Source: Planctomycetota bacterium (GTDB lineage: Bacteria; Planctomycetota; Phycisphaerae; Phycisphaerales; SM1A02). Taken from it: a stretch of 64,000 nt of DNA. The notes below the pieces were generated by a model, which did no database searches, had not been told where the DNA came from, and was given only the letters and a program-made list of their open reading frames with translations. Numbering within the stretch: position 1 is the stretch's first letter; every line of letters starts with the position of its first letter. Shown here piece after piece: positions 1-64,000 of the stretch. The position numbers were made by a program, and so were the translations under genes. The stretch spans positions 46,926 to 110,925 of the forward strand of contig VGYQ01000001.1 of NCBI GenBank assembly GCA_016872915.1, written 5' to 3'.

Positions 1-124
1 TTGGAAAGCCACGTCGCCCTACCAGACCGCTCAGCCCCCGCGCATACGCCAGCGTCAGTGCGGCGAGCGGCAACAGCAACCAGAGATCAAGAGTCCAGCG
101 CGCCGCGCCAGCGAGTGCGTTCAC
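1..124 (-). CDS. CtaG-like cytochrome c oxidase assembly protein (N-terminus only, runs off window start)
   Basis: Reverse complement read directly: GTG start at 124 gives VNALAGAARWTLDLWLLLPLAALTLAYARGLSGLVGRRGFP; resembles the caa3-oxidase CtaG N-terminus; GTGA overlap with the upstream cytochrome b stop; not in ORF track. Confidence 0.6.
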   Translation of the reverse strand, partial: MNALAGAARWTLDLWLLLPLAALTLAYARGLSGLVGRRGFP

Positions 125-1608
125 TGCGATCCAACCGCCACGGGCGTCACCACTTCGCCGGGCATGCGCTGCACCGGGAGCGGCAGCTGTGCGCCCGGGA
201 TCACTGCAGGCGCCTCGAACTCAGGTCTGAGCGTGGACAGGAACGACACGAGCGCAGTCATCTGCGCACTATCGAGATTGCGCCCGAATGCCGGCATGTT
301 GCCATCCCCCTGTTGGATTTGCCGCATCAATTGGTCCGGGGTCATTCGGGTCGCGATCGCATCGAGTGCGGGGCCCCGTTCTCCACCGAGCCCATCAAGC
401 GAATGACAGTTGCGGCACTGTGCAAACTGAAAGACATTGGCCCCCTGTACTTCAAGCGGTGTTCGACCCGCCAGGAAATGCTCGGGCGTCGGCAGCGCGG
501 ACCACGCGTTCATCACGGGCGACCATGGGCTCGTCTTGCCCTCCCAAGTCAGTGCCGCGACTGCCATGACTGCAAGCGAGGCAATGAGCACCATGCCGGG
601 TCGCCGGCTCGGCGCGCGCTCGCCAGCATTGGCGAAGAACGGCACGGCCACCAGCGCCAGCACACCGACCAGAGGTGCAACCAGCATCACGGCGGTCTCC
701 GATGCCGGAGGCAGCAAACTGACAGCGCCAAAGATCCAGAGGAACGGGTAGTCCGGGCGCGGATTCGTATCGATCAACGTTGGATCGGGTTGCCCGCCGG
801 GGCCGAAGGGTCCATAGACGGCTGCGAGCACGACCAGCAACACCAAACACGCGCCGCAGAACACCATGTCGCGCTGAGCTGCGTCGGGGTAGAAGGGAAC
901 GCCATCTTTCTCCATGCGCTGCTCGTACTCCGCTCGGTACGTCGCCGGCTCCACCGTTGCGCCAACCTTCGGCATCTCGCTGATGCCATTCTTCATGATG
1001 AGTGCGAGATGCAATCCGATCAAACCGAGCGCCGCACCGGGCAGCACGAAGACATGCAGCGCGAAGAAACGGCTGAGCGTTTCACCGCCGATGATCGGGC
1101 CTCCCAGGAGCAGCCCGCGCACTTGATTGCCGATCACTGGAATGCGGTCGGCGATGGATGCACCGATGCCAAGTCCCCAATACGCGTCTTGATCCCAGCG
1201 CATCACCTGACCTGTGAAGGCAAGTGCGAGCACCGTGAAGAGCAGGAAGACACCTGTCACCCAGTTCAGTTCGCGCGGGAACTTGTAAGACGCATGCAGA
1301 AACACTTGCAGCATGTGGATCGCCATCATCACGACCATCGCGTTGCTCGACCATCCGTGCAGCGCGCGCAGCATCCAACCGAAAGGCACCTCCTCGTCGA
1401 TGTATCGAAGACTCTCCCAAGCCTCCGCCGCACTCGGTGCGTAGAGCGTTGCCAGGCACACACCGGTCACGAGCTGGATCGTGAAGAACATCAGCGTTGC
1501 ACTGCCGAAGACGTACCACCACTTCGCGTTTCGTGGTACGTGATGCGTCAAGAGCGGCGCGAGAAAAGCAACAGCGCCCGTCCGGGCTTCGACCCAATCG
1601 ATCGCCAT
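121..1608 (-). CDS. Cytochrome b (b6-like) fused to a C-terminal c-type cytochrome domain
   Basis: FGWMLRALHGWSSNAMVVMMAIH, PRELNWVTG, RFFALHVFVLPGAALGLIGLH heme-b ligand helices; C-terminal CRNCHSLDG heme-c motif; ORF open to 1698, MAIDWVEARTG taken as start. Confidence 0.93.
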   Translation of the reverse strand: MAIDWVEARTGAVAFLAPLLTHHVPRNAKWWYVFGSATLMFFTIQLVTGVCLATLYAPSAAEAWESLRYIDEEVPFGWMLRALHGWSSNAMVVMMAIHMLQVFLHASYKFPRELNWVTGVFLLFTVLALAFTGQVMRWDQDAYWGLGIGASIADRIPVIGNQVRGLLLGGPIIGGETLSRFFALHVFVLPGAALGLIGLHLALIMKNGISEMPKVGATVEPATYRAEYEQRMEKDGVPFYPDAAQRDMVFCGACLVLLVVLAAVYGPFGPGGQPDPTLIDTNPRPDYPFLWIFGAVSLLPPASETAVMLVAPLVGVLALVAVPFFANAGERAPSRRPGMVLIASLAVMAVAALTWEGKTSPWSPVMNAWSALPTPEHFLAGRTPLEVQGANVFQFAQCRNCHSLDGLGGERGPALDAIATRMTPDQLMRQIQQGDGNMPAFGRNLDSAQMTALVSFLSTLRPEFEAPAVIPGAQLPLPVQRMPGEVVTPVAVGSQ

Positions 1609-1628
1609 GCCAACCACTCGTGGCGGTT

Positions 1629-2213
1629 TCACGTGGACTGCTCCATTCCTGGCAGGTGCCCCGCCTCGATCATCAGATTGCCTCCGTCGATCTTCCATGG
1701 ATACTCAAACAGCCCTCGGGGGGGCGGTCCTGCGGCGCGCGAACCATCCTCGTAGTACGCCCCACCATGACAGGGGCACATGAACAGTCGCGACTGCGCG
1801 AACCACCGCACGGGGCAACCAAGGTGGGCACAGTTCACCGCGAACACCTGATACTTCCCCGGGCTGATGCAGCGGACCCAACAAGCAGTCTTCGCCGCAT
1901 CACCATCCGTCGGTTGACGAATCGGGCTCAGGAAGGTGGCAAATCGAGTCTGTCCAGCGGGAAACGCGTCGGCACTGCCAAGTGAAACCCATGCGCTCGC
2001 CTGTCGCCGTGCGGGCGCAAGGAGGGTTCCCAGAATCGGGACGGCTGCGATGGCGCCACCGACCCCAAGAAGGACCGCACCGAAGCGGAACATAAATCCG
2101 CGGCGCGCATCCTGCTTGGCGGTCCTCTCGGCGCAGCCGCAATTGACGCAGGGTTTCTCATCACCGCCCCGCGCGGGCGAGTGAGCACCAGGATCTTGAA
2201 TTCGGTCACTCAT
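1629..2213 (-). CDS. Rieske [2Fe-2S] protein (ubiquinol/menaquinol-cytochrome c reductase iron-sulfur subunit)
   Basis: CAHLGC...CPCHGGAY Rieske motif, N-terminal TM segment. Confidence 0.95.
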   Translation of the reverse strand: MSDRIQDPGAHSPARGGDEKPCVNCGCAERTAKQDARRGFMFRFGAVLLGVGGAIAAVPILGTLLAPARRQASAWVSLGSADAFPAGQTRFATFLSPIRQPTDGDAAKTACWVRCISPGKYQVFAVNCAHLGCPVRWFAQSRLFMCPCHGGAYYEDGSRAAGPPPRGLFEYPWKIDGGNLMIEAGHLPGMEQST

Positions 2214-2908
2214 GGCTTTAGCTCCGACATGCTGCGTGGCCGCTGCGAAGAAAGATAGGCAACGACATCTGCCACTTCCACCGTGGTCAGCCCATTCGGA
2301 CGGCCGGGCATCGGCTCATTCCACGCGGGACTTCCGAGCGCCTTGCGTCCGGCCACCACTGCGGTCCACAGTCCCTGATCTGAAATGAGGCGCAGATACA
2401 TGGGATCGGTCACACTGCCTGCCGACCCGCCGACACCGTGGCAACCAGCGCACGCGACATCGAACACGGACTTTCCGTTGCTTGCGTTGCCCGCCACGAG
2501 CGTGCCCGAGATCTCCGGGGACTTCTGTGCTCCGCCGCCCCACAGCGCGCGCATACCCCGCGTGAGCGCGCTTGCCTGCGCGGGGGTGAATGGTCCACCG
2601 CCCGAAAGACCGAATGCAGGCATCAGCATCCCTTGTCCCTCGAGCACCCCGCGCGTCACCTGTTCATCGGAGGCGGCACGCCAGTAAGCGCTGTCCATCA
2701 GTGGAACGGCCGCGCCCACAGCCCCTTGGGCGTGACAACCCCGACAACTGGTGTTGAAGACCTCCACAGTCCACTCGGGCGAACCCTCCTGCGCGGACTG
2801 TGCGGCCTTGGGTCGACCAGGCAACCGGTCGCATGCAGTCGCTGGAATCAGAGCGATTCCACCCGCAAGGAGAGCGCTCATCATCAGCCGTGAGCGGATC
2901 GCACTCAT
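2210..2908 (-). CDS. Diheme c-type cytochrome
   Basis: Two CXXCH motifs (CRGCH, CAGCH), signal-like N-terminus, within respiratory operon. Confidence 0.92.
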   Translation of the reverse strand: MSAIRSRLMMSALLAGGIALIPATACDRLPGRPKAAQSAQEGSPEWTVEVFNTSCRGCHAQGAVGAAVPLMDSAYWRAASDEQVTRGVLEGQGMLMPAFGLSGGGPFTPAQASALTRGMRALWGGGAQKSPEISGTLVAGNASNGKSVFDVACAGCHGVGGSAGSVTDPMYLRLISDQGLWTAVVAGRKALGSPAWNEPMPGRPNGLTTVEVADVVAYLSSQRPRSMSELKP

Positions 2909-3747
2909 GATTCGCCTCCCCGCTCAATGCCCAGTCGCTGAGCCAGTGAGCGTCCACGCATGGCGGGAACTCGCTCGCGCGTGCTTGTCCACCAACCGCA
3001 CGCGATGCCGAATGCCACTTGGCTCGCGATGAACCACGGCCATGAGATGTAGTCCTGCAACGCCGGATTCACGGTGGCAATCGTTGCCCACACGACACCG
3101 CTCATGATCACGGGGATCACCACGGCACCGGCAAGCAGCGGACGGTTGGCCGCAATCGGAAGCGCCGTCGAATAGAGCGCACCGACCGCCAGCGAAAGCA
3201 GCAGATGGATCACGACCGCAACAGCGAACCAACCCCCATGAAACGCCCGCAGCGTTTCGAGATCGCTCCCTTCCACACCAGGAATCAGCACACCGACGAG
3301 CAGGTTGATCGGCATCCACACACTGCCATGGGTGACAACTCCCCACGTGCACGCCACCACGGCCATCGCAGCGCCACCCAGCAGACCGCCACGAATGCCC
3401 ACGTTCATCGGATGCACTTCCGCTGGATAGGAGGGACGCTCGCGCGCTTCACGCACGGGAACACGGAAGTCCGCTTCGGGCGCAGCGTGCGCACGCGCAG
3501 GAATCTCCTCGAGCCTCTCTTGGGGGAACACGCTCCGAAACCACACCACAAGCCCGACCACAAGAATGACCACGCCACACGCCAAGACCCAGAGGTTTGT
3601 GACCAGCGCGGCGGCGACGAGCGTCACTCCCGCCGCCGTAACAAGCGGACCTGATGTGGGCTCTGGAATCGCTTTCGCATATGGCACTCGATCCGCGCCG
3701 TCTTGCGCGGATTCTGCAGTGCTGTGACTTGGAGTATGGTCGGTCAT
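2905..3747 (-). CDS. Multi-pass membrane protein of unknown function in respiratory operon
   Basis: MTDHTPSHSTAES... with several hydrophobic helices; ATGA overlap with downstream cyt c gene. Confidence 0.75.
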   Translation of the reverse strand: MTDHTPSHSTAESAQDGADRVPYAKAIPEPTSGPLVTAAGVTLVAAALVTNLWVLACGVVILVVGLVVWFRSVFPQERLEEIPARAHAAPEADFRVPVREARERPSYPAEVHPMNVGIRGGLLGGAAMAVVACTWGVVTHGSVWMPINLLVGVLIPGVEGSDLETLRAFHGGWFAVAVVIHLLLSLAVGALYSTALPIAANRPLLAGAVVIPVIMSGVVWATIATVNPALQDYISWPWFIASQVAFGIACGWWTSTRERVPAMRGRSLAQRLGIERGGES

Positions 3748-3755
3748 GATGTGCC

Positions 3756-4355
3756 TCAGCGTCCGATCACATAGACGGTCACGAACACAACGACCCAAAC
3801 CGCGTCCACGAAGTGCCAGTACCAACTGACCATATCCACCGCATGCGCATGCGACCGCCGAACGCGACCGCCGATCCCGAAAAGCAGGATTCCCGACAGC
3901 ATCGCAAGCCCGACCACCACATGCAGCAGGTGAAGTCCGACAAGCGAGTAGAACGAGCTGCCGAACAGATTGGTCGAGAGGAACAGGCGGTCATCCGTCA
4001 TCAAACCGCTCCACTCGCGCACGGTTCCTGCCACGAAGAATGCGCCGAGGAGCACGGTGCAGAGGAGCCACCGAAGGAACGCGCCATTCCTGCCGTGCTC
4101 GAGCGCGCGCACAGCGAGCACAACGGTCCATGAACTCGACAGCAGCGCCACAGAGTTGACGATCACTGGCGCGAGATCGAGCACATCGCGAGGCTGGGGT
4201 CCGCTTGCGCTCTTGCCGATGAAGAACAGGTACGCGACAACGAAGGTCAGGAAGATGCAACTCTCGACCAGGATCAGGCAGACAATGCCGACCTTGCCAC
4301 GGCTCGGTCGCCACACATGCGGCATCGGCGGAAGTCGTGTTGCGATTGGGGTCAT
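3756..4355 (-). CDS. ctaE: Cytochrome c oxidase subunit III
   Basis: KVGIVCLILVESCIFLTFVVAYLFF... SFYSLVGLHLLHVVVGLAML...WYWHFVDAVWVVVFVTVY COX3 motifs. Confidence 0.93.
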   Translation of the reverse strand: MTPIATRLPPMPHVWRPSRGKVGIVCLILVESCIFLTFVVAYLFFIGKSASGPQPRDVLDLAPVIVNSVALLSSSWTVVLAVRALEHGRNGAFLRWLLCTVLLGAFFVAGTVREWSGLMTDDRLFLSTNLFGSSFYSLVGLHLLHVVVGLAMLSGILLFGIGGRVRRSHAHAVDMVSWYWHFVDAVWVVVFVTVYVIGR

Positions 4356-6034
4356 CCGCGCGCCTCCGGAGATGGGTCGGGGTCCTGCGGGTTCGCGATA
4401 TCCCACAGCGGGCGTGCGGAGCCGACAGTCGGGATGCGATCGAAGTTCCACTCGGGCGGAGGACTGCTCGTGGCCCACTCGAGCGTCCATGCGTTCCACG
4501 GATTGTTGCCGGCAGGCTTGCCGCGCAGCAGGGAGTGAACCACATTCCAAAGGAAGAGCAGAATCGCGACTGCCTGCAGCGCCACACCCGCAGACGAAAG
4601 CAAATTCCACAGATCAAGACCGCGGTCGGGCTGAAAGGTGTAGATGCGACGCGGCATGCCGAGAATGCCGGACACATGCATCGGCAGGAACGTCAGGTTG
4701 AAACCGAGGAACAGGATCCAGAAGAACCAGCTTCCAAGCCGTTCGCTCAGCATGCGTCCGGTTGCCTTCGGGAACCAATAGAAGATCGCGCCGAAGATGC
4801 CAAATACCGTTCCGCCAAAGAGCACATAGTGGAAGTGTGCCACGACGAAGTAGCTGTCGGAGAGCTGCCAATCGAAGGGCACCACCGCGAGCATGATGCC
4901 TGTGAGACCGCCGAAGGTGAACATCGCGAGGAACCCTGTCGCAAACAGCATCGGCGTCGCAAAGTGGATGCGTCCACCGAGCATCGTTCCAAGCCACGTG
5001 AAGATCTTGATCCCCGTCGGTACTGCGATCAGGAATGTGGACGCTGCGAAGAACGAATTGAGTTCAGGGGAAAGCCCAAGCGCGAACATGTGATGCGCCC
5101 AGACACCAAGCGAAATGAACCCGATCGCCACGGTCGCTGCGACCATCAGCGAGTAGCCGAAGACGATCTTGCGACTGAAGACGGGCACGATCTCGTTCAG
5201 GAATCCGAACGCAGGAAGCACCAGGATGTACACCTCCGGGTGACCAAAGAACCAGAAGAGATGCTGCCAAAGCACTGCCGAGCCGCCCTGCTCCGTGTCG
5301 AAGAAGTGCGCGCCAAGCGAGCGGTCGAGCAGCAGCATCGCCTGCGCGCCCGTCAGCACGGGAACGGCGATCAGCACGAGCACGCTGGTCACGAGCATCA
5401 TCCATGGGAAGAGCGGCATGCGCAGAAGCGTCATGCCAGGGCAGCGCATGACGAGGATCGTGGCGATCAGATTGATCGCCGTGATGATGCTGCCGAAACC
5501 GCTCACCATGATGCCCAAAATCCAGTAGTCCGTTGAGTTGCCGGGCGAGTAGGTGCGCGACGTCAGGGGCGCGTAGGCAAACCAGCCCACATCCGGTGCC
5601 GCAGAAGTGCCGTAGAGCCCCTGTGCGCCGATGTAGGAGTAATAGAGCAGCAGCGCTCCGAAAACGAAGAGCCACAAGCCGAACGCATTCAACCGCGGGA
5701 AGGCCATATCGCGCGCTCCAACCATCAAAGGCACGAGATAGTTGCCCATTCCAAGCAGGATCGGCATGCCCACGAGGAACACCATGGTGGTGCCATGCAT
5801 CGTGAACAGCTGATTGAAGGTCGTGGGATCGATGAGTTGCGATCCGGCCCGTGCCAGTTGCGCGCGCATCGCAGCGGCCTCCAACCCGGCGACAAGGAAG
5901 AACACCAGCCCGAACCCCACATACATCATGCCCAGCCGCTTGTGATCCACGGACACCACCCACGAGTGCACGCGTGCACCGAGTGTCATTGAACTCGGGA
6001 GTGCTTCAACGTCTGCGTGTCCGGCGATTGCCAT
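4352..6034 (-). CDS. ctaD: Cytochrome c oxidase subunit I
   Basis: WQHLFWFFGHPEVYILVLPAFG, GNYLVPLMVGARDMAFPRLN, VAHFHYVLFGG motifs. Confidence 0.97.
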   Translation of the reverse strand: MAIAGHADVEALPSSMTLGARVHSWVVSVDHKRLGMMYVGFGLVFFLVAGLEAAAMRAQLARAGSQLIDPTTFNQLFTMHGTTMVFLVGMPILLGMGNYLVPLMVGARDMAFPRLNAFGLWLFVFGALLLYYSYIGAQGLYGTSAAPDVGWFAYAPLTSRTYSPGNSTDYWILGIMVSGFGSIITAINLIATILVMRCPGMTLLRMPLFPWMMLVTSVLVLIAVPVLTGAQAMLLLDRSLGAHFFDTEQGGSAVLWQHLFWFFGHPEVYILVLPAFGFLNEIVPVFSRKIVFGYSLMVAATVAIGFISLGVWAHHMFALGLSPELNSFFAASTFLIAVPTGIKIFTWLGTMLGGRIHFATPMLFATGFLAMFTFGGLTGIMLAVVPFDWQLSDSYFVVAHFHYVLFGGTVFGIFGAIFYWFPKATGRMLSERLGSWFFWILFLGFNLTFLPMHVSGILGMPRRIYTFQPDRGLDLWNLLSSAGVALQAVAILLFLWNVVHSLLRGKPAGNNPWNAWTLEWATSSPPPEWNFDRIPTVGSARPLWDIANPQDPDPSPEARG

Positions 6035-6057
6035 CGTGTGTCTCGTTTCTCTTCCGT

Positions 6058-7113
6058 TCAGTGCAGCGATGAAAGGTAATCCACCAACGCATCGAGTTCG
6101 GGATCCGTCAATTGCAGGCTCGGCATGTTGCACCCAGGCTTCAACTGCTGCGGATCGACGAGCCACGCCCGCAGGGTGTCGCGATTCAGAGGCGCCATGC
6201 CAGCGGCGATCGTTTCACGGCTCATGAGGTGAGTCAGATTGGGCCCGAACGCGCCCGCACTCGATCCGTCGATCGCGTGGCAGTTCATGCAGGCAAGACG
6301 CAGGAACACGGCGCGGCCTGCGGCAAAGGATGGATCCTCGCGCGCTGGTGCGATCTGCGCACGACGCCAGGACTCGAACTGAGTTTCATCCACGGCCCGC
6401 ACGCGAAGCAGCATGTTGGCGTGTTGCGTTCCGCAGTACTCGGCACACTGCCCGAGATAGGTGCCCGCCTTTTCTGCCTCAAACCACGTGTTGTTGAATC
6501 GACCAGGCACAACATCCGTTTTGCCATTGAGTGCTGGCACCCACCACGAGTGAATCACATCCGCGGATGCAAGTCGAAGCCACACGGGACGCCCGACCGG
6601 CACGATGAGTTCATTTGCCGTCACGACCGATCGGCCGCCGTCTTCATCTGCAATGCGGTACTCCCACCACCACTGATGGCCGATGACATCGACCGCAAGC
6701 GCACCCTCGGGCGGTTCGGTTCGCTGCACATCCTTGATGGTTCGCACCGTCGCCAAGGCCAACACAAAAACGATCACCAGCGGGATAACCGTCCACGCCA
6801 GTTCGATTGGATTACTTCCAAACACTTGCACAGGCTCACCTCGCTCGCCTGCGCGGCGGCGATAACGGATGATCGCCCACAGCAGTGCGCCCTCGACCAC
6901 GATGAAGATCGCGGCGCAGATTCCCACGACGAGCGCGGCGAGCGAATGAATCTCTCGCGCGGGTGGACTCACAGGCGTCAGGATGCTGGTGCTCTGCATT
7001 TGCGCCTCGCCCGTCGGCGCACAGAGTGGCGCCACATCCGCACCAGCTGCGGTGCATGCAAGCAATACTGTCACGTTCAGCGCGATGCCAAAGTGTCTTG
7101 TCAGCGTTGCCAT
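6058..7113 (-). CDS. ctaC: Cytochrome c oxidase subunit II with C-terminal heme-c domain (caa3-type)
   Basis: CuA motif GQCAEYCGTQHANM; heme-c CMNCHAIDG near C-terminus; N-terminal TM helices. Confidence 0.95.
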   Translation of the reverse strand: MATLTRHFGIALNVTVLLACTAAGADVAPLCAPTGEAQMQSTSILTPVSPPAREIHSLAALVVGICAAIFIVVEGALLWAIIRYRRRAGERGEPVQVFGSNPIELAWTVIPLVIVFVLALATVRTIKDVQRTEPPEGALAVDVIGHQWWWEYRIADEDGGRSVVTANELIVPVGRPVWLRLASADVIHSWWVPALNGKTDVVPGRFNNTWFEAEKAGTYLGQCAEYCGTQHANMLLRVRAVDETQFESWRRAQIAPAREDPSFAAGRAVFLRLACMNCHAIDGSSAGAFGPNLTHLMSRETIAAGMAPLNRDTLRAWLVDPQQLKPGCNMPSLQLTDPELDALVDYLSSLH

Positions 7114-7220
7114 ACAGAGGGGCCTAAAAAAAGACAGCGAGACGATAACGGGCAAGACTCCGCTTGTCGAGGCAGTCGTTCAGAGAAAGCGCACTTCGCT
7201 ATCCTGTCCACCTTCCACAC

Positions 7221-7306
7221 GCCGGCGTGGCGGAACTGGCAGACGCGATGGACTCAAAATCCATTGGGGCTCACACCTCGTGCAGGTTCGATTCCTGTCG
7301 CCGGTA
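7221..7306 (+). tRNA. tRNA-Leu (anticodon CAA)
   Basis: Acceptor GCCGGCG/CGCCGGT, anticodon loop CTCAAAA, T-loop GTTCGATTC, long variable arm. Confidence 0.95.
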
Positions 7307-7330
7307 CTTGCGGGGCGCAGGGATGCGCAC

Positions 7331-8812
7331 TCAATGCTCGCCATTGACTCCTCGCGAGTAATTCGGAGATTCCTTCGTGATCTGTATGTCGTGGGGATGA
7401 TTCTCCACAACGGTCGCAGCCGTCACTTGGACGAAGCGAGCCTGCGTTCGTAGCTCCTCAAGCGTTGCGCATCCGCAATAGCCCATTGCACTCCGGAGCC
7501 CCCCCACCATCTGGTAGACGAAATCCGCGAGAGATCCGCGGTAGGGCACCCGCCCCTCCACCCCTTCTGGAACAAACTTGCGCGAACTGGCTTGGCTGTA
7601 GCGGTCCGCGCTCCCGGCCGACATGGCGCCCTCACTGCCCATGCCCCGGTACGCCTTGAATCGCCGATTGCTGTGGAGGACAAGTTCCCCGGGACTCTCA
7701 TCGAGTCCCGCGAAGAGTCCGCCCATCATCACGCTGCTTGCCCCGGCCGCAATTGCCTTTGCGATGTCGCCCGAGAGTCGGATCCCGCCGTCACCGATGA
7801 CAGGAACCCCGGCCGACTCAGCCACAGATACCGCATTCAGAATGGCAGTGATCTGCGGCACCCCAACGCCAGTTACGACGCGCGTGGTGCAGATCGAGCC
7901 TGGTCCAATGCCAACCTTGACGGCGTCCGCGCCCGCATCGATCAGCGCCTTTGCACCCTCTGCCGTTGCAATATTGCCTGCGATCACCTCGATGGACCCG
8001 TGCCGCTTCTTCAGTTCGCGCACGGTTTCAATGACATTGGCACTGTGACCATGCGCCGTATCAACGACAATCACATCCACTTCTGCAGCAATCAGCGCCG
8101 CCGCGCGATCGAACTGTCGAACACCCATGGACGCACCCACGCGCAGACGCCCGCGTTCATCACGGCACGCACGCGGGAATCGGCGGGTGTTGTCGATATC
8201 TCGCATGGTGACAAGCCCCGTCAAGCGCCCCTGGGGATCCACAAGAGGAAGTTTTTCCACTCGTGCCTTGATCATGATCGCCTCCGCTTCCTCAAGCGTC
8301 GTTGCAGGCGTGCCTGTCACGAGCGTGCGGGCCGTCATGGTCTGCGCGACACTTGCGCTCTCGGCCTGCTTCGCAACGAAGCGCATATCACGCCGAGTCA
8401 GGATTCCAACGAGCTTGCCGCGGCGGGTTCCATCCTCTGTTACGGGAAAACCACTGACCCCCTGCTCGCTCATCAACGCAAGTGCGCGCCCGATCGACTC
8501 GTTTGGGCTCAGCGTCACTGGGTCGACGATGACCCCATTCTCGCTGCGCTTCACTTTCGCCACTTCGGCAGCTTGCTGCTCGGGCGACATGTTTTTATGG
8601 ATGATGCCGATCCCCCCCTCCTGTGCAAGCGCACGGGCCAAGGGCGCCTCGGTCACCGTGTCCATCGGGGCAGAAACAATTGGGAGATGAATCGAAATGC
8701 GCCGGGTCAGGCGGGTCGACGTGTCGACTTGGTCAGGGACGACGTTGCTGAACCGCGGCAGCAACAGGACATCATCGAAGGTGATGCCATCCTGGATGAT
8801 CTTGGGCTCCAT
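7331..8812 (-). CDS. guaB: IMP dehydrogenase
   Basis: [18 protein letters not shown] domains; [20 protein letters not shown] catalytic Cys loop. Confidence 0.97.
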
Positions 8813-8907
8813 TGGGAGATGATGCCCGACCCGAGTGCCGCCGTCAAGGCTGCTGCGTGGGTAATCCTGCTACGCTGTCGTGCCACCAGCAAGGAAAGCA
8901 TGCAACC

Positions 8908-10047
8908 GTGAGCGTTTCGCGAAAAGAACTCATCACCCCTGTTCCCACCGATTCCCGCGGTACACAAGCGGGCGAGGGGCGCAAGGCATGGAACTCTTGG
9001 TTGGCCGCCATCATCAAGGTGGAAGGCAGCGATCTCATCGTGAAGGCTGGGTTGCCTCCTCGCATCCGATTTCGCGGTGCGCTGAAGGATCTCACGTCAC
9101 CGCCAGTGACTGAGGACCTGATGTTTCAGGTGGCGAAGGACATCCTTGATCCGAACCAACTCGATCACTTCCGTCGCAACGGCTCGATGGACTTTGCGTT
9201 CGACTTCGATCAGGGGCGTCGTTTCCGAGTGAATCTGTTTATGGCCCGCGGCAGACCGGCCGTGGCTGCCCGACTGATTACGAGCCGGATCAAGACCTTC
9301 GAGGAACTCGGGCTGCGTCCGAGCCTTGGTGATATCTCCATGGCCGCGCAGGGACTCATCCTCTTCTCTGGCGTGACGGGATCGGGCAAGAGCACCTCGA
9401 TCGCCGCGATGCTTCAGTACGTCAATGAACGCAAGAAGGTGCACATCGTCACCATCGAGGATCCGATCGAATACATCTTCACCGATGTCAAGGCGACCAT
9501 CAATCAGCGCGAGATCGGCATTGACTGCACGAACTTTGACGACGCACTGCGCGCACTGGTGCGCGAGAATCCCGACATCTGTCTCGTCGGCGAAATGCGC
9601 GACTACGAAACCTTTGAAGCTGCGGTCCGCGCTGCCGAGACAGGGCACCTGGTGTTCGGCACCATCCATGCCTCAAGCGCGTGGCAGACGTTCGGACGTA
9701 TCTACGATCTCTTCCCCGAAAGCGAGCGAGAACAGATTCGGAAGTTGCTCGCCTACAACTTGCGGGCGATCATCTACCAGAAGTTGCTGCCCACGCTGAA
9801 GCCTGAGATCGCCCGCGTGCCGGCTCTGGAGATTCTGCTCAATACTCCGATCGTGCAAAAGTACATCCTCGATGCGCGAGAGGGAGATCTTCTGGAGATC
9901 ATCAAGGCCGGGAAGGATGAAGGCATGATCGACTACACCTCTGCGCTCGTGGAACTCGTCGAAAGCGAGATGGTCCACCAGCGAGTGGCGATCGAATCGA
10001 CGCCGCGCCCCGAGGAACTCCAGATGCGCCTCAAAGGAATCACCTGA
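8908..10047 (+). CDS. PilT/PilU-type twitching motility ATPase (intact Walker motifs)
   Basis: GVTGSGKSTS Walker A, IEDPIEYIF, LVGEMRDYETFEAAVRAAETGHLVFGTIHASSA Walker B/His box; GTG start chosen. Confidence 0.9.
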   Translation: MSVSRKELITPVPTDSRGTQAGEGRKAWNSWLAAIIKVEGSDLIVKAGLPPRIRFRGALKDLTSPPVTEDLMFQVAKDILDPNQLDHFRRNGSMDFAFDFDQGRRFRVNLFMARGRPAVAARLITSRIKTFEELGLRPSLGDISMAAQGLILFSGVTGSGKSTSIAAMLQYVNERKKVHIVTIEDPIEYIFTDVKATINQREIGIDCTNFDDALRALVRENPDICLVGEMRDYETFEAAVRAAETGHLVFGTIHASSAWQTFGRIYDLFPESEREQIRKLLAYNLRAIIYQKLLPTLKPEIARVPALEILLNTPIVQKYILDAREGDLLEIIKAGKDEGMIDYTSALVELVESEMVHQRVAIESTPRPEELQMRLKGIT

Positions 10048-10085
10048 ATCACCCGCCCAGCGCGATCGCTGCGGCGATTGCGCTG

Positions 10086-11861
10086 GTGCGTCACCACACA
10101 CGATCGAACGACCGACTCTCCGTGCAACCCTCTGTCCACTATCTGATCTCCATCTACAAGCCGCTGCTGCTTTTTGCCGCCGCGCTTCCCTTCGCATGGG
10201 TGATCTCAACTGTGGTGGAGCAGGACGCTCGGCGGCGGCGTTTCATGCCGGATGTGTGGGCTGGCATCAATCTCGCAACGCTGGCCCTCGGCATTGCATG
10301 CGTCCTCTTCATCAAGTGGTTCTGGCTCGGCTTCCCCTTGATGCTGCTGCTCTTTTGTGGTGCACTCACTGGTTACTGGAAGTATCGCGATAAACGCCTT
10401 CCCCCTGCGGAGCGCTTCGACCTGCTCACGGGGAAGTGGGCTGCCGCCATCGCATCGCGGAAGGCACGGAAGGCGCTCGGTGAAGTCACGGCTGTGTTCC
10501 AAGATGCCAAGGGCAACCGGCTGCAGCCTCCTTCGCGCGAGGATCCGATGCTGCCGGTGCATCTGGCCGCCGAACAAATCGTCGTCCCGTCACTGCCTGC
10601 ACGTGCCTCGAGAGTCGAGATGGTTCCTGGTGCGCAGGAACACACCGTTGTTCGGGTCGTCGACACAATCCGCAGCAAAGTGTCCACGCTCCCCAGCGCC
10701 GAGTCAGACAAAGTGATCGATTACTTCAAGAAGGCGGCAGGGTTGGACGTCAAGGAGCGCCGAAAGCGTCAAGTGGCGACACTCGGAATGCGCGCTGGCG
10801 AAAGCGTTCAGATGTTTCGACTCACCACCTGGGGAACGTCCGCGGGACAGTCGCTGCGCCTGGAACATGACCGCGAGAAGCAACTGACAAAGAAACTGGA
10901 TGAGATGGGGTTCCTCCAATCCCAGTTGCAGGCCCTGCGGGATGCGACGGACAAGATCGCAGGCGGTGTCGTCCTGGTTGCAGTTCCGCCCGGGAATGGC
11001 TTGACAACACTTGGGCTCGCCCTTTTGCAACGACACGATCCCTACACGATGGACATCAAGACCGTCGAAAAGGTTGTTGAGCGAAGACTTGAGGGAATTA
11101 CGCACAACGAGTGGCTCCCTGGAGTCGATGGCACCGATTACGCCACAACTGTTCAGTCGGTCGTACGACGTGGGCCCAATGTGCTGCTCGTCTCTGATCT
11201 GGCAGAGCCGGGTTTGGCGCCGGTTCTGGTGAACCCGAACAGTGCGAACACGATCTTTTACGCCTTAGTGCCTGCGGAAAGCGGCGCAGCGGCACTTGCG
11301 CTCTATTTGAAGTCCGCCGGTGATAAAGCTGCCGCTGCGAAGGCGCTCCGCGCCATCGTGGCTGGTCGTGCCGTGCGACTGCTCTGCAAGCAGTGTCGAC
11401 AGCCATTTACCGCAACCGAAGCGCAGGCCAAACGTCTCGGCGCACCGGATGGCAAGACGCCAACGCTGTACAAGATGGGTGGCCAGATTCAGATCAAGAA
11501 TCAGATCGTGCCTTGCCCCGAATGCCAAGGCACTGGATTCGTCGGAGTGACCGGCGCCTATGAAGTTCTTCGGCCCGATGAACGAGCGATCGAGTTGATG
11601 GTGGCCGGCGATGTCGTCAATGCGTATCAGCAGATGCGGCGCGCGCATCGCGCGCCGACCGCGCAGGAGGCTGCCTTGATCAAGGTTCGATCGGGCGAGA
11701 CAAGCCTTGACGAGGTGGCTCGCGCATTCGCCCCACGCGTTGCTGCATCAAAGACGACGAGCACGGCTCGCCCTGCTTCGGCACCATCTCCAGGGACTCC
11801 AAGTCCGCCGACCAAGTCGCCGCAAGCAGCGCGCCCACCGGCAAAGGGAGGCAAGCCATGA
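10086..11861 (+). CDS. Membrane-anchored GspE/PilB-family protein with degenerate ATPase site
   Basis: GspE-like fold order with CKQCRQPF...CPECQGTGFVGVTGAYEVL tetra-Cys motif; Walker A position reads AVPPGNGLTTLGL (no Lys), Walker B LLVSDLAEPG; two N-terminal TM helices; start may be GTG at 10122. Confidence 0.8.
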   Translation: MRHHTRSNDRLSVQPSVHYLISIYKPLLLFAAALPFAWVISTVVEQDARRRRFMPDVWAGINLATLALGIACVLFIKWFWLGFPLMLLLFCGALTGYWKYRDKRLPPAERFDLLTGKWAAAIASRKARKALGEVTAVFQDAKGNRLQPPSREDPMLPVHLAAEQIVVPSLPARASRVEMVPGAQEHTVVRVVDTIRSKVSTLPSAESDKVIDYFKKAAGLDVKERRKRQVATLGMRAGESVQMFRLTTWGTSAGQSLRLEHDREKQLTKKLDEMGFLQSQLQALRDATDKIAGGVVLVAVPPGNGLTTLGLALLQRHDPYTMDIKTVEKVVERRLEGITHNEWLPGVDGTDYATTVQSVVRRGPNVLLVSDLAEPGLAPVLVNPNSANTIFYALVPAESGAAALALYLKSAGDKAAAAKALRAIVAGRAVRLLCKQCRQPFTATEAQAKRLGAPDGKTPTLYKMGGQIQIKNQIVPCPECQGTGFVGVTGAYEVLRPDERAIELMVAGDVVNAYQQMRRAHRAPTAQEAALIKVRSGETSLDEVARAFAPRVAASKTTSTARPASAPSPGTPSPPTKSPQAARPPAKGGKP

Positions 11862-13528
11862 TCCTCAACGTGCTGGTGCTTGGGGCGATCGGATTCATCG
11901 CCTATTGGTGGATCAGTCAAGGCGCGCTGAGCGCGGTTCTGCACTGCCTCTGCGTGATCGTCGCCGGTGCATTGACGTTCGCTGTGTGGGAGCCGATCGT
12001 TGTCAACGGGCTGCTCAACGGCGGCACCTTCGACAATTACGCATGGGGCCTGACCTTCGGGCTCGTCTTCGCGGTGCTTCTCCTGATCCTTCGCGTGGCA
12101 AGTGACAAACTTGTTCCGTTTGATATCCCCCTGCAGAGGTACGTCAGCATGGCGATCGGTGCGGTGGCGGGAGTTGCGTCCGGCGTGCTGACGGTGGGCA
12201 TCCTCCTGATCGCATGCGGGTTCATCCAAGGGCCCATCGACCTGCTCGAGTTCACGGGGTACGCGCGTGATCCGAAGAATCAGGGGCAACCCGCGCCACT
12301 CGCCAAACTCTGGGTCGATGCACCGAAACTCACTGAGACATTTTACGCAACGGTCTCTCGGGGAGGCCTGTCACCGGCGGGGAGAAACTCACTCGCTTCA
12401 AGCCAACCGGAACTGGCAAGGATGGCGCTCAGTCTGCACAAAGACACTTTCAAGAGGGGCGATGCGCGAACCACCATCGCACCCGACTCTGTCACTGGCC
12501 TTGAACTGGTCTTTGATCCAACAGGCGGCACCAACGGTGCTGGGGTGTATGCCGTGAAGTTCACGGTCGACACAAAGGCGTTCGATCAGGGACAGTTCAT
12601 CTTGTCGTCGGCGCAGGCTCGCTTGGCGGACGCATCCTCGCAGCCGAAGGTGATGTTCCCGCGCAAGTTCAATCAGCCGATGGAAGATGGTTCCACGCGC
12701 ACGTATTCCTTCGAAGACACCGGCAACTATGCAACGACCCCGCCCGCGCAGCAGTCCGGCACATTCGTACTGCTGTTTGACGCGCCATCGAGTGGGCCAG
12801 CGAGTGGCAATGCACCCAAGGGTGAAATGAACTTTTTCTTGAAGGGGCTGCGATATACGTTCAAAACGATTCCCATTGAAAACGGTGGTCTCGCCCGCTT
12901 GACGGGCAGCGACACAGGGCTGACAGCGCCCGCAATCGATGTGGTCAAGGAGGGTGGTGGGTTCGTCTTCAATGCGCAGGAGTTTGTTGCGGTCGTCAAC
13001 ACACTGCGCCCCGTGTCGCTCAGCACAAACGATGTGAAGTCGCTGCAGTTCAAGACCACAGATGGCGGCAACTTCATCTCCGGAGGTATCAGCAGCTTTC
13101 CAAAGGGTGCTGCCACTGCGATCTCGAGGAGCCTGGTTGTCAAGGGATTCCTCTGCCAGCCGGGAACGACAATCGTGATGGTGGATGTCTCGCGCGGGAA
13201 GGGTGGCATGGACATTTGGGGAGATCGGAATCCGAAGGTGAAGGACACCGTCGACAGTGCCCCACTCGAACTCGTGGACAAGCGCGGCAAGGGGTTCCGG
13301 CCGGTTGGTTATGTGTGGGAACGCCAGTCCGATGTCGAAATCTGCTTCGAGCCAACCAAGCCGTTTGCCACTGTGGCGTCCCTGCCCCCGCAACCAAGTT
13401 CCGGCGAAAACACGCTGCGGCTTGTCTTTATTGTGCCAATCGGGTCCGAAATCGTCGGTTTGCGAGTGGGCAAGATTTCGGTTGCCACTTGCGATTTGAA
13501 GGCTGGAGAGGCTCGGGCGGATTACTGA
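11858..13528 (+). CDS. CvpA-like membrane protein with large soluble C-terminal domain, unknown function
   Basis: N-terminal ~130 aa of four hydrophobic helices resembling CvpA, ATGA overlap with preceding gene. Confidence 0.65.
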   Translation: MILNVLVLGAIGFIAYWWISQGALSAVLHCLCVIVAGALTFAVWEPIVVNGLLNGGTFDNYAWGLTFGLVFAVLLLILRVASDKLVPFDIPLQRYVSMAIGAVAGVASGVLTVGILLIACGFIQGPIDLLEFTGYARDPKNQGQPAPLAKLWVDAPKLTETFYATVSRGGLSPAGRNSLASSQPELARMALSLHKDTFKRGDARTTIAPDSVTGLELVFDPTGGTNGAGVYAVKFTVDTKAFDQGQFILSSAQARLADASSQPKVMFPRKFNQPMEDGSTRTYSFEDTGNYATTPPAQQSGTFVLLFDAPSSGPASGNAPKGEMNFFLKGLRYTFKTIPIENGGLARLTGSDTGLTAPAIDVVKEGGGFVFNAQEFVAVVNTLRPVSLSTNDVKSLQFKTTDGGNFISGGISSFPKGAATAISRSLVVKGFLCQPGTTIVMVDVSRGKGGMDIWGDRNPKVKDTVDSAPLELVDKRGKGFRPVGYVWERQSDVEICFEPTKPFATVASLPPQPSSGENTLRLVFIVPIGSEIVGLRVGKISVATCDLKAGEARADY

Positions 13529-13595
13529 CCATCTTGGCCCCCCCGCCGGCCAAGCACAGGTGCCAACGCAAAAGTTGCCGCCCTCTGCGAAAGTT

Positions 13596-13614
13596 CCGGT
13601 CAAATTATGACCGG
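13596..13614. promoter_or_regulatory. Perfect inverted repeat CCGGTCA-aatta-TGACCGG upstream of secreted protein gene
   Basis: 7-bp arms, 5-bp spacer, no following T-tract; function unproven. Confidence 0.35.
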
Positions 13615-13790
13615 TTGGATTTGCCTCACCCGCGATCCTCGATAGATTATGGGAAGAGGGGCTTTGTCGCCCCGGTTGCGGGTTGTTGGGTCAAAGTGCA
13701 CAAGCATGATGCTGAAGCAGTTGATCTTGTCTCCCCTCGACGGCCGTTGAATGTTTGGTTCTCGTGAACACCAAATTTGGAGAAAGATCA

Positions 13791-16499
13791 ATGCTGAACA
13801 ATCGAACTTCGTGGGTAGTGGCGTGGACGATGACTGCATGTACGGCAGCCATCGCGCACGCTCAAGGCGGTGCATCGTGTACTGCGGCCGTGCCTGCATC
13901 CGTCGGCGATAACGCATACAACAACGCGGGCGCAACGGTCGATGTCGACTACGCAGGGCTGTGCGACATGGGCCAGTTTGGCACCGACACAAACTTCAAC
14001 ACGGTCTGGTTCAAGTGGACCGCGACCGCGAGCGACACCTTCACGCTCTCGACTTGCAACACCGCTGGTGGCGTGGATACGCGCCTCTCGGTGCAAACAG
14101 GTTGCACCGCCGACACTGTGGTCGCGTGCAATGATGACGGTGCGGGGTGCGCTCAATACTCAAGCAAACTGACGTTCTCCGCAACATCTGGAACGCTGTA
14201 TTACATCGCCGTTGGCGTGTATAGCGCGACGACTGCGGGTGGTCCCGGGACGATGGCGCTCACACAGGGCGACGGTGGTGGCGGCGGTGGCGGCGGTGGC
14301 GGCGGCGGCGACTGCTGCGTTGGGAACCCCGGCACGACCTGCTGCTCCGACGCGGAGTGCTGTGCCACGGTGTGTGCGGAGGATCCCTACTGCTGCAATA
14401 CCGAATGGGATCAGATCTGCGCCAATCAGGCCGTCCAATTATGCTCCGCATGCGGCGGCGGCGGCGGCGGCGGCGGCGGTTGTGGCTCAGGCGGCGACTG
14501 CTGCACTGCGAACCCTGGTACGGCTGGCTGCGCGGATCAAACATGCTGCGAAACCGTGTGTGCCACGGACCCCTTCTGCTGCGATACCGAATGGGATCAG
14601 TTCTGCGCCAGTGGTGCTGCGACTCTCTGCGAGGCGTGCGGCGGCGGAAGCTGCGAGGTCCCCGATGGCTCGCAGACCGAACTGGAGGCATGCGGTGACG
14701 ACTCGAACGGCGGCTGCAACGGCGGCGGCGCAAACGAGCCACTGAACTCACTGAATGGTTCGGTGGGCGGCACCTTCTATGCATCCACCACGATGCGCGA
14801 CACCGACTGGTACAGCTTCACAGTCACCAGCGGAACGCAGGTATCACTGTCTCTCTTCAGCAACCTGCCGTCGTTCTGTGCGATCGTCGACAACCCAGGC
14901 TGCTCCATCGTGGGCTCGGTCAGCACGGGCAACTGCCCGAGCACTCTGTCCGTGTGCGTCGGCCCTGGCGACTACTACGTGGTGTGCCTCCCCAGCCAGT
15001 TCATCGAACTGCCTTGCGGCGGTGCTCTCGGTAACGACTACACGCTCAACGTGACGTCGACCACGTGCGAATTCACACCTCCTGCAGGCGACAGCTGCGC
15101 GGCTCCCGCTCCGGCAGTGATCGGCAGCAATGCCTTCGACAACTCCAATGCTGGCACGGAGTACGGCGAGGTGACCTGCGGTTTCGGAGGCGCGCCGTTC
15201 ACGAAGGATGTGTTCTACTCGTTCGCGGTGACCGCCGCGGATGACTACACCTTCGAGACCTGCACGGCCGGTACGTTCGATACCGGCATCGAAATTTGGA
15301 CAGACTGTCCTAACAAGGGTGGTTCGATGTTGGCATGCAACGATGACGGTGTTGGCTGCCCGAACTTCTCGTCGCTCTTGAGCGCATACCTGGATGTTGG
15401 TAACTACATCATCCGGGTGGGTGGCTGGCAGGGCGATACAGGTGCTTCCTCGCTGGAGATTTCTCAGGGTGCGCCAGTCGGTCCTGAGAACGACAACTGC
15501 AGTGATGCCATTCCCGCGGTTGTGGGCAGCAATTCGTTCGATAACACGGGCTCAACGACGGACGGGCCAAACCCGACCGACGCTTCCTGCGGCACCTTCG
15601 GTGGCAGTTTCTACAACGATGTGTGGTTCAACTTCGCTGCTCCCGCAACTGCAACCTTCAAGGTTTCGCTGTGCGATGGCGCGTCGTTCGACACTCGCAT
15701 CGACATCTATGCAGACTGCAACTTTGGTGTGCCCGTTGCATGCAACGACGACTCGTGCGAGGTGCAGTCTGAATTGACCTTCCCGGCCACTTCGGGCACC
15801 ACTTACAAGATTCGTATCGGTGCGTACGGCGCGGCCGGCTTCGGAAGCGGCACCTTCGTCATCACAAACGAGGGTGGCGGTGGTGGTGGCGGTGGTGGTG
15901 GTGGTGGTGGCGGCCAAGGTCTCACCTGCGCGAATCCACTCACGCTGAATGCGGGTGCGAACCCCTTCACGCGTGCGGGCGCGACAGTCGACCTCGACTA
16001 CACGGGTCTTTGCGACATGGGACAGTTTGGTACGGACATCAACTACAACTGTGTGTTCTATACCTTCTCCCCTGCACAGAGCGGTCTTTACACCTTCTCG
16101 ACATGCAACACGGCAAATCATGACACACGATTGTCGATCCAGACATCGTGCGAAGCGAGCACTGTGGTCGCATGCAATGATGACGGTGCGGGGTGCGCAA
16201 CCTTCACGTCCATCATGACTGCAACGCTCCAGTGCGGTGTCAATTACGTCGTCGCAGTTGGTGGTTATTCAGCGACCACTCCGCTTGGCACTGGCACACT
16301 CGATGTGTCCGTGGCAGGTGGACAGCCGTGTTCACCTGCGTGTCCGGCAGACTTCGACAACAACGGGGTTGTGGGCGGCACTGACCTCACGATCCTGCTC
16401 GGCGCATGGGGTGCGGCTGGTGGCGACCTGAACGGCGACAATACGACGTCAGGCACTGACCTCACGATCCTGCTCGGCGCGTGGGGCAACTGCCAGTAA
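13791..16499 (+). CDS. Secreted modular protein: PPC-like repeats, two 9-Cys modules, poly-Gly linkers, C-terminal dockerin-like repeats
   Basis: Signal peptide MLNNRTSWVVAWTMTACTAAIAHAQ; DCCVGNPGTTCCSDAECCATVCAEDPYCCNTEWDQICANQAVQLC repeated; CPADFDNNGVVGGTDLTILLGAWG...DLNGDNTTSGTDLTILLGAWGNC. Confidence 0.9.
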   Translation: MLNNRTSWVVAWTMTACTAAIAHAQGGASCTAAVPASVGDNAYNNAGATVDVDYAGLCDMGQFGTDTNFNTVWFKWTATASDTFTLSTCNTAGGVDTRLSVQTGCTADTVVACNDDGAGCAQYSSKLTFSATSGTLYYIAVGVYSATTAGGPGTMALTQGDGGGGGGGGGGGGDCCVGNPGTTCCSDAECCATVCAEDPYCCNTEWDQICANQAVQLCSACGGGGGGGGGCGSGGDCCTANPGTAGCADQTCCETVCATDPFCCDTEWDQFCASGAATLCEACGGGSCEVPDGSQTELEACGDDSNGGCNGGGANEPLNSLNGSVGGTFYASTTMRDTDWYSFTVTSGTQVSLSLFSNLPSFCAIVDNPGCSIVGSVSTGNCPSTLSVCVGPGDYYVVCLPSQFIELPCGGALGNDYTLNVTSTTCEFTPPAGDSCAAPAPAVIGSNAFDNSNAGTEYGEVTCGFGGAPFTKDVFYSFAVTAADDYTFETCTAGTFDTGIEIWTDCPNKGGSMLACNDDGVGCPNFSSLLSAYLDVGNYIIRVGGWQGDTGASSLEISQGAPVGPENDNCSDAIPAVVGSNSFDNTGSTTDGPNPTDASCGTFGGSFYNDVWFNFAAPATATFKVSLCDGASFDTRIDIYADCNFGVPVACNDDSCEVQSELTFPATSGTTYKIRIGAYGAAGFGSGTFVITNEGGGGGGGGGGGGGGQGLTCANPLTLNAGANPFTRAGATVDLDYTGLCDMGQFGTDINYNCVFYTFSPAQSGLYTFSTCNTANHDTRLSIQTSCEASTVVACNDDGAGCATFTSIMTATLQCGVNYVVAVGGYSATTPLGTGTLDVSVAGGQPCSPACPADFDNNGVVGGTDLTILLGAWGAAGGDLNGDNTTSGTDLTILLGAWGNCQ

Positions 16500-16531
16500 A
16501 GTTTGCCTGTTACTTCTGATTTGTAGTCAAT

Positions 16532-16568
16532 CCCCCTCGGCGCTCTTGGCCGAGGGGGTTTTCTTTCC
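16532..16568 (+). terminator. Rho-independent terminator
   Basis: Perfect 10-bp stem CCCCCTCGGC/GCCGAGGGGG, 7-nt loop, followed by TTTTCTTTCC. Confidence 0.9.
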
Positions 16569-16639
16569 ATTTTGCAAATCACACTGTTGGAGATTGGATT
16601 GACTGCGGCTAAATTGCAGAGTTCTCCGAAAGGACAATC

Positions 16640-18379
16640 ATGCATCAGCGGGCGTGCCACTACTCCACCGATCGTCACTCGCAGGTGCTTGGCATCGTGG
16701 CGCTTTCCGTGCGGGCAGTGCTTGCATGCGTGCTCGGTCTTTTGACAGCGCCATGTGTGTGCGCACAGACCTGTCCGAGTGCCGCCACCGGAAACTGTTT
16801 CACACCGCATCCAACACCGGGCTGCCAAGATCCGACTTGTTGCGCAGCGGTATGCCAGGTCGATTCCTTTTGTTGCACAACGACCTGGGATGGTCAGTGC
16901 GCGGTGATTGCAGGCTCGGTGTGCCAGCCACCCCCACCCGTGAACTGCGGGGCAGCGGGGCTCGGAGATTGCTTTGTCGCACACAGCACCCCTGGCTGCA
17001 ATGTTCCATCGTGCTGTAGCAGTGTGTGCGAGCTCTTGCCCACCTGCTGCTCTGTCACTTGGGATGCAACGTGCGTCAGTTCTGCGTTTCAGCTGTGCCC
17101 ACCCGTGTGCGTCCCACAGTGTCCACCCAACTCGAGCACGGAGATCGAAAACTGTGACACAAGTGGATTTGGGAATGACCCCTGTCCGCTCGGCACTGCA
17201 GGGTCGGGGTTCCAGAGCCTTGTCGCGAACAAAGCGATGTGTGGAGACATCAAGTTCGTTTCCGCGCCAGGTTCCACCGTGGGCGTTCCAGAGCGCGATG
17301 CGTTTCGCATCACGCTGCCGGATCCAGATGGGAACGGGCAGGCACGCGTCTCGCTCAGTCTTCTTGCCGAACGCGGGACCGCTGATTCTGGCACGGTACC
17401 GCTGTTCGTTGCACTGATCCGAAATGCGTGTGATGGACTGCAGACGGCGGTACTGCACGCGCAGATCGTCGATTGCCAATCCGCATCTGTGCAGGGCTGC
17501 GTCCCTGCAGGCGATTGGCTTGCCGTGGTCGCGCGCGGAAGCTACCCCTTGCCCGAAACCTACCCATTCAATTGTCTGAGTGGTGTCCAGTCCTACGTCC
17601 TGACGGCTAGTTGGAATGACCAGTGTGGAAGTGCGTGCGGGACAAGTGGAAACTGCTACGCCGTCCATTCAACTCCAGGTTGCGCTGACTCATCGTGCTG
17701 CAATTCAGTGTGTGCAGCTTTCCCCGATTGCTGCAGCGAGTCGTGGGACCAATCGTGTGTTACGAGTGCTCTTACCGTCTGCTCCCCAACGAACCCGGCC
17801 AACGACACCTGCGCAAGTGCCATGCCACTGGGACTTGGCTCGGCGAATTTCGCCCTTGTAACTGCGACGCCATCTTCGATCGCTGCTCCGAGTGATTGTC
17901 TTGCAACTGGGCAGTCGCTTGGTCGCGACGTCTGGTATCGACTGCGTGGGCTCCGCGGAGAGGTCACGGTCACCACATGCGGACCCGGGACCTTCGACTC
18001 GGCGCTCCTCCTCTACGGCAATACGTGTCCGACCAGCCCGGCGAGCGCCGTTGCATGCGGCAACAGCAATCCAGATTGCACCCAGAATACGTCGAGCGCT
18101 GTCCTGAACTTCAACGCCACCTGCGGAGAGGAGTACTTGCTGCGCGTGGCCGGGGTTGGGACAGTGCAAGGCGGCGGGACACTGACGATCACCGCGGCCT
18201 TGCCCGCATGTGTTGCATGCGCCGCGGATCTGAATGGAGATTCACAAGTCAACGGTTCAGATCTGACGGCACTTCTGTCGGCATGGGGTGCAACGGGTGC
18301 CGCGGACATCAATGGTGATGGGGTTGTCAGCGGTGCTGACTTGACCGAACTGCTTTCGCGGTGGGGTGCCTGTCCCTGA
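16640..18379 (+). CDS. Secreted modular protein: three 9-Cys modules, PPC-like domain, C-terminal dockerin-like repeats
   Basis: GNCFTPHPTPGCQDPTCCAAVCQVDSFCCTTTWDGQCAVIAGSVC and two more copies; CAADLNGDSQVNGSDLTALLSAWG...DINGDGVVSGADLTELLSRWGAC. Confidence 0.88.
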   Translation: MHQRACHYSTDRHSQVLGIVALSVRAVLACVLGLLTAPCVCAQTCPSAATGNCFTPHPTPGCQDPTCCAAVCQVDSFCCTTTWDGQCAVIAGSVCQPPPPVNCGAAGLGDCFVAHSTPGCNVPSCCSSVCELLPTCCSVTWDATCVSSAFQLCPPVCVPQCPPNSSTEIENCDTSGFGNDPCPLGTAGSGFQSLVANKAMCGDIKFVSAPGSTVGVPERDAFRITLPDPDGNGQARVSLSLLAERGTADSGTVPLFVALIRNACDGLQTAVLHAQIVDCQSASVQGCVPAGDWLAVVARGSYPLPETYPFNCLSGVQSYVLTASWNDQCGSACGTSGNCYAVHSTPGCADSSCCNSVCAAFPDCCSESWDQSCVTSALTVCSPTNPANDTCASAMPLGLGSANFALVTATPSSIAAPSDCLATGQSLGRDVWYRLRGLRGEVTVTTCGPGTFDSALLLYGNTCPTSPASAVACGNSNPDCTQNTSSAVLNFNATCGEEYLLRVAGVGTVQGGGTLTITAALPACVACAADLNGDSQVNGSDLTALLSAWGATGAADINGDGVVSGADLTELLSRWGACP

Positions 18380-18384
18380 CGATC

Positions 18385-19878
18385 TCACTGTGCTTTCGGC
18401 GTGTCCTCGAGCAACTGTTTCAGCGCTCGCCGGATGATCTTGCCGGTTGGATTGCGTGGCAGCGGATCGAGATGACGGATGTCCCGTGGAACCTTGAACT
18501 GCGGCAAGTGCTCACGACACCATGCGCGAAGTGCGGCGGCATCAAATGATTCGCCCTCTTTGCACTCGACAAATGCAATCGGAACCTCGCCCCGCGAGGG
18601 ATCCGCTGCGCCAATGCAGGCGCTTGCCTTCACCGTCGGATGCCGATCAAGTACCTCTTCGATCTCGCGAGGGAACACGTTCTCGCCACCGATGATCAGC
18701 ATCTCTTTCAGCCGACCCGTAATGAAGAGGTGCCCATCCGAATCGATACGCCCGATGTCGCCCGTCTTGAAGAATCCCTCTGCATCAAAGGCTGCAGCAG
18801 TCTCCTCCGCAAGATTCCAGTAGCCCTGCATCACATTCGGCCCCTTGATGCGGATTTCACCTTCACCCTGAGCGGTCACATCGGATCCATCCGCGGCCAC
18901 GATTCGCTCCTGAACGCCATCAAGGGCGCGGCCCACGCTGCGCTCGCGCCACTCCTCGGGCAAGCACCAGTTGCAGACGGGCGCAGTTTCAGTGAGCCCA
19001 AAGCCCTCGCAGATCCGCTTGCCGAATCGCTCTTGGAATCCATCCGCCACCGCTTGTGGCAGCGGCTCGCCGCCACTGACGACAAAGCGGAGCGAACTCA
19101 GATCGGCGGCGGTTGCGTCCTTGACGGTTCGGAGTGCGCCGTACATGGAAGGAATCGCCACCATCACGGAGGGGCGGTGGCTCCTCGCGAGTTCAAAGAT
19201 GCGCTTGGGAACGAAGCGCGCCGAGTAGACAACCTTGCAGCCGAGCGCAAGCGGCAGCAGCGTCATGACGGTCACCCCCATCGAGTGGAACTGTGGCAGG
19301 ACGCCGAGCAGAACATCCTGCGGATTGAAGCGCGCACGACCGATGATCTGTGCGATGTTCGCGGCGAAGTTGCCCGCCGTCAGCATCACGCCCTTTGGCT
19401 TTCCGCTCGTCCCCGACGTGTAGAGCAGCATGGCAAGGCGATCAGCAGGCATGGGACGTGATCGACGGATGGGCGGCAAACCGCCGAACGAGAGCTTCTC
19501 CAGTTGCAACGCTTGAACGCCTTCCGGAAGTCCACCCACAAAGTCGAGCATCGGTCCGACGGTGATGCAGAGATCCAGCCCCGCGTCACGGCACACATGC
19601 TCCAGATCCGAGCGCGAGAGCAAGTAGTTGAGTGGTACGGCTGTTTTTCCAAGCGACCAAACAGCCATCAAGGCAGCCGGAAAGAGCCCCGAGGTTGGCA
19701 CCATGATGCCGATGCGCTCGCGTGTTGAGAGCCGTTCCACATGCCGTGCGATATGCCACGCGACCACTTGAAGTTCATAGGCGCGCCAGGTGCGTTGGTC
19801 GTCCACGATCGCTTGACGGAAGGGTCGGCGAAGAAGGTTCCACTGGATTTGTCGGAGCAGGTGCATGCTTGTGGACAT
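18385..19878 (-). CDS. AMP-dependent acyl-CoA synthetase/ligase
   Basis: LLYTSGTSGKPKGVMLT, FGLTETAPVCNW, FKTGDIGRIDSDGHLFITGRLKEMLIIGGENVFP, NPTGKIIRR. Confidence 0.93.
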   Translation of the reverse strand: MSTSMHLLRQIQWNLLRRPFRQAIVDDQRTWRAYELQVVAWHIARHVERLSTRERIGIMVPTSGLFPAALMAVWSLGKTAVPLNYLLSRSDLEHVCRDAGLDLCITVGPMLDFVGGLPEGVQALQLEKLSFGGLPPIRRSRPMPADRLAMLLYTSGTSGKPKGVMLTAGNFAANIAQIIGRARFNPQDVLLGVLPQFHSMGVTVMTLLPLALGCKVVYSARFVPKRIFELARSHRPSVMVAIPSMYGALRTVKDATAADLSSLRFVVSGGEPLPQAVADGFQERFGKRICEGFGLTETAPVCNWCLPEEWRERSVGRALDGVQERIVAADGSDVTAQGEGEIRIKGPNVMQGYWNLAEETAAAFDAEGFFKTGDIGRIDSDGHLFITGRLKEMLIIGGENVFPREIEEVLDRHPTVKASACIGAADPSRGEVPIAFVECKEGESFDAAALRAWCREHLPQFKVPRDIRHLDPLPRNPTGKIIRRALKQLLEDTPKAQ

Positions 19879-19932
19879 GGAAACGCACACTACGATAGCG
19901 GCGTGCACGGATGCACCCGACGACTGAAAACG

Positions 19933-20787
19933 ATGGCAGCGGCGCTGCTTCTCGTAACCACCGGCTGTGAAACCACGCCGCCAGCAAACAGTTTTTCCAC
20001 TGCCGTATCGCGCTACGAAGAGGGGCGATATGAAATGGCGCTCAGCGCTGGACAGGCCGCTGCGCGCAGCGATGACTCGACGCTCGCGTCGCAAGGCGCA
20101 CTCGTGGCAGGCATGAGTGCCTTCAAACTAGGGCAGATTGACTTGGCTGAACGTCTCGCGCAGAAAGCGTGCGCTTCACCGCAGCAGGAGACGGCCGGGT
20201 CTGGTTGGGTGCTGCTTGGTGACATCCGTTTGTCGCAGCGGCGTTCAAGCGAGGCGGCGGCGTGTTTCGAAAAGGCAGCAGCTCGATTGACTGGGGCAGA
20301 TTCTGCCCGCGCAAGCGAGTGCGCAGCGCGTGCGCGTGGGCTCGTCGGCGCTGCTGCAACCATGGCAAGCGAGCCTGCCCGCGCAGATGCAGGCGCGGTC
20401 GAAAAGGTCATAGCCGATGACGATGCATCAACGGTATCCAGTTCCCCGTCAGTGCAGCCGAAAGTAGCGGCATCCCCCACGGCACCAGTCAGCGCCCCTT
20501 CCAAGCCGACTTCACCATCGACGCCAGTGATCGCTTTGCGTGAGTACACGATCCGTGCAGGTAGCTACCAATCGGCGGACGCTGCGCGGAAGCGTGCAGA
20601 GTCACTGTCCGGCGATCTGAAGCGGGCCAAAGCACCCCCTGCTCGCGTTGACACGATCACCACGGTCAAGGGTGACACGCTCTTTGCCGTGCGAATCGGA
20701 TCGTGGGCCACGCGGGCCGATGCGGAGCGAGTCATGAACACAATCGGTCGCCGCGATCTGCTGGTTGGCGCAATCACCCCCGACTGA
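19933..20787 (+). CDS. Lipoprotein-like SPOR-domain protein with TPR-like middle region
   Basis: N-terminal LLLVTTGCE; C-terminal YTIRAGSYQSADAARKRAESL...FAVRIGSWATRADAERVMNTI SPOR-like. Confidence 0.75.
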   Translation: MAAALLLVTTGCETTPPANSFSTAVSRYEEGRYEMALSAGQAAARSDDSTLASQGALVAGMSAFKLGQIDLAERLAQKACASPQQETAGSGWVLLGDIRLSQRRSSEAAACFEKAAARLTGADSARASECAARARGLVGAAATMASEPARADAGAVEKVIADDDASTVSSSPSVQPKVAASPTAPVSAPSKPTSPSTPVIALREYTIRAGSYQSADAARKRAESLSGDLKRAKAPPARVDTITTVKGDTLFAVRIGSWATRADAERVMNTIGRRDLLVGAITPD

Positions 20788-20814
20788 CCAATCGGGCGAA
20801 TGCCCCCCTCCTGC

Positions 20815-21228
20815 CTAGCTTTCGCTGTTCATGAGGAATGTTGCTGTGTGTGCAAAGTACTGCCGCATGACCGTTCGATCCGGCTCCGGGATGGCCGCAT
20901 CTTCGAGCGCTCCTTCCATCGCGGCTACCCAAGCATTGCGCTCGGCAAACCCGATGGAATAGGGCGCATGTCGCATGCGCAGTCTTGGGTGTCCCTTGCG
21001 TTCGCTGTATGTCGTCGGTCCGCCAAAGTACTGAATCAGAAATTCCGCCTGGTTGCGAATCGGCTCCTCAAGATCCGCAGGAAAGATTGGACGAAGCAGC
21101 GTGTCGCGCTCGATGCGACCGTAGAACGCGCGTGCGATCCGCCAGAATGCCTCAGCACCGAGCCGTCCATAGAGCGAGTGCGGGTGCAATGGTGCAGCAG
21201 ATTCGCCATGTGTTGTTTCCAAGCTCAT
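20815..21228 (-). CDS. Truncated hemoglobin, group II-like
   Basis: SLYGRLGAEAFWRIARAFYGRI...YFGGPTTYSERKGHPRLRMRHAPYSIGFAERNAWVAAM. Confidence 0.9.
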   Translation of the reverse strand: MSLETTHGESAAPLHPHSLYGRLGAEAFWRIARAFYGRIERDTLLRPIFPADLEEPIRNQAEFLIQYFGGPTTYSERKGHPRLRMRHAPYSIGFAERNAWVAAMEGALEDAAIPEPDRTVMRQYFAHTATFLMNSES

Positions 21229-21245
21229 GCGTTTATCCTAGGGAC

Positions 21246-22250
21246 GTGCTGAACCTCGCTGCCATCCTGATCACGCTGGCTGTGTCCCTGCAACAAGATG
21301 CCGCACCGATGGTGGGCGGAAGAACTGTTCCTCCATCGCTGCTTCGGCCTCTGCCATCCACAGGTGCCGTACCGCTGGCGATCGATCCATCGATCCTGCA
21401 ATCCACGGATGGAAGTGATGGGCAGTCGTATGAACGCTCAGCCAAGGATTTCATTCGCACGCGTTTTGGATCGCGGCGCGGTTTGATCCGGTCCACCAAT
21501 CTGAAGCAGTTTTCGCAGTGGACCGTACCGGCGTCCTGGCAAGCATTGTGGGATGCGATGCAGGATCAGCACGATGATGTGAAGCTTGCATTCTTCGATC
21601 ACTTGACGACACAAGGAGACATCGGTGAGGCGATGCTTGCCAAGATCGCGATCAAGGCGACGGACACTGCAATTCGCCACGAGGCGACGCGCCGCATACG
21701 TCGTCCAGCCTGCGATGCAGTGGTTGCTGTCATCGACCTCGGCTTGCGGGATCAACGTCATGTCGTGGCGAATCAGGCTGGTCTGCTCGCGGGAAAGGTG
21801 GATGCCTTTGCGGTCATTCCGGCACTGATCTTCGCCCAAGCCACTGCCGATGAGAAGAAGAACGATGGCGATCTTGCATGGATCGCCATCGGCTCACAGA
21901 TCAGTTACGTCGCGAATGTGCAGGCGGTCGTCGGTGATGGTGCGGCGGCATTTACCCCCGTGATCAGCAACCTCCAAACGGGCGTTTTGATGCGTGTTCA
22001 GGATGCGATGGTGTACAACTATCGATCGGATGCGCACCAGTCGCTCGTCACGCTGACCACGCGCGACTTTGGTCAGTCCACAGCGGACATGGGCTGGGAC
22101 ATCAAGCGCTGGTGGCGCTGGTTCAACGAGGTCTATGTCCCCTTCAAGCAGGCGCGTGCGGCAGCGGCTGCTTCGGTACCAACGCCGGCAGTGCCACCAG
22201 TGCCAGAGCCGCCGGCGTCTGCCCAAACCGCCCCTGCGAGCAACAAGTAA
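21246..22250 (+). CDS. Secreted hypothetical protein (possible HEAT-like repeats)
   Basis: GTG start, VLNLAAILITLAVSLQQDAAPM signal-like; Pro/Ala-rich C-terminus. Confidence 0.65.
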   Translation: MLNLAAILITLAVSLQQDAAPMVGGRTVPPSLLRPLPSTGAVPLAIDPSILQSTDGSDGQSYERSAKDFIRTRFGSRRGLIRSTNLKQFSQWTVPASWQALWDAMQDQHDDVKLAFFDHLTTQGDIGEAMLAKIAIKATDTAIRHEATRRIRRPACDAVVAVIDLGLRDQRHVVANQAGLLAGKVDAFAVIPALIFAQATADEKKNDGDLAWIAIGSQISYVANVQAVVGDGAAAFTPVISNLQTGVLMRVQDAMVYNYRSDAHQSLVTLTTRDFGQSTADMGWDIKRWWRWFNEVYVPFKQARAAAAASVPTPAVPPVPEPPASAQTAPASNK

Positions 22251-23404
22251 TCCTGAGGAGTGTTGTAGGCCTGCGCGCTCACACGCAGATGCCACCGACC
22301 ACCCCAATCGATGATGGGTGCTTCGATGCGGTGCGTCGCATAGACATGCGCTTGGTACTCGCTGGCAGATGCGAACCGAGATCGTGTACCGGCCGGCAGT
22401 GGGACGGTCGCCATCGAACCGAGCATGGCCCCATCAAGAGGCGAGAGCGGTTCCACATGCCATGCACCACACAACATCTCGTGAGCCCACCGCGCCAGGG
22501 CAATATTTCGCCGCGCCAGTGATGAGGCGCTCGGACCACCCGAAGCAATGAAGTCGAGAGCCGCAGGAATGGAGAGCCATGCAGAAAAGTCGCGTGTTCC
22601 CTGCCAGTCCGCTTCAAGTGCCAGACCGTTTCCGTACGGATGGCTCGTGGTCTCCGGATGAGTCCAAGGCAGAACGCGCGGGTTGGCAACGAGAAACGCG
22701 CAGCCTCGCGGCGCACACACCCACTTGTGCAAATTCCCCGTGTACCAATCGCAGTCGATGGAATCGACATCGAGATCGAGCATCCCGGGCGCATGGGCTC
22801 CATCCACAAGACACAGCACACGTGCGGCACGGCAGTCCGCTGCGATTTCTGCCACCGGGAACCGAAGCGCCGTTGGGCTCGTGATATGGTCGACAATCAC
22901 GAGTCGCGTTCGGGCATTGATCGCACCGCGGAATCGTCTGCGAACTTCATCTGGTCCACGGAGGGGAAGCGGAATGTCCACAACAACAGCCTCGCATCCG
23001 AACCGCTCACACTGTGCCTGTACGGCTTGCCGCACCGCGTTGTATCCGTGGTTGGAGAGGATGATCTGATCACCCTTGCGCCAGTCGATGCTGCGGAGCA
23101 CCGATCCCACGCCCGCCGTCGCGTTTGTGACAAGCCCCATTCGCTCCGGGTGGGTCCCAAGGAACGCAGCGAGCCGTTCCCGAACTGCAAGGAGCCTTGC
23201 AGGCATCTTTCTGGCAAGCATTTCCACGGGCTGCGCTTCGATCTCTGCCAGGAAGGCCTGTTGGACGGCTGAAACGGGCTTTGGAACCGATCCAAACGAT
23301 CCGTGGTTCAGGAAGACCACCTCTTGGGAGAGGCTGAAGGAGTCTGCCAGAGGGCTCCTGAAGGCCGCCGCTGAGTCGGTTGGAGGGATAAAAGTCGTCG
23401 CCAC
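22133..23404 (-). CDS. Class V (PLP) aminotransferase, isopenicillin-N-epimerase-like
   Basis: VFLNHGSFGSVPKPV, CLVDGAHAPGMLDLDVDSIDCDWYTGNLHKWVCAPRGCAFL PLP-Lys motif. Confidence 0.92.
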   Translation of the reverse strand: MATTFIPPTDSAAAFRSPLADSFSLSQEVVFLNHGSFGSVPKPVSAVQQAFLAEIEAQPVEMLARKMPARLLAVRERLAAFLGTHPERMGLVTNATAGVGSVLRSIDWRKGDQIILSNHGYNAVRQAVQAQCERFGCEAVVVDIPLPLRGPDEVRRRFRGAINARTRLVIVDHITSPTALRFPVAEIAADCRAARVLCLVDGAHAPGMLDLDVDSIDCDWYTGNLHKWVCAPRGCAFLVANPRVLPWTHPETTSHPYGNGLALEADWQGTRDFSAWLSIPAALDFIASGGPSASSLARRNIALARWAHEMLCGAWHVEPLSPLDGAMLGSMATVPLPAGTRSRFASASEYQAHVYATHRIEAPIIDWGGRWHLRVSAQAYNTPQDYLLLAGAVWADAGGSGTGGTAGVGTEAAAAARACLKGT

Positions 23405-23463
23405 GGAAAAATCCTATCGAAAAAGTTGCCAAAACCATCCTCTGGACTCGAACCGAACATATA

Positions 23464-23480
23464 CCTTACGAAATGTAAGG
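23464..23480. promoter_or_regulatory. Perfect inverted repeat CCTTAC-gaaat-GTAAGG in divergent intergenic region
   Basis: 6-bp arms, 5-bp spacer, between aminotransferase start and plus-strand ORFs upstream of lexA. Confidence 0.3.
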
Positions 23481-24047
23481 CGAACAAACCCCTACCGCCG
23501 ATACCAAACACCATGGTTGCCCAGAACATCAAAGTGCCATACTCGGACGCTTCCCAACTGCTCGCGCCACTCCCGCGCCTGACACCCAACCGCGCAGAGT
23601 CCGCAGCACGATCATTCCAAGAGAGCGCTGAACCCTTGGTCTGTACCGGTCCCGGTGGAGACTTTGTGACCAACGTCCTCAGCGATGACGATGGGAACCT
23701 CGTGGCATTTCGTGTGCCGTGTGCGGGTCGAATAGCTGCCTCGATGGCTCGAATTGTCGAGCAGCCAGTGGACTGGCTCGAGCGACTCCTGGGACTCGAT
23801 GCGCGGTGGTCCGCCCACAGCGTGCAAGAGCTTGGTGATCTCACACCGCCCGTGCGGAGTGGATGCGCAGCCACACATTCACCGAGAACGGAACACAATG
23901 GTTCAGTGGCCGGGCAAGGTGTCTACGCCTACCGGCGCGCCGCAGCCACACTGAACTCAGATGCACATTCGGGGAACACAGTCTCCCCCCGCCATACCGC
24001 CCAGTCGATTGCAGCCGCGCATGCGGCAGAAAGGCCCAAAGGGACCG

Positions 24048-24665
24048 ATGAATCTAACGCCCAAGCAGATGCGGATCTTCCAGTTTGTTCGCCAGTATCG
24101 AACGGCGAACGGTTGGTCGCCGACGCTTCAAGAAATCGCAGACGAGCTGCAGGTCAGCAAGGTCACCGTGTTCGAGCATGTCGAGGCTCTCGTCATGAAG
24201 GGAGCACTGCGCCGGGACGCGAACAAGGCTCGCTCTTTATCTGAGGTCGAAGATGCCGTGCCTCCCGATGAGGCGCATGGTTTGTCGTTCCCCCTGCTCG
24301 GCCGGATCGCCGCCGGGATGCCTATTGAGCGCTGTGCTCAGGATGAGAAGGTTCAGCTCGAGGAGATCTTTGGCCCGTCCACGGCACGGCGCGGCGAGAT
24401 GTTTGCCCTGCAAGTGGAGGGGGAATCGATGCGTGATGAGGGAATCCTTCCTGGCGACTATGTCATTGTGGAACGCCGTTCAACGGCCCGCAACGGCGAG
24501 CGTGTTGTCGCCTTGCTGCAGGACGGCGAGACAACGCTCAAGACGTACTACAAGCAGAAAGATGGATCGATACGGTTGCAACCCGCGAACGAGGCATTCG
24601 AACCCATCATTGTGCGGGACTGCACCATTCAGGGCGTGGTCGTCGGCGTTCTCCGTCGCTACTGA
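24048..24665 (+). CDS. lexA: LexA repressor
   Basis: MNLTPKQMRIFQFVRQYRTANGWSPTLQEIADELQVSKVTVFEHVEAL; AAGMP cleavage site; EGESMRDEGI catalytic Ser; LKTYYKQ catalytic Lys. Confidence 0.95.
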   Translation: MNLTPKQMRIFQFVRQYRTANGWSPTLQEIADELQVSKVTVFEHVEALVMKGALRRDANKARSLSEVEDAVPPDEAHGLSFPLLGRIAAGMPIERCAQDEKVQLEEIFGPSTARRGEMFALQVEGESMRDEGILPGDYVIVERRSTARNGERVVALLQDGETTLKTYYKQKDGSIRLQPANEAFEPIIVRDCTIQGVVVGVLRRY

Positions 24666-24739
24666 CCTCTCGGCCGAGCCTGACAGGACCCTCCCAAGAT
24701 GCTCGCGAGGCGCTGTGGTCCAAGCAACCGCCGTGCGTG

Positions 24740-25606
24740 TCAGCGATGGGTTGCCGACTTCGGCGGATGCTGAGCGAGGCCGACTGCGAGTTCGCGCGTG
24801 AACGAAACGGCTGCCGCCACGGGATCCACCGCCGACTCCATCCGACGAACGAGCGCGCTACCCACAATGGCCCCATCCGCGTGTGCAGTCACAGCGGACA
24901 CATGCGAAGCGCTTGAGACACCAAACCCCGCAGCAATCGGAAGGTTGGTGTGCGTGCGTATTCGCGCAACGGATGCTTCGATTTGCGGCGCTGTATCGCG
25001 CTCTCCAGTCAGCCCTGCCCGTGCCAAGAGGTACACAAACTGGCGGCAGTGGCGAACAATCTCACGGACTCGCATGTCACTGCTGCCCGGTGCCACGAGA
25101 AGACCCAGTGCCAATTGGAGGCGATCACAATGCTCTGCAACGGAGCCTGCATCTGCGGTGTCGATATCGGGAAGGATCACGCCATCTATTCCGCTCTTGG
25201 CTGCCTGCGAGAGGAATGTGGCCGGGCCGATTCTCGACACGATCGACCAGCTGACCATCGCGATGATTCCCCCCTCAGTCCGCGCTCGTGCAGCCGCCAC
25301 CATCTCAAACGCCGCACTCGGCGTCACTCCATCTTGAAGCGCTCGATGCATGCTTGCAGCGATCACTGGACCGTCTGCGATGGGATCGCTAAACGGAATA
25401 CCAACCTCGACGAGTGCTGCACCAGCCTGGTGCATGCCGACGATCGCCGCAGCCGTCGCATCACGTGTCGGATGACCCGCCGTCACGAATGGCATCAACG
25501 CGGTTCGCCCTTCACGGTGCAACGAGGCAAAGATGTTCGCAACGCGCCCACTCACGCCGGCAAGGGTACGCCCCGCCTCCTGCGCGAGCGAGACGCGGTC
25601 CACCAA
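24740..25606 (-). CDS. trpA: Tryptophan synthase alpha chain
   Basis: LVEVGIPFSDPIADGPVIAASMHRAL, GVILPDI, AGFGVSSASHV..GAIVGSALV. Confidence 0.92.
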   Translation of the reverse strand: MVDRVSLAQEAGRTLAGVSGRVANIFASLHREGRTALMPFVTAGHPTRDATAAAIVGMHQAGAALVEVGIPFSDPIADGPVIAASMHRALQDGVTPSAAFEMVAAARARTEGGIIAMVSWSIVSRIGPATFLSQAAKSGIDGVILPDIDTADAGSVAEHCDRLQLALGLLVAPGSSDMRVREIVRHCRQFVYLLARAGLTGERDTAPQIEASVARIRTHTNLPIAAGFGVSSASHVSAVTAHADGAIVGSALVRRMESAVDPVAAAVSFTRELAVGLAQHPPKSATHR

Positions 25607-25641
25607 CGCCGCCCTTCCGCAAGGGGGCGATGGGTCCGAAT

Positions 25642-25715
25642 TGGGGCGGCCGGGATTCGAACCCGGGTCACACCGATTATGAGTCGGGGGCTCTGGACCG
25701 CTGAGCTACCACCCC
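25642..25715 (-). tRNA. tRNA with anticodon CAT (elongator Met or Ile2)
   Basis: Acceptor GGGGTGG/CCGCCCC + A73, anticodon loop CTCATAA, T-arm CCGGGTTCGAATCCCGG; G1-C72 pair excludes initiator type. Confidence 0.88.
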
Positions 25716-25847
25716 CTTCCAAGGAGACTACTTCCGAGAAGCGATTTGCACTGCGTAGGGCAAGTCGAGAAGCCGATCCCACCCTTTCGATATTCCTGAC
25801 TTGCCCATGGTCAGATTCGCTGCCACAATAGACATGTGCTGACGGTC

Positions 25848-26132
25848 ATGCACCCACTCCTCATCACCATGCTTCTGATGGCTGCAGCCATTGGCTGCCC
25901 TGTAGCTGCGTCTGTGACGCACTGCATGATGCAGACACACGAGGTGCTTTCCGATTCAGTCCGTGAGAGCCCACAGGCGCGGATCCATTCGGACCGCCGT
26001 GGCTCTGCTTCAGAACAATATGGGGTCTCTGTCGCTTCGACTGTCGCAGGTCGCGAACAGTCCGATGAACCGAGCACACGGCGCATAGCGCTGCTGCACT
26101 TCGCGGCAAATCCTCCGCCGATGGGCGCTTGA
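25848..26132 (+). CDS. Small putative secreted protein
   Basis: MHPLLITMLLMAAAIGCPVAASVTHC signal-like N-terminus; no recognised domain. Confidence 0.4.
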   Translation: MHPLLITMLLMAAAIGCPVAASVTHCMMQTHEVLSDSVRESPQARIHSDRRGSASEQYGVSVASTVAGREQSDEPSTRRIALLHFAANPPPMGA

Positions 26133-26232
26133 TCCGACGGGCGCACTGCGCCTGCCGTGACCGCGTCCTTCATGGACTTGGACCCAGAGGGCTCTGAGTC
26201 TCACAACACCTTCGTTTCAAATCGAGCAAACA

Positions 26233-29200
26233 ATGCCTATTCCAGTCATCGACTTCATCGTCCGCAAGACATTCGGCACCCAGAACCAGCGCATGGTGCG
26301 GCGTTACCTGCGCATCGTCGATCAGGTGAATGCCTTGGAGCCCCAGTACGCAGCTCTCGAAGATGCAGAACTTCGCGCCATGACCGAGACCTTCCGCACG
26401 CGGATTGATGGGGGTGAAAAGCTGCTCGCATTGCTGCCTGAGATTTTTGCCTGCGCGCGCGAGGCAATGGACCGCGCCGTCGGTATTCGAAACGTCTTCA
26501 ATCCTGCCACTGGCTTCGATCCGAACCAACTGCCTGATGCGGCTCGTGCGGACTACCTGAAGACTCGCGCCATCATGGAGGCCAGTTCCCCCCGTGAGCC
26601 CATCGGCGATCTGCTCGGCTGCACAGACTTGATCGCAGGCTGGCAGTTCATCGACATTCCGATTTCCGTGTACGCAGCCGTGCGCCAGTTGCTGCCCGAA
26701 AGCCGCCCCCCGTTTCGAGCACGCCCCTTTGATGTGCAACTCATTGGTGGCATCGTGCTCAGTGAGGGTCGCATCGCGGAAATGAAGACGGGCGAAGGCA
26801 AGACGATTGTTGGTCCCCTTGCGTGCTATCTCGCCGCGTGTGAGCGCAAACAGGTCCATGTCGTCACCGTGAACGACTATCTGGTGCAGCGCGATCGAGA
26901 CTGGACATTCCCCTTCTTCCGAGCGCTCGGACTGACTGTGGGCGCCATCCATCCAATGCATCAGCAGCCACTCTCGCAAAAGATCGAAGCCTATCGCTGC
27001 GATGTGGTCTATGGAACGACCAGCGAGTTTGGCTTCGACTACCTGCGCGACAACATGAAACTGCGTGCGGCCGACCAGGTGCAGCGGAGTCGGCACTTCG
27101 CGATCGTCGACGAGGTGGACTCCATCCTCATCGACGAGGCGCGCACGCCGCTGATCATTTCTGGCCCCGCTCACAATCAGCAGCCGCGTTACGAACTGGC
27201 AAATCGCCTCGCGATTCACCTCACCGCGCGACAGCGGGAGTGGCAAGCGGCAGACGAGCGAGTCCAACACTGCCGGGCTCAGATCGCAGGGTGCGAAGGC
27301 GATATCCGCAACGCCCGCGACAAGGCATCCGTTCCCGCAATCAAGAAGCGCATGGATGAAGCACGCACACAGCTGCCTCAGCTTGAGCGGGATCGCGATC
27401 GCTTCACGCAGTACTACGAACTGGAGCTGGATAAGAAGCGTGCAACCATGACCCATGAAGGAATCGAGGAGGCGCAGCGCGAAGCCAAGATCGGTTCGTT
27501 CTACGTTGGCGAGAACATGGATATGCCGCATCTGCTGGAGCAGGCAGTCCGTGCACATGCGGTGTACACACGCGACCGCGACTATGTGGTCGCACCCGAT
27601 GGCGATGGTCAGATGGGTGTTGTCATCGTTGATCAGAACACGGGGCGCAAGATGGTGGGTCGTCAGTGGAGCGATGGCTTGCACCAGGCGGTCGAGGCGA
27701 AGGAAGGCGTGCGGATCATGGAAGAGACGCAGACGATGGCCACCATCACCATTCAGAACTATTTCAAGCTCTACAAACGCCTTTCTGGCATGACGGGAAC
27801 CGCGGATACGGAAGCCACTGAATTCCATGAGATCTATGGGCTCTCCGTCGTATCGATTCCGACCAATGTCCCGGTGGTACGCATTGATCGCCAAGATCTC
27901 GTCTTCATCTCGCAGAAGGACAAATGGGAACGAATCGTCGATGAGGTCAAGCAGATCCACGAGACGGGCGCACCTGTGCTGGTTGGAACGACGAGCGTGG
28001 AAAAGAGTGAGATGCTCAGTCGCATGCTGACCGAGCGCCACGGGATCAAGCACGAAGTCCTCAACGCGAAGCAGCATGAGCGTGAGGCCGACATCATCAC
28101 GAAAGCGGGACAGATCGGTGCCGTGATGATCGCCACCAATATGGCCGGGCGTGGCACGGACATCAAACTCGGCCGCATGGACGCCGCCAGTTTGCTCGAG
28201 CATTGGAAGCGCTGCGATATCGCGCCGCGGGCTGCCGAGATTGGACAGGGCGAAGAAGCCTGCCTCGCCGCGGTGTGGCGCCACTTGGCGCAGCGACTTC
28301 TGAAGCTCCCTGCAAACGAGACTGCCAAGGCGAATCCGGACGAGCTGCGAGTGCGGTTGATGCGCCATTGGGCAGAGGAACTGGGCATGCCCGCCAAGAA
28401 GGCTGGCAGTCTTGCTGTGCCAGCACTTGAGAAGGAACTGGATGCAGCCGGTTGGAAGCTGCACCGACTCGCCTTCGCAGAGTCTGTCGAGCGCCTTGGC
28501 GGACTGCACGTCGTCGGAACGGAGCGACACGAAAGCCGTCGCATCGACAACCAGCTCCGCGGGCGGTCTGGTCGTCAAGGTGACAATGGCCTGTCCCGTT
28601 TCTATCTGGCTCTCGATGATGAACTCATGAAGATGTTTGCGGGCAAGACCACCCTCAATGTGCTGAGCAGCATGGGCATGCGCGAAGGGGATGCGATCGA
28701 GGCACCGATGCTCTCGCGTGCCGTCGAAAAGGCGCAGCGAAAGGTGGAGGAGCGAAACTTTCAAATCCGCAAGGCAATTCTGGACTACGACGAACCGCTG
28801 GAGTTCCATCGTCGCGACTTCTATGGACGTCGTCAGCCCGTGCTGGAGGGGCGTGATATTCGTGGCGTCATCTTCAGCTTCCTTGACGAGGCTGTTGCCG
28901 ATGCTGCACGAACCCACCTTTCGCCCCTCCACGCCCCGAAGGCGATCTCGCAGTGGGTCTGGGAGTCCTTCGGTGTGCTGATCGAGCCTGAGCGGTTCAA
29001 GGGCAAGGACCGTGATGAGGTACTGAAGGCCATTCGAACCGATACACCCGAGGAGGCATCGTCACACATTCAAGTGACGATGGGCGAGTACATCCCTGAG
29101 GAGTCCGATCCAGCAGACTGGGATCGAGCGGGTCTTATCGACTGGGCTCAGAAGGCGTACGGTGTTGCCCTGACGGACTCGATCATCGACGAAAGTGGTC

Positions 29201-30414
29201 GACAGGGTGTCACACAAATGCTTGAGGAGGCAGCGATGCGGCGCTTTGAGGCGATCGATCTCTCGCCGCTCGAGCCATACCTGCAGCCCGGCTACGGTGC
29301 CCGCGAACTGGCCGCATGGACTGAGCGAATGATCGGTGCGCCGGTCTCGCTCGATGAGCTCGCGCGAGCGCGCGATGCGGTGGATGCCACCCGCATTCTG
29401 CGGGAGGTCATCCGAGCGCAGTATCGACGGCGCGAGCTGGAGTATCCGATCGACTTCGCCATTGAGTTTGTGAATATCAACTTTCAGGCACACCCGGAGA
29501 TGGCGCTCAATCAGTTCTGCATTTGGGTTCGTGGACGGTACGAACTGCAGTGGACTCCGCAGACGCTTCCATCTTCCAACCCGACCGAGCTGCGCACGAT
29601 GCTTGTGGAGGAAGCCAAGCGCTGGGACGCGGCACGGATCAATGAGCGTGTGCAGCGCATCCTTCAGGAAGTCCGCGGAGCGATTGGAGAGCGCGCAGCA
29701 GATCCGTCGGCCTTCCGTCCTGCTTTGGAGCAGTGGATGCGGCAAACGCTTCTTGTTCCGATCACCGATTTGCAGCGACCTGACTTTGAGCGCGATTCGG
29801 AGACATTTCTGCGTGAACGTCTCACCACGTTGCTTCGGGAGGAGCTCGAGCAGTTCGAACGCTTCATGTTGCTGCAGATCCTCGATCAGGGTTGGAAGGA
29901 GCATCTGCACTCGATGGATCAAATCCGTGATTCGATCTCCTTCCGCTCCTTCAGCCAGCGTGATCCGCGCATCGAATTCAAGAAGGAAGCATCGCGCCTC
30001 TTCCAGGAAATGCTGGGCACCGTTCGTGAGCGTGTTGCAGATCTTGCATTCAAGGGCAAACTGGCACCGCAGCCACTCCGACCTCCTCCCGGTGCAATCA
30101 CGCAGCAACCGGCGCCCCCCGTGGCCGCCTCGACGGGCGAAGGTGTGGAGCGCGCCGAGCAGTCGTCCAGCACGCAGCCGGAGGAAGACGCGATCCGCGC
30201 AAGTGAGCCGACGCAGGCGCAAGAACGCGACATCGCCATCGCCGAACGCGCAGGTGCCGCTGCGCCTGGGCGCACTGCCGCTGCGGTCGCGGCAGGCGGG
30301 CAGCCACCCGTGCGCAAGGCACCCGTGGTCACAGGTCCAATGGCAGTTGGTCGAAACGAGCCGTGCCCATGTGGATCGGGCAAGAAGTTCAAGCAGTGCT
30401 GCGGCAAGCGGTGA
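26233..30414 (+). CDS. secA: Preprotein translocase SecA, very large form with insertions and C-terminal SEC-C zinc motif
   Basis: EMKTGEGKT Walker A, DEVDSILIDEARTPLIISG, MTGTADTEATEF, GRGTDIKLG, LRGRSGRQGD, NEPCPCGSGKKFKQCCGKR C-terminus; 1393 aa. Confidence 0.97.
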   Translation: MPIPVIDFIVRKTFGTQNQRMVRRYLRIVDQVNALEPQYAALEDAELRAMTETFRTRIDGGEKLLALLPEIFACAREAMDRAVGIRNVFNPATGFDPNQLPDAARADYLKTRAIMEASSPREPIGDLLGCTDLIAGWQFIDIPISVYAAVRQLLPESRPPFRARPFDVQLIGGIVLSEGRIAEMKTGEGKTIVGPLACYLAACERKQVHVVTVNDYLVQRDRDWTFPFFRALGLTVGAIHPMHQQPLSQKIEAYRCDVVYGTTSEFGFDYLRDNMKLRAADQVQRSRHFAIVDEVDSILIDEARTPLIISGPAHNQQPRYELANRLAIHLTARQREWQAADERVQHCRAQIAGCEGDIRNARDKASVPAIKKRMDEARTQLPQLERDRDRFTQYYELELDKKRATMTHEGIEEAQREAKIGSFYVGENMDMPHLLEQAVRAHAVYTRDRDYVVAPDGDGQMGVVIVDQNTGRKMVGRQWSDGLHQAVEAKEGVRIMEETQTMATITIQNYFKLYKRLSGMTGTADTEATEFHEIYGLSVVSIPTNVPVVRIDRQDLVFISQKDKWERIVDEVKQIHETGAPVLVGTTSVEKSEMLSRMLTERHGIKHEVLNAKQHEREADIITKAGQIGAVMIATNMAGRGTDIKLGRMDAASLLEHWKRCDIAPRAAEIGQGEEACLAAVWRHLAQRLLKLPANETAKANPDELRVRLMRHWAEELGMPAKKAGSLAVPALEKELDAAGWKLHRLAFAESVERLGGLHVVGTERHESRRIDNQLRGRSGRQGDNGLSRFYLALDDELMKMFAGKTTLNVLSSMGMREGDAIEAPMLSRAVEKAQRKVEERNFQIRKAILDYDEPLEFHRRDFYGRRQPVLEGRDIRGVIFSFLDEAVADAARTHLSPLHAPKAISQWVWESFGVLIEPERFKGKDRDEVLKAIRTDTPEEASSHIQVTMGEYIPEESDPADWDRAGLIDWAQKAYGVALTDSIIDESGRQGVTQMLEEAAMRRFEAIDLSPLEPYLQPGYGARELAAWTERMIGAPVSLDELARARDAVDATRILREVIRAQYRRRELEYPIDFAIEFVNINFQAHPEMALNQFCIWVRGRYELQWTPQTLPSSNPTELRTMLVEEAKRWDAARINERVQRILQEVRGAIGERAADPSAFRPALEQWMRQTLLVPITDLQRPDFERDSETFLRERLTTLLREELEQFERFMLLQILDQGWKEHLHSMDQIRDSISFRSFSQRDPRIEFKKEASRLFQEMLGTVRERVADLAFKGKLAPQPLRPPPGAITQQPAPPVAASTGEGVERAEQSSSTQPEEDAIRASEPTQAQERDIAIAERAGAAAPGRTAAAVAAGGQPPVRKAPVVTGPMAVGRNEPCPCGSGKKFKQCCGKR

Positions 30415-30452
30415 GCAGGATGCGATTGGATCGCTATACTTTTGCGCTTCCT

Positions 30453-30525
<73 letters not shown>

Positions 30526-30580
30526 TTATGCGGTTCGGGGCGTCCGTGGGGCGCCCCTGTGCCAAGCCCCGGGTTACCGC

Positions 30581-31483
30581 TTGAGCGGTCATCGCCCATT
30601 CTGGAGCCCATCGGCGTTTGCAGGTCTTTTTGCCTGCGTGCTGTTGGCCTTTGTTGTCACCGTGCTTCTCCGCCAAGGGGAACAAGGACTCGCAGCGCTC
30701 ACGGCAGTTGCAGGCGGAGCGGTACTCGCAGCGACAATTGGCATCGCTCGCATGCTTGCGCAGCTCTCCACGATGCCCTCGGCAATTCTGCAAGCGGGCA
30801 ACGAGGCACTCCGCGGCGTCTCCGAATGGTTTGCCGGGATTCTGAAGCCTCGCATCGACATCTCAAGTGCGGTGCTTGCGGGAGTTCAGAGATTCGAGTC
30901 GCACGGGAAACTCGTCGTCGGGTCCCTTCGTGTGGATGTCCTTTCCCAAAGAGTGGAGTCTGGCCCGATTGGAACCGTGCTTGGCCAAGCCATCGCTCGC
31001 GATGTCGGAATCCAGTACTTCATCCCGCTGGCCAGCATGGACCCCAGTTGGTTCACATGGGCATTTACCCTCAACCGAACGACGGGCGAACGCAGTATTG
31101 CCATCCAATGCACGATTCCACCTCCGCAGGTCGACCCCGAGTTCATCGCGGTCGACGAAGCCCGAGTCGAAACGCTGTGCATCGGTTCTGGTCTTCAAGG
31201 CCTGAATCCCTTCAGCGGCAAGCATGAACTCGTTGCGAAGGCGAGGTCGGAACTCCGCGAGCGGGCAATCGACATCGCCCGTCGGCCGGAGAGTCTTCTC
31301 GCTGCAGAACGGATGACACGCGATCACATCGAACGTATTGTTCAGTCGATCGCACAAAGTCTTTTTGAAACCCGCACCGGAACTGCTCCCGTGATCCTTG
31401 TCACCGTGTGCTTCGCTCCCACGGACGCACGTTCGCTCAGCGCACAAGGAGCGCCAGCACTCCCGACAACACCAACGCGATAA
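30581..31483 (+). CDS. Membrane-anchored hypothetical protein
   Basis: TTG start; two N-terminal hydrophobic helices followed by soluble domain. Confidence 0.65.
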   Translation: MSGHRPFWSPSAFAGLFACVLLAFVVTVLLRQGEQGLAALTAVAGGAVLAATIGIARMLAQLSTMPSAILQAGNEALRGVSEWFAGILKPRIDISSAVLAGVQRFESHGKLVVGSLRVDVLSQRVESGPIGTVLGQAIARDVGIQYFIPLASMDPSWFTWAFTLNRTTGERSIAIQCTIPPPQVDPEFIAVDEARVETLCIGSGLQGLNPFSGKHELVAKARSELRERAIDIARRPESLLAAERMTRDHIERIVQSIAQSLFETRTGTAPVILVTVCFAPTDARSLSAQGAPALPTTPTR

Positions 31484-31709
31484 GCGCAAGCGCCAACAGG
31501 AACAACATTCGAACGGGACGCACCGCTTTCGCCCTGCCTGCACTCTCATCCGAAAAGACGAACGCACGACAGTGGGGACAGATGTCGACATCCTCGTAAA
31601 TTCGATGGCCGCACTCCTGGCAACGTGTATCGACGGGGCGTGAGAAGCGAGCGATATCCTCGGCAGACGGACCATCATCGCGCTCGTCAAATGAATCATC
31701 CCGTTGCAT
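31437..31709 (-). CDS. Small zinc-ribbon membrane protein
   Basis: CQECGHRIYEDVDICPHC zinc ribbon plus C-terminal TM MLFLLALALIALVLSGVLALLV. Confidence 0.75.
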   Translation of the reverse strand: MQRDDSFDERDDGPSAEDIARFSRPVDTRCQECGHRIYEDVDICPHCRAFVFSDESAGRAKAVRPVRMLFLLALALIALVLSGVLALLVR

Positions 31710-31726
31710 GACGATGTCGTCATACC

Positions 31727-32326
31727 ATGGCGAGGCGCACCCTCACAATCCCCTTTATGGCACTCACTCCATCCACCATGGTTCCACTGGGCTCTCCATG
31801 CCCGGACTTCCGTCTTGCAGATGTCCTCACCGGACGCTCGATTGCACGCTCTGACTTTGCCGGGCGCCCCCTTCTGGTGATGTTTATCTGTAACCACTGC
31901 CCTTACGTCATTCATGTGCAGGAAGAACTCGCGCGTCTTGGGCGCGATGCCGCCGCGCATGGCATCGGCATCGTTGGCATCTGCTCGAATGATGTCCGAA
32001 CGCACCCGATGGATGGGCCTGCAGAGATGAAGGCGACGGCTCTCGAACACTCGTGGACATTCCCGTATCTGCACGATGAATCGCAGGCAGTGGCCCGCGC
32101 ATTTGATGCGGCTTGCACACCAGATTTCTTCCTGTACGCACGCGATCACACTCTCGCGTACCGCGGGCAACTCGACGACAGCAGACCAGGGAGCCCGAAG
32201 GCGGTCACAGGAGCCGATCTGCGCGAAGCAATCTCTTGTGTGGTGGAGGGAAGACCACTGCCGAGCATGCAGCGCCCCTCGATGGGATGCAACATCAAGT
32301 GGAAGTCGTCAGGCACGTCAACGTGA
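31727..32326 (+). CDS. Thioredoxin/AhpC-like redoxin family protein
   Basis: PDFRLADVLTG...LVMFICNHCPYVIHVQEEL (CNHC) fold; start may be internal. Confidence 0.88.
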   Translation: MARRTLTIPFMALTPSTMVPLGSPCPDFRLADVLTGRSIARSDFAGRPLLVMFICNHCPYVIHVQEELARLGRDAAAHGIGIVGICSNDVRTHPMDGPAEMKATALEHSWTFPYLHDESQAVARAFDAACTPDFFLYARDHTLAYRGQLDDSRPGSPKAVTGADLREAISCVVEGRPLPSMQRPSMGCNIKWKSSGTST

Positions 32327-32388
32327 TCAGGCGTCACGCGAGGGCGCAAGATGCCTGCTCCTTCGCGGCACACAGACGATCAATCGAA

Positions 32389-32462
32389 CGAGGCGGACGG
32401 GGCTCGAACCCGCAACCACCGGCGTGACAAGCCGGTACTCTAACCAATTGAGCTACCGCCCC
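32389..32462 (-). tRNA. tRNA-Asp (anticodon GTC)
   Basis: Acceptor GGGGCGG/CCGCCTC, G73, anticodon loop TTGTCAC, T-loop GTTCGAGCC. Confidence 0.94.
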
Positions 32463-32545
32463 AAACCATTCCGCTGATCAGCGCGAGGCTCTTTCAGCGG
32501 AGGGAGAATGGTAGCGGGAGGCTCCCCGGAGTCAACTCATCAAAC

Positions 32546-35482
32546 TTAAGAGGCATCGAACCAGTTGATGCCGTGCGAGGACTCGACAACAAGCGGAACC
32601 TTGAGTTGCGCAGCGGATTCCATCTCCTGCACTACCCAAGACTGCACTGTGACGAGTTGCGCTTTCGGGACCTCAAACACCAACTCATCGTGAATCTGAA
32701 GCAACATTCGCGTACCCGAATACTGCGCGATCCCACGGTGAATGTTCACCATCGCCGCTTTCATAATGTCGGCAGCACTGCCCTGCACCACGGAATTGAT
32801 CGCCATGCGCTCGCCGAGAGCACGCTCCGCCCCATTCGGTGAAAGCACCTGGGGTACTGCGCGGCGCCGGCCCTCCATCGTCGCGACCCAACCATGCTCC
32901 TTCGCGTGGGACACGCATTCACGCAGGAATCCATCGATCCGGCTGAAGCGTGCGCGGTATCCCTCGATGATCTCCTTGGCGCGAGCGGGTGTCGTTCCGC
33001 CACCGAGACGACGCGCGAGGCCCCATGGGGTGATGCCATAGATGATCCCGAAATTCACCATCTTGGCACCGCTGCGCTGCTCCGGAGTGACGCAGGACGG
33101 GTCAATGCCATGAACTTCTGCGGCGACGGCCGTGTGGATATCGACCGATCGCTCAAACGCTGCGATCATGGCAGGATCCTCGGACAGATGGGCGAGCACG
33201 CGAAGTTCAATCTGCGAGTAATCACAGGACAGCAACTCACATGCAGGCGGGGCTACAAATGCCCTGCGGACTTCGCGCCCGACATCCGTGCGTATCGGAA
33301 TATTCTGCATGTTCGGATCGCTTGATGACAGACGGCCTGTTGCGGTCCCGGTTTGGTGGAACGACGCATGAATCCGGCCTGTCGTCGGCTCGATGGACAC
33401 TTTGAGCGCCTCGAGATACGTGCCAACGAGCTTTCGCAGTTTGCGGTACTCAATCATCTGTGCCGGCAGTTCGCTCCGTACCGATGGATCGGATGCGAGT
33501 TTTTCAAGCACCTCGATGCCTGTGCTCCATCCACCCTGTGTTCGCTTTCCAGAACGAAGGCCAAGTCCAGGTTGATCATCATCAGGCTGATTGAAAAGCA
33601 CGGCAGACAACTGTTTCGGGCTGTCTGGATTGAACGGATGCGGGGAAGCCTCGATGATCTGTGTGCGAAGCCCATCGGCAATGCGCGAGAGTTGGTCGCA
33701 CTGGCGTTCGAGTTCTGGCTTGTCCACCAGGATGCCGTTCCACTCCAGATCTGCAAGCACTGTCACCAGCGGCATCTCCAGTGTGCGGTAAAACTCACCA
33801 AGCCCCGCAGCATCGACTCTGCTCGTCAGGTGGCGGTCGAGACGTCCCGCGATATCGGCATCTTCGGCTGCATATGGAACGGCATCTCCAAGCGCCACCT
33901 GATCGAATGTCCTCTGGAGAGTTCCAGATCCAACCAGATCACTGAATGCGATGCAGGTGTAGCCAAGTTGGCTTTGCGCGAGTCCATCAAGCCCATGACT
34001 CGAGCGAGAAGAATCGAGAACATAGGAGGCGATCATCGAATCGCCGACGAGTCCGGCAACTTCGATGCCAGATCCGCGAAGCACCTGCAGATCAAACTTG
34101 GCGTTGTGGGCGACCTTCTGCACACTGGCGTCTTCAAGGAACGGCTTCAGGAGCCGTATGACCGTCTCGGTGTCACAGTGGCTCTCTGCCTCGGGTGATC
34201 GGCATGGGATGTAGACACCCTGCCCTTCACGCCACGAGAGGCTGACACCGCACAACCGAGCCGTCACCGTTCGAAGCGAATCCGTCTCGGTATCGAAAGC
34301 AACACGCACGCCATGCTGGGCTGCCGCCCGGGCAGCAAGCAGTGCACTTTCGATCTCACTTGGAGTACGGAGACATTCATAACCCGCGTGATAGGCCGTG
34401 CGCTCCATGGCCGGAGGCGACAACACACCCTCCCTCGGACTCCCGAATGCTGCAAAGAGCGGTGCATCCACTTCCTCTGCAATGGCCTTCTTCCGGCGGT
34501 TCGGTGCAGCCGAGCGCGGTGCGGCAGGCACAAGAGGTGATAGGCGCAGTTCTGGAGTTGACGCAGGCGCTCCTGGTACCCCCGAGAGCAGCGAGTCCAC
34601 TTCGCTCTTCAGCCGACCAAACCCAAGTTGACGGAGCAGTTCGTCGACCTGGTGGCGATCCGCGCGGGAGAAATCCAGTCGGAGCGAATCCAATTCAACC
34701 GAAACATCGCAGTCATCTTTGAGAGCCACCAGCCGCCTTGAGAGATCGAGTGCCGCTTTCCCCCTTTCGATCGCCTCACGCCGCTTCGGCGTGAGCTGAT
34801 CCAAATGGGCAAGCAGCCCATCGAGCGAGCCGTAGGTCGTGATGAGTTGGGCGGCAGTCTTGATTCCAATGCCGGCGACGCCAGGAATGTTGTCCGAGGC
34901 ATCGCCCATGAGGGCAAGCATGTCCGCAACTTGTGCAGCGCGAATGCCCTTCGACTCGAAGAGTTCGTCGGGACCGACATCCGTTCCGGCTTGCGGATCG
35001 AAGAGCGTGGTTCGCTCATCCACCAACTGCGCCAGGTCCTTATCGCGTGAAACGATGCGCACGCGTAGGTTCGGATGCTCACGCCGCACTCGCCGCGCAA
35101 TCGTGGCAATCACATCATCCGCTTCGACGGACTCGACTGCGTACACAGGGATTCCGAGCAGACGCACAAACTGCAGGCATCGCTCGACCTGACTGCTGAA
35201 ATCGAGCGGCGCCGGCTGGCGATTTGCCTTGTATTCCGGATAGATCTGCGAGCGAAATGTTCGGTCGTCCCCGGCGGCATCGATCACGAGCGCCACGAAC
35301 CCAGGCCTCCGCTCGCGCAACAGTTTCGCAAGCATCGACACAAATCCGTACACCATGTGCGTCGGTTCGTTCGTCACCGAGCTCGACATACCGCCGCGAA
35401 TGGCGTAGTACGCGCGAAAAAACTGCGCGTGCCCATCAATGAGGTACAGCGTTCCTGGATCGGACGCTTCTTCCATCACCAC
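32546..35482 (-). CDS. polA: DNA polymerase I (5'-3' exo, 3'-5' exo and polymerase domains)
   Basis: LYLIDGHAQFFRAYYAIRGG, VAFDTETDSLRT, SCDYSQIELRVLAHLSED, RRAVPQVLSPN, QIHDELVFEVP. Confidence 0.97.
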   Translation of the reverse strand: MVMEEASDPGTLYLIDGHAQFFRAYYAIRGGMSSSVTNEPTHMVYGFVSMLAKLLRERRPGFVALVIDAAGDDRTFRSQIYPEYKANRQPAPLDFSSQVERCLQFVRLLGIPVYAVESVEADDVIATIARRVRREHPNLRVRIVSRDKDLAQLVDERTTLFDPQAGTDVGPDELFESKGIRAAQVADMLALMGDASDNIPGVAGIGIKTAAQLITTYGSLDGLLAHLDQLTPKRREAIERGKAALDLSRRLVALKDDCDVSVELDSLRLDFSRADRHQVDELLRQLGFGRLKSEVDSLLSGVPGAPASTPELRLSPLVPAAPRSAAPNRRKKAIAEEVDAPLFAAFGSPREGVLSPPAMERTAYHAGYECLRTPSEIESALLAARAAAQHGVRVAFDTETDSLRTVTARLCGVSLSWREGQGVYIPCRSPEAESHCDTETVIRLLKPFLEDASVQKVAHNAKFDLQVLRGSGIEVAGLVGDSMIASYVLDSSRSSHGLDGLAQSQLGYTCIAFSDLVGSGTLQRTFDQVALGDAVPYAAEDADIAGRLDRHLTSRVDAAGLGEFYRTLEMPLVTVLADLEWNGILVDKPELERQCDQLSRIADGLRTQIIEASPHPFNPDSPKQLSAVLFNQPDDDQPGLGLRSGKRTQGGWSTGIEVLEKLASDPSVRSELPAQMIEYRKLRKLVGTYLEALKVSIEPTTGRIHASFHQTGTATGRLSSSDPNMQNIPIRTDVGREVRRAFVAPPACELLSCDYSQIELRVLAHLSEDPAMIAAFERSVDIHTAVAAEVHGIDPSCVTPEQRSGAKMVNFGIIYGITPWGLARRLGGGTTPARAKEIIEGYRARFSRIDGFLRECVSHAKEHGWVATMEGRRRAVPQVLSPNGAERALGERMAINSVVQGSAADIMKAAMVNIHRGIAQYSGTRMLLQIHDELVFEVPKAQLVTVQSWVVQEMESAAQLKVPLVVESSHGINWFDAS

Positions 35483-35521
35483 GCGTTCAGCTCCGACCGG
35501 TTGGGAGAACTTCCCGAACGC

Positions 35522-36856
35522 TCAGCTTTTGCCACCAAGCGCCTTCAGGACTTCCGCCTTCAGGGTTTCGGTCAGATTTGCATCAAAACCTTGGTGCACG
35601 GCGACCACCTTGCCATCGGTGCCAATCACCACGGTGGCGGGGATTCCATCGAAGCCGTACTGCTTGATGACATCACCCTTGATGTCGTCGAGGAACGTGA
35701 AGCAGAACTTGTTCTTGTTCCAATACTCCTTGGACTTGGCAAGCGCGCCATCGCCGCGTTCCCATACGTTGATCCCAAACACGGCAGCATTGGTCTTTGA
35801 CTCCGTGACCCACTTCGCGAGCGCATCGATCGTGGGCAAGCCCTTGCGGCAAGGCCCGCACCATGTCGCCCAGAAATCGATGACCACAACCTTGCCGCGC
35901 AGTGAAGCGAGATCAACCTCGGCGCCATTGTTGTCCATCAACTTGAATGTCGGCGCCTCCCCACCGACAGCGATCGCTTCTGGACGTGAGGGCGTCAGGT
36001 CACTGAGACCATCCACTGCCTTGCGCTTGCCTGCATCAAATGCAATCGGCTTTTCCAACTTGTCCGACAGGGTCGGGTTCAAAGTAAAGTCGATCGCGAA
36101 GCGGATACCGGGGGGAGCACCTGGAGGCGCCATGACAAGCGAGAGCGACTTCACAAGCGCGGTCTTTGGATCCGACACAATCTTCAGATCACTCTCGTCC
36201 TTACCTGCCAGCAGGATCTCAGCCGTTCCATCCTTCTCCTGATAGCCGGCAACCTTGGTGAACATTCCACCACCGAAACTGAAGGCTTCAACGGCCTTCC
36301 CTTCCGAGCTGCCTCGGAGTGCAAGATGGGGACAAGGGAACTCGATCCCATCAAGCTTCGTCTGCAGCGTGTTGACAACCGTTCCGTCGAGTGCGACCTT
36401 CACAAACTTGTCGTCTACCTGCTCATCGGCGAAGTAGACGTTGCCCCCCGTCGACACCATCGTCATGGTGCCAGCTGTGATCTCCATGTCCTGGCCCCCG
36501 CCCAGGCGAATCGACATTGAGTCCTTCTGCTCGCCACCAGGCAGCTTCACAGTCCACGCGACCGTATCGCTGATTGCGGGTGCGGTGCGGTACTTGGCGG
36601 CGATCTTCTCGAGGAGCGCCGTGCCTGCTTGGATGGCCTCTGGGGTCTTTGCGGTCTCTGGAAAACTCTCACCGTTCAGCGGAGCCTTGGGGAACATCTG
36701 AGCCAACGCTGCTTCATCGATCGGAGCGTTCAGCATCTGATCCTCAGGGACCTGCTCTGGTGCGGCTTGTGCAGGCTTTGCGGCGGGCTCCTGCGCCAAT
36801 GAGGAGGAAGTCACGAAACAAAGAGTGAGAGTGATCGAACCAAGCAGTCGGGTCAT
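35522..36856 (-). CDS. Secreted TlpA/thioredoxin-domain protein with N-terminal lipoprotein-sorting-like domain
   Basis: Signal peptide MTRLLGSITLTLCFVTSSSLAQ; VVVIDFWATWCGPCRKGLP. Confidence 0.88.
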   Translation of the reverse strand: MTRLLGSITLTLCFVTSSSLAQEPAAKPAQAAPEQVPEDQMLNAPIDEAALAQMFPKAPLNGESFPETAKTPEAIQAGTALLEKIAAKYRTAPAISDTVAWTVKLPGGEQKDSMSIRLGGGQDMEITAGTMTMVSTGGNVYFADEQVDDKFVKVALDGTVVNTLQTKLDGIEFPCPHLALRGSSEGKAVEAFSFGGGMFTKVAGYQEKDGTAEILLAGKDESDLKIVSDPKTALVKSLSLVMAPPGAPPGIRFAIDFTLNPTLSDKLEKPIAFDAGKRKAVDGLSDLTPSRPEAIAVGGEAPTFKLMDNNGAEVDLASLRGKVVVIDFWATWCGPCRKGLPTIDALAKWVTESKTNAAVFGINVWERGDGALAKSKEYWNKNKFCFTFLDDIKGDVIKQYGFDGIPATVVIGTDGKVVAVHQGFDANLTETLKAEVLKALGGKS

Positions 36857-37410
36857 GATGATCCTTTGGAGAGGTTGTGAGAGCGCTGGTGCCTCTCGTG
36901 GTGAGTGTCCAACGGTTGCCTCGGCCGCCACATGACGATGCCGGAGCTTTCCGCTGCGCAGGGGCTCAATGCTAACAGAGACCCGGTGACGGGATGACGG
37001 AGGTTCGGCGCAATCTCCAAGAGTGGCACGAGCACAAAAACCCGATCCATCAAGCGCGGATGCGGAACGTGAACATCCGCCTCGCGCCAAATGGACTCGC
37101 CGTGCAGCAGCAAGTCGAGATCGATCGTGCGCGGCGCATTTCGCTCCGAGTCGATCCGGATGCGTCCAAGCCGCCGCTCTACCTCGAGCAGTCCCCGAAG
37201 AAGTTCTGGCGCGGAAAGAGCCGTGTTGACGGCCAGCGCGCCATTGAGATACCTCGGTTGCGGCGGACCAACTGGATCGGTTTCATACAGTGCACTTGCC
37301 TGAACGACCTTCACCCCCTCAAGTCGGTCGATGGCAGCCACCGCGGCATCAATGGTTGCCGCGCGGTCACCCAAGTTCGAACCAAGCCCGATGTAAGCGG
37401 TGACGCTCAC
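36853..37410 (-). CDS. folK: 2-amino-4-hydroxy-6-hydroxymethyldihydropteridine pyrophosphokinase
   Basis: VTAYIGLGSNLGDR, NAPRTIDLDLLLHG, VPHPRLMDRVFVLVPLLEIAP; GTG start. Confidence 0.93.
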   Translation of the reverse strand: MSVTAYIGLGSNLGDRAATIDAAVAAIDRLEGVKVVQASALYETDPVGPPQPRYLNGALAVNTALSAPELLRGLLEVERRLGRIRIDSERNAPRTIDLDLLLHGESIWREADVHVPHPRLMDRVFVLVPLLEIAPNLRHPVTGSLLALSPCAAESSGIVMWRPRQPLDTHHERHQRSHNLSKGSS

Positions 37411-38717
37411 GCGCGCACATTCTGCGTGGGGCGTTCCCACAGCAGCGGAACATCGCCGTTCCCAAGTGCCGCAAGGCGAACCCACTGCAGTGAGACCCTT
37501 GCGATGCGCTCCCGCACGGTATCGCGGTCGCCGAGGAGTTGGAAACTTCGAGCCTTGGTGACAACTGGTGCCTCGCCAGTCCCACGGTCGCACAATCCAA
37601 CCCAAACCAACCCGACGGGCTTTTCGGCACTGCCCCCTTCCGGACCTGCGACCCCTGTCACACTGAGTCCAAATCGACACTTGCACTTGTCCGCTGCGCC
37701 CTCAGCAAGTGCGCGCGCCACTTCCTCACTGACGGCACCGTGCTTCGCCAACAAGGCAGGTGAGACGCCACACAGTTCTTGCTTGAGTTCATTCGAATAC
37801 GTGATGAAACCCCCGGCAAACCAGCAACTCGACCCAGGCACGGAAGTGACGAACGCCCCCACACCACCACCCGTGCAACTCTCTGCCACTGCGAGCATCG
37901 CGTTCTCACGCCGCAGGACTTCGCCGAGTGCGGCAGGGAGCGTCAGCCCATCACGGCCGAAGGCATAAGGAGCCCACGCCCGCTCCACTTCCTGCACGGC
38001 GCGCTCAAGAGCCCCATCCGTTGCTGCCACTCCCATGGCACGGATCCGTGCGGTCACGACGGCACCGCTCGCTGTGGTGCCCACGAGGGGATTGGTCCCA
38101 CGCTCCATGAGCGGTCGGATCAGTTGCGCGGCAGCACTTTCCGGGAGCCCACATGAGTGAACGCTTGCGGTTGCGATCTGCAGGCCACCCGCGCGGGCGG
38201 TGATGCCAAGCACTGCAGGTGCGACGACATCATGAAACATCGGGCGCATCTCATTTGGCGGCCCAGGGAGCAGGAACACCTCTGACTGCCCGAGGCGGGC
38301 CGCGATGCCGGGCGCCGTGCCATGGGGATTGTCGATGCAGCGCGTGCCAGATGGTCGCAGCGCTTGCTTCCGGTTCATCACAGGCATCGGTCTTCCGCGT
38401 CGTCGATAGACATCAAGCAGGTTCTGGAGTGCCCTGCCATCCTCCTCGAGTTCCACTCCAAGTGCATCGGCGAGGGCCTCGCGCGATAGATCATCATCCG
38501 TTGGACCGAGGCCACCAGTGACGACCACAAGTGCGCCACGGGATGCCATTTCCCGAAGGGCTGAACAAATCGCCAGACGATCATCAGCGACCGTGCGATG
38601 TTCGTTCACCATCAGTCCCAGTTTCAGGAGTTCGGCGGATAGCCATCCGCCGTTGCGCTCCGTGATCTGTCCAAGCACTAACTCGTCGCCGATCGAAAGA
38701 ACTGCTGCTGTGGGCAT
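37407..38717 (-). CDS. cinA: CinA-family nicotinamide-nucleotide amidase
   Basis: AAVLSIGDELVLGQITERNGGWLSAEL; GGLGPTDDDLSREAL; AVAESCTGGGVG; VTGVAGPEGG. Confidence 0.94.
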   Translation of the reverse strand: MPTAAVLSIGDELVLGQITERNGGWLSAELLKLGLMVNEHRTVADDRLAICSALREMASRGALVVVTGGLGPTDDDLSREALADALGVELEEDGRALQNLLDVYRRRGRPMPVMNRKQALRPSGTRCIDNPHGTAPGIAARLGQSEVFLLPGPPNEMRPMFHDVVAPAVLGITARAGGLQIATASVHSCGLPESAAAQLIRPLMERGTNPLVGTTASGAVVTARIRAMGVAATDGALERAVQEVERAWAPYAFGRDGLTLPAALGEVLRRENAMLAVAESCTGGGVGAFVTSVPGSSCWFAGGFITYSNELKQELCGVSPALLAKHGAVSEEVARALAEGAADKCKCRFGLSVTGVAGPEGGSAEKPVGLVWVGLCDRGTGEAPVVTKARSFQLLGDRDTVRERIARVSLQWVRLAALGNGDVPLLWERPTQNVRA

Positions 38718-38756
38718 TCGGTCGGAAGCGTAACTGCGAATCGGTAGCATTTGATC

Positions 38757-39629
38757 ATGCCTCTCGGACGGCAACATCCGGCCGATTCTTTGCTGAAAGC
38801 CATTGATGCAATGGGCGCGCCGGTGTGCGTGGGATTGGATCCAGTGCTGGAGCGCATCCCTTCGGAGGTTCGGATTGGCACACCTGCGGCGTCTGTTGCA
38901 CGCTTTAGCCTAGGCATCATCGACGCCGTGCGTGGCATTGTTCCTTGCATCAAGGTGCAGGCGGCCTGCTTTGAGCGGTACGGGGCCGATGGGTTCAAAG
39001 CGCTCGAAGAAGTCATGGTTGCCGCCAAAGCCGCAGGACTTCTGACGATTTTGGACGCAAAGCGAGGTGATATCGGCATATCCGCCGAGCACTATGCGGC
39101 GGCACTGTTTGGGCACTTTTCGGCAGATTGGTGCACGGTGAACGCCTATCTTGGAATCGATGGGGTCACTCCCTTCCTGGCCCACGGCGGGGTATTTGCC
39201 CTCGTGCGGACATCCAATCCAGCATCGGATGCGCTGCAATCGCTGCAACTAACCGATGGGCGTTCGGTGGCCGAAGCGGTTGCATCGCTCGTGGCTGCCA
39301 CAGGTGCACAATCCATCGGTACATCTGGATTCAGCAGTCTTGGAGCAGTCGTTGGAGCAACCAAAGCGCAGGATGCAACGTCACTACGCGCAGTCATGCC
39401 TCAACAGCTGTTCTTGGTGCCTGGGTATGGCGCACAGGGCGGTACGGCTGATGATGTGCGCCGCTGCTTCCGTCCCGATGGCAAAGGCGCCATTGTGACG
39501 GCAAGCCGAAGCGTGATCTATCCGACTTGCGACGATGGGGAGCATTGGAAAAGTGCCGTGGAGCGGGCCGCGCGAACATTTGCTGCAGAGATACGCGCGG
39601 TCTGTTGCGCTGCAGCGTCACAGCCATGA
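38757..39629 (+). CDS. pyrF: Orotidine 5'-phosphate decarboxylase (type 2)
   Basis: VCVGLDPVLERIP, LLTILDAKRGDIG, WCTVNAYLGIDGVTPFL, LVPGYGAQGGTADDV. Confidence 0.94.
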   Translation: MPLGRQHPADSLLKAIDAMGAPVCVGLDPVLERIPSEVRIGTPAASVARFSLGIIDAVRGIVPCIKVQAACFERYGADGFKALEEVMVAAKAAGLLTILDAKRGDIGISAEHYAAALFGHFSADWCTVNAYLGIDGVTPFLAHGGVFALVRTSNPASDALQSLQLTDGRSVAEAVASLVAATGAQSIGTSGFSSLGAVVGATKAQDATSLRAVMPQQLFLVPGYGAQGGTADDVRRCFRPDGKGAIVTASRSVIYPTCDDGEHWKSAVERAARTFAAEIRAVCCAAASQP

Positions 39630-41212
39630 GCCGACTCGCCACGGGAATCTCTGTCGCTGCGGTCGTTGGGCTCGCGCTCGCGCCAACACTCCTGTACCGA
39701 GGCGAGGAACCGGCAGCAGTCGGACGAATTGTTGTGGTGGTCAGCCCGCACAATGAGCAGATCCGTTATGAGTTTTCCATCGGATTTGCAAGGTGGCACA
39801 AGGAGCATTTCGGCGAACCGGCGGAAGTCCTTTGGAACACTCCGGGTGGAACAACAGAGATTCGTCGCATGCTTGTTGCGCAGACGGAGGCAGCTCTCCA
39901 AGATGGCACCTCCGTTGGTGGACAGGCAGACATTCTGTTTGGCGGCGGCAGCTACGAATTCGATTCCCTTGTGAAGCCTGTCACCGTCGCGGGTGATCCG
40001 CCGCGAAGCGCCACTGTCTTGGCGCCATGTGAGTGGGTCACGCCCCAAATGCTTGACCAGTGGTACGGGGCCAATGATGTCGGCGGCAAGAGGATCTACG
40101 ATCCACAGTTGTACTGGTTCGGTGCTGCATTCAGCACATTCGGCATCATTGCAAACACGCTCCGTTGCCAAGAGATTGGGATTGATCCGCCATGCCGATG
40201 GGAGGATCTTGCGCAGCCTGCATTGTTTGGCAGCGTGATACTGGTGAACCCATCCCAGAGCGGATCAGTTGCAACAGCTTTTGAGACGATTCTCCAGCGG
40301 CTTGAGTGGACTCGCGGCTGGCAAGTGTTGCGCCGCACAGCCGCGAACTCGAATCACATCATCGCGTCGAGCACCGTGGTTCCAACGAAGGTTGGCAACG
40401 GCGAGTCCGCCGCTGGTATCGCCATCGACTTCTATGGTCGTTATCAGGTGCAGGCCCTCGCGGATGCTGCAGTGAAAACCGGGATCGATTCGATTGCGCG
40501 ACTCCAGTTTGTCGCACCGGCGGGCGAAAGTGTGATCGACCCAGACCCCGTTGCGGTTCTCCGCGGCGCGCCAAACCCCGAAATGGCTCGGCGATTCGTG
40601 GAGTTCTGTATGTCGGTCGATGGACAATTGTTGTGGCAGGTGGCGCCGGGCGATGAGAAGGCCTGCGGCCATCCGCGCCCCGTTCGCTACGCGCTGCGAC
40701 GTCTGCCCTCGAGGCGAGCGGTCTATGCCTGTTGCAGTGAATGCTTTGTCGACAAGATCAATCCGTTCGGTGAGCCGCCGATGCCTGCGACAAACCCCAA
40801 CTACCGCGACTTCGTATCGACCCTGTTCCTGCCCATGGCAATGAGCCACACCCGCCTGCTGCAGGATGCGTGGAAACGAATCATCTCGCACCCCGGATAT
40901 CCAGCAGGCAGTGCCGTTGTCAGCGCCGCAGATGTGTCTGATCCACAACTCAAGCGGTGGCTCGAGGCCTTCGACGCAATGCCGACTGCACCCGCGCCCG
41001 ATGGCACCGAGCTCCACCTGGGTCAACAGGCGGATATCGCTGCGGTTCGGGCGGGTTGGCTCAAGAGCGGATTCAAGGATCGGGGTCTGTGGGAGGAGCG
41101 TGATGATCCCCGCACCCTGCTGCGCCGCCGCTTTTCGGCATTCTTTGAAAAGCAGTACCAATCGATCCTTGACGATGCAGAACCTTCCGGTTCACGGTCG
41201 GAGGGTGGATGA
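39626..41212 (+). CDS. Extracellular solute-binding protein (iron(III)-type ABC substrate-binding-like)
   Basis: IVVVVSPHNEQIRYEFSIGFARWHKEHFG..., N-terminal signal anchor; ATGA overlap with pyrF. Confidence 0.8.
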   Translation: MSRLATGISVAAVVGLALAPTLLYRGEEPAAVGRIVVVVSPHNEQIRYEFSIGFARWHKEHFGEPAEVLWNTPGGTTEIRRMLVAQTEAALQDGTSVGGQADILFGGGSYEFDSLVKPVTVAGDPPRSATVLAPCEWVTPQMLDQWYGANDVGGKRIYDPQLYWFGAAFSTFGIIANTLRCQEIGIDPPCRWEDLAQPALFGSVILVNPSQSGSVATAFETILQRLEWTRGWQVLRRTAANSNHIIASSTVVPTKVGNGESAAGIAIDFYGRYQVQALADAAVKTGIDSIARLQFVAPAGESVIDPDPVAVLRGAPNPEMARRFVEFCMSVDGQLLWQVAPGDEKACGHPRPVRYALRRLPSRRAVYACCSECFVDKINPFGEPPMPATNPNYRDFVSTLFLPMAMSHTRLLQDAWKRIISHPGYPAGSAVVSAADVSDPQLKRWLEAFDAMPTAPAPDGTELHLGQQADIAAVRAGWLKSGFKDRGLWEERDDPRTLLRRRFSAFFEKQYQSILDDAEPSGSRSEGG

Positions 41213-41556
41213 ACAGCGACCTCCCACCTCGGCACATTGAACTGCGCCGAAGCGAAGGACTCGCCGTCGTTTGGGCGGATGGCCACGAGTCGTTCTTTCC
41301 AGTCGCATTCCTGCGGCGACTGTCACCGAGCGCTGATGCGCGCGCAGTGCGCGAAGCGCTCGCCGTAAACCCACTGACGGTGCTTCCTTCGTCGGCTGGA
41401 CATGGACCGCTGCGGGCCGACGCTGCTGAAATGGTCGGCAACTACGCGCTTCGCATCACCTTCAGCGATGGGCACTCCACTGGACTGTTCTCTTGGCGGT
41501 ATCTGCGCGAGATTGATCCGTCGGGACCCTCCACGATCAGGGACAATCGCCCATGA
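41209..41556 (+). CDS. DUF971 / gamma-butyrobetaine hydroxylase N-terminal-like protein
   Basis: PRHIELRRSEGLAVVWADGHESFFPVAFLRRLSP...GNYALRITFSDGHSTGLFSWRYLREID. Confidence 0.85.
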   Translation: MNSDLPPRHIELRRSEGLAVVWADGHESFFPVAFLRRLSPSADARAVREALAVNPLTVLPSSAGHGPLRADAAEMVGNYALRITFSDGHSTGLFSWRYLREIDPSGPSTIRDNRP

Positions 41557-42083
41557 ACGTGCCGCATAGCGCGTACGTTGTGTGTGAAGAAGATCCGATG
41601 GCGCCCCGCACTCTCGCCGCACCCGCTGTCCTTGGCGTTCCAAACGGTGCGTTTACTGCTGGACTACGGGTTGGATCGGATGGACTGAGCCAGACCGTCG
41701 CGCATGTCAGCAATGTCACTTACCTGCGCTGGATAGACCGACTCGCGGAGCTGCACGGCGAGTCTCATGGCTGCTCGCGGAGCGCACTTGCGGCGCGTGG
41801 CGTCATGTGGTTCGTGGCGCGTCACGAAATCGACTACACGGCAGAAGCCCATGCAGCCGACATGCTCGGCTGTGCAACATGGACCGTTCAATTGGGGCAC
41901 ACTTCACTCTTACGGCGCAGTGTGATCTGGAATATGGCGAGGGGTGCGGAGGTTTGTCGAGCGATCAGCCGCTGGGCGTTCATCGATCTTGCGACGCGCA
42001 AACCTGTTCGCATCGATGCGTTGCAGGTGACTGCGCTCCAACCACCTGCAACAAGTGGCGAGCGGACAGGCAGCCGGCGCTGA
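41553..42083 (+). CDS. Acyl-CoA thioesterase-like (4HBT fold) protein
   Basis: VAHVSNVTYLRWIDRLAELHGESHG...VMWFVARHEIDYTAEAHAADMLGCATWT. Confidence 0.75.
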   Translation: MNVPHSAYVVCEEDPMAPRTLAAPAVLGVPNGAFTAGLRVGSDGLSQTVAHVSNVTYLRWIDRLAELHGESHGCSRSALAARGVMWFVARHEIDYTAEAHAADMLGCATWTVQLGHTSLLRRSVIWNMARGAEVCRAISRWAFIDLATRKPVRIDALQVTALQPPATSGERTGSRR

Positions 42084-42222
42084 ATGCGCAGTGCGATTTG
42101 TTGAAGAACTTTCGCGCAAATCGCCGATAGCCCCCACTGAGGGAGTTGCGACGTTTCCCGCACAACAACCAGTCAAAGTCCCGCACCCCGTGGTGTGGCT
42201 TCCATCATCTTTCTCCCCTCCG

Positions 42223-42262
42223 CCCTGTCGACCAAAGTTACGTCGGCAGGGTTTTTCTTTCT
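42223..42262 (+). terminator. Rho-independent terminator
   Basis: CCCTGTCGAC-caaagttac-GTCGGCAGGG (one G-U) followed by TTTTTCTTTC. Confidence 0.85.
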
Positions 42263-42328
42263 TCCATGCTTTCCGTGACACTCCGGCAACACTTGACCCC
42301 TCGCAACCGTATCCGTACCTTGAATGTC

Positions 42329-42547
42329 ATGAAGAACTCCCTCGCCGTTACCGTGCTTGCTTCGTGCATCGCGCTCTGCGCGTGTGGTCCCGATTCGAGC
42401 GCCACCAATGATCCAGAGGCTTCAAACGCAAAGCCGGAAGGCTCAGCGAAAATCTCGGACAGCTCAGCTTCGAAGATCGGTGTCACGTCATCGAATGACG
42501 CCGTCACCAACGCGCAGGAAGCAGCGAACAAGAAAAAGAAGCAATAA
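42329..42547 (+). CDS. Small lipoprotein
   Basis: MKNSLAVTVLASCIALCACGPDSSATND lipobox-like; Lys-rich C-terminus NKKKKQ. Confidence 0.7.
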   Translation: MKNSLAVTVLASCIALCACGPDSSATNDPEASNAKPEGSAKISDSSASKIGVTSSNDAVTNAQEAANKKKKQ

Positions 42548-42600
42548 GTTGTTCAGGGACTCTTCCCCTGTTCCATCAGGTTTCGGGATGAGCCTTCCAC

Positions 42601-43800
42601 TCAGCCTGCCGTAAGCACTTGCCGAATGACTTCGAGTCCTTCGGCGAGTTTTGCTTCAGGGGCAGCAAAGCTGATTCGAAAGTGCGTGTCGCGTGTGCTG
42701 AACACATTTCCGGGGACCACGATCAGTCGGTGATCCACGGCTCGCCGTGCGAAGGTCGCACCGCTTCCTCCACCGCGTTCCGTGACGGGAATGAACGCAT
42801 AGAACGCCCCCTGGGGAACCACAATGTCGACCACTCCGCGAAGTGCATCGACCACCATGTCGCGTCGACGCACGTAACGCTCGAGCAGGGGCGTCAGATC
42901 GACGTTATAACACTCTGCGGCAGCGATCTGCAGCGGAGTGGGCGCGCAGACAAACAGGTACTGCTGCAGCTTCGCCATGTGCTGAATGAGAGCCTTTGGT
43001 CCCGCCGCATATCCAAGACGCCAGCCTGTGCAACCATAACTCTTGCCGAATCCCCGCACCAACAACAGCGATGGATTCCCGCGTGCAGCCGAGGGACAGC
43101 GCCCGCCCTCCCGAGCATCGGGAAAAGTGAACGCGTCATAAATCTCGTCCGCGACCAGAAGCACATTGCGGTCCCGGCAGAGTCGCGCGAGATCCTCGAG
43201 CTCACGCTGCGTCAAGACCACACCACACGGGTTACTCGGCGAGTCCATGATCACCATCTTGGTGCGCGGCGTCAGCAGGCGTTCCACCCGTGCCGCAGTC
43301 ATACGGAAGTCGGGATAGGTATCGCAAAACACGCATTGCCCCCCTGCCACCTTCACCATCTGCGGATAAGCAACGAAGTACGGATCGGGCATGATCACTT
43401 CGTCGCCCGGGGCAATGGTTGCGAAAATGGCAAGTGCAAGCGCGCCCGTTGTTCCCGAAGTGACAATGAGATCACTCCCCGCCTTCTCCGTCCATCCAAC
43501 ATCTGCCGTCAGATGCGCCCAGATGGTGTTCCGAAGCTCTGGCACGCCCTGGGTCAGCGAGTACCCATTCCGATTGTCCTCAATCGCACGAATCGCGGAC
43601 TGCTTGACGCGCTCGTCGACCGGAAAATCTGGCTGACCAATGGACAGGTTGATCGGATCCTTCAGCGACGCGCCAAGTTCAAAGGCGCGGCGAATACCAG
43701 AGGCATCGATGGACTTCGTCCGATCCGTGATCAGACGATCAACATCGAGCCCCCCCGTATCAGTGTCCGCATCAAGGGCCGCCTGGCCGGGCCGCGACAT
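42601..43800 (-). CDS. Class I PLP aminotransferase
   Basis: INLSIGQPDFPVDERVKQSAIRAI, IMDSPSNPCGVVLTQRELEDLA, LLVRGFGKSYGCTGWRLGYA. Confidence 0.94.
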   Translation of the reverse strand: MSRPGQAALDADTDTGGLDVDRLITDRTKSIDASGIRRAFELGASLKDPINLSIGQPDFPVDERVKQSAIRAIEDNRNGYSLTQGVPELRNTIWAHLTADVGWTEKAGSDLIVTSGTTGALALAIFATIAPGDEVIMPDPYFVAYPQMVKVAGGQCVFCDTYPDFRMTAARVERLLTPRTKMVIMDSPSNPCGVVLTQRELEDLARLCRDRNVLLVADEIYDAFTFPDAREGGRCPSAARGNPSLLLVRGFGKSYGCTGWRLGYAAGPKALIQHMAKLQQYLFVCAPTPLQIAAAECYNVDLTPLLERYVRRRDMVVDALRGVVDIVVPQGAFYAFIPVTERGGGSGATFARRAVDHRLIVVPGNVFSTRDTHFRISFAAPEAKLAEGLEVIRQVLTAG

Positions 43801-43801
43801 C

Positions 43802-44053
43802 TCACTTCTTCTTGCCAGCGTCCGGCTTCGCGGCTGCTGCGCCATCGGCGGCGGGGGCGGCTGCTTCCTTCTTCGGCTTCTTGGCGACTGCCGCCTTGAT
43901 CGAACGCACCTTCGGAAGTCCAAGTGCCGTGTTCTTCGCCATGTCGAACTTCTCAACCTCGGTCAGCTTTGCGACACGTTCTGCGCGCGTGAGCACGTTT
44001 CGGTGCTGATTGAGTGCTCCGGACTTCTGCTTCAGACTGGAATGAATGCTCAT
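43802..44053 (-). CDS. PVC-superphylum small basic protein
   Basis: MSIHSSLKQKSGALNQHRNVLTRAERVAKLTEVEKFDMAKNTALGLPKVR, Ala/Lys-rich tail; matches recalled PVC signature small basic protein pattern. Confidence 0.85.
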   Translation of the reverse strand: MSIHSSLKQKSGALNQHRNVLTRAERVAKLTEVEKFDMAKNTALGLPKVRSIKAAVAKKPKKEAAAPAADGAAAAKPDAGKKK

Positions 44054-44685
44054 GTCGGGCCTTTGAATAGCTTGGGGTAAAAATCTCGAAAGTCACCGTT
44101 ACCTCGACCGAGCGCTTTCCACTTTGCGCCGACCGACCGGATGTCGACCTCCAGGGCCTTCACCGCGGGTCCCCCGCGGTCGTCCCACCCGAAACCAGGT
44201 TGGACAAACACGAGGAATCGAGCATTATTGCTTGGAACCGCGATTGCATCAAGCCCTTGACCACGACAAAAGGCAACCATTTCGGATGCGCGGTCGAGAG
44301 AAATGCCATCAGCGAGGATGAAATAGTTGAATCCTGCGCGTCTTGGATCCCCTTCTGGGGCTGGGCCAAGCCCGCTCAGCGCAGGTGCAAAACGCGGCGC
44401 CCCCTGGACTTCAGGCGCCATGGCCGGGGATACCGCAGCTGGAGGCATGAGCGGATCAGCCGTGCGCGCTGTGACAAGGGCGGCGTCTGCACGTTGTTGG
44501 TCGAGAGATCGGAGCCCGGCCTGATAGCCAAGCGACCAGAGCGCATAGCCACCGCCAACAAGGCATACGAGTGCCACCAGCAACACGCCAAGAGGCATGC
44601 GAAGCGAGCGAGCACCGCTTGGGCCAGCGCTGGCTCCCGATCGGCGAGCTTCGTACAACGTGGATGGTTGCTTCGACAGTGCCAT
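44050..44685 (-). CDS. Single-TM hypothetical protein
   Basis: TM MPLGVLLVALVCLVGGGYALWSLGYQAG; soluble C-terminal domain; ATGA overlap with neighbour. Confidence 0.65.
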   Translation of the reverse strand: MALSKQPSTLYEARRSGASAGPSGARSLRMPLGVLLVALVCLVGGGYALWSLGYQAGLRSLDQQRADAALVTARTADPLMPPAAVSPAMAPEVQGAPRFAPALSGLGPAPEGDPRRAGFNYFILADGISLDRASEMVAFCRGQGLDAIAVPSNNARFLVFVQPGFGWDDRGGPAVKALEVDIRSVGAKWKALGRGNGDFRDFYPKLFKGPT

Positions 44686-44701
44686 AGGTGCCGAAAGACT
44701 A

Positions 44702-45118
44702 TCAGTCAGCTGCCGATTCGGACAAGGCAAGAACACTCGCGACAGCAAATCCACCCGCATGCGAAAGTGACACCATCCAGGTTCGGATGCCCTGCTGCTC
44801 CGCAATGCTGCAGACTTCGCCTGAAACCCGCAGACTTGGCGCACCAGACGGCAGCGTGACAACTTCGATATCCGTCCAACACATCCGGCTTCGAAGTCCA
44901 GTCCCGATCGCTTTCAGCGTTGCCTCCTTCGCGGCGAATCGCGCCGCGAGCCTCTCCGCCCTGCGCAGCCCAATCGCCTCCGCGGCCTGCTGCTCATGCG
45001 CCGTGAACACACGCGCGAGGAACGCTTCCCCATGATCAGCCAACATCCGCTCGATACGCGAAATCTCGACGAGATCGATGCCATGTCCTACCACACCACC
45101 TCTCCCGGTCACCTTCAT
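44702..45118 (-). CDS. acpS: Holo-[acyl-carrier-protein] synthase
   Basis: VVGHGIDLVEISRIERML, RLAARFAAKEATLKAIGTGL, VSLSHAGGFAVASVLA. Confidence 0.93.
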   Translation of the reverse strand: MKVTGRGGVVGHGIDLVEISRIERMLADHGEAFLARVFTAHEQQAAEAIGLRRAERLAARFAAKEATLKAIGTGLRSRMCWTDIEVVTLPSGAPSLRVSGEVCSIAEQQGIRTWMVSLSHAGGFAVASVLALSESAAD

Positions 45119-45897
45119 GAACTGTGCTCCTCTGGCCACAGCGCACGAACGCGCTCCAGTCCGGCTCGCGGTTGGATCCAGTTGCGTGCATCAGCAACAG
45201 GAGAGCGTTGAAAGCCAGCACCTGCAAGCGCCAGCACATATTCACTGAGCGGTAGGCGCGCCCCGTCTGCCTCCCCCGGTGGTGCTCGCATTCCCGAGTG
45301 CAACATATCCACGACGCGCGCCGCGCGCAGTCTCGGGCCGCAGCGAACCACACTTGCCACAGGATCGTGACCAAGTGACAGAAGCATCGCCGGATCAATG
45401 CCGACGCCGATCGGGTCATCCGTCATAGCTTCCCACGCCCCGGTCACTGCATCGCGTCCGTGATCCGCCACCTCGACTCCAGCGTGCGCAGCCGCGCTGC
45501 TGATCTGGGTGCGTACCTCACGAAGGATCTGGGCATTCGCATCGGTCTGCTCGGGCAGTCCCGTCGAAACCGTCACCCGTCCGAGATCCGCTGCCAATCC
45601 AACGGCGTGTCGAAGCGCATCGACTGCGCGATCGGCATGGGATGGATGAGCGAAGTGATCGGGTGGAATCCAGAGATCGAGACCGGCACAGCGCATCTCG
45701 AGGCGTCGAAGACGAACGGAGAGATCGCGGCGCGAACTGGCATCGAGTTCCCGGGGGCGCATCCCGGGCTGGGTCGCAGACAATTGCACCGCACGAAACC
45801 CAAGCGAACGCAACTGCTCAAGCCCGGCAACTGGATCATCCCCAAGCGGCGCCAACGTCGCAGCGAGGGGAGGCATCAGTCGGATCGCGCTCAGCAT
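45115..45897 (-). CDS. Sugar phosphate isomerase/epimerase-like TIM barrel protein
   Basis: LEQLRSLGFRAVQLSATQPGMRP...VEVADHGRDAVTGAWEAM...VGIDPAMLLSLGHDPV. Confidence 0.8.
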   Translation of the reverse strand: MLSAIRLMPPLAATLAPLGDDPVAGLEQLRSLGFRAVQLSATQPGMRPRELDASSRRDLSVRLRRLEMRCAGLDLWIPPDHFAHPSHADRAVDALRHAVGLAADLGRVTVSTGLPEQTDANAQILREVRTQISSAAAHAGVEVADHGRDAVTGAWEAMTDDPIGVGIDPAMLLSLGHDPVASVVRCGPRLRAARVVDMLHSGMRAPPGEADGARLPLSEYVLALAGAGFQRSPVADARNWIQPRAGLERVRALWPEEHSS

Positions 45898-45930
45898 CGT
45901 TTGGAAGGCTATCGTCTTCTGAGTCGAACC

Positions 45931-46659
45931 ATGCCATCCAAGCGGTCCCCAGTACGAAAGACGCCCGCGCAGCGCAAGCGAGCAGCACAACTGCTTGGAG
46001 CGTTGCGTCGGCGCTACCCAGAGGCACGGTGTGCACTCGAAGCCAATGCACCACATGAACTGCTGATTGCCACCATCCTCTCAGCACAGGCCACCGACGC
46101 ATCCGTCAACAGGGCAACTCCTGCGCTGTTCCGCGCATTCCCGACGATCTCGGCGTTTGCAGCTGCGTCTCCTGCAGATGTCGAGCCCTTCGTTCGAACC
46201 ATCAACTTCTGGCGCAACAAGTCGCGTTCCATTGTGGAGACCGCTCGGACACTTCAGCGCGACTTTGGCGGTGAAGTACCGCGCAGCATGGACGCGCTCT
46301 TGACGCTCCGCGGCGTGGCGCGCAAGACGGCCAATGTCGTCCTGGGAAACGCGTTCGGCATGCAGGAGGGTGTGGTCGTCGATACGCACGTGGCTCGTTT
46401 GTCCAAGCGGATGCGTCTCACGCGGCATACCGATCCTGTCAAAGTGGAGCGCGATTTGATGGCCCTGTTCGTGCCAAGCAGTTGGTGCGAACTCTCCCAC
46501 CTGCTGATCTCACATGGCCGAGCTGTCTGCAGAGCACGCGGAGACACGTGTGCGAACGACTCCATTTGCCGTCGCTATTGCAGCGGCGCCGGCAGTGCGA
46601 CGACGGCTCCATCAGCCCGACGTCGCACTCGCGGCACCCGCGCCAACACCGCTCGTTGA
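45931..46659 (+). CDS. nth: Endonuclease III
   Basis: LIATILSAQATDASVNRATPALF, LRGVARKTANVVLGNAFG, VVDTHVARLSKRM; non-canonical C-terminal Cys spacing. Confidence 0.93.
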   Translation: MPSKRSPVRKTPAQRKRAAQLLGALRRRYPEARCALEANAPHELLIATILSAQATDASVNRATPALFRAFPTISAFAAASPADVEPFVRTINFWRNKSRSIVETARTLQRDFGGEVPRSMDALLTLRGVARKTANVVLGNAFGMQEGVVVDTHVARLSKRMRLTRHTDPVKVERDLMALFVPSSWCELSHLLISHGRAVCRARGDTCANDSICRRYCSGAGSATTAPSARRRTRGTRANTAR

Positions 46660-48177
46660 AGCCTCATCTGAGTCATCGGCAGCGCCCCTTGGACTGCTGC
46701 TGATCGGCTGCCACAACACGACCCCCATGCCACCAAACAGACTGACCCAACTCGCTCCATCATCGGTGCGCCGCGCAAAAATGTTCGTCACTGGTCCCTG
46801 AAGTCGCACTCGGGCAACGCGAATCATCGACCCGTTCACACGGCGCCAGACATCGATGCCATCATCGTGACCGATCCACAGATCGTTGCCAACGGTGACC
46901 ACAGTTCGCGCGAGACTGCCCTGCGGCATCTGAAGCACTTGCCGCTGCCCCTTGTCTTCCACAATCACTCGAGGCGCGACTTCGATCGTGAACGCATCAG
47001 TGTCTGCACCCTCGATGAGTGCCTTCCCGAATGCGCCCTCGATTGTCGCGTTCGGCGGGTTCATCGTTTGGATGGGATTTGTCGAGGGCTCACAACTGCC
47101 GCCGGTCATGTACAGCCAGTTCCCTTCTGGGCTCCCTGCCACGATGCGGCGACCATCCGACAGGACTCTTTCAAGCCGCCCTGCTTCACGAGTCGTTGCG
47201 AAGAATTCATCCCCCGCTCCGCGCGCATCTGCTTCGCGCCGGTACAGCGATCGCCCGAATGTCCCAGCGATGAGGTAGGTATTCGGCCCAACGAATGCCG
47301 CATCAATCGCGCCTCGAACACGAATGGGTGGCAGTGCGGATAGTCCATCGGCATCGATGCGCCAGACCCCAATTTGTTCCGCTGTGATCGCCCACAACTC
47401 GCCCTGAATACATCGAAGGTGACTCACTTGCCCAGGCAATACCTCACCGGCAAGTTCATGCAGGTCACCATTCAGAACTCCAATTCGCGCTTCTGTTTTT
47501 CCTTGCACAACACAGCCGTATCGTCGATCGACGGTCCCACGGCCTGTGCCAACCGTGGGAAGCGGCACGAGCATCGTTGCTGATCCGAGCACACTGCCAT
47601 CACTGAGTCGAACGATCTCGCCACTGCGCGTTGTCACTGGACCAGAGGCGGTACCAACCACTCTGCCACACACGGTGCCGCTGGCAAGGAATCGTTCGCC
47701 CGTATCGACTCGAACCACCCCGCCCAGACCGCTGACATAGATCGCGCCATCCACGCTCGACACACTTTCCGGGCGCAGACCAAGGACCTTCTCGCTCATC
47801 GACTCAATCACCATGGGCGACCGAGGATTCGAGATATCGATACGAAGAACGGAAGTGCGGTCGAGCACAGCCACGAGGTCGCTGCCATGTCCGACCATGT
47901 CCACGAGTGCGCCAGACTTTCCTGGCATCGCACAGACCAGTTTTGCAAGCACACTTCCGTTCTGGGGATCGAGCACCAAGAGTGTTGCCCCAAAGCCCTG
48001 AAACACACTGTCGCGATAGACAAGCGTGCACCAATGCGATCCGCCGACAGAATGGGAACAGACGAGATCTTTCGGTCGTGTGTCGAGCCGATTGATCGGT
48101 GTGTAGTCACTGACGCATGCACTCAGGAGCACTCCCGCCCCCGCGGCCATACGAAGCAGGCATTTCAGCAGACACAT
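46612..48177 (-). CDS. Lipoprotein, beta-propeller-like hypothetical
   Basis: MCLLKCLLRMAAGAGVLLSACVSDYT lipobox; repeated blade-like strands. Confidence 0.7.
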   Translation of the reverse strand: MCLLKCLLRMAAGAGVLLSACVSDYTPINRLDTRPKDLVCSHSVGGSHWCTLVYRDSVFQGFGATLLVLDPQNGSVLAKLVCAMPGKSGALVDMVGHGSDLVAVLDRTSVLRIDISNPRSPMVIESMSEKVLGLRPESVSSVDGAIYVSGLGGVVRVDTGERFLASGTVCGRVVGTASGPVTTRSGEIVRLSDGSVLGSATMLVPLPTVGTGRGTVDRRYGCVVQGKTEARIGVLNGDLHELAGEVLPGQVSHLRCIQGELWAITAEQIGVWRIDADGLSALPPIRVRGAIDAAFVGPNTYLIAGTFGRSLYRREADARGAGDEFFATTREAGRLERVLSDGRRIVAGSPEGNWLYMTGGSCEPSTNPIQTMNPPNATIEGAFGKALIEGADTDAFTIEVAPRVIVEDKGQRQVLQMPQGSLARTVVTVGNDLWIGHDDGIDVWRRVNGSMIRVARVRLQGPVTNIFARRTDDGASWVSLFGGMGVVLWQPISSSPRGAADDSDEASTSGVGAGAASATSG

Positions 48178-48212
48178 GTCGAAAGCGTAGCGGACGGTGC
48201 TAGGATCGAAGG

Positions 48213-48527
48213 ATGGCCCAAGGACGGATCGAACTGCTTCAGAAAATGCTCGAGCAAGACCCCGGCGACTCGTTTTGCTGCTATGGGATGGCGCAGGAGT
48301 ATCTCAAGCTGGGCGACATTGACAATGCCGTGGCTTGGTTTGACCGCACCCTTGCATCCGATCCCGAGCACTGCTACGCCTACTTTCACAAGGCGCGGGC
48401 CCTCGAAATGGGCGGCCGATTGACGGAGGCACAGGCAACTCTGCGAACCGGACTTGAGCGAGCCCGCATCCAGGGCGATTCGCATGCCATCGGTGAATTG
48501 CAGGGATACCTCGGGCAGCTCGAATGA
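48213..48527 (+). CDS. TPR-repeat protein
   Basis: DSFCCYGMAQEYLKLGDIDNAVAWFDRTLASDPEHCYAYFHKARALEMGGRLTEAQATLRTGLE. Confidence 0.85.
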   Translation: MAQGRIELLQKMLEQDPGDSFCCYGMAQEYLKLGDIDNAVAWFDRTLASDPEHCYAYFHKARALEMGGRLTEAQATLRTGLERARIQGDSHAIGELQGYLGQLE

Positions 48528-49195
48528 CGCTCGCTCGTCGCACCAACCGGCAGAAAGCATCGATGATCGAGCGCATCGCAACGGATCCAAAGGATCCGCG
48601 GCTTGCGCGCATTCTGGTCGCGGGCGGCAAGCGGGCGGTGGCGATTGTTGGCCGCGAGACACTCGCGGCCCTTGGGGTGCGAGAGGGCATTCGGTGGACC
48701 GCACAGTTGGAGACGCGTGTCCACCGTGCGCAGCAAGAGCGCGAGGCACGGTCGTATGCGCTTGCCATGCTTGCTCGGGCGAGTCAGAGTGCGGAGTCCA
48801 TTCGACGCGCCCTTGTGCGTCGCCGATTTGCCCAGGACATCGTTGAGCGCACGGTCGCTTCGCTCGTTGCCGATCGGTGGATTGATGAGGAAGCGCACGC
48901 GGCGCTTCGCGCGGACCGACTGGCCGCATCGCGGCCGGGCGCCTGCGAAACCTATCTGACGGAAGCACTGGGAAGTGAGGGAATCACCGAGTCACTGGCT
49001 CTTCGAGAAGCTCGGAGAGTCGCCGGCAGCGCCGAATCTGCTGCACGCGCGCTCTCGCTTGCTCGTTCGGCGCTGCAGCGCCGCGGACGCCGTACTCCGC
49101 TCGCAGTTGCCCAGTCGCTGGCGCGAAAAGGATTTGACCCATCTATCATCGTCAATGCCATGCGGCGTGAAGGATTCGACTGCGATGCGGAGTGA
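48524..49195 (+). CDS. recX: RecX-family regulatory protein
   Basis: ALAMLARASQSAESIRRALVRRRFAQDIVERTVASLVADRWIDEEAHAALRADRL. Confidence 0.8.
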   Translation: MTLARRTNRQKASMIERIATDPKDPRLARILVAGGKRAVAIVGRETLAALGVREGIRWTAQLETRVHRAQQEREARSYALAMLARASQSAESIRRALVRRRFAQDIVERTVASLVADRWIDEEAHAALRADRLAASRPGACETYLTEALGSEGITESLALREARRVAGSAESAARALSLARSALQRRGRRTPLAVAQSLARKGFDPSIIVNAMRREGFDCDAE

Positions 49196-49751
49196 AATCA
49201 TCGGCGGGTCTTATGCGTCGCTTGCTGCACTCACGGCGAGCCTTCTCACTGGATGTACGGGGCACCTGAATCAGAGTAATGGAATCGACGGAATCGGTTC
49301 AGGAGCGCTGCCCGCACTGCAGTCATCCACACAAACATCGCTCGCTGATCCAACTCCATCCGTGATCGGCCTGGATCGTCGAAACTGGCATCTCATGATG
49401 GTGGCTCTTCCGCGCGGTCAGGTTCAGGTGCAGCCGACCTACTCCGAGGATCCAACGATTGTTCGGGGCACCGCGCGCGTCGATGGCATCTATCCAAATG
49501 CATCGACCGCACTGGATGGAGGGTCGAATGGGGGCCAACTCGTCATCGAGGGTGTGGTGCAGCCCTTCTGGCCAACCGTGCTGTTCGTTGCTGCGCCGGT
49601 TCGTATGGCGAGTGGTGATCCCCCAGGCAAGATCCAGCAGCAGCCCAGAACCGGCTTTCAATTGGTTCCAATTGCCGCGGATGGGCAGCCGATCTGGGAT
49701 CACGGGACTTGGACGTGGGTCGAAAGACCAGCTGCGCCAGAGGCGCCATGA
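49185..49751 (+). CDS. Putative lipoprotein, unknown function
   Basis: MRSEIIGGSYASLAALTASLLTGCTGH lipobox; overlaps recX end. Confidence 0.6.
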   Translation: MRSEIIGGSYASLAALTASLLTGCTGHLNQSNGIDGIGSGALPALQSSTQTSLADPTPSVIGLDRRNWHLMMVALPRGQVQVQPTYSEDPTIVRGTARVDGIYPNASTALDGGSNGGQLVIEGVVQPFWPTVLFVAAPVRMASGDPPGKIQQQPRTGFQLVPIAADGQPIWDHGTWTWVERPAAPEAP

Positions 49752-49793
49752 CACACCCCGTTCCCTGACCTGACGCCCCCTGTTTAGACAGCC

Positions 49794-50918
49794 ATGACAT
49801 CGCAGCCGATTCAACCTGTGCGTGCCCTCCTTCGGCCCATTCGCATCGGCGCTCTTGATGCACCCAACCGTGTGCTCATGGCACCGCTCACGCGCTGCCG
49901 CGCGCCGAACCATGTGCCGACGCCGCTGATGGCTGAGTACTACGCACAGCGAGCAAGTGCGGGACTGATTATCGCCGAAGCCACGATGGCGATGGCGGAA
50001 GGATCTGCTTTCAACAATGAACCGGGCATCCATACGGTCGAGCAGATCGCAGGCTGGCGAGTCGTGACCGACCGAGTGCACGCCGCTGGCGGACGAATCT
50101 TTTTGCAACTCTGGCATGGTGGACGAACATGCCATCCACTGCTGAACAGTGGTCGACAACCCATTGCACCGAGTGCAATCGCAATCACATCCAATCCATT
50201 CCGTGGTCCAGATGGCCCCGTGCCGCATGCCTTGCCGCGTGCCGTCGAAGATTCGGAGATTCCTGGCATTGTCGCTGGCTTTGCGACCGCGACCCGACAT
50301 GCACGTGATGCGGGCTTTGATGGAGTCGAACTCCATGGTGCAAACGGTTACCTGATCGACCAGTTCACTCGCGACGGCTCGAACCATCGAACCGGCCCCT
50401 ACGGTGGTCCCGCATCGCACAGGATTCGCTTCGCGTGCGAAATCGTGGAGGCAGCTTGTGCTGCATGGGAACCTGGGCGCGTTGGCCTGCGGATCTCCCC
50501 GCTTGGCAGCGGCAACAGCATGAGCGATAGCGATCCTGTCGGTACCTACACACTGCTGGCGCAAGCTGTCAGCCGAATCGGCATCGCCTACCTCCATGTC
50601 CTGCGCGCCGACTTCATGGGTGTGCAGAAGGCTGATGTCCTCACCCCACTTCGCAAAGCCTTCCGCGGAACACTTGTATCGAACATGGGCTACACGACCG
50701 ACGATGCCGAGCAGGCGATCGAGTCAGGAGCCGTGGATGCCGTGGCATTCGGACGCGCCTTCCTTGCAAATCCCGACCTCCCAGAGCGCATTCGCCTCGG
50801 TGCCGAGTGGAATGCACCGAATGACAAGACGTTCTACGGCGGAGGTGCGGAGGGCTTGACGGACTATCCCTTTCTGACAAAGGCGCAGCGCGAAGCGGCG
50901 CTTCAAGGTGTTCAATGA
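49794..50918 (+). CDS. Old Yellow Enzyme family NADH:flavin oxidoreductase
   Basis: APNRVLMAPLTRCRAPNHVPTPLMAEYYAQRASAGLIIAEAT; DAGFDGVELHGANGYLIDQFTRDGSNHRTGPYGG. Confidence 0.95.
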   Translation: MTSQPIQPVRALLRPIRIGALDAPNRVLMAPLTRCRAPNHVPTPLMAEYYAQRASAGLIIAEATMAMAEGSAFNNEPGIHTVEQIAGWRVVTDRVHAAGGRIFLQLWHGGRTCHPLLNSGRQPIAPSAIAITSNPFRGPDGPVPHALPRAVEDSEIPGIVAGFATATRHARDAGFDGVELHGANGYLIDQFTRDGSNHRTGPYGGPASHRIRFACEIVEAACAAWEPGRVGLRISPLGSGNSMSDSDPVGTYTLLAQAVSRIGIAYLHVLRADFMGVQKADVLTPLRKAFRGTLVSNMGYTTDDAEQAIESGAVDAVAFGRAFLANPDLPERIRLGAEWNAPNDKTFYGGGAEGLTDYPFLTKAQREAALQGVQ

Positions 50919-51298
50919 GTGATGGTGCGAAAGACATTCCCGCAGGACTGCCACCCGGTTACCCATTTCAGCGTGACTGGGAGATAGCGCCGCGCGAGTT
51001 GAAGGCGCTTCTTGATCAGGGTGCTCCGGTCGTTGTGATCGATGTGCGCACCGAAGCAGAGCGTGCTCTCGCGCACATCGACGGCACGATGCATGTTCCG
51101 CTTGCCGAACTACCGACGCGTATCCCCGATTTACGCAAGCATGACGGCGACCGCATTGTGGTGCATTGTCATCATGGCATGCGCAGCTTGAAGGCGACGG
51201 AACTGCTTCGTCAAGCGGGCTTTGATGATGTGCGGAGTCTTGCAGGTGGGATCCACCTCTGGAGCATGGACATCGATCCAGCAGTCCCCGCTTACTGA
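50915..51298 (+). CDS. Rhodanese-like domain protein
   Basis: VVVIDVRTEAERALAHIDGTMHVPLAEL...IVVHCHHGMRSLKATELLRQAGFDDVRSLAGGI. Confidence 0.92.
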   Translation: MSDGAKDIPAGLPPGYPFQRDWEIAPRELKALLDQGAPVVVIDVRTEAERALAHIDGTMHVPLAELPTRIPDLRKHDGDRIVVHCHHGMRSLKATELLRQAGFDDVRSLAGGIHLWSMDIDPAVPAY

Positions 51299-51371
51299 CC
51301 CACCGAGTTGCAGTGCCGGCCCATGCATACGGTGTGCCCCTCCGGAGCGACCGTTGCCACAATCACATGAA

Positions 51372-51443
51372 AGCGGGCGAAGGGATTTGAACCCTCGACA
51401 TTCGGCATGGAAGGCCGACGCTCTACCGCTGAGCTACGCCCGC
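51372..51443 (-). tRNA. tRNA-Gly (anticodon TCC)
   Basis: Acceptor GCGGGCG/CGCCCGC, anticodon loop CTTCCAT, T-loop GTTCAAATC. Confidence 0.95.
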
Positions 51444-51508
51444 GAGACCGATCAGAGTCTACCTGAGGACCGCGCACGCGTGCGTAGAGCATGCGTACTT
51501 GCCGAGGC

Positions 51509-52855
51509 TTACGTTGCCGCCAGAAGGCGCTCCACGTACTTGATGTCGTGCGTGGCGTTGACAAACAGCTCCTCGCGAAGCAGGCGCTCGTACAAAGGGA
51601 TCGTGGTCTTGATCGGTCCAACCTTGAACTCTGCAAGCGCGCCGAGCGAGCGGCGAATGCACTGCTCCCGAGTTGGCGCATGGACGATCAACTTCCCAAC
51701 CATTGAGTCATAGTTGGTCGGCACGCGATATCCGGCGCGGACATGGCTGTCGAGCCGAATGCCAGGGCCACCGGGCGCGGTCCATGTCTCCACAAGACCC
51801 GCCTGCGGCATGAAGTTGCGAGCTGGATCTTCCGCATTGATGCGAAACTCCATGGCATGCCCGTGAATACGGATGTCCGACTGCTTGTACGGCAAGCGCT
51901 CGCCCGCCGCAACGCGGATACCCGTCTGCACAATGTCAACGCCCGTGATTGCTTCCGAGATCGGATGCTCAACCTGTACCCGCGTATTCACTTCAAGCAT
52001 GTAGAAGTTCTGACTGCGATCCATCAAGAACTCGCATGTCGCGGCACCTGCGTACTTCGCTTGTCGGATGAGTTCGGCTGCGGATTCGCACACCTTCTCG
52101 CGCTTTGCCGGATCGACTCCAGGCGCAGGTGCCTCTTCGATGAGTTTCTGGTGTCGGCGCTGGCTCGAGCAATCTCTCTCGTACAGATGCACCGAGTTGC
52201 CATGCTTATCGCCGATCACTTGCACTTCAAAGTGGCGCGCGAGCTCAAGATACTTTTCGACGAACACCATTGGATTTCCGAATGCTGCCGCGGCTTCTTG
52301 GCGAGCCTGTTCGATGCCCTGACGCAGTCCAGCCTCATCATGCGCAATTCGCATGCCGCGTCCACCCCCACCGCCTGCAGCCTTCACAATGACGGGGAAA
52401 CCGATGTCCTTGGCGACCTGAACGGCCTCGTCGATGTCCTCGATGCCTCCCTCCGTACCTGGAAAGATCGGCGTTCCCGCCTTCTTGGCGAGTCGCTTGC
52501 AGTTGACTTTGTCGCCAAGCGCCGACATGGCTTCTGGACTTGGGCCAATGAACTCAAATCCACTGTCGCGGCAGACTTCCGCAAAGTGTGCGTTCTCAGA
52601 GAGGAACCCGTAGCCAGGATGAATGGCGTCTGCATGCGATATCTCCGCAGCCGCAATGATGCGATCGATGCGGAGATAGGAGTCTTTGCTCGGCGGCGGA
52701 CCAATGCAGACCGCCTGCGCGGCTTGCTCGAGCCACGGGCCCCCCGCATCGGCGGATGAGTACACGCACACCGGCTCTATTCCAAGTTCACGGCATGCTC
52801 GGATGATGCGCAGCGCTATCTCGCCGCGATTGGCAATCAAGACTCGCTTGAACAT
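51509..52855 (-). CDS. accC: Acetyl-CoA carboxylase, biotin carboxylase subunit
   Basis: FKRVLIANRGEIALRIIRACRELGI, HPGYGFLSENAHFAEVC, KAAGGGGGRGMR, NTRVQVEHPISEAITGVDIVQ. Confidence 0.97.
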   Translation of the reverse strand: MFKRVLIANRGEIALRIIRACRELGIEPVCVYSSADAGGPWLEQAAQAVCIGPPPSKDSYLRIDRIIAAAEISHADAIHPGYGFLSENAHFAEVCRDSGFEFIGPSPEAMSALGDKVNCKRLAKKAGTPIFPGTEGGIEDIDEAVQVAKDIGFPVIVKAAGGGGGRGMRIAHDEAGLRQGIEQARQEAAAAFGNPMVFVEKYLELARHFEVQVIGDKHGNSVHLYERDCSSQRRHQKLIEEAPAPGVDPAKREKVCESAAELIRQAKYAGAATCEFLMDRSQNFYMLEVNTRVQVEHPISEAITGVDIVQTGIRVAAGERLPYKQSDIRIHGHAMEFRINAEDPARNFMPQAGLVETWTAPGGPGIRLDSHVRAGYRVPTNYDSMVGKLIVHAPTREQCIRRSLGALAEFKVGPIKTTIPLYERLLREELFVNATHDIKYVERLLAAT

Positions 52856-52860
52856 GAAGA

Positions 52861-53364
52861 TCAGCTCGGTCGGATCAGGAAGAGCTTCTGACCAAACTCA
52901 ACCGCCTGTCCATTTTTTACAAGCACCTTGGCGATCGTGCCCGATCGTTCTGCCTTGATTTCGTTGAAGATCTTCATCGCCTCAAGCAAACACACAACCG
53001 AGTTTGCATCGACCGTCATTCCCACGGTAGCCAACGGTGGCTTGTCTGGTCCCGATGCGGCATAGAACGTTCCCACCATTGGGCTCTCAATCGCCTCGAG
53101 CCCTGCCTCATCCTGTGACGTGCCGGATGCCGTGCCTGACTTGGAGGTTGCGGCTGTGTTCGTTGCGGCGGGCGATGCGGCGCCAACTTGCCCAGCCGAC
53201 ACCGCGGGTGCGAGCGGCGCCCCGTTATGCACCACCTGAGGTGCCACCAGCGTGGTCTGCCTGCGGATCGTGGCCTGCTCATCCTTGTCCCGGAGATCGA
53301 GTTCCATCAGGTCATTTTCAACCATCAGGCGAACCAACTCCTTCAACTTTCGGATGTCCATCAT
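52861..53364 (-). CDS. accB: Biotin carboxyl carrier protein of acetyl-CoA carboxylase
   Basis: [23 protein letters not shown]; biotinylation motif [14 protein letters not shown]. Confidence 0.95.
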
Positions 53365-53461
53365 GGTTTGCAGAGCATAGCAAACCGAGTAGATCGGCGC
53401 AGAACGCCCCACGATCGAAACAATTCATCCCCAACAGCTGTAGCAGCGATTCTGTCCGAAA

Positions 53462-54178
53462 TCAGGCTGGCTGCCGTAGGGAAACTGGCGGTCCGAGCAC
53501 CTCTGCGAGAAGAATCCCTTGGCGGAGTCCAGACCGTGTTGTAAAGGCAGATCGTAGGGGACTTGAGAGAGGCAGCGCGGGAACGGCGCTTGTCTTCACA
53601 GACGGGGTGGCCGCAGTTGTGTCCCTTGGTCGCCGACCGCTGAGCGCGCCCTCGTGAATCTGCTTGGACCGCTCACGAAGGTAGGTGGCAGTGGCTTCAC
53701 CCACAAAATCTTCTTCATCCGAGGTCGCAGCAACTGAAGAGTCAAACGCGCCTGTCGTTCCAGGAAAAACGGCGCGCGCCTCGACGACCGCAGTGTCCCC
53801 GCGTTCTTCCTTGAAACCAGAGTTGACATCCGCCGCCGCGTCCGACCACTGGCGTCGGAGCGCTGCAACCACGTCCGTGGGGGCATCTTCCGCAAACTGA
53901 TCGATCCGCCGCTTCATTTCCTCCAAGTAACTCCGCGTAGCCGGGGCGGCTGAAACACCCTGCGTGACGGGCGGTACGGGCGGCGCACTCCTGTTGGGCA
54001 TTGCAATAATTGGAGGCGCCTTCACCTGAGCAATCCGTGCCACTCCCGGTGGGGATGTCTGTGCTCCCTCCAAGCGCGCCTTTGCTTCCTTTGCCTTCTT
54101 CTCTCCCTGCTTTGCCGCCATGCGGATGACTGCCTGCAGGACAAACACAACAAATAAGATGATCGTGCCTGTTGTCAT
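53462..54178 (-). CDS. Single-TM hypothetical with conserved-looking C-terminal tail
   Basis: MTTGTIILFVVFVLQAVIRMAA N-terminal TM; C-terminal SAFTTRSGLRQGILLAEVLGPPVSLRQPA. Confidence 0.65.
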   Translation of the reverse strand: MTTGTIILFVVFVLQAVIRMAAKQGEKKAKEAKARLEGAQTSPPGVARIAQVKAPPIIAMPNRSAPPVPPVTQGVSAAPATRSYLEEMKRRIDQFAEDAPTDVVAALRRQWSDAAADVNSGFKEERGDTAVVEARAVFPGTTGAFDSSVAATSDEEDFVGEATATYLRERSKQIHEGALSGRRPRDTTAATPSVKTSAVPALPLSSPLRSAFTTRSGLRQGILLAEVLGPPVSLRQPA

Positions 54179-54194
54179 GACTGCGTCTTGAAGT

Positions 54195-54935
54195 CTATGC
54201 GCCGCGCGGCAACTGCAATGCGAGTGAACCCGATCTGGCAAGAAACTCGCAGCCAAACGCTGAAGACAGCGTGCTGGGCTGAAGGACGCTCGTGGAGGGC
54301 CCGAAGGCCAGCAAGCGTCCGCCGTCGAGAAGCGCTATGTCATCAGCCCACTGGTCCGCGAGCGCAAGATCGTGGACTGCAGCAATCACGACCCCACCCT
54401 TTCGACAGCGGCGGCGCAGCGCTTGGATCACTCGAACAGCCTCGGCTGGGTCGAGATTCGCCAGCGGTTCGTCGAGCACAAGCAACCCGCCGTCCGGATG
54501 CTGCCGAAGCGCACGCGCAACGATGCAGCGCTGCTGCTCGCCACCCGACAACTCATGGAATCGTCTGCTCGCGAGCGGTTCGAGAGCAAGTTCGTGCAGC
54601 AACTCCTCTGCCGACACGCTCGCCGCACCATGCACGGCACCCAACTCGATCACATCGCGAACGGTCACATCGATGGCAAGCATCGACCGCTGCGCCACCC
54701 ATGCCACACATCGCGCACGCTGCGCAGGCGCGATGGCGCTTGTCTCCCTGCCGCACCACTGCACCGAACCATCCATCGGCGCACGCAGCCCCGCCGCAAG
54801 CCGGAGCAGTGAACTTTTGCCACTGCCGTTCCTGCCAATCAGAAGGCAGGTACGACCGACTTCCACCTGCATCGTCACCGAATGGAGAACGCGCCGCTGT
54901 GAGTACGCAAAGGAAGCATTTCGAATCGTCAGCAT
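54195..54935 (-). CDS. ABC transporter ATP-binding protein (FecE/BtuD type)
   Basis: LIGRNGSGKSSLLRL Walker A, ELSGGEQQRCIVARAL signature, LLVLDEPLANLDP. Confidence 0.93.
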   Translation of the reverse strand: MLTIRNASFAYSQRRVLHSVTMQVEVGRTCLLIGRNGSGKSSLLRLAAGLRAPMDGSVQWCGRETSAIAPAQRARCVAWVAQRSMLAIDVTVRDVIELGAVHGAASVSAEELLHELALEPLASRRFHELSGGEQQRCIVARALRQHPDGGLLVLDEPLANLDPAEAVRVIQALRRRCRKGGVVIAAVHDLALADQWADDIALLDGGRLLAFGPSTSVLQPSTLSSAFGCEFLARSGSLALQLPRGA

Positions 54936-55945
54936 GACCAGTCTCCACGGCGCAGGCGCGCTGATCGCAGCATCAGCAGGAATACAGGTCCACCCACGAG
55001 TGCAGTCAGCACACCGATCGGCAGGCGACCGCTCCCAAAGTCGATTCCTTGCCGGATCGCATCGCTCCACACCAAAATCGCAGCACCTGCGACAGCACTT
55101 GCGGGCACAAGGGCACCATGGAGTCCACCCAGCAGTGCGCGCGCCAGATGTGGCGCCATGAACCCGATGAAGGCGACCGGGCCGCACAGTGCAACACTGG
55201 CGGCAGCGAGTGCTCCAGCACCGACAAACATTTGGATACGCAGCGGTGCAACGGCAACTCCCAGGCTCTCTGCTTCCTCATCCCCCGCACTTGCAAGATC
55301 AAGATTGCGCGACTTCCACAACGCCATGAGCAGCACAAGGACGAGAATCACGACTGTATTCCACCAGGGAATGGCCCTCGGGAGTTCTGGAACTTGCCCC
55401 ATGAACCAACTCCACAGTTCACCGCGGCTTGTCGGCGGCATCATGGACTGCAGGAGCAGCGTGATTGCACCACACATGCTCGCCACAACGGTTCCAGCAA
55501 GGACAAGCGTGAGCGGATCCAAGACTCCACCGCGACGACCAAGGACAAAAACCACAAACAAGACGCCAACTGCACCAATCGTTCCTGGTAGCAGTGCATC
55601 AGGCCCCAGGAACATGGCTGCAGTACCTGCGGCGGCGAACGGCAACCAAGCCGCAATCGTTGCGCCGAGTCCAGCGCCCGCGGAGAGTCCCAAAATGAAT
55701 GGCGAAGCGAGCGGATTCCGAAGCAGTGCTTGCAGCAAGAGACCGCTGAGACCCAGCGCAGCCCCGGCCGCCATACCAGACTTCACCGCACCCAGTCGAA
55801 GGGAGATGATCCCTGGCTCAGGAACTCCAAACAACCAGTTTCCAGTGCTCGGATCACGTCCGATCAGGAGTCTTGCCGCGACTCCTATGAGTAGCGCAGC
55901 ACTGAGCGCAATCCATGCCCAACCCTTGGAACGAAATCGGATCAT
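54929..55945 (-). CDS. FecCD-family ABC transporter permease (iron/cobalamin type)
   Basis: GLSGLLLQALLRNPLASPFILGLSAGAGLGA; GPVAFIGFMAPHLARALLGG. Confidence 0.94.
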   Translation of the reverse strand: MIRFRSKGWAWIALSAALLIGVAARLLIGRDPSTGNWLFGVPEPGIISLRLGAVKSGMAAGAALGLSGLLLQALLRNPLASPFILGLSAGAGLGATIAAWLPFAAAGTAAMFLGPDALLPGTIGAVGVLFVVFVLGRRGGVLDPLTLVLAGTVVASMCGAITLLLQSMMPPTSRGELWSWFMGQVPELPRAIPWWNTVVILVLVLLMALWKSRNLDLASAGDEEAESLGVAVAPLRIQMFVGAGALAAASVALCGPVAFIGFMAPHLARALLGGLHGALVPASAVAGAAILVWSDAIRQGIDFGSGRLPIGVLTALVGGPVFLLMLRSARLRRGDWSC

Positions 55946-56823
55946 GGCACCTGAACCTCAGAAGCCAAACGCGAACGCATCCGGAGCAACGATTCTGTGA
56001 TTCCCCCACCGGGCTGAAGGAGCGCGGGCTCATCCAGTCGGACAACCTTTGCGCCGCCAGCGGTCGGTGTGTCAAAGCGCGCATCTGTCATCTGCCGACC
56101 AAGCAGAATGACGATGTCTGGGTTGGTCCGAAGCAGATCCTCATTGCCGAGTGATTGATACCCCACACGCTCAAGCGCAGGGGCGAAGCCCTGGGCCTGC
56201 AACACTTCCATGAGATAGGACTCCGTGCCAAAGGCAAGCAGATCGGCCCCCTCTTCACCACAGACAACCGCAAGCACTCGCTTGCCCGCTGAACCAGGAA
56301 GGGGTGCAACTGCTGCATCGAAAGCTGCACCAAGGCGACTGGCCTCGCGTTGCATTTGCAGACGCCTTTCTTCCGAACAAAGGGGCATACAGACTGTCGA
56401 CACATCCTTGACCGCCCGTCGGCAGTCTGCGAGCGTTGCGAGTGGAATAGGCACCACCGACCAACCATGGGCTTGGGCAAGTTCAACCAGTGCTGATGGA
56501 ATCCCCTGCGCAGCGGGCTGCACAAAGATCACTGTTGGCTTTGCCCGCACGAGTGCTTCTGCGTCAACATCCAGAAGTGTGCCAACAGCCGGCGTGTTTG
56601 GCGCCCCGACACACCAAGGCGTTCTGCCGACAAGAAGATCTTCGGCACCGAGAGCGGCAAGTGTTGCAGTGACTCCGGGGGAAAGGGACACCACACGTGC
56701 GGTATCTGGCGCATCAGCGACGGGCGGTAACGCTGATTCGGAGCGTTCACACCCTGCACCGAGAAGTCCAAGCAGCAGCACAAGACATGTGGACGATCGA
56801 GCCAACTCGGCGAAGAGACTCAC
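55942..56823 (-). CDS. BtuF-like periplasmic substrate-binding lipoprotein
   Basis: LLLGLLGAGCERS lipobox; ARVVSLSPGVTATLAALGAEDLLVGRTPWC. Confidence 0.9.
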   Translation of the reverse strand: MSLFAELARSSTCLVLLLGLLGAGCERSESALPPVADAPDTARVVSLSPGVTATLAALGAEDLLVGRTPWCVGAPNTPAVGTLLDVDAEALVRAKPTVIFVQPAAQGIPSALVELAQAHGWSVVPIPLATLADCRRAVKDVSTVCMPLCSEERRLQMQREASRLGAAFDAAVAPLPGSAGKRVLAVVCGEEGADLLAFGTESYLMEVLQAQGFAPALERVGYQSLGNEDLLRTNPDIVILLGRQMTDARFDTPTAGGAKVVRLDEPALLQPGGGITESLLRMRSRLASEVQVP

Positions 56824-56845
56824 GGGGGGCTACATTAGCGCAGCG

Positions 56846-57553
56846 ATGGGTTGGTGGAACGCTCTGAAATCAACGCTCGGAATCGCATCCCGCGAAAGCA
56901 TGCCTCCACACGAGGTGCTTGATCGCGCGCCCACGCAGTCGATGCCCGTGATTCGTCCCTCGGAGTCCAGTGGGAGCACGAGCGACCTTCCCGCGGAACT
57001 GCGGGCGCAGGTTGCCGAACATGCGCGTTCGCAGCAGCAGTTGCAAGCGATGCTGACAACGCTTGCCAACACGATGCAGGCAATGCCGCAGCTTGCCAAG
57101 CAGCAGGCGCAAGTGCTCGAAACGCTGCTCGATCAATCTGCGCGCGCACGCCAGCGCGATCAGACGATGGAACGAAATCTGACGCAACTGGCAGATGGGG
57201 CGAACCAGCAGACGCAGACGCTCGGATTGGTGCAGCAGCAACTCGATCTGAATCACGAGGTGAGCCTTCGTGTGGCGGACAGCATGAAGGAAGTCTCGGG
57301 AGCCATCGGGACCTTCGCCACTTCCAGTGAGCGTCAATCACGTGCGCTCGAGAGCCTGGTGCAGGCGACGCAGCGACGCGTGGCGCAATCGGATCGCCTC
57401 GAACGGTCACTGCAGTTCTGGCTCGCCGCTGTGGCACTTATTTGCACCGTGGCCATGTTGTATGGAGTCTGGTCTGCATCGAAGGGCCCTGTCGTGATCG
57501 CGATGCCCGTTCCTGAGCAGTCCACGACTACGACTCCGCAGACGCAGCCCTGA
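56846..57553 (+). CDS. Coiled-coil protein with C-terminal TM, unknown function
   Basis: Gln-rich heptad-like region then FWLAAVALICTVAMLYGVW. Confidence 0.7.
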   Translation: MGWWNALKSTLGIASRESMPPHEVLDRAPTQSMPVIRPSESSGSTSDLPAELRAQVAEHARSQQQLQAMLTTLANTMQAMPQLAKQQAQVLETLLDQSARARQRDQTMERNLTQLADGANQQTQTLGLVQQQLDLNHEVSLRVADSMKEVSGAIGTFATSSERQSRALESLVQATQRRVAQSDRLERSLQFWLAAVALICTVAMLYGVWSASKGPVVIAMPVPEQSTTTTPQTQP

Positions 57554-57577
57554 CATGACCATCGGACGCGAGGTGCC

Positions 57578-59413
57578 TCAGGTCGCAGTTGCTTCGCTGC
57601 CCTGCATCTGGCTGCGCACTAGCCGTTGATACACGCTGCAGCGGTCCAGCAACTGCGGATGCGTTCCCACATCGACAATGCGCCCCTTCTCCATCACGAC
57701 GATGCGATCTGCCGAAAGCATCGTGGAGAGTCGGTGCGCCACGGTCAAGGTTGTGCGCGAATGGCTGATCTCTGCGAGCGCCTGTCCGATCTGTTGTTCA
57801 CTCTCGGCATCAATCTGACTCGTCGCCTCATCCAGAATCAGGATGGCCGGGTCTCGCAGGAGCGCCCGGGCAATCGCAAGCCGTTGCCGCTGCCCACCCG
57901 AAAGGCTTGCCCCCTGCTCGCTGATGGCGCCGTCCAGCCCACCCGCAAGCCGAAGCACGAATGACTCGGCATGGGCGCGGCGCGCCGCGTCGACAAGTTG
58001 CTCGCGCTGCACACCTGGCATGCCGAGCGAAATGTTCTCCGCCACTGAGCCTTGGATCAGGACCGACTCCTGCGTGACCACGCCGATTTGGCGGCGCACA
58101 CTGGAGATGGTGGACTGCGCGATATCGACCCCATCAATTCGAATGCGTCCCGAACAAGGATCAAGGAGACGCGGCAGCATCGACAGCAATGTGGTCTTTC
58201 CACAGCCATTGGGTCCCACGAACGCAATATGTTCACCAAAGGTGATGTCAAGAGTCACCCCTTCCACCGCAGGCTCGTCCGCCCCTGGATACGTGAAGGA
58301 CACCTGCTCGAATGAAATCTTGGCGCGGTGACGTGGCAAATGGACGAGCGTTTCAGAGCGCCGCGGCTCCTCCTTCAAGGCAAGCATCTCCTTCAAACGA
58401 TCCGCCGCTGCGCCTGCCGCTTGGATGTCGATCGCGAAACTCACGAGCGGACGCACCGATGCGGCCGCCACTGCGAGCGAACCGAGGGAGAGCACGAAGC
58501 GGTCAAAGCTGAGCGTTCCTCGAAGAATCTCGCGCACGGCAAACGCCGCGAGACCGAGCGCGGTGAGGATCGTGAGGGTTTCGACGAGGGGACCTGCGAG
58601 ACTCTGAGCAACGCGCGCCCGCAGCGACTCGCGGACAACGCCATCATTCGCGCGGCGAAACCTTCCTGTCATGGCGGACTCCGCCGTCGCAGTCTTCACC
58701 ATGCGCAGTCCACTCAGTGCCTCGGTCGTCACCCGAAGCAGCACCGCTTGCTGCATGAGTGCACCCTTGTTGCCGCGCCGAACACGCTTTCCGCTCTTTC
58801 GAAGCACCACGCCGAAGATGGGGCCCGCGATCGCCGCCACAAGCACCACGCGCCAGTCGATCAGAACGGCCGCGGCGAATGCCGCGATTGCCTTCGTGAT
58901 CTGCGCAGTCGCTTTACCCGTGAGCGTCATAAAGCCGCCCACAAGTTCGCCCGTGTCACGAATGACTCGACTTGCACACTCCGCGGGTCCGAGCCGCATC
59001 ACCTCACGCAGCGGAAGCCGCATCGCGTGACGGAACACATCGAGGCGGATCCGCGCCACCACTTCAGTGCACAGGCTGAAACTTGTTACCTGATGCAGAT
59101 AGTTCGCGGCAGCACCAAGCAGGGTGAGTACAGCCACGCCAGACAAAATCAGCAGGACTCCGGCGAACGGATCAGCCGGGAGGCGCTCCACAACGGGGGC
59201 TGGAATGCGAATCCATGGATGTGTTTGATTGACGTCCACGGCAAGCGCCTGAAGCGACTTGCCACCTTCACCGAGTATCAACTTCAGGATCGGGACAAGG
59301 CTGAGAAGTCCGATCCCGAGGCCGGCAGCTGAGAGAGCGGCGAAGAGCAGCGTCCACGTCAGGCGCGCAGGACGATCGAGCAGTCGCCTTGCAAAGTGGA
59401 AGAACGCGCCCAT
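57578..59413 (-). CDS. ABC transporter, fused permease/ATPase (MsbA-like exporter)
   Basis: Multiple TMs; FVGPNGCGKTTLLSMLPRLL, SLSGGQRQRLAIARALLRDPAILILDEATSQID. Confidence 0.94.
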   Translation of the reverse strand: MGAFFHFARRLLDRPARLTWTLLFAALSAAGLGIGLLSLVPILKLILGEGGKSLQALAVDVNQTHPWIRIPAPVVERLPADPFAGVLLILSGVAVLTLLGAAANYLHQVTSFSLCTEVVARIRLDVFRHAMRLPLREVMRLGPAECASRVIRDTGELVGGFMTLTGKATAQITKAIAAFAAAVLIDWRVVLVAAIAGPIFGVVLRKSGKRVRRGNKGALMQQAVLLRVTTEALSGLRMVKTATAESAMTGRFRRANDGVVRESLRARVAQSLAGPLVETLTILTALGLAAFAVREILRGTLSFDRFVLSLGSLAVAAASVRPLVSFAIDIQAAGAAADRLKEMLALKEEPRRSETLVHLPRHRAKISFEQVSFTYPGADEPAVEGVTLDITFGEHIAFVGPNGCGKTTLLSMLPRLLDPCSGRIRIDGVDIAQSTISSVRRQIGVVTQESVLIQGSVAENISLGMPGVQREQLVDAARRAHAESFVLRLAGGLDGAISEQGASLSGGQRQRLAIARALLRDPAILILDEATSQIDAESEQQIGQALAEISHSRTTLTVAHRLSTMLSADRIVVMEKGRIVDVGTHPQLLDRCSVYQRLVRSQMQGSEATAT

Positions 59414-59429
59414 CCAACAAGGGAGGCTA

Positions 59430-60761
59430 TCAGGAGACGCAGCCGGTCAACTGATGCAAGTCGCGCCAAAATGCCGGATAGCTCTTTGACACGCAAGCAG
59501 GGTTCGCGATCGAGATACCAGGCCGTGCCAGCCCGAGCACAGCAAATGACATGGCGACGCGATGATCACCGCGGGGATCGATCAAGACAGGAGTGGCCCG
59601 CGCACGATCGGGATGAACGGTGATTGAATTCTCGGTTGACTCAATGCCACACCCTGCTCGCGCGAGTTCCTCAGCCATCACATGGACTCGATCGGACTCC
59701 TTGACCTTCAACGTCTCGAGCCCACGGATTCGAGTCGGTCCCTTGGCAAGCGAGGCAACTGCTGTGAGACACAGCGCTCCATCCGGCCAGCGCGATGCAT
59801 CAATATCGATGCCACGCCAGATGGATGTCCCTTCGACGCCGATACCCGTGGTGCTCGAGCATTCCGACGCCCCCATGGAAACAAGGGCAGCGAGGCAAGC
59901 CACATCTGGTTGCTTGGAATTGCGGGGAAGACCCCGAATCAGAACCCTTGCATCGGGAACGATGGCAGCCGCTGCGAGAAAATAGGCGGCACTGCTGGCG
60001 TCGACTTCAACTTTCATCGATGCAGCACGCAACTCGGTTCGCGGAACTGTGATGCGGAGGAGCTTCCCTGCACCATCCCGTTGCACCTGGACGGGAACGC
60101 CCCACTTTTCCAGCGCATGAATTGTCAGTTCAACATAGGAAGGACTTGTCAGCGAATCGGCTCCCACGATCAGGTCAACGCCGCGTTCGAGCCGCGGTGC
60201 AAGAAGCAGCACGGCCGACACAAACTGGCTTGAAGCAGTCCGCCCAACTGTGAGTGCGCCGCCAAGGGGCATCTCGCCGCCACCCACACGAACGGGAAGC
60301 CGCCCCTCATCTTCGAGGTAGTCAATCTTCGCGCCGAGCGTGCGCAGCATCTCGATTCCCTCGGAGACGGGACGCTCTCGCATTCGCGCACTCCCGTCAA
60401 TCGTGATTGGCTTCCGCGCCAGCGTCGCCAGCGCGATCATGAAGCGTGTGGGCGTTCCACCATCACCAAGGGTGACGCTCGAACCTCCCGGCAACCGTCC
60501 AGTGCCCTCGACTTCCACACAGGAATCCTCTCGACGCACCGTTGCCCCCGATGCGCGAAGCGCGTCCATGAAACGGTTCGTGTCATCTGCGTGAAGGGGT
60601 TCCTCAAGCCGCGTGCAACCCTCCGAAAGCGCAGCCAACATCAGGAAGCGGTTCGTCTCGCTCTTGGAGCCAGGTGGCGTGACCTCGCCACGGAACGGGC
60701 GTGGTGCCGGGATGATCGACACCTTTTCAGACTTCTGTACTGTGGTCATTGCCGCCGTCAA
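59430..60761 (-). CDS. aroA: 3-phosphoshikimate 1-carboxyvinyltransferase (EPSP synthase)
   Basis: GEVTPPGSKSETNRFLMLAALSEG; LGDGGTPTRFMIAL; DHRVAMSFAVLGL. Confidence 0.95.
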   Translation of the reverse strand: MTAAMTTVQKSEKVSIIPAPRPFRGEVTPPGSKSETNRFLMLAALSEGCTRLEEPLHADDTNRFMDALRASGATVRREDSCVEVEGTGRLPGGSSVTLGDGGTPTRFMIALATLARKPITIDGSARMRERPVSEGIEMLRTLGAKIDYLEDEGRLPVRVGGGEMPLGGALTVGRTASSQFVSAVLLLAPRLERGVDLIVGADSLTSPSYVELTIHALEKWGVPVQVQRDGAGKLLRITVPRTELRAASMKVEVDASSAAYFLAAAAIVPDARVLIRGLPRNSKQPDVACLAALVSMGASECSSTTGIGVEGTSIWRGIDIDASRWPDGALCLTAVASLAKGPTRIRGLETLKVKESDRVHVMAEELARAGCGIESTENSITVHPDRARATPVLIDPRGDHRVAMSFAVLGLARPGISIANPACVSKSYPAFWRDLHQLTGCVS

Positions 60762-61093
60762 TCTCCCGCCGAGGACGCTGCACGAAACACCGCGACGACA
60801 TCCTCTATCGGCACAACGTACAGGCGATTGTCGCCCTCGAAATCCACTGGGATCGCATGCTTTGGATGAAACAGCACACGGTCGTAACGCTCCACCGAGT
60901 AATCAGGATCACGTTCGACCTGCGCACTCACCGCCACGACGCGCCCCGTGAGAGTCGGAATCTCCATTTTGTCTGGGAGATGAATGCCAACCTTCGTGAT
61001 TTTCTTATCTTCGTCCTTTCGTATCAGGACTCGCTTGCCAACGGGCTCCACCGTTTCGAGCCGCTTGCTTCCTTCTTTCGGGCGCTGTGTCAA
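60758..61093 (-). CDS. GroES-like co-chaperonin protein
   Basis: VGKRVLIRKDEDKKITKVGIHLPDKMEIPTLTGRVVAVSAQV...DRVLFHPKHAIPVDFEGDNRLYVVPIEDVVAVF. Confidence 0.8.
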   Translation of the reverse strand: MTQRPKEGSKRLETVEPVGKRVLIRKDEDKKITKVGIHLPDKMEIPTLTGRVVAVSAQVERDPDYSVERYDRVLFHPKHAIPVDFEGDNRLYVVPIEDVVAVFRAASSAGD

Positions 61094-61135
61094 CGGATCA
61101 CACTCCTTGGTTTGGCCTCAGCAGCTCCAGTGCGT

Positions 61136-61294
61136 TCAGTCGTTTGGTGCCGGGAAGCCCTGTGGCGACTCGAGCGGCTTTGGATCACCCGCCGTGCACA
61201 TGATCACCAGAAAGACGGTGGCAATCGCCAACAGGATTCCAACAATGATTCCGAGTTTGCGGCCAACATTGGACGGCGAGGGAGTCGCATTCAT
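61136..61294 (-). CDS. 52-aa single-TM small protein (not in ORF track)
   Basis: Translated from reverse strand: MNATPSPSNVGRKLGIIVGILLAIATVFLVIMCTAGDPKPLESPQGFPAPND*. Confidence 0.55.
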   Translation of the reverse strand: MNATPSPSNVGRKLGIIVGILLAIATVFLVIMCTAGDPKPLESPQGFPAPND

Positions 61295-61320
61295 GAAGCG
61301 TGTGAGGATAGCATTTCGTC

Positions 61321-62523
61321 ATGGCTTCCATCAGCACCCACACCCAGTCCGCTGCGGCGGGCGCCACCGATCCACTCACACTCATCGATGTGGATCATGT
61401 CCGCTTCTACGTCGCAAATGCCAAACAGTCGGCGTTCTTCTACGCGCACGCCTTTGGCTTTCAGGTGGAGCAGATCGCCGACCTCACAACCGGCTCACGT
61501 GACAGCGCCCAGTACCTGCTGACCCAGGGCAACATCCGCCTGCTGTTGGAGACGCCGCTTGCGTCCACACATCCGTCCGCGGACGAAGTCAAACTGTACG
61601 GCGACGGCATCAAGGACATCGCGCTGACCGTCTTCGATGCCGAACGGGCGTGGGAACAGGCTGTTCGAAATGGTGGCCAGTCCGCGTATGAGCCGCGAAC
61701 GGTCAGTGATGGCACAGGGTCGGTCACGATGGCTGGCATCCGTACCTACGGACGCGTTGTGCACTCGTTTGTCAGTCGGCGCGGAGCGTTCGACCTGCCC
61801 GCGCTGAAGCAGGGTGGGCTCTTCTCGCCGGGGTTCCGCCGCATCGAGGGCTTCGCGCTCAATGAGTACAACCGCCAGAACCCCTGCGGCTTGAAGTTCG
61901 TGGACCACTGCGTGGGCAATGTGGAACTTGGCAAGATGAACCACTGGGTGCAGTGGTACGAGGATGTGCTCGGCTTCGCCATGTTCAAGCACTTCGATGA
62001 CAAGGACATCGCCACCGACTATTCCGCGCTGATGAGCAAGGTGATGGCATCTGGCAACCATCTGATCAAGATGCCGATCAATGAGCCAGCTCCGGGCAAG
62101 CGAAAGAGCCAGATTCAGGAGTATCTGGAGTGGCACAACATGACGCCGGGCATCCAGCACTTGGCGCTGCGGACCGATGATGAACTCCGCAGCGTGGCTG
62201 AACTGCGCAAGCGTGGCGTGGATTTCCTCGCCATCCCGCAGACGTACTACGAGTCGGTGTGGGAGCGGGTGAACGGCATGCTGACAAAGCATGGTCACGA
62301 GGCAGTCAAGGAGGAGCATCAGCGGGTACGAGACCTTGGCATCCTTGTGGACGCCGACGAGGAGGGGTACCTGCTCCAGCTCTTCACGAAGCCCCTGCAG
62401 GACCGCCCGACACTCTTCTTCGAGATTATCTGCCGTCGAGGCAGCCAATCCTTCGGCAAGGGCAACTTCAAGGCACTCTTTCAAGCCCTTGAAGCAGAGC
62501 AAGAGCGTCGAGGCAATATGTGA
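61321..62523 (+). CDS. hppD: 4-hydroxyphenylpyruvate dioxygenase
   Basis: VDHVRFYVANAKQSAFFY, FVDHCVGNVELGKMNHWVQWYEDVLGFAMFKHFDDKDI, GIQHLALRTDDEL, PTLFFEIICRRGSQSFGKGNFKALFQALE. Confidence 0.97.
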   Translation: MASISTHTQSAAAGATDPLTLIDVDHVRFYVANAKQSAFFYAHAFGFQVEQIADLTTGSRDSAQYLLTQGNIRLLLETPLASTHPSADEVKLYGDGIKDIALTVFDAERAWEQAVRNGGQSAYEPRTVSDGTGSVTMAGIRTYGRVVHSFVSRRGAFDLPALKQGGLFSPGFRRIEGFALNEYNRQNPCGLKFVDHCVGNVELGKMNHWVQWYEDVLGFAMFKHFDDKDIATDYSALMSKVMASGNHLIKMPINEPAPGKRKSQIQEYLEWHNMTPGIQHLALRTDDELRSVAELRKRGVDFLAIPQTYYESVWERVNGMLTKHGHEAVKEEHQRVRDLGILVDADEEGYLLQLFTKPLQDRPTLFFEIICRRGSQSFGKGNFKALFQALEAEQERRGNM

Positions 62524-62556
62524 TTTGCGTGGCGGGTGGCTATTCTCGTCAGGGGA

Positions 62557-64000
62557 ATGGCTCACACAGATCCTCCGAAGAACGCAGACGACCCACAGCC
62601 CGACCGTGATCCTTTTGAAGGTCTCGGCTCGGATGATCTGAACCTTGACCTCGATCTGCCTGAACTGGACAGTGTGGACGGCGAGGAGGTGGTGGAGGCG
62701 CCAAACGTCAGCGACCCGCAACCCAGCCCCGCTCCTGGAGCAAAGGCCGAACCAGCTCTGAATGCGTCTGTCGAGGGGCGACGGCCTCGTGGAAGGCGCA
62801 CGTCTCTGGTCATCGCCCTCGCCGCAAGCTTGATGCTGCTCCTGCCGCTTGGCTGGCTCGGCTGGGCGTTCATGCAGGACCGGAGCGAACTCGATGGGAT
62901 CGACTCGAGTCTGGACTCCGCACGCAACGCTGCTGAGCGGACGAGTGATGCGCCGGAAGATGGACCAGAGCGTCAAGCGGCGCAGGCACTCGTATCAAGA
63001 ATCAACGCCATCGACTCCGCCGGGTGGTGGGACAGGGTCGTCATTCGCCTCATTGCAGCGGATGACATCAGTCGACTGAAGTCAGAGGCTGGCGAATTGA
63101 CCGGGCTGCTGAGCCGGCGAAGCGCAAATCGTGCTTGGTGGCGGGAACGCATGGCAAAGCTCGATGAAGAACTCGCGGCAAACGAGCGAACAATCGCCCA
63201 AGTGGAGGCAGTCAAGGAGGAGTTGGCGACGCCCCCACTGCCACACGACGGCGATGGCGGCGTCAGCCAAGAGGCCATCGCCGCGACACAGGGAAAGATC
63301 GATACCGCTCTTGCAGAGTTGGTTCAGCTCCAAGCGCAGGCAGTCGCTGTGTTCGCAACGGCGGCACAATCCGCGGGTGCCATCGACACTCTGGACGATC
63401 TGACCGCACTGAATGCAGCCATCGATGCCGAGACGGCCATCGATCGGCGCCCACCCGAACTCGCGCAAGCCAAAGAAGCCGCGCAACGTGCAGTCGCCGC
63501 GGCGCGCGACGTTCTTGAACGCCGCGACGCTGTGCTCAAGGATCTCGAAGACCTTCAGGAGAGCGCCACTTCGCTTGACCGCGAACTGGCGGAGTCGTCT
63601 GCAGTACAGGAGCTCGAGAGTCGACTCGCAGCGATTTCGTTCGATGACTCCGACCCACGATTTCAACCCTGTGCCGCGCCAAGGACAGCCGCGCAGTTCG
63701 CCATCGATCAGGCGCGAACCGGAATTACAGCGCGTGACGCTGCCCTGTTGTGGCTGCAAGGTTGGCTGAAGAGGGTGAATGAAGCGCCCGACCTTGAGGG
63801 CCTTCTTGCAGATCTGCAGCAGTTTGAAGGCGAGACACCCCCCGCCTCGGAACTTCAGGTGGTTCAGAGCGCATCACTGGACTTTGCGGCGCGTGTCAGA
63901 AGTCGCACAGAAGAACTCGTGATCGAAAAGGCAGAGCGCGAGGCATCTCTTGCCCGTGCTGCCGCATGCGCTGCACGGCTTGAGAGCTTTGCATCTGCTT
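62557..64000 (+). CDS. Partial single-TM protein with long coiled-coil-like region, unknown function (runs off window end)
   Basis: ATG at 62557, stop-free to 64000 when read directly: MAHTDPPKNADDPQPDRDPFEGLGSDDLNLDLDL... TM SLVIALAASLMLLLPLGWLGWAFM; absent from ORF track because no stop in window. Confidence 0.75.
   Translation, partial: MAHTDPPKNADDPQPDRDPFEGLGSDDLNLDLDLPELDSVDGEEVVEAPNVSDPQPSPAPGAKAEPALNASVEGRRPRGRRTSLVIALAASLMLLLPLGWLGWAFMQDRSELDGIDSSLDSARNAAERTSDAPEDGPERQAAQALVSRINAIDSAGWWDRVVIRLIAADDISRLKSEAGELTGLLSRRSANRAWWRERMAKLDEELAANERTIAQVEAVKEELATPPLPHDGDGGVSQEAIAATQGKIDTALAELVQLQAQAVAVFATAAQSAGAIDTLDDLTALNAAIDAETAIDRRPPELAQAKEAAQRAVAAARDVLERRDAVLKDLEDLQESATSLDRELAESSAVQELESRLAAISFDDSDPRFQPCAAPRTAAQFAIDQARTGITARDAALLWLQGWLKRVNEAPDLEGLLADLQQFEGETPPASELQVVQSASLDFAARVRSRTEELVIEKAEREASLARAAACAARLESFASA

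Follow-up and report, generated by a model that had tools for sequence, protein, structure and literature searches.

The window analysed in this study, by which we mean the whole stretch of 64,000 nucleotides from a planctomycete of the class Phycisphaerae, contains a gene for a membrane-anchored relative of the GspE/PilB secretion and pilus ATPases, flanked by genes for an intact PilT-family ATPase, here called PilT2, and for a CvpA-like membrane protein (Table 1). The protein is built, in order, of a hydrophobic region, an N2-like domain, a degenerate ATPase domain, a tetracysteine motif, a C-terminal domain and a low-complexity tail. The hydrophobic region takes the position of the N1 domain of GspE/PilB, for which profile searches gave no match.

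Table 1. Features of the pseudo-ATPase locus, in window positions; the first base of residue n of the 591-aa protein is 10086+3(n-1)
Feature	Position	Strand	Remarks
IMP dehydrogenase gene	7331-8812	-	Transcribed divergently from PilT2; conserved at 9 loci within the window's family
PilT2, PilT/PilU-family ATPase	8812-10047	+	Neighbour and proposed motor partner; TIGR01420 386 bits, cut-off 319
Membrane-anchored GspE/PilB-family protein, predicted pseudo-ATPase	10086-11861	+	GTG start; 591 aa; PF00437 E 8.5e-28; orthologues in 292/298 class genomes
Hydrophobic N-terminal region	10131-10379	+	About three predicted membrane helices (residues ~16-46, 55-75, 79-98), from hydropathy of the window protein and class mean and from AlphaFold helices
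N2-like domain (residues ~155-265)	10548-10880	+	Arginine-finger positions Arg245 and Glu260; from alignments; AlphaFold block with pLDDT mostly 70-88
Degenerate Walker A GGVVLVAVPPGNGLTTLGL (residues 293-311)	10962-11018	+	Lys position is Leu306 (11001-11003)
Degenerate ASP box	11055-11084	+	Mg-ligand Glu328 (11067-11069) kept, next D/E lost
Walker B region RRGPNVLLVSDLAEPG (residues 361-376)	11166-11213	+	
Degenerate Walker B	11178-11213	+	Catalytic Glu position is Asp371 (11196-11198)
Lost HIS box (residues 389-399)	11250-11282	+	Thr389 and Pro396 where intact relatives carry His
Tetracysteine motif C434xxC437 ... C477xxC480	11385-11525	+	CxxC at 434-437, CPEC at 477-480; from alignments
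CvpA-like (Colicin_V family) membrane protein	11858-13528	+	Bears a large beta-rich domain at its C terminus; overlaps the pseudo-ATPase stop by 4 bp (ATGA)
Large glycine- and cysteine-rich repeat protein	13755-16499	+	Dockerin-like repeat end (DFDNNGVVGGTDLTILLGAWG); directly downstream of the module

A sequence-only reading of this DNA had proposed a GspE/PilB homologue that has lost both nucleotide-binding motifs, and the homology is well founded. The T2SSE profile PF00437 matches the protein over positions 13-370 of 370 with 97.5 bits (cut-off 24.9), the GspE model matches it with an E-value of 2.4e-37, and the GspE structures 4pht and 1p9r in the PDB do so at about 1e-26. The scores against the equivalog models TIGR02533 (128.7 bits, cut-off 630.25) and TIGR02538 (110.4 bits, cut-off 675.65) lie far below their cut-offs. 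Judged by its sequence, the protein is a member of the GspE/PilB superfamily but does not pass as a functional GspE/PilB ATPase. Two AlphaFold models, for which only the window protein and its counterparts at four related loci served as input, are of low confidence (pLDDT 50 and 47). That of the pseudo-ATPase is poor in its C-terminal domain because its input was limited to five sequences, and the assignment of the fold therefore rests on the profile matches.

The earlier claims that the Walker A lysine is replaced by leucine and that Walker B and the HTN-type (HIS) box are lost hold for the open reading frame; the lost HIS box runs slightly past position 11260, where that reading had ended it. 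What it had passed over is that Glu328 and Arg245, one of the two arginine-finger positions, are kept, that the N terminus is hydrophobic, and that an intact PilT-family gene and a CvpA-like gene stand on either side. In the PilB structure, Mg is bound by the ASP-box residue E357, the arginine contacts are made by R271 and R286, and H413 and H420 form the HIS box (PMC5424180); these roles were assigned to columns 245/260 and 389/396 by motif alignment and spacing (15 and 7 residues), not by structure superposition. Orthologue alignment, which the sequence-only reading had suggested, was carried out with 92 distinct sequences of the class, drawn from 23 coded families and one named record (L038), among which no close relative with intact motifs was found. 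The Walker A lysine at position 306 is kept in none of them and is replaced by L, R, V, I, T, S, M, Q or A. The catalytic Glu371 is present in 19, the arginine fingers Arg245 and Arg260 in 23 and 15, and the HIS-box histidines His389 and His396 in 7 and 4, respectively. Of the seven catalytic residues, half of the class orthologues retain a single one, and the maximum is four, reached by 3 of the 92. By contrast with this class-wide loss, all seven are present in each of the 19 sequences from the outgroup families f51 and f58. It is conceivable that the glutamate at position 371, together with the few proteins that keep four residues, reflects an ATPase whose divergent catalytic site is still active, but with the P-loop lysine gone in every orthologue and a single residue left in half of them we regard this as very improbable. 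On the evidence of these alignments, the class protein is almost certainly a pseudo-ATPase.

Some parts of the nucleotide site have been spared. The P-loop Gly305 is present in 92/92 class orthologues, Thr or Ser307 in 91/92 and the Mg ligand Glu328 in 91/92, which makes residual binding of nucleotide or Mg conceivable. The protein might then act as a nucleotide-sensing regulator, with non-canonical binding of ATP or ADP, no hydrolysis, and a conformational change that switches its partners; a lysine or arginine at positions 301-304 in 41 of the 92 proteins would also fit such a role. However, position 306 varies freely, unlike a conserved alternative binding site, the Walker A lysine is missing throughout, and both arginine-finger positions and the HIS box are mostly lost, so that this explanation appears unlikely to us. 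Residues conserved in both the class and the intact outgroup are the cysteines, N2 core residues and residues of the C-terminal domain, E493, G537, E543 and R546 among them. The retention of the zinc domain that the sequence-only reading had pointed out applies to the window protein and to about 95% of the class, but not to four orthologues of family f2, L033, L034, L039 and L041, in which three of the four zinc cysteines are gone (LAKSSRE, CPES); the f2 members L088 and L100 keep them. Zinc binding is therefore not an invariant feature.

An orthologue is present in nearly all of 40 relatives at the genus, family and order levels, and one with the same hydrophobic N terminus in 292 of the 298 class genomes. 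The order of the window genome includes Phycisphaera sp. isolate RI_212 (L037), and since Phycisphaera is a genus of Phycisphaerae, the class was identified with the latter. Most of the genomes compared are metagenome assemblies. Class matches that span the hydrophobic N terminus score mostly 300-770 bits; canonical GspE/PilB proteins of the class reach at most ~270 bits and align only from position ~107-165. When the 32 lowest-scoring class genomes were searched again in full, 26 yielded an orthologue or a contig-edge fragment, and none was found in the remaining six (G110, G143, G151, G186, G200 and G294). In a set of 294 genomes from the phylum, the only orthologues detected beyond the class were those of the families f51 (16/16 sampled), f58 (3/3), f101 (1/1) and f92 (2/3). 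Since the f51 and f58 orthologues outside the class keep all seven residues, the active form is, on this distribution, the ancestral one.

The gene is under strong purifying selection. Its dN/dS ratios for nine within-group pairs (NG86, pairwise) range from 0.056 to 0.109, and those of PilT2 are lower in each of the nine pairs (0.009-0.078), although all these ratios are approximate because several dS values exceed 1. Absent catalytic motifs are also what a pseudogene, a recent decay or a sequencing or assembly error would leave behind; the reading frame is open in independent assemblies, however, and this explanation, to which we give practically no weight, is ruled out by the dN/dS of ~0.06-0.11 and by a loss common to all 92 distinct orthologues. 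The catalytic decay is ancient, class-wide and under selection. This supports the pseudoenzyme reading given from the sequence; the 'structural' part of that label is something we infer.

The class forms one clade in the pseudo-ATPase protein trees (SH-aLRT 98-99, 'quick' searches, no bootstrap). The three f101 and f92 sequences (L116 from f101; L117 and L175 from f92), which keep one or two of the seven residues, are placed beside it on long branches, and a single clade of f51, f101 and f92 is not rejected (AU p 0.32). In the PilT2 tree, likewise a 'quick' search without bootstrap, f101 and f92 fall with f51, and the AU test strongly rejects a grouping of the class with f101 and f92 (p 1.5e-5). 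A single origin of all losses is thereby disfavoured despite the placement of f101/f92 in the protein tree, and an independent second loss is favoured. The simplest reading of the trees would thus be that f101/f92 lost the catalytic motifs independently of the class, though horizontal replacement of one gene may also have produced this pattern.

PilT2 bears the marks of a working motor. Its motifs are intact in the window (GVTGSGKS, IEDPIEY, GEMRD and the His box), its Walker A/B residues are invariant in 24 aligned relatives, and it forms its own clade in PilT trees. The Walker A lysine is kept in every row checked; the exact GE[ML]RD string is missing in six rows, which read GE/AE variants with the glutamate present. 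The other neighbour matches PF02674 weakly in its window copy (11.6 bits, E 0.28, cut-off 29.3), and its CvpA assignment is based on orthologues that pass this cut-off, namely L114 (35.8 bits) and L093 (32.0 bits). It measures ~240 aa in f51, versus often ~550 aa with the beta-rich extension in the window's order. PilT2, pseudo-ATPase and CvpA-like genes occur together in essentially all order-level loci (L021 starts at a contig edge). Among 17 class loci outside this order, the CvpA-like gene adjoins the pseudo-ATPase in every one, and PilT2 does so in 10; G042, G260 and G208 carry PilT2 at another place in the genome. Searches of the f11 genomes found no gene of the PilT2 clade, only ordinary PilT, and the f11 loci L090, L092 and L097 have the pseudo-ATPase and CvpA-like genes with no PilT2 nearby. 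A strict three-gene module is ruled out by the 7/17 loci with non-adjacent PilT2 and by its absence from f11 genomes, and as the latter keep the pseudo-ATPase and CvpA-like genes, PilT2 is not obligatory everywhere. In f51/f58, the gene for the intact form has a CvpA-like neighbour in nearly all cases; PilT2 is found next to it, in its vicinity or in another part of the genome. A HisF-like gene stands beside the module in 15 loci (e.g. L117:7221-8003), which probably reflects conserved synteny without a functional link. The locus L093 (954-7958) is a tandem array of genes for PilT2, an intact FHA-domain GspE, pseudo-ATPase and CvpA-like protein, so that active and dead GspE-type genes adjoin.

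The window genome also encodes canonical GspE/PilB proteins distinct from the pseudo-ATPase, together with a canonical PilT and with PilC/GspF, and the dead protein is therefore not its sole assembly ATPase. With these genes at hand, the protein could be an accessory subunit of a canonical type IV pilus or type II secretion system that mixes with or caps active GspE/PilB on the PilC/GspF platform and thereby tunes it, and the intact FHA-GspE between PilT2 and pseudo-ATPase in genome G165 (L093) would suit such an arrangement. In the window genome, however, the module and the canonical pilus genes do not lie together, and no conserved PilC, pilin or PilM gene was found among its recurrent neighbours. 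We therefore consider this idea even less likely than that of a nucleotide sensor.

The explanation that we prefer, and hold to be probable, is that a fixed membrane pseudo-ATPase scaffolds or regulates an envelope complex of the CvpA-like protein and PilT2; both this role and the absence of ATP turnover are what we infer from motif loss, conservation and gene neighbourhood. The ancestor would have been a planctomycete ATPase of the GspE/PilB type, anchored in the inner membrane by its N-terminal hydrophobic segment and linked with PilT2 and the CvpA-like protein. ATP turnover would have been lost before the class radiated, with the fold, the membrane anchor, the C-terminal domain and the CvpA-like neighbour kept. 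The present-day protein may form a ring or adaptor that does not hydrolyse ATP and is located at the membrane together with the CvpA-like protein. In genomes with PilT2 it would dock onto or regulate an active PilT2 hexamer, which would supply the ATP-driven work. More tentatively, and with the odds rather against it, one may picture an undescribed envelope machine of planctomycetes in which an active PilT-type ring acts on a membrane complex made up of the CvpA-like protein and, as fixed scaffold, a dead PilB-type ring anchored in the membrane; this complex would have evolved from a two-ATPase machine by the loss of one motor at least twice.

The usual description of secretion and pilus motor ATPases is that their catalytic residues are conserved (PMC5424180), and in the open-access papers searched we found no description of such a pseudo-ATPase family. 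A class-wide dead family that descends from an active form, is linked to an active motor and has probably seen a second, independent loss offers a natural experiment on the non-hydrolytic roles of such rings. The findings also point to an uncharacterized CvpA-like/PilT2 module in planctomycetes and indicate that a 'GspE/PilB' annotation does not imply a motor.

Among known systems, GspE/PilB (PDB 4pht, 1p9r, 5tsg) share with the pseudo-ATPase the order of N2 and C-terminal ATPase domains, the tetracysteine motif and the C-terminal domain; unlike them, the pseudo-ATPase has a hydrophobic membrane region in place of N1, and six of seven catalytic positions are mostly lost across the class. The FlaH family is KaiC/RecA-like and differs from GspE/PilB. 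FlaH/ArlH binds ATP and partners the motor FlaI of the archaellum (PMC6011876), and the likeness is a works-like analogy only, namely that of an accessory nucleotide-fold protein alongside a motor of the secretion superfamily. PilU, a PilT-dependent accessory retraction ATPase (PMC6821130), is likewise comparable in the way it works, as a second ring-ATPase homologue paired with a PilT; however PilU is catalytically active, while the window protein is GspE/PilB-type, membrane-anchored and predicted to be inactive. The intact membrane-anchored GspE of f51/f58 is orthologous to the class protein and has the same hydrophobic N terminus and CvpA-like neighbour, but differs from it in its complete catalytic site.
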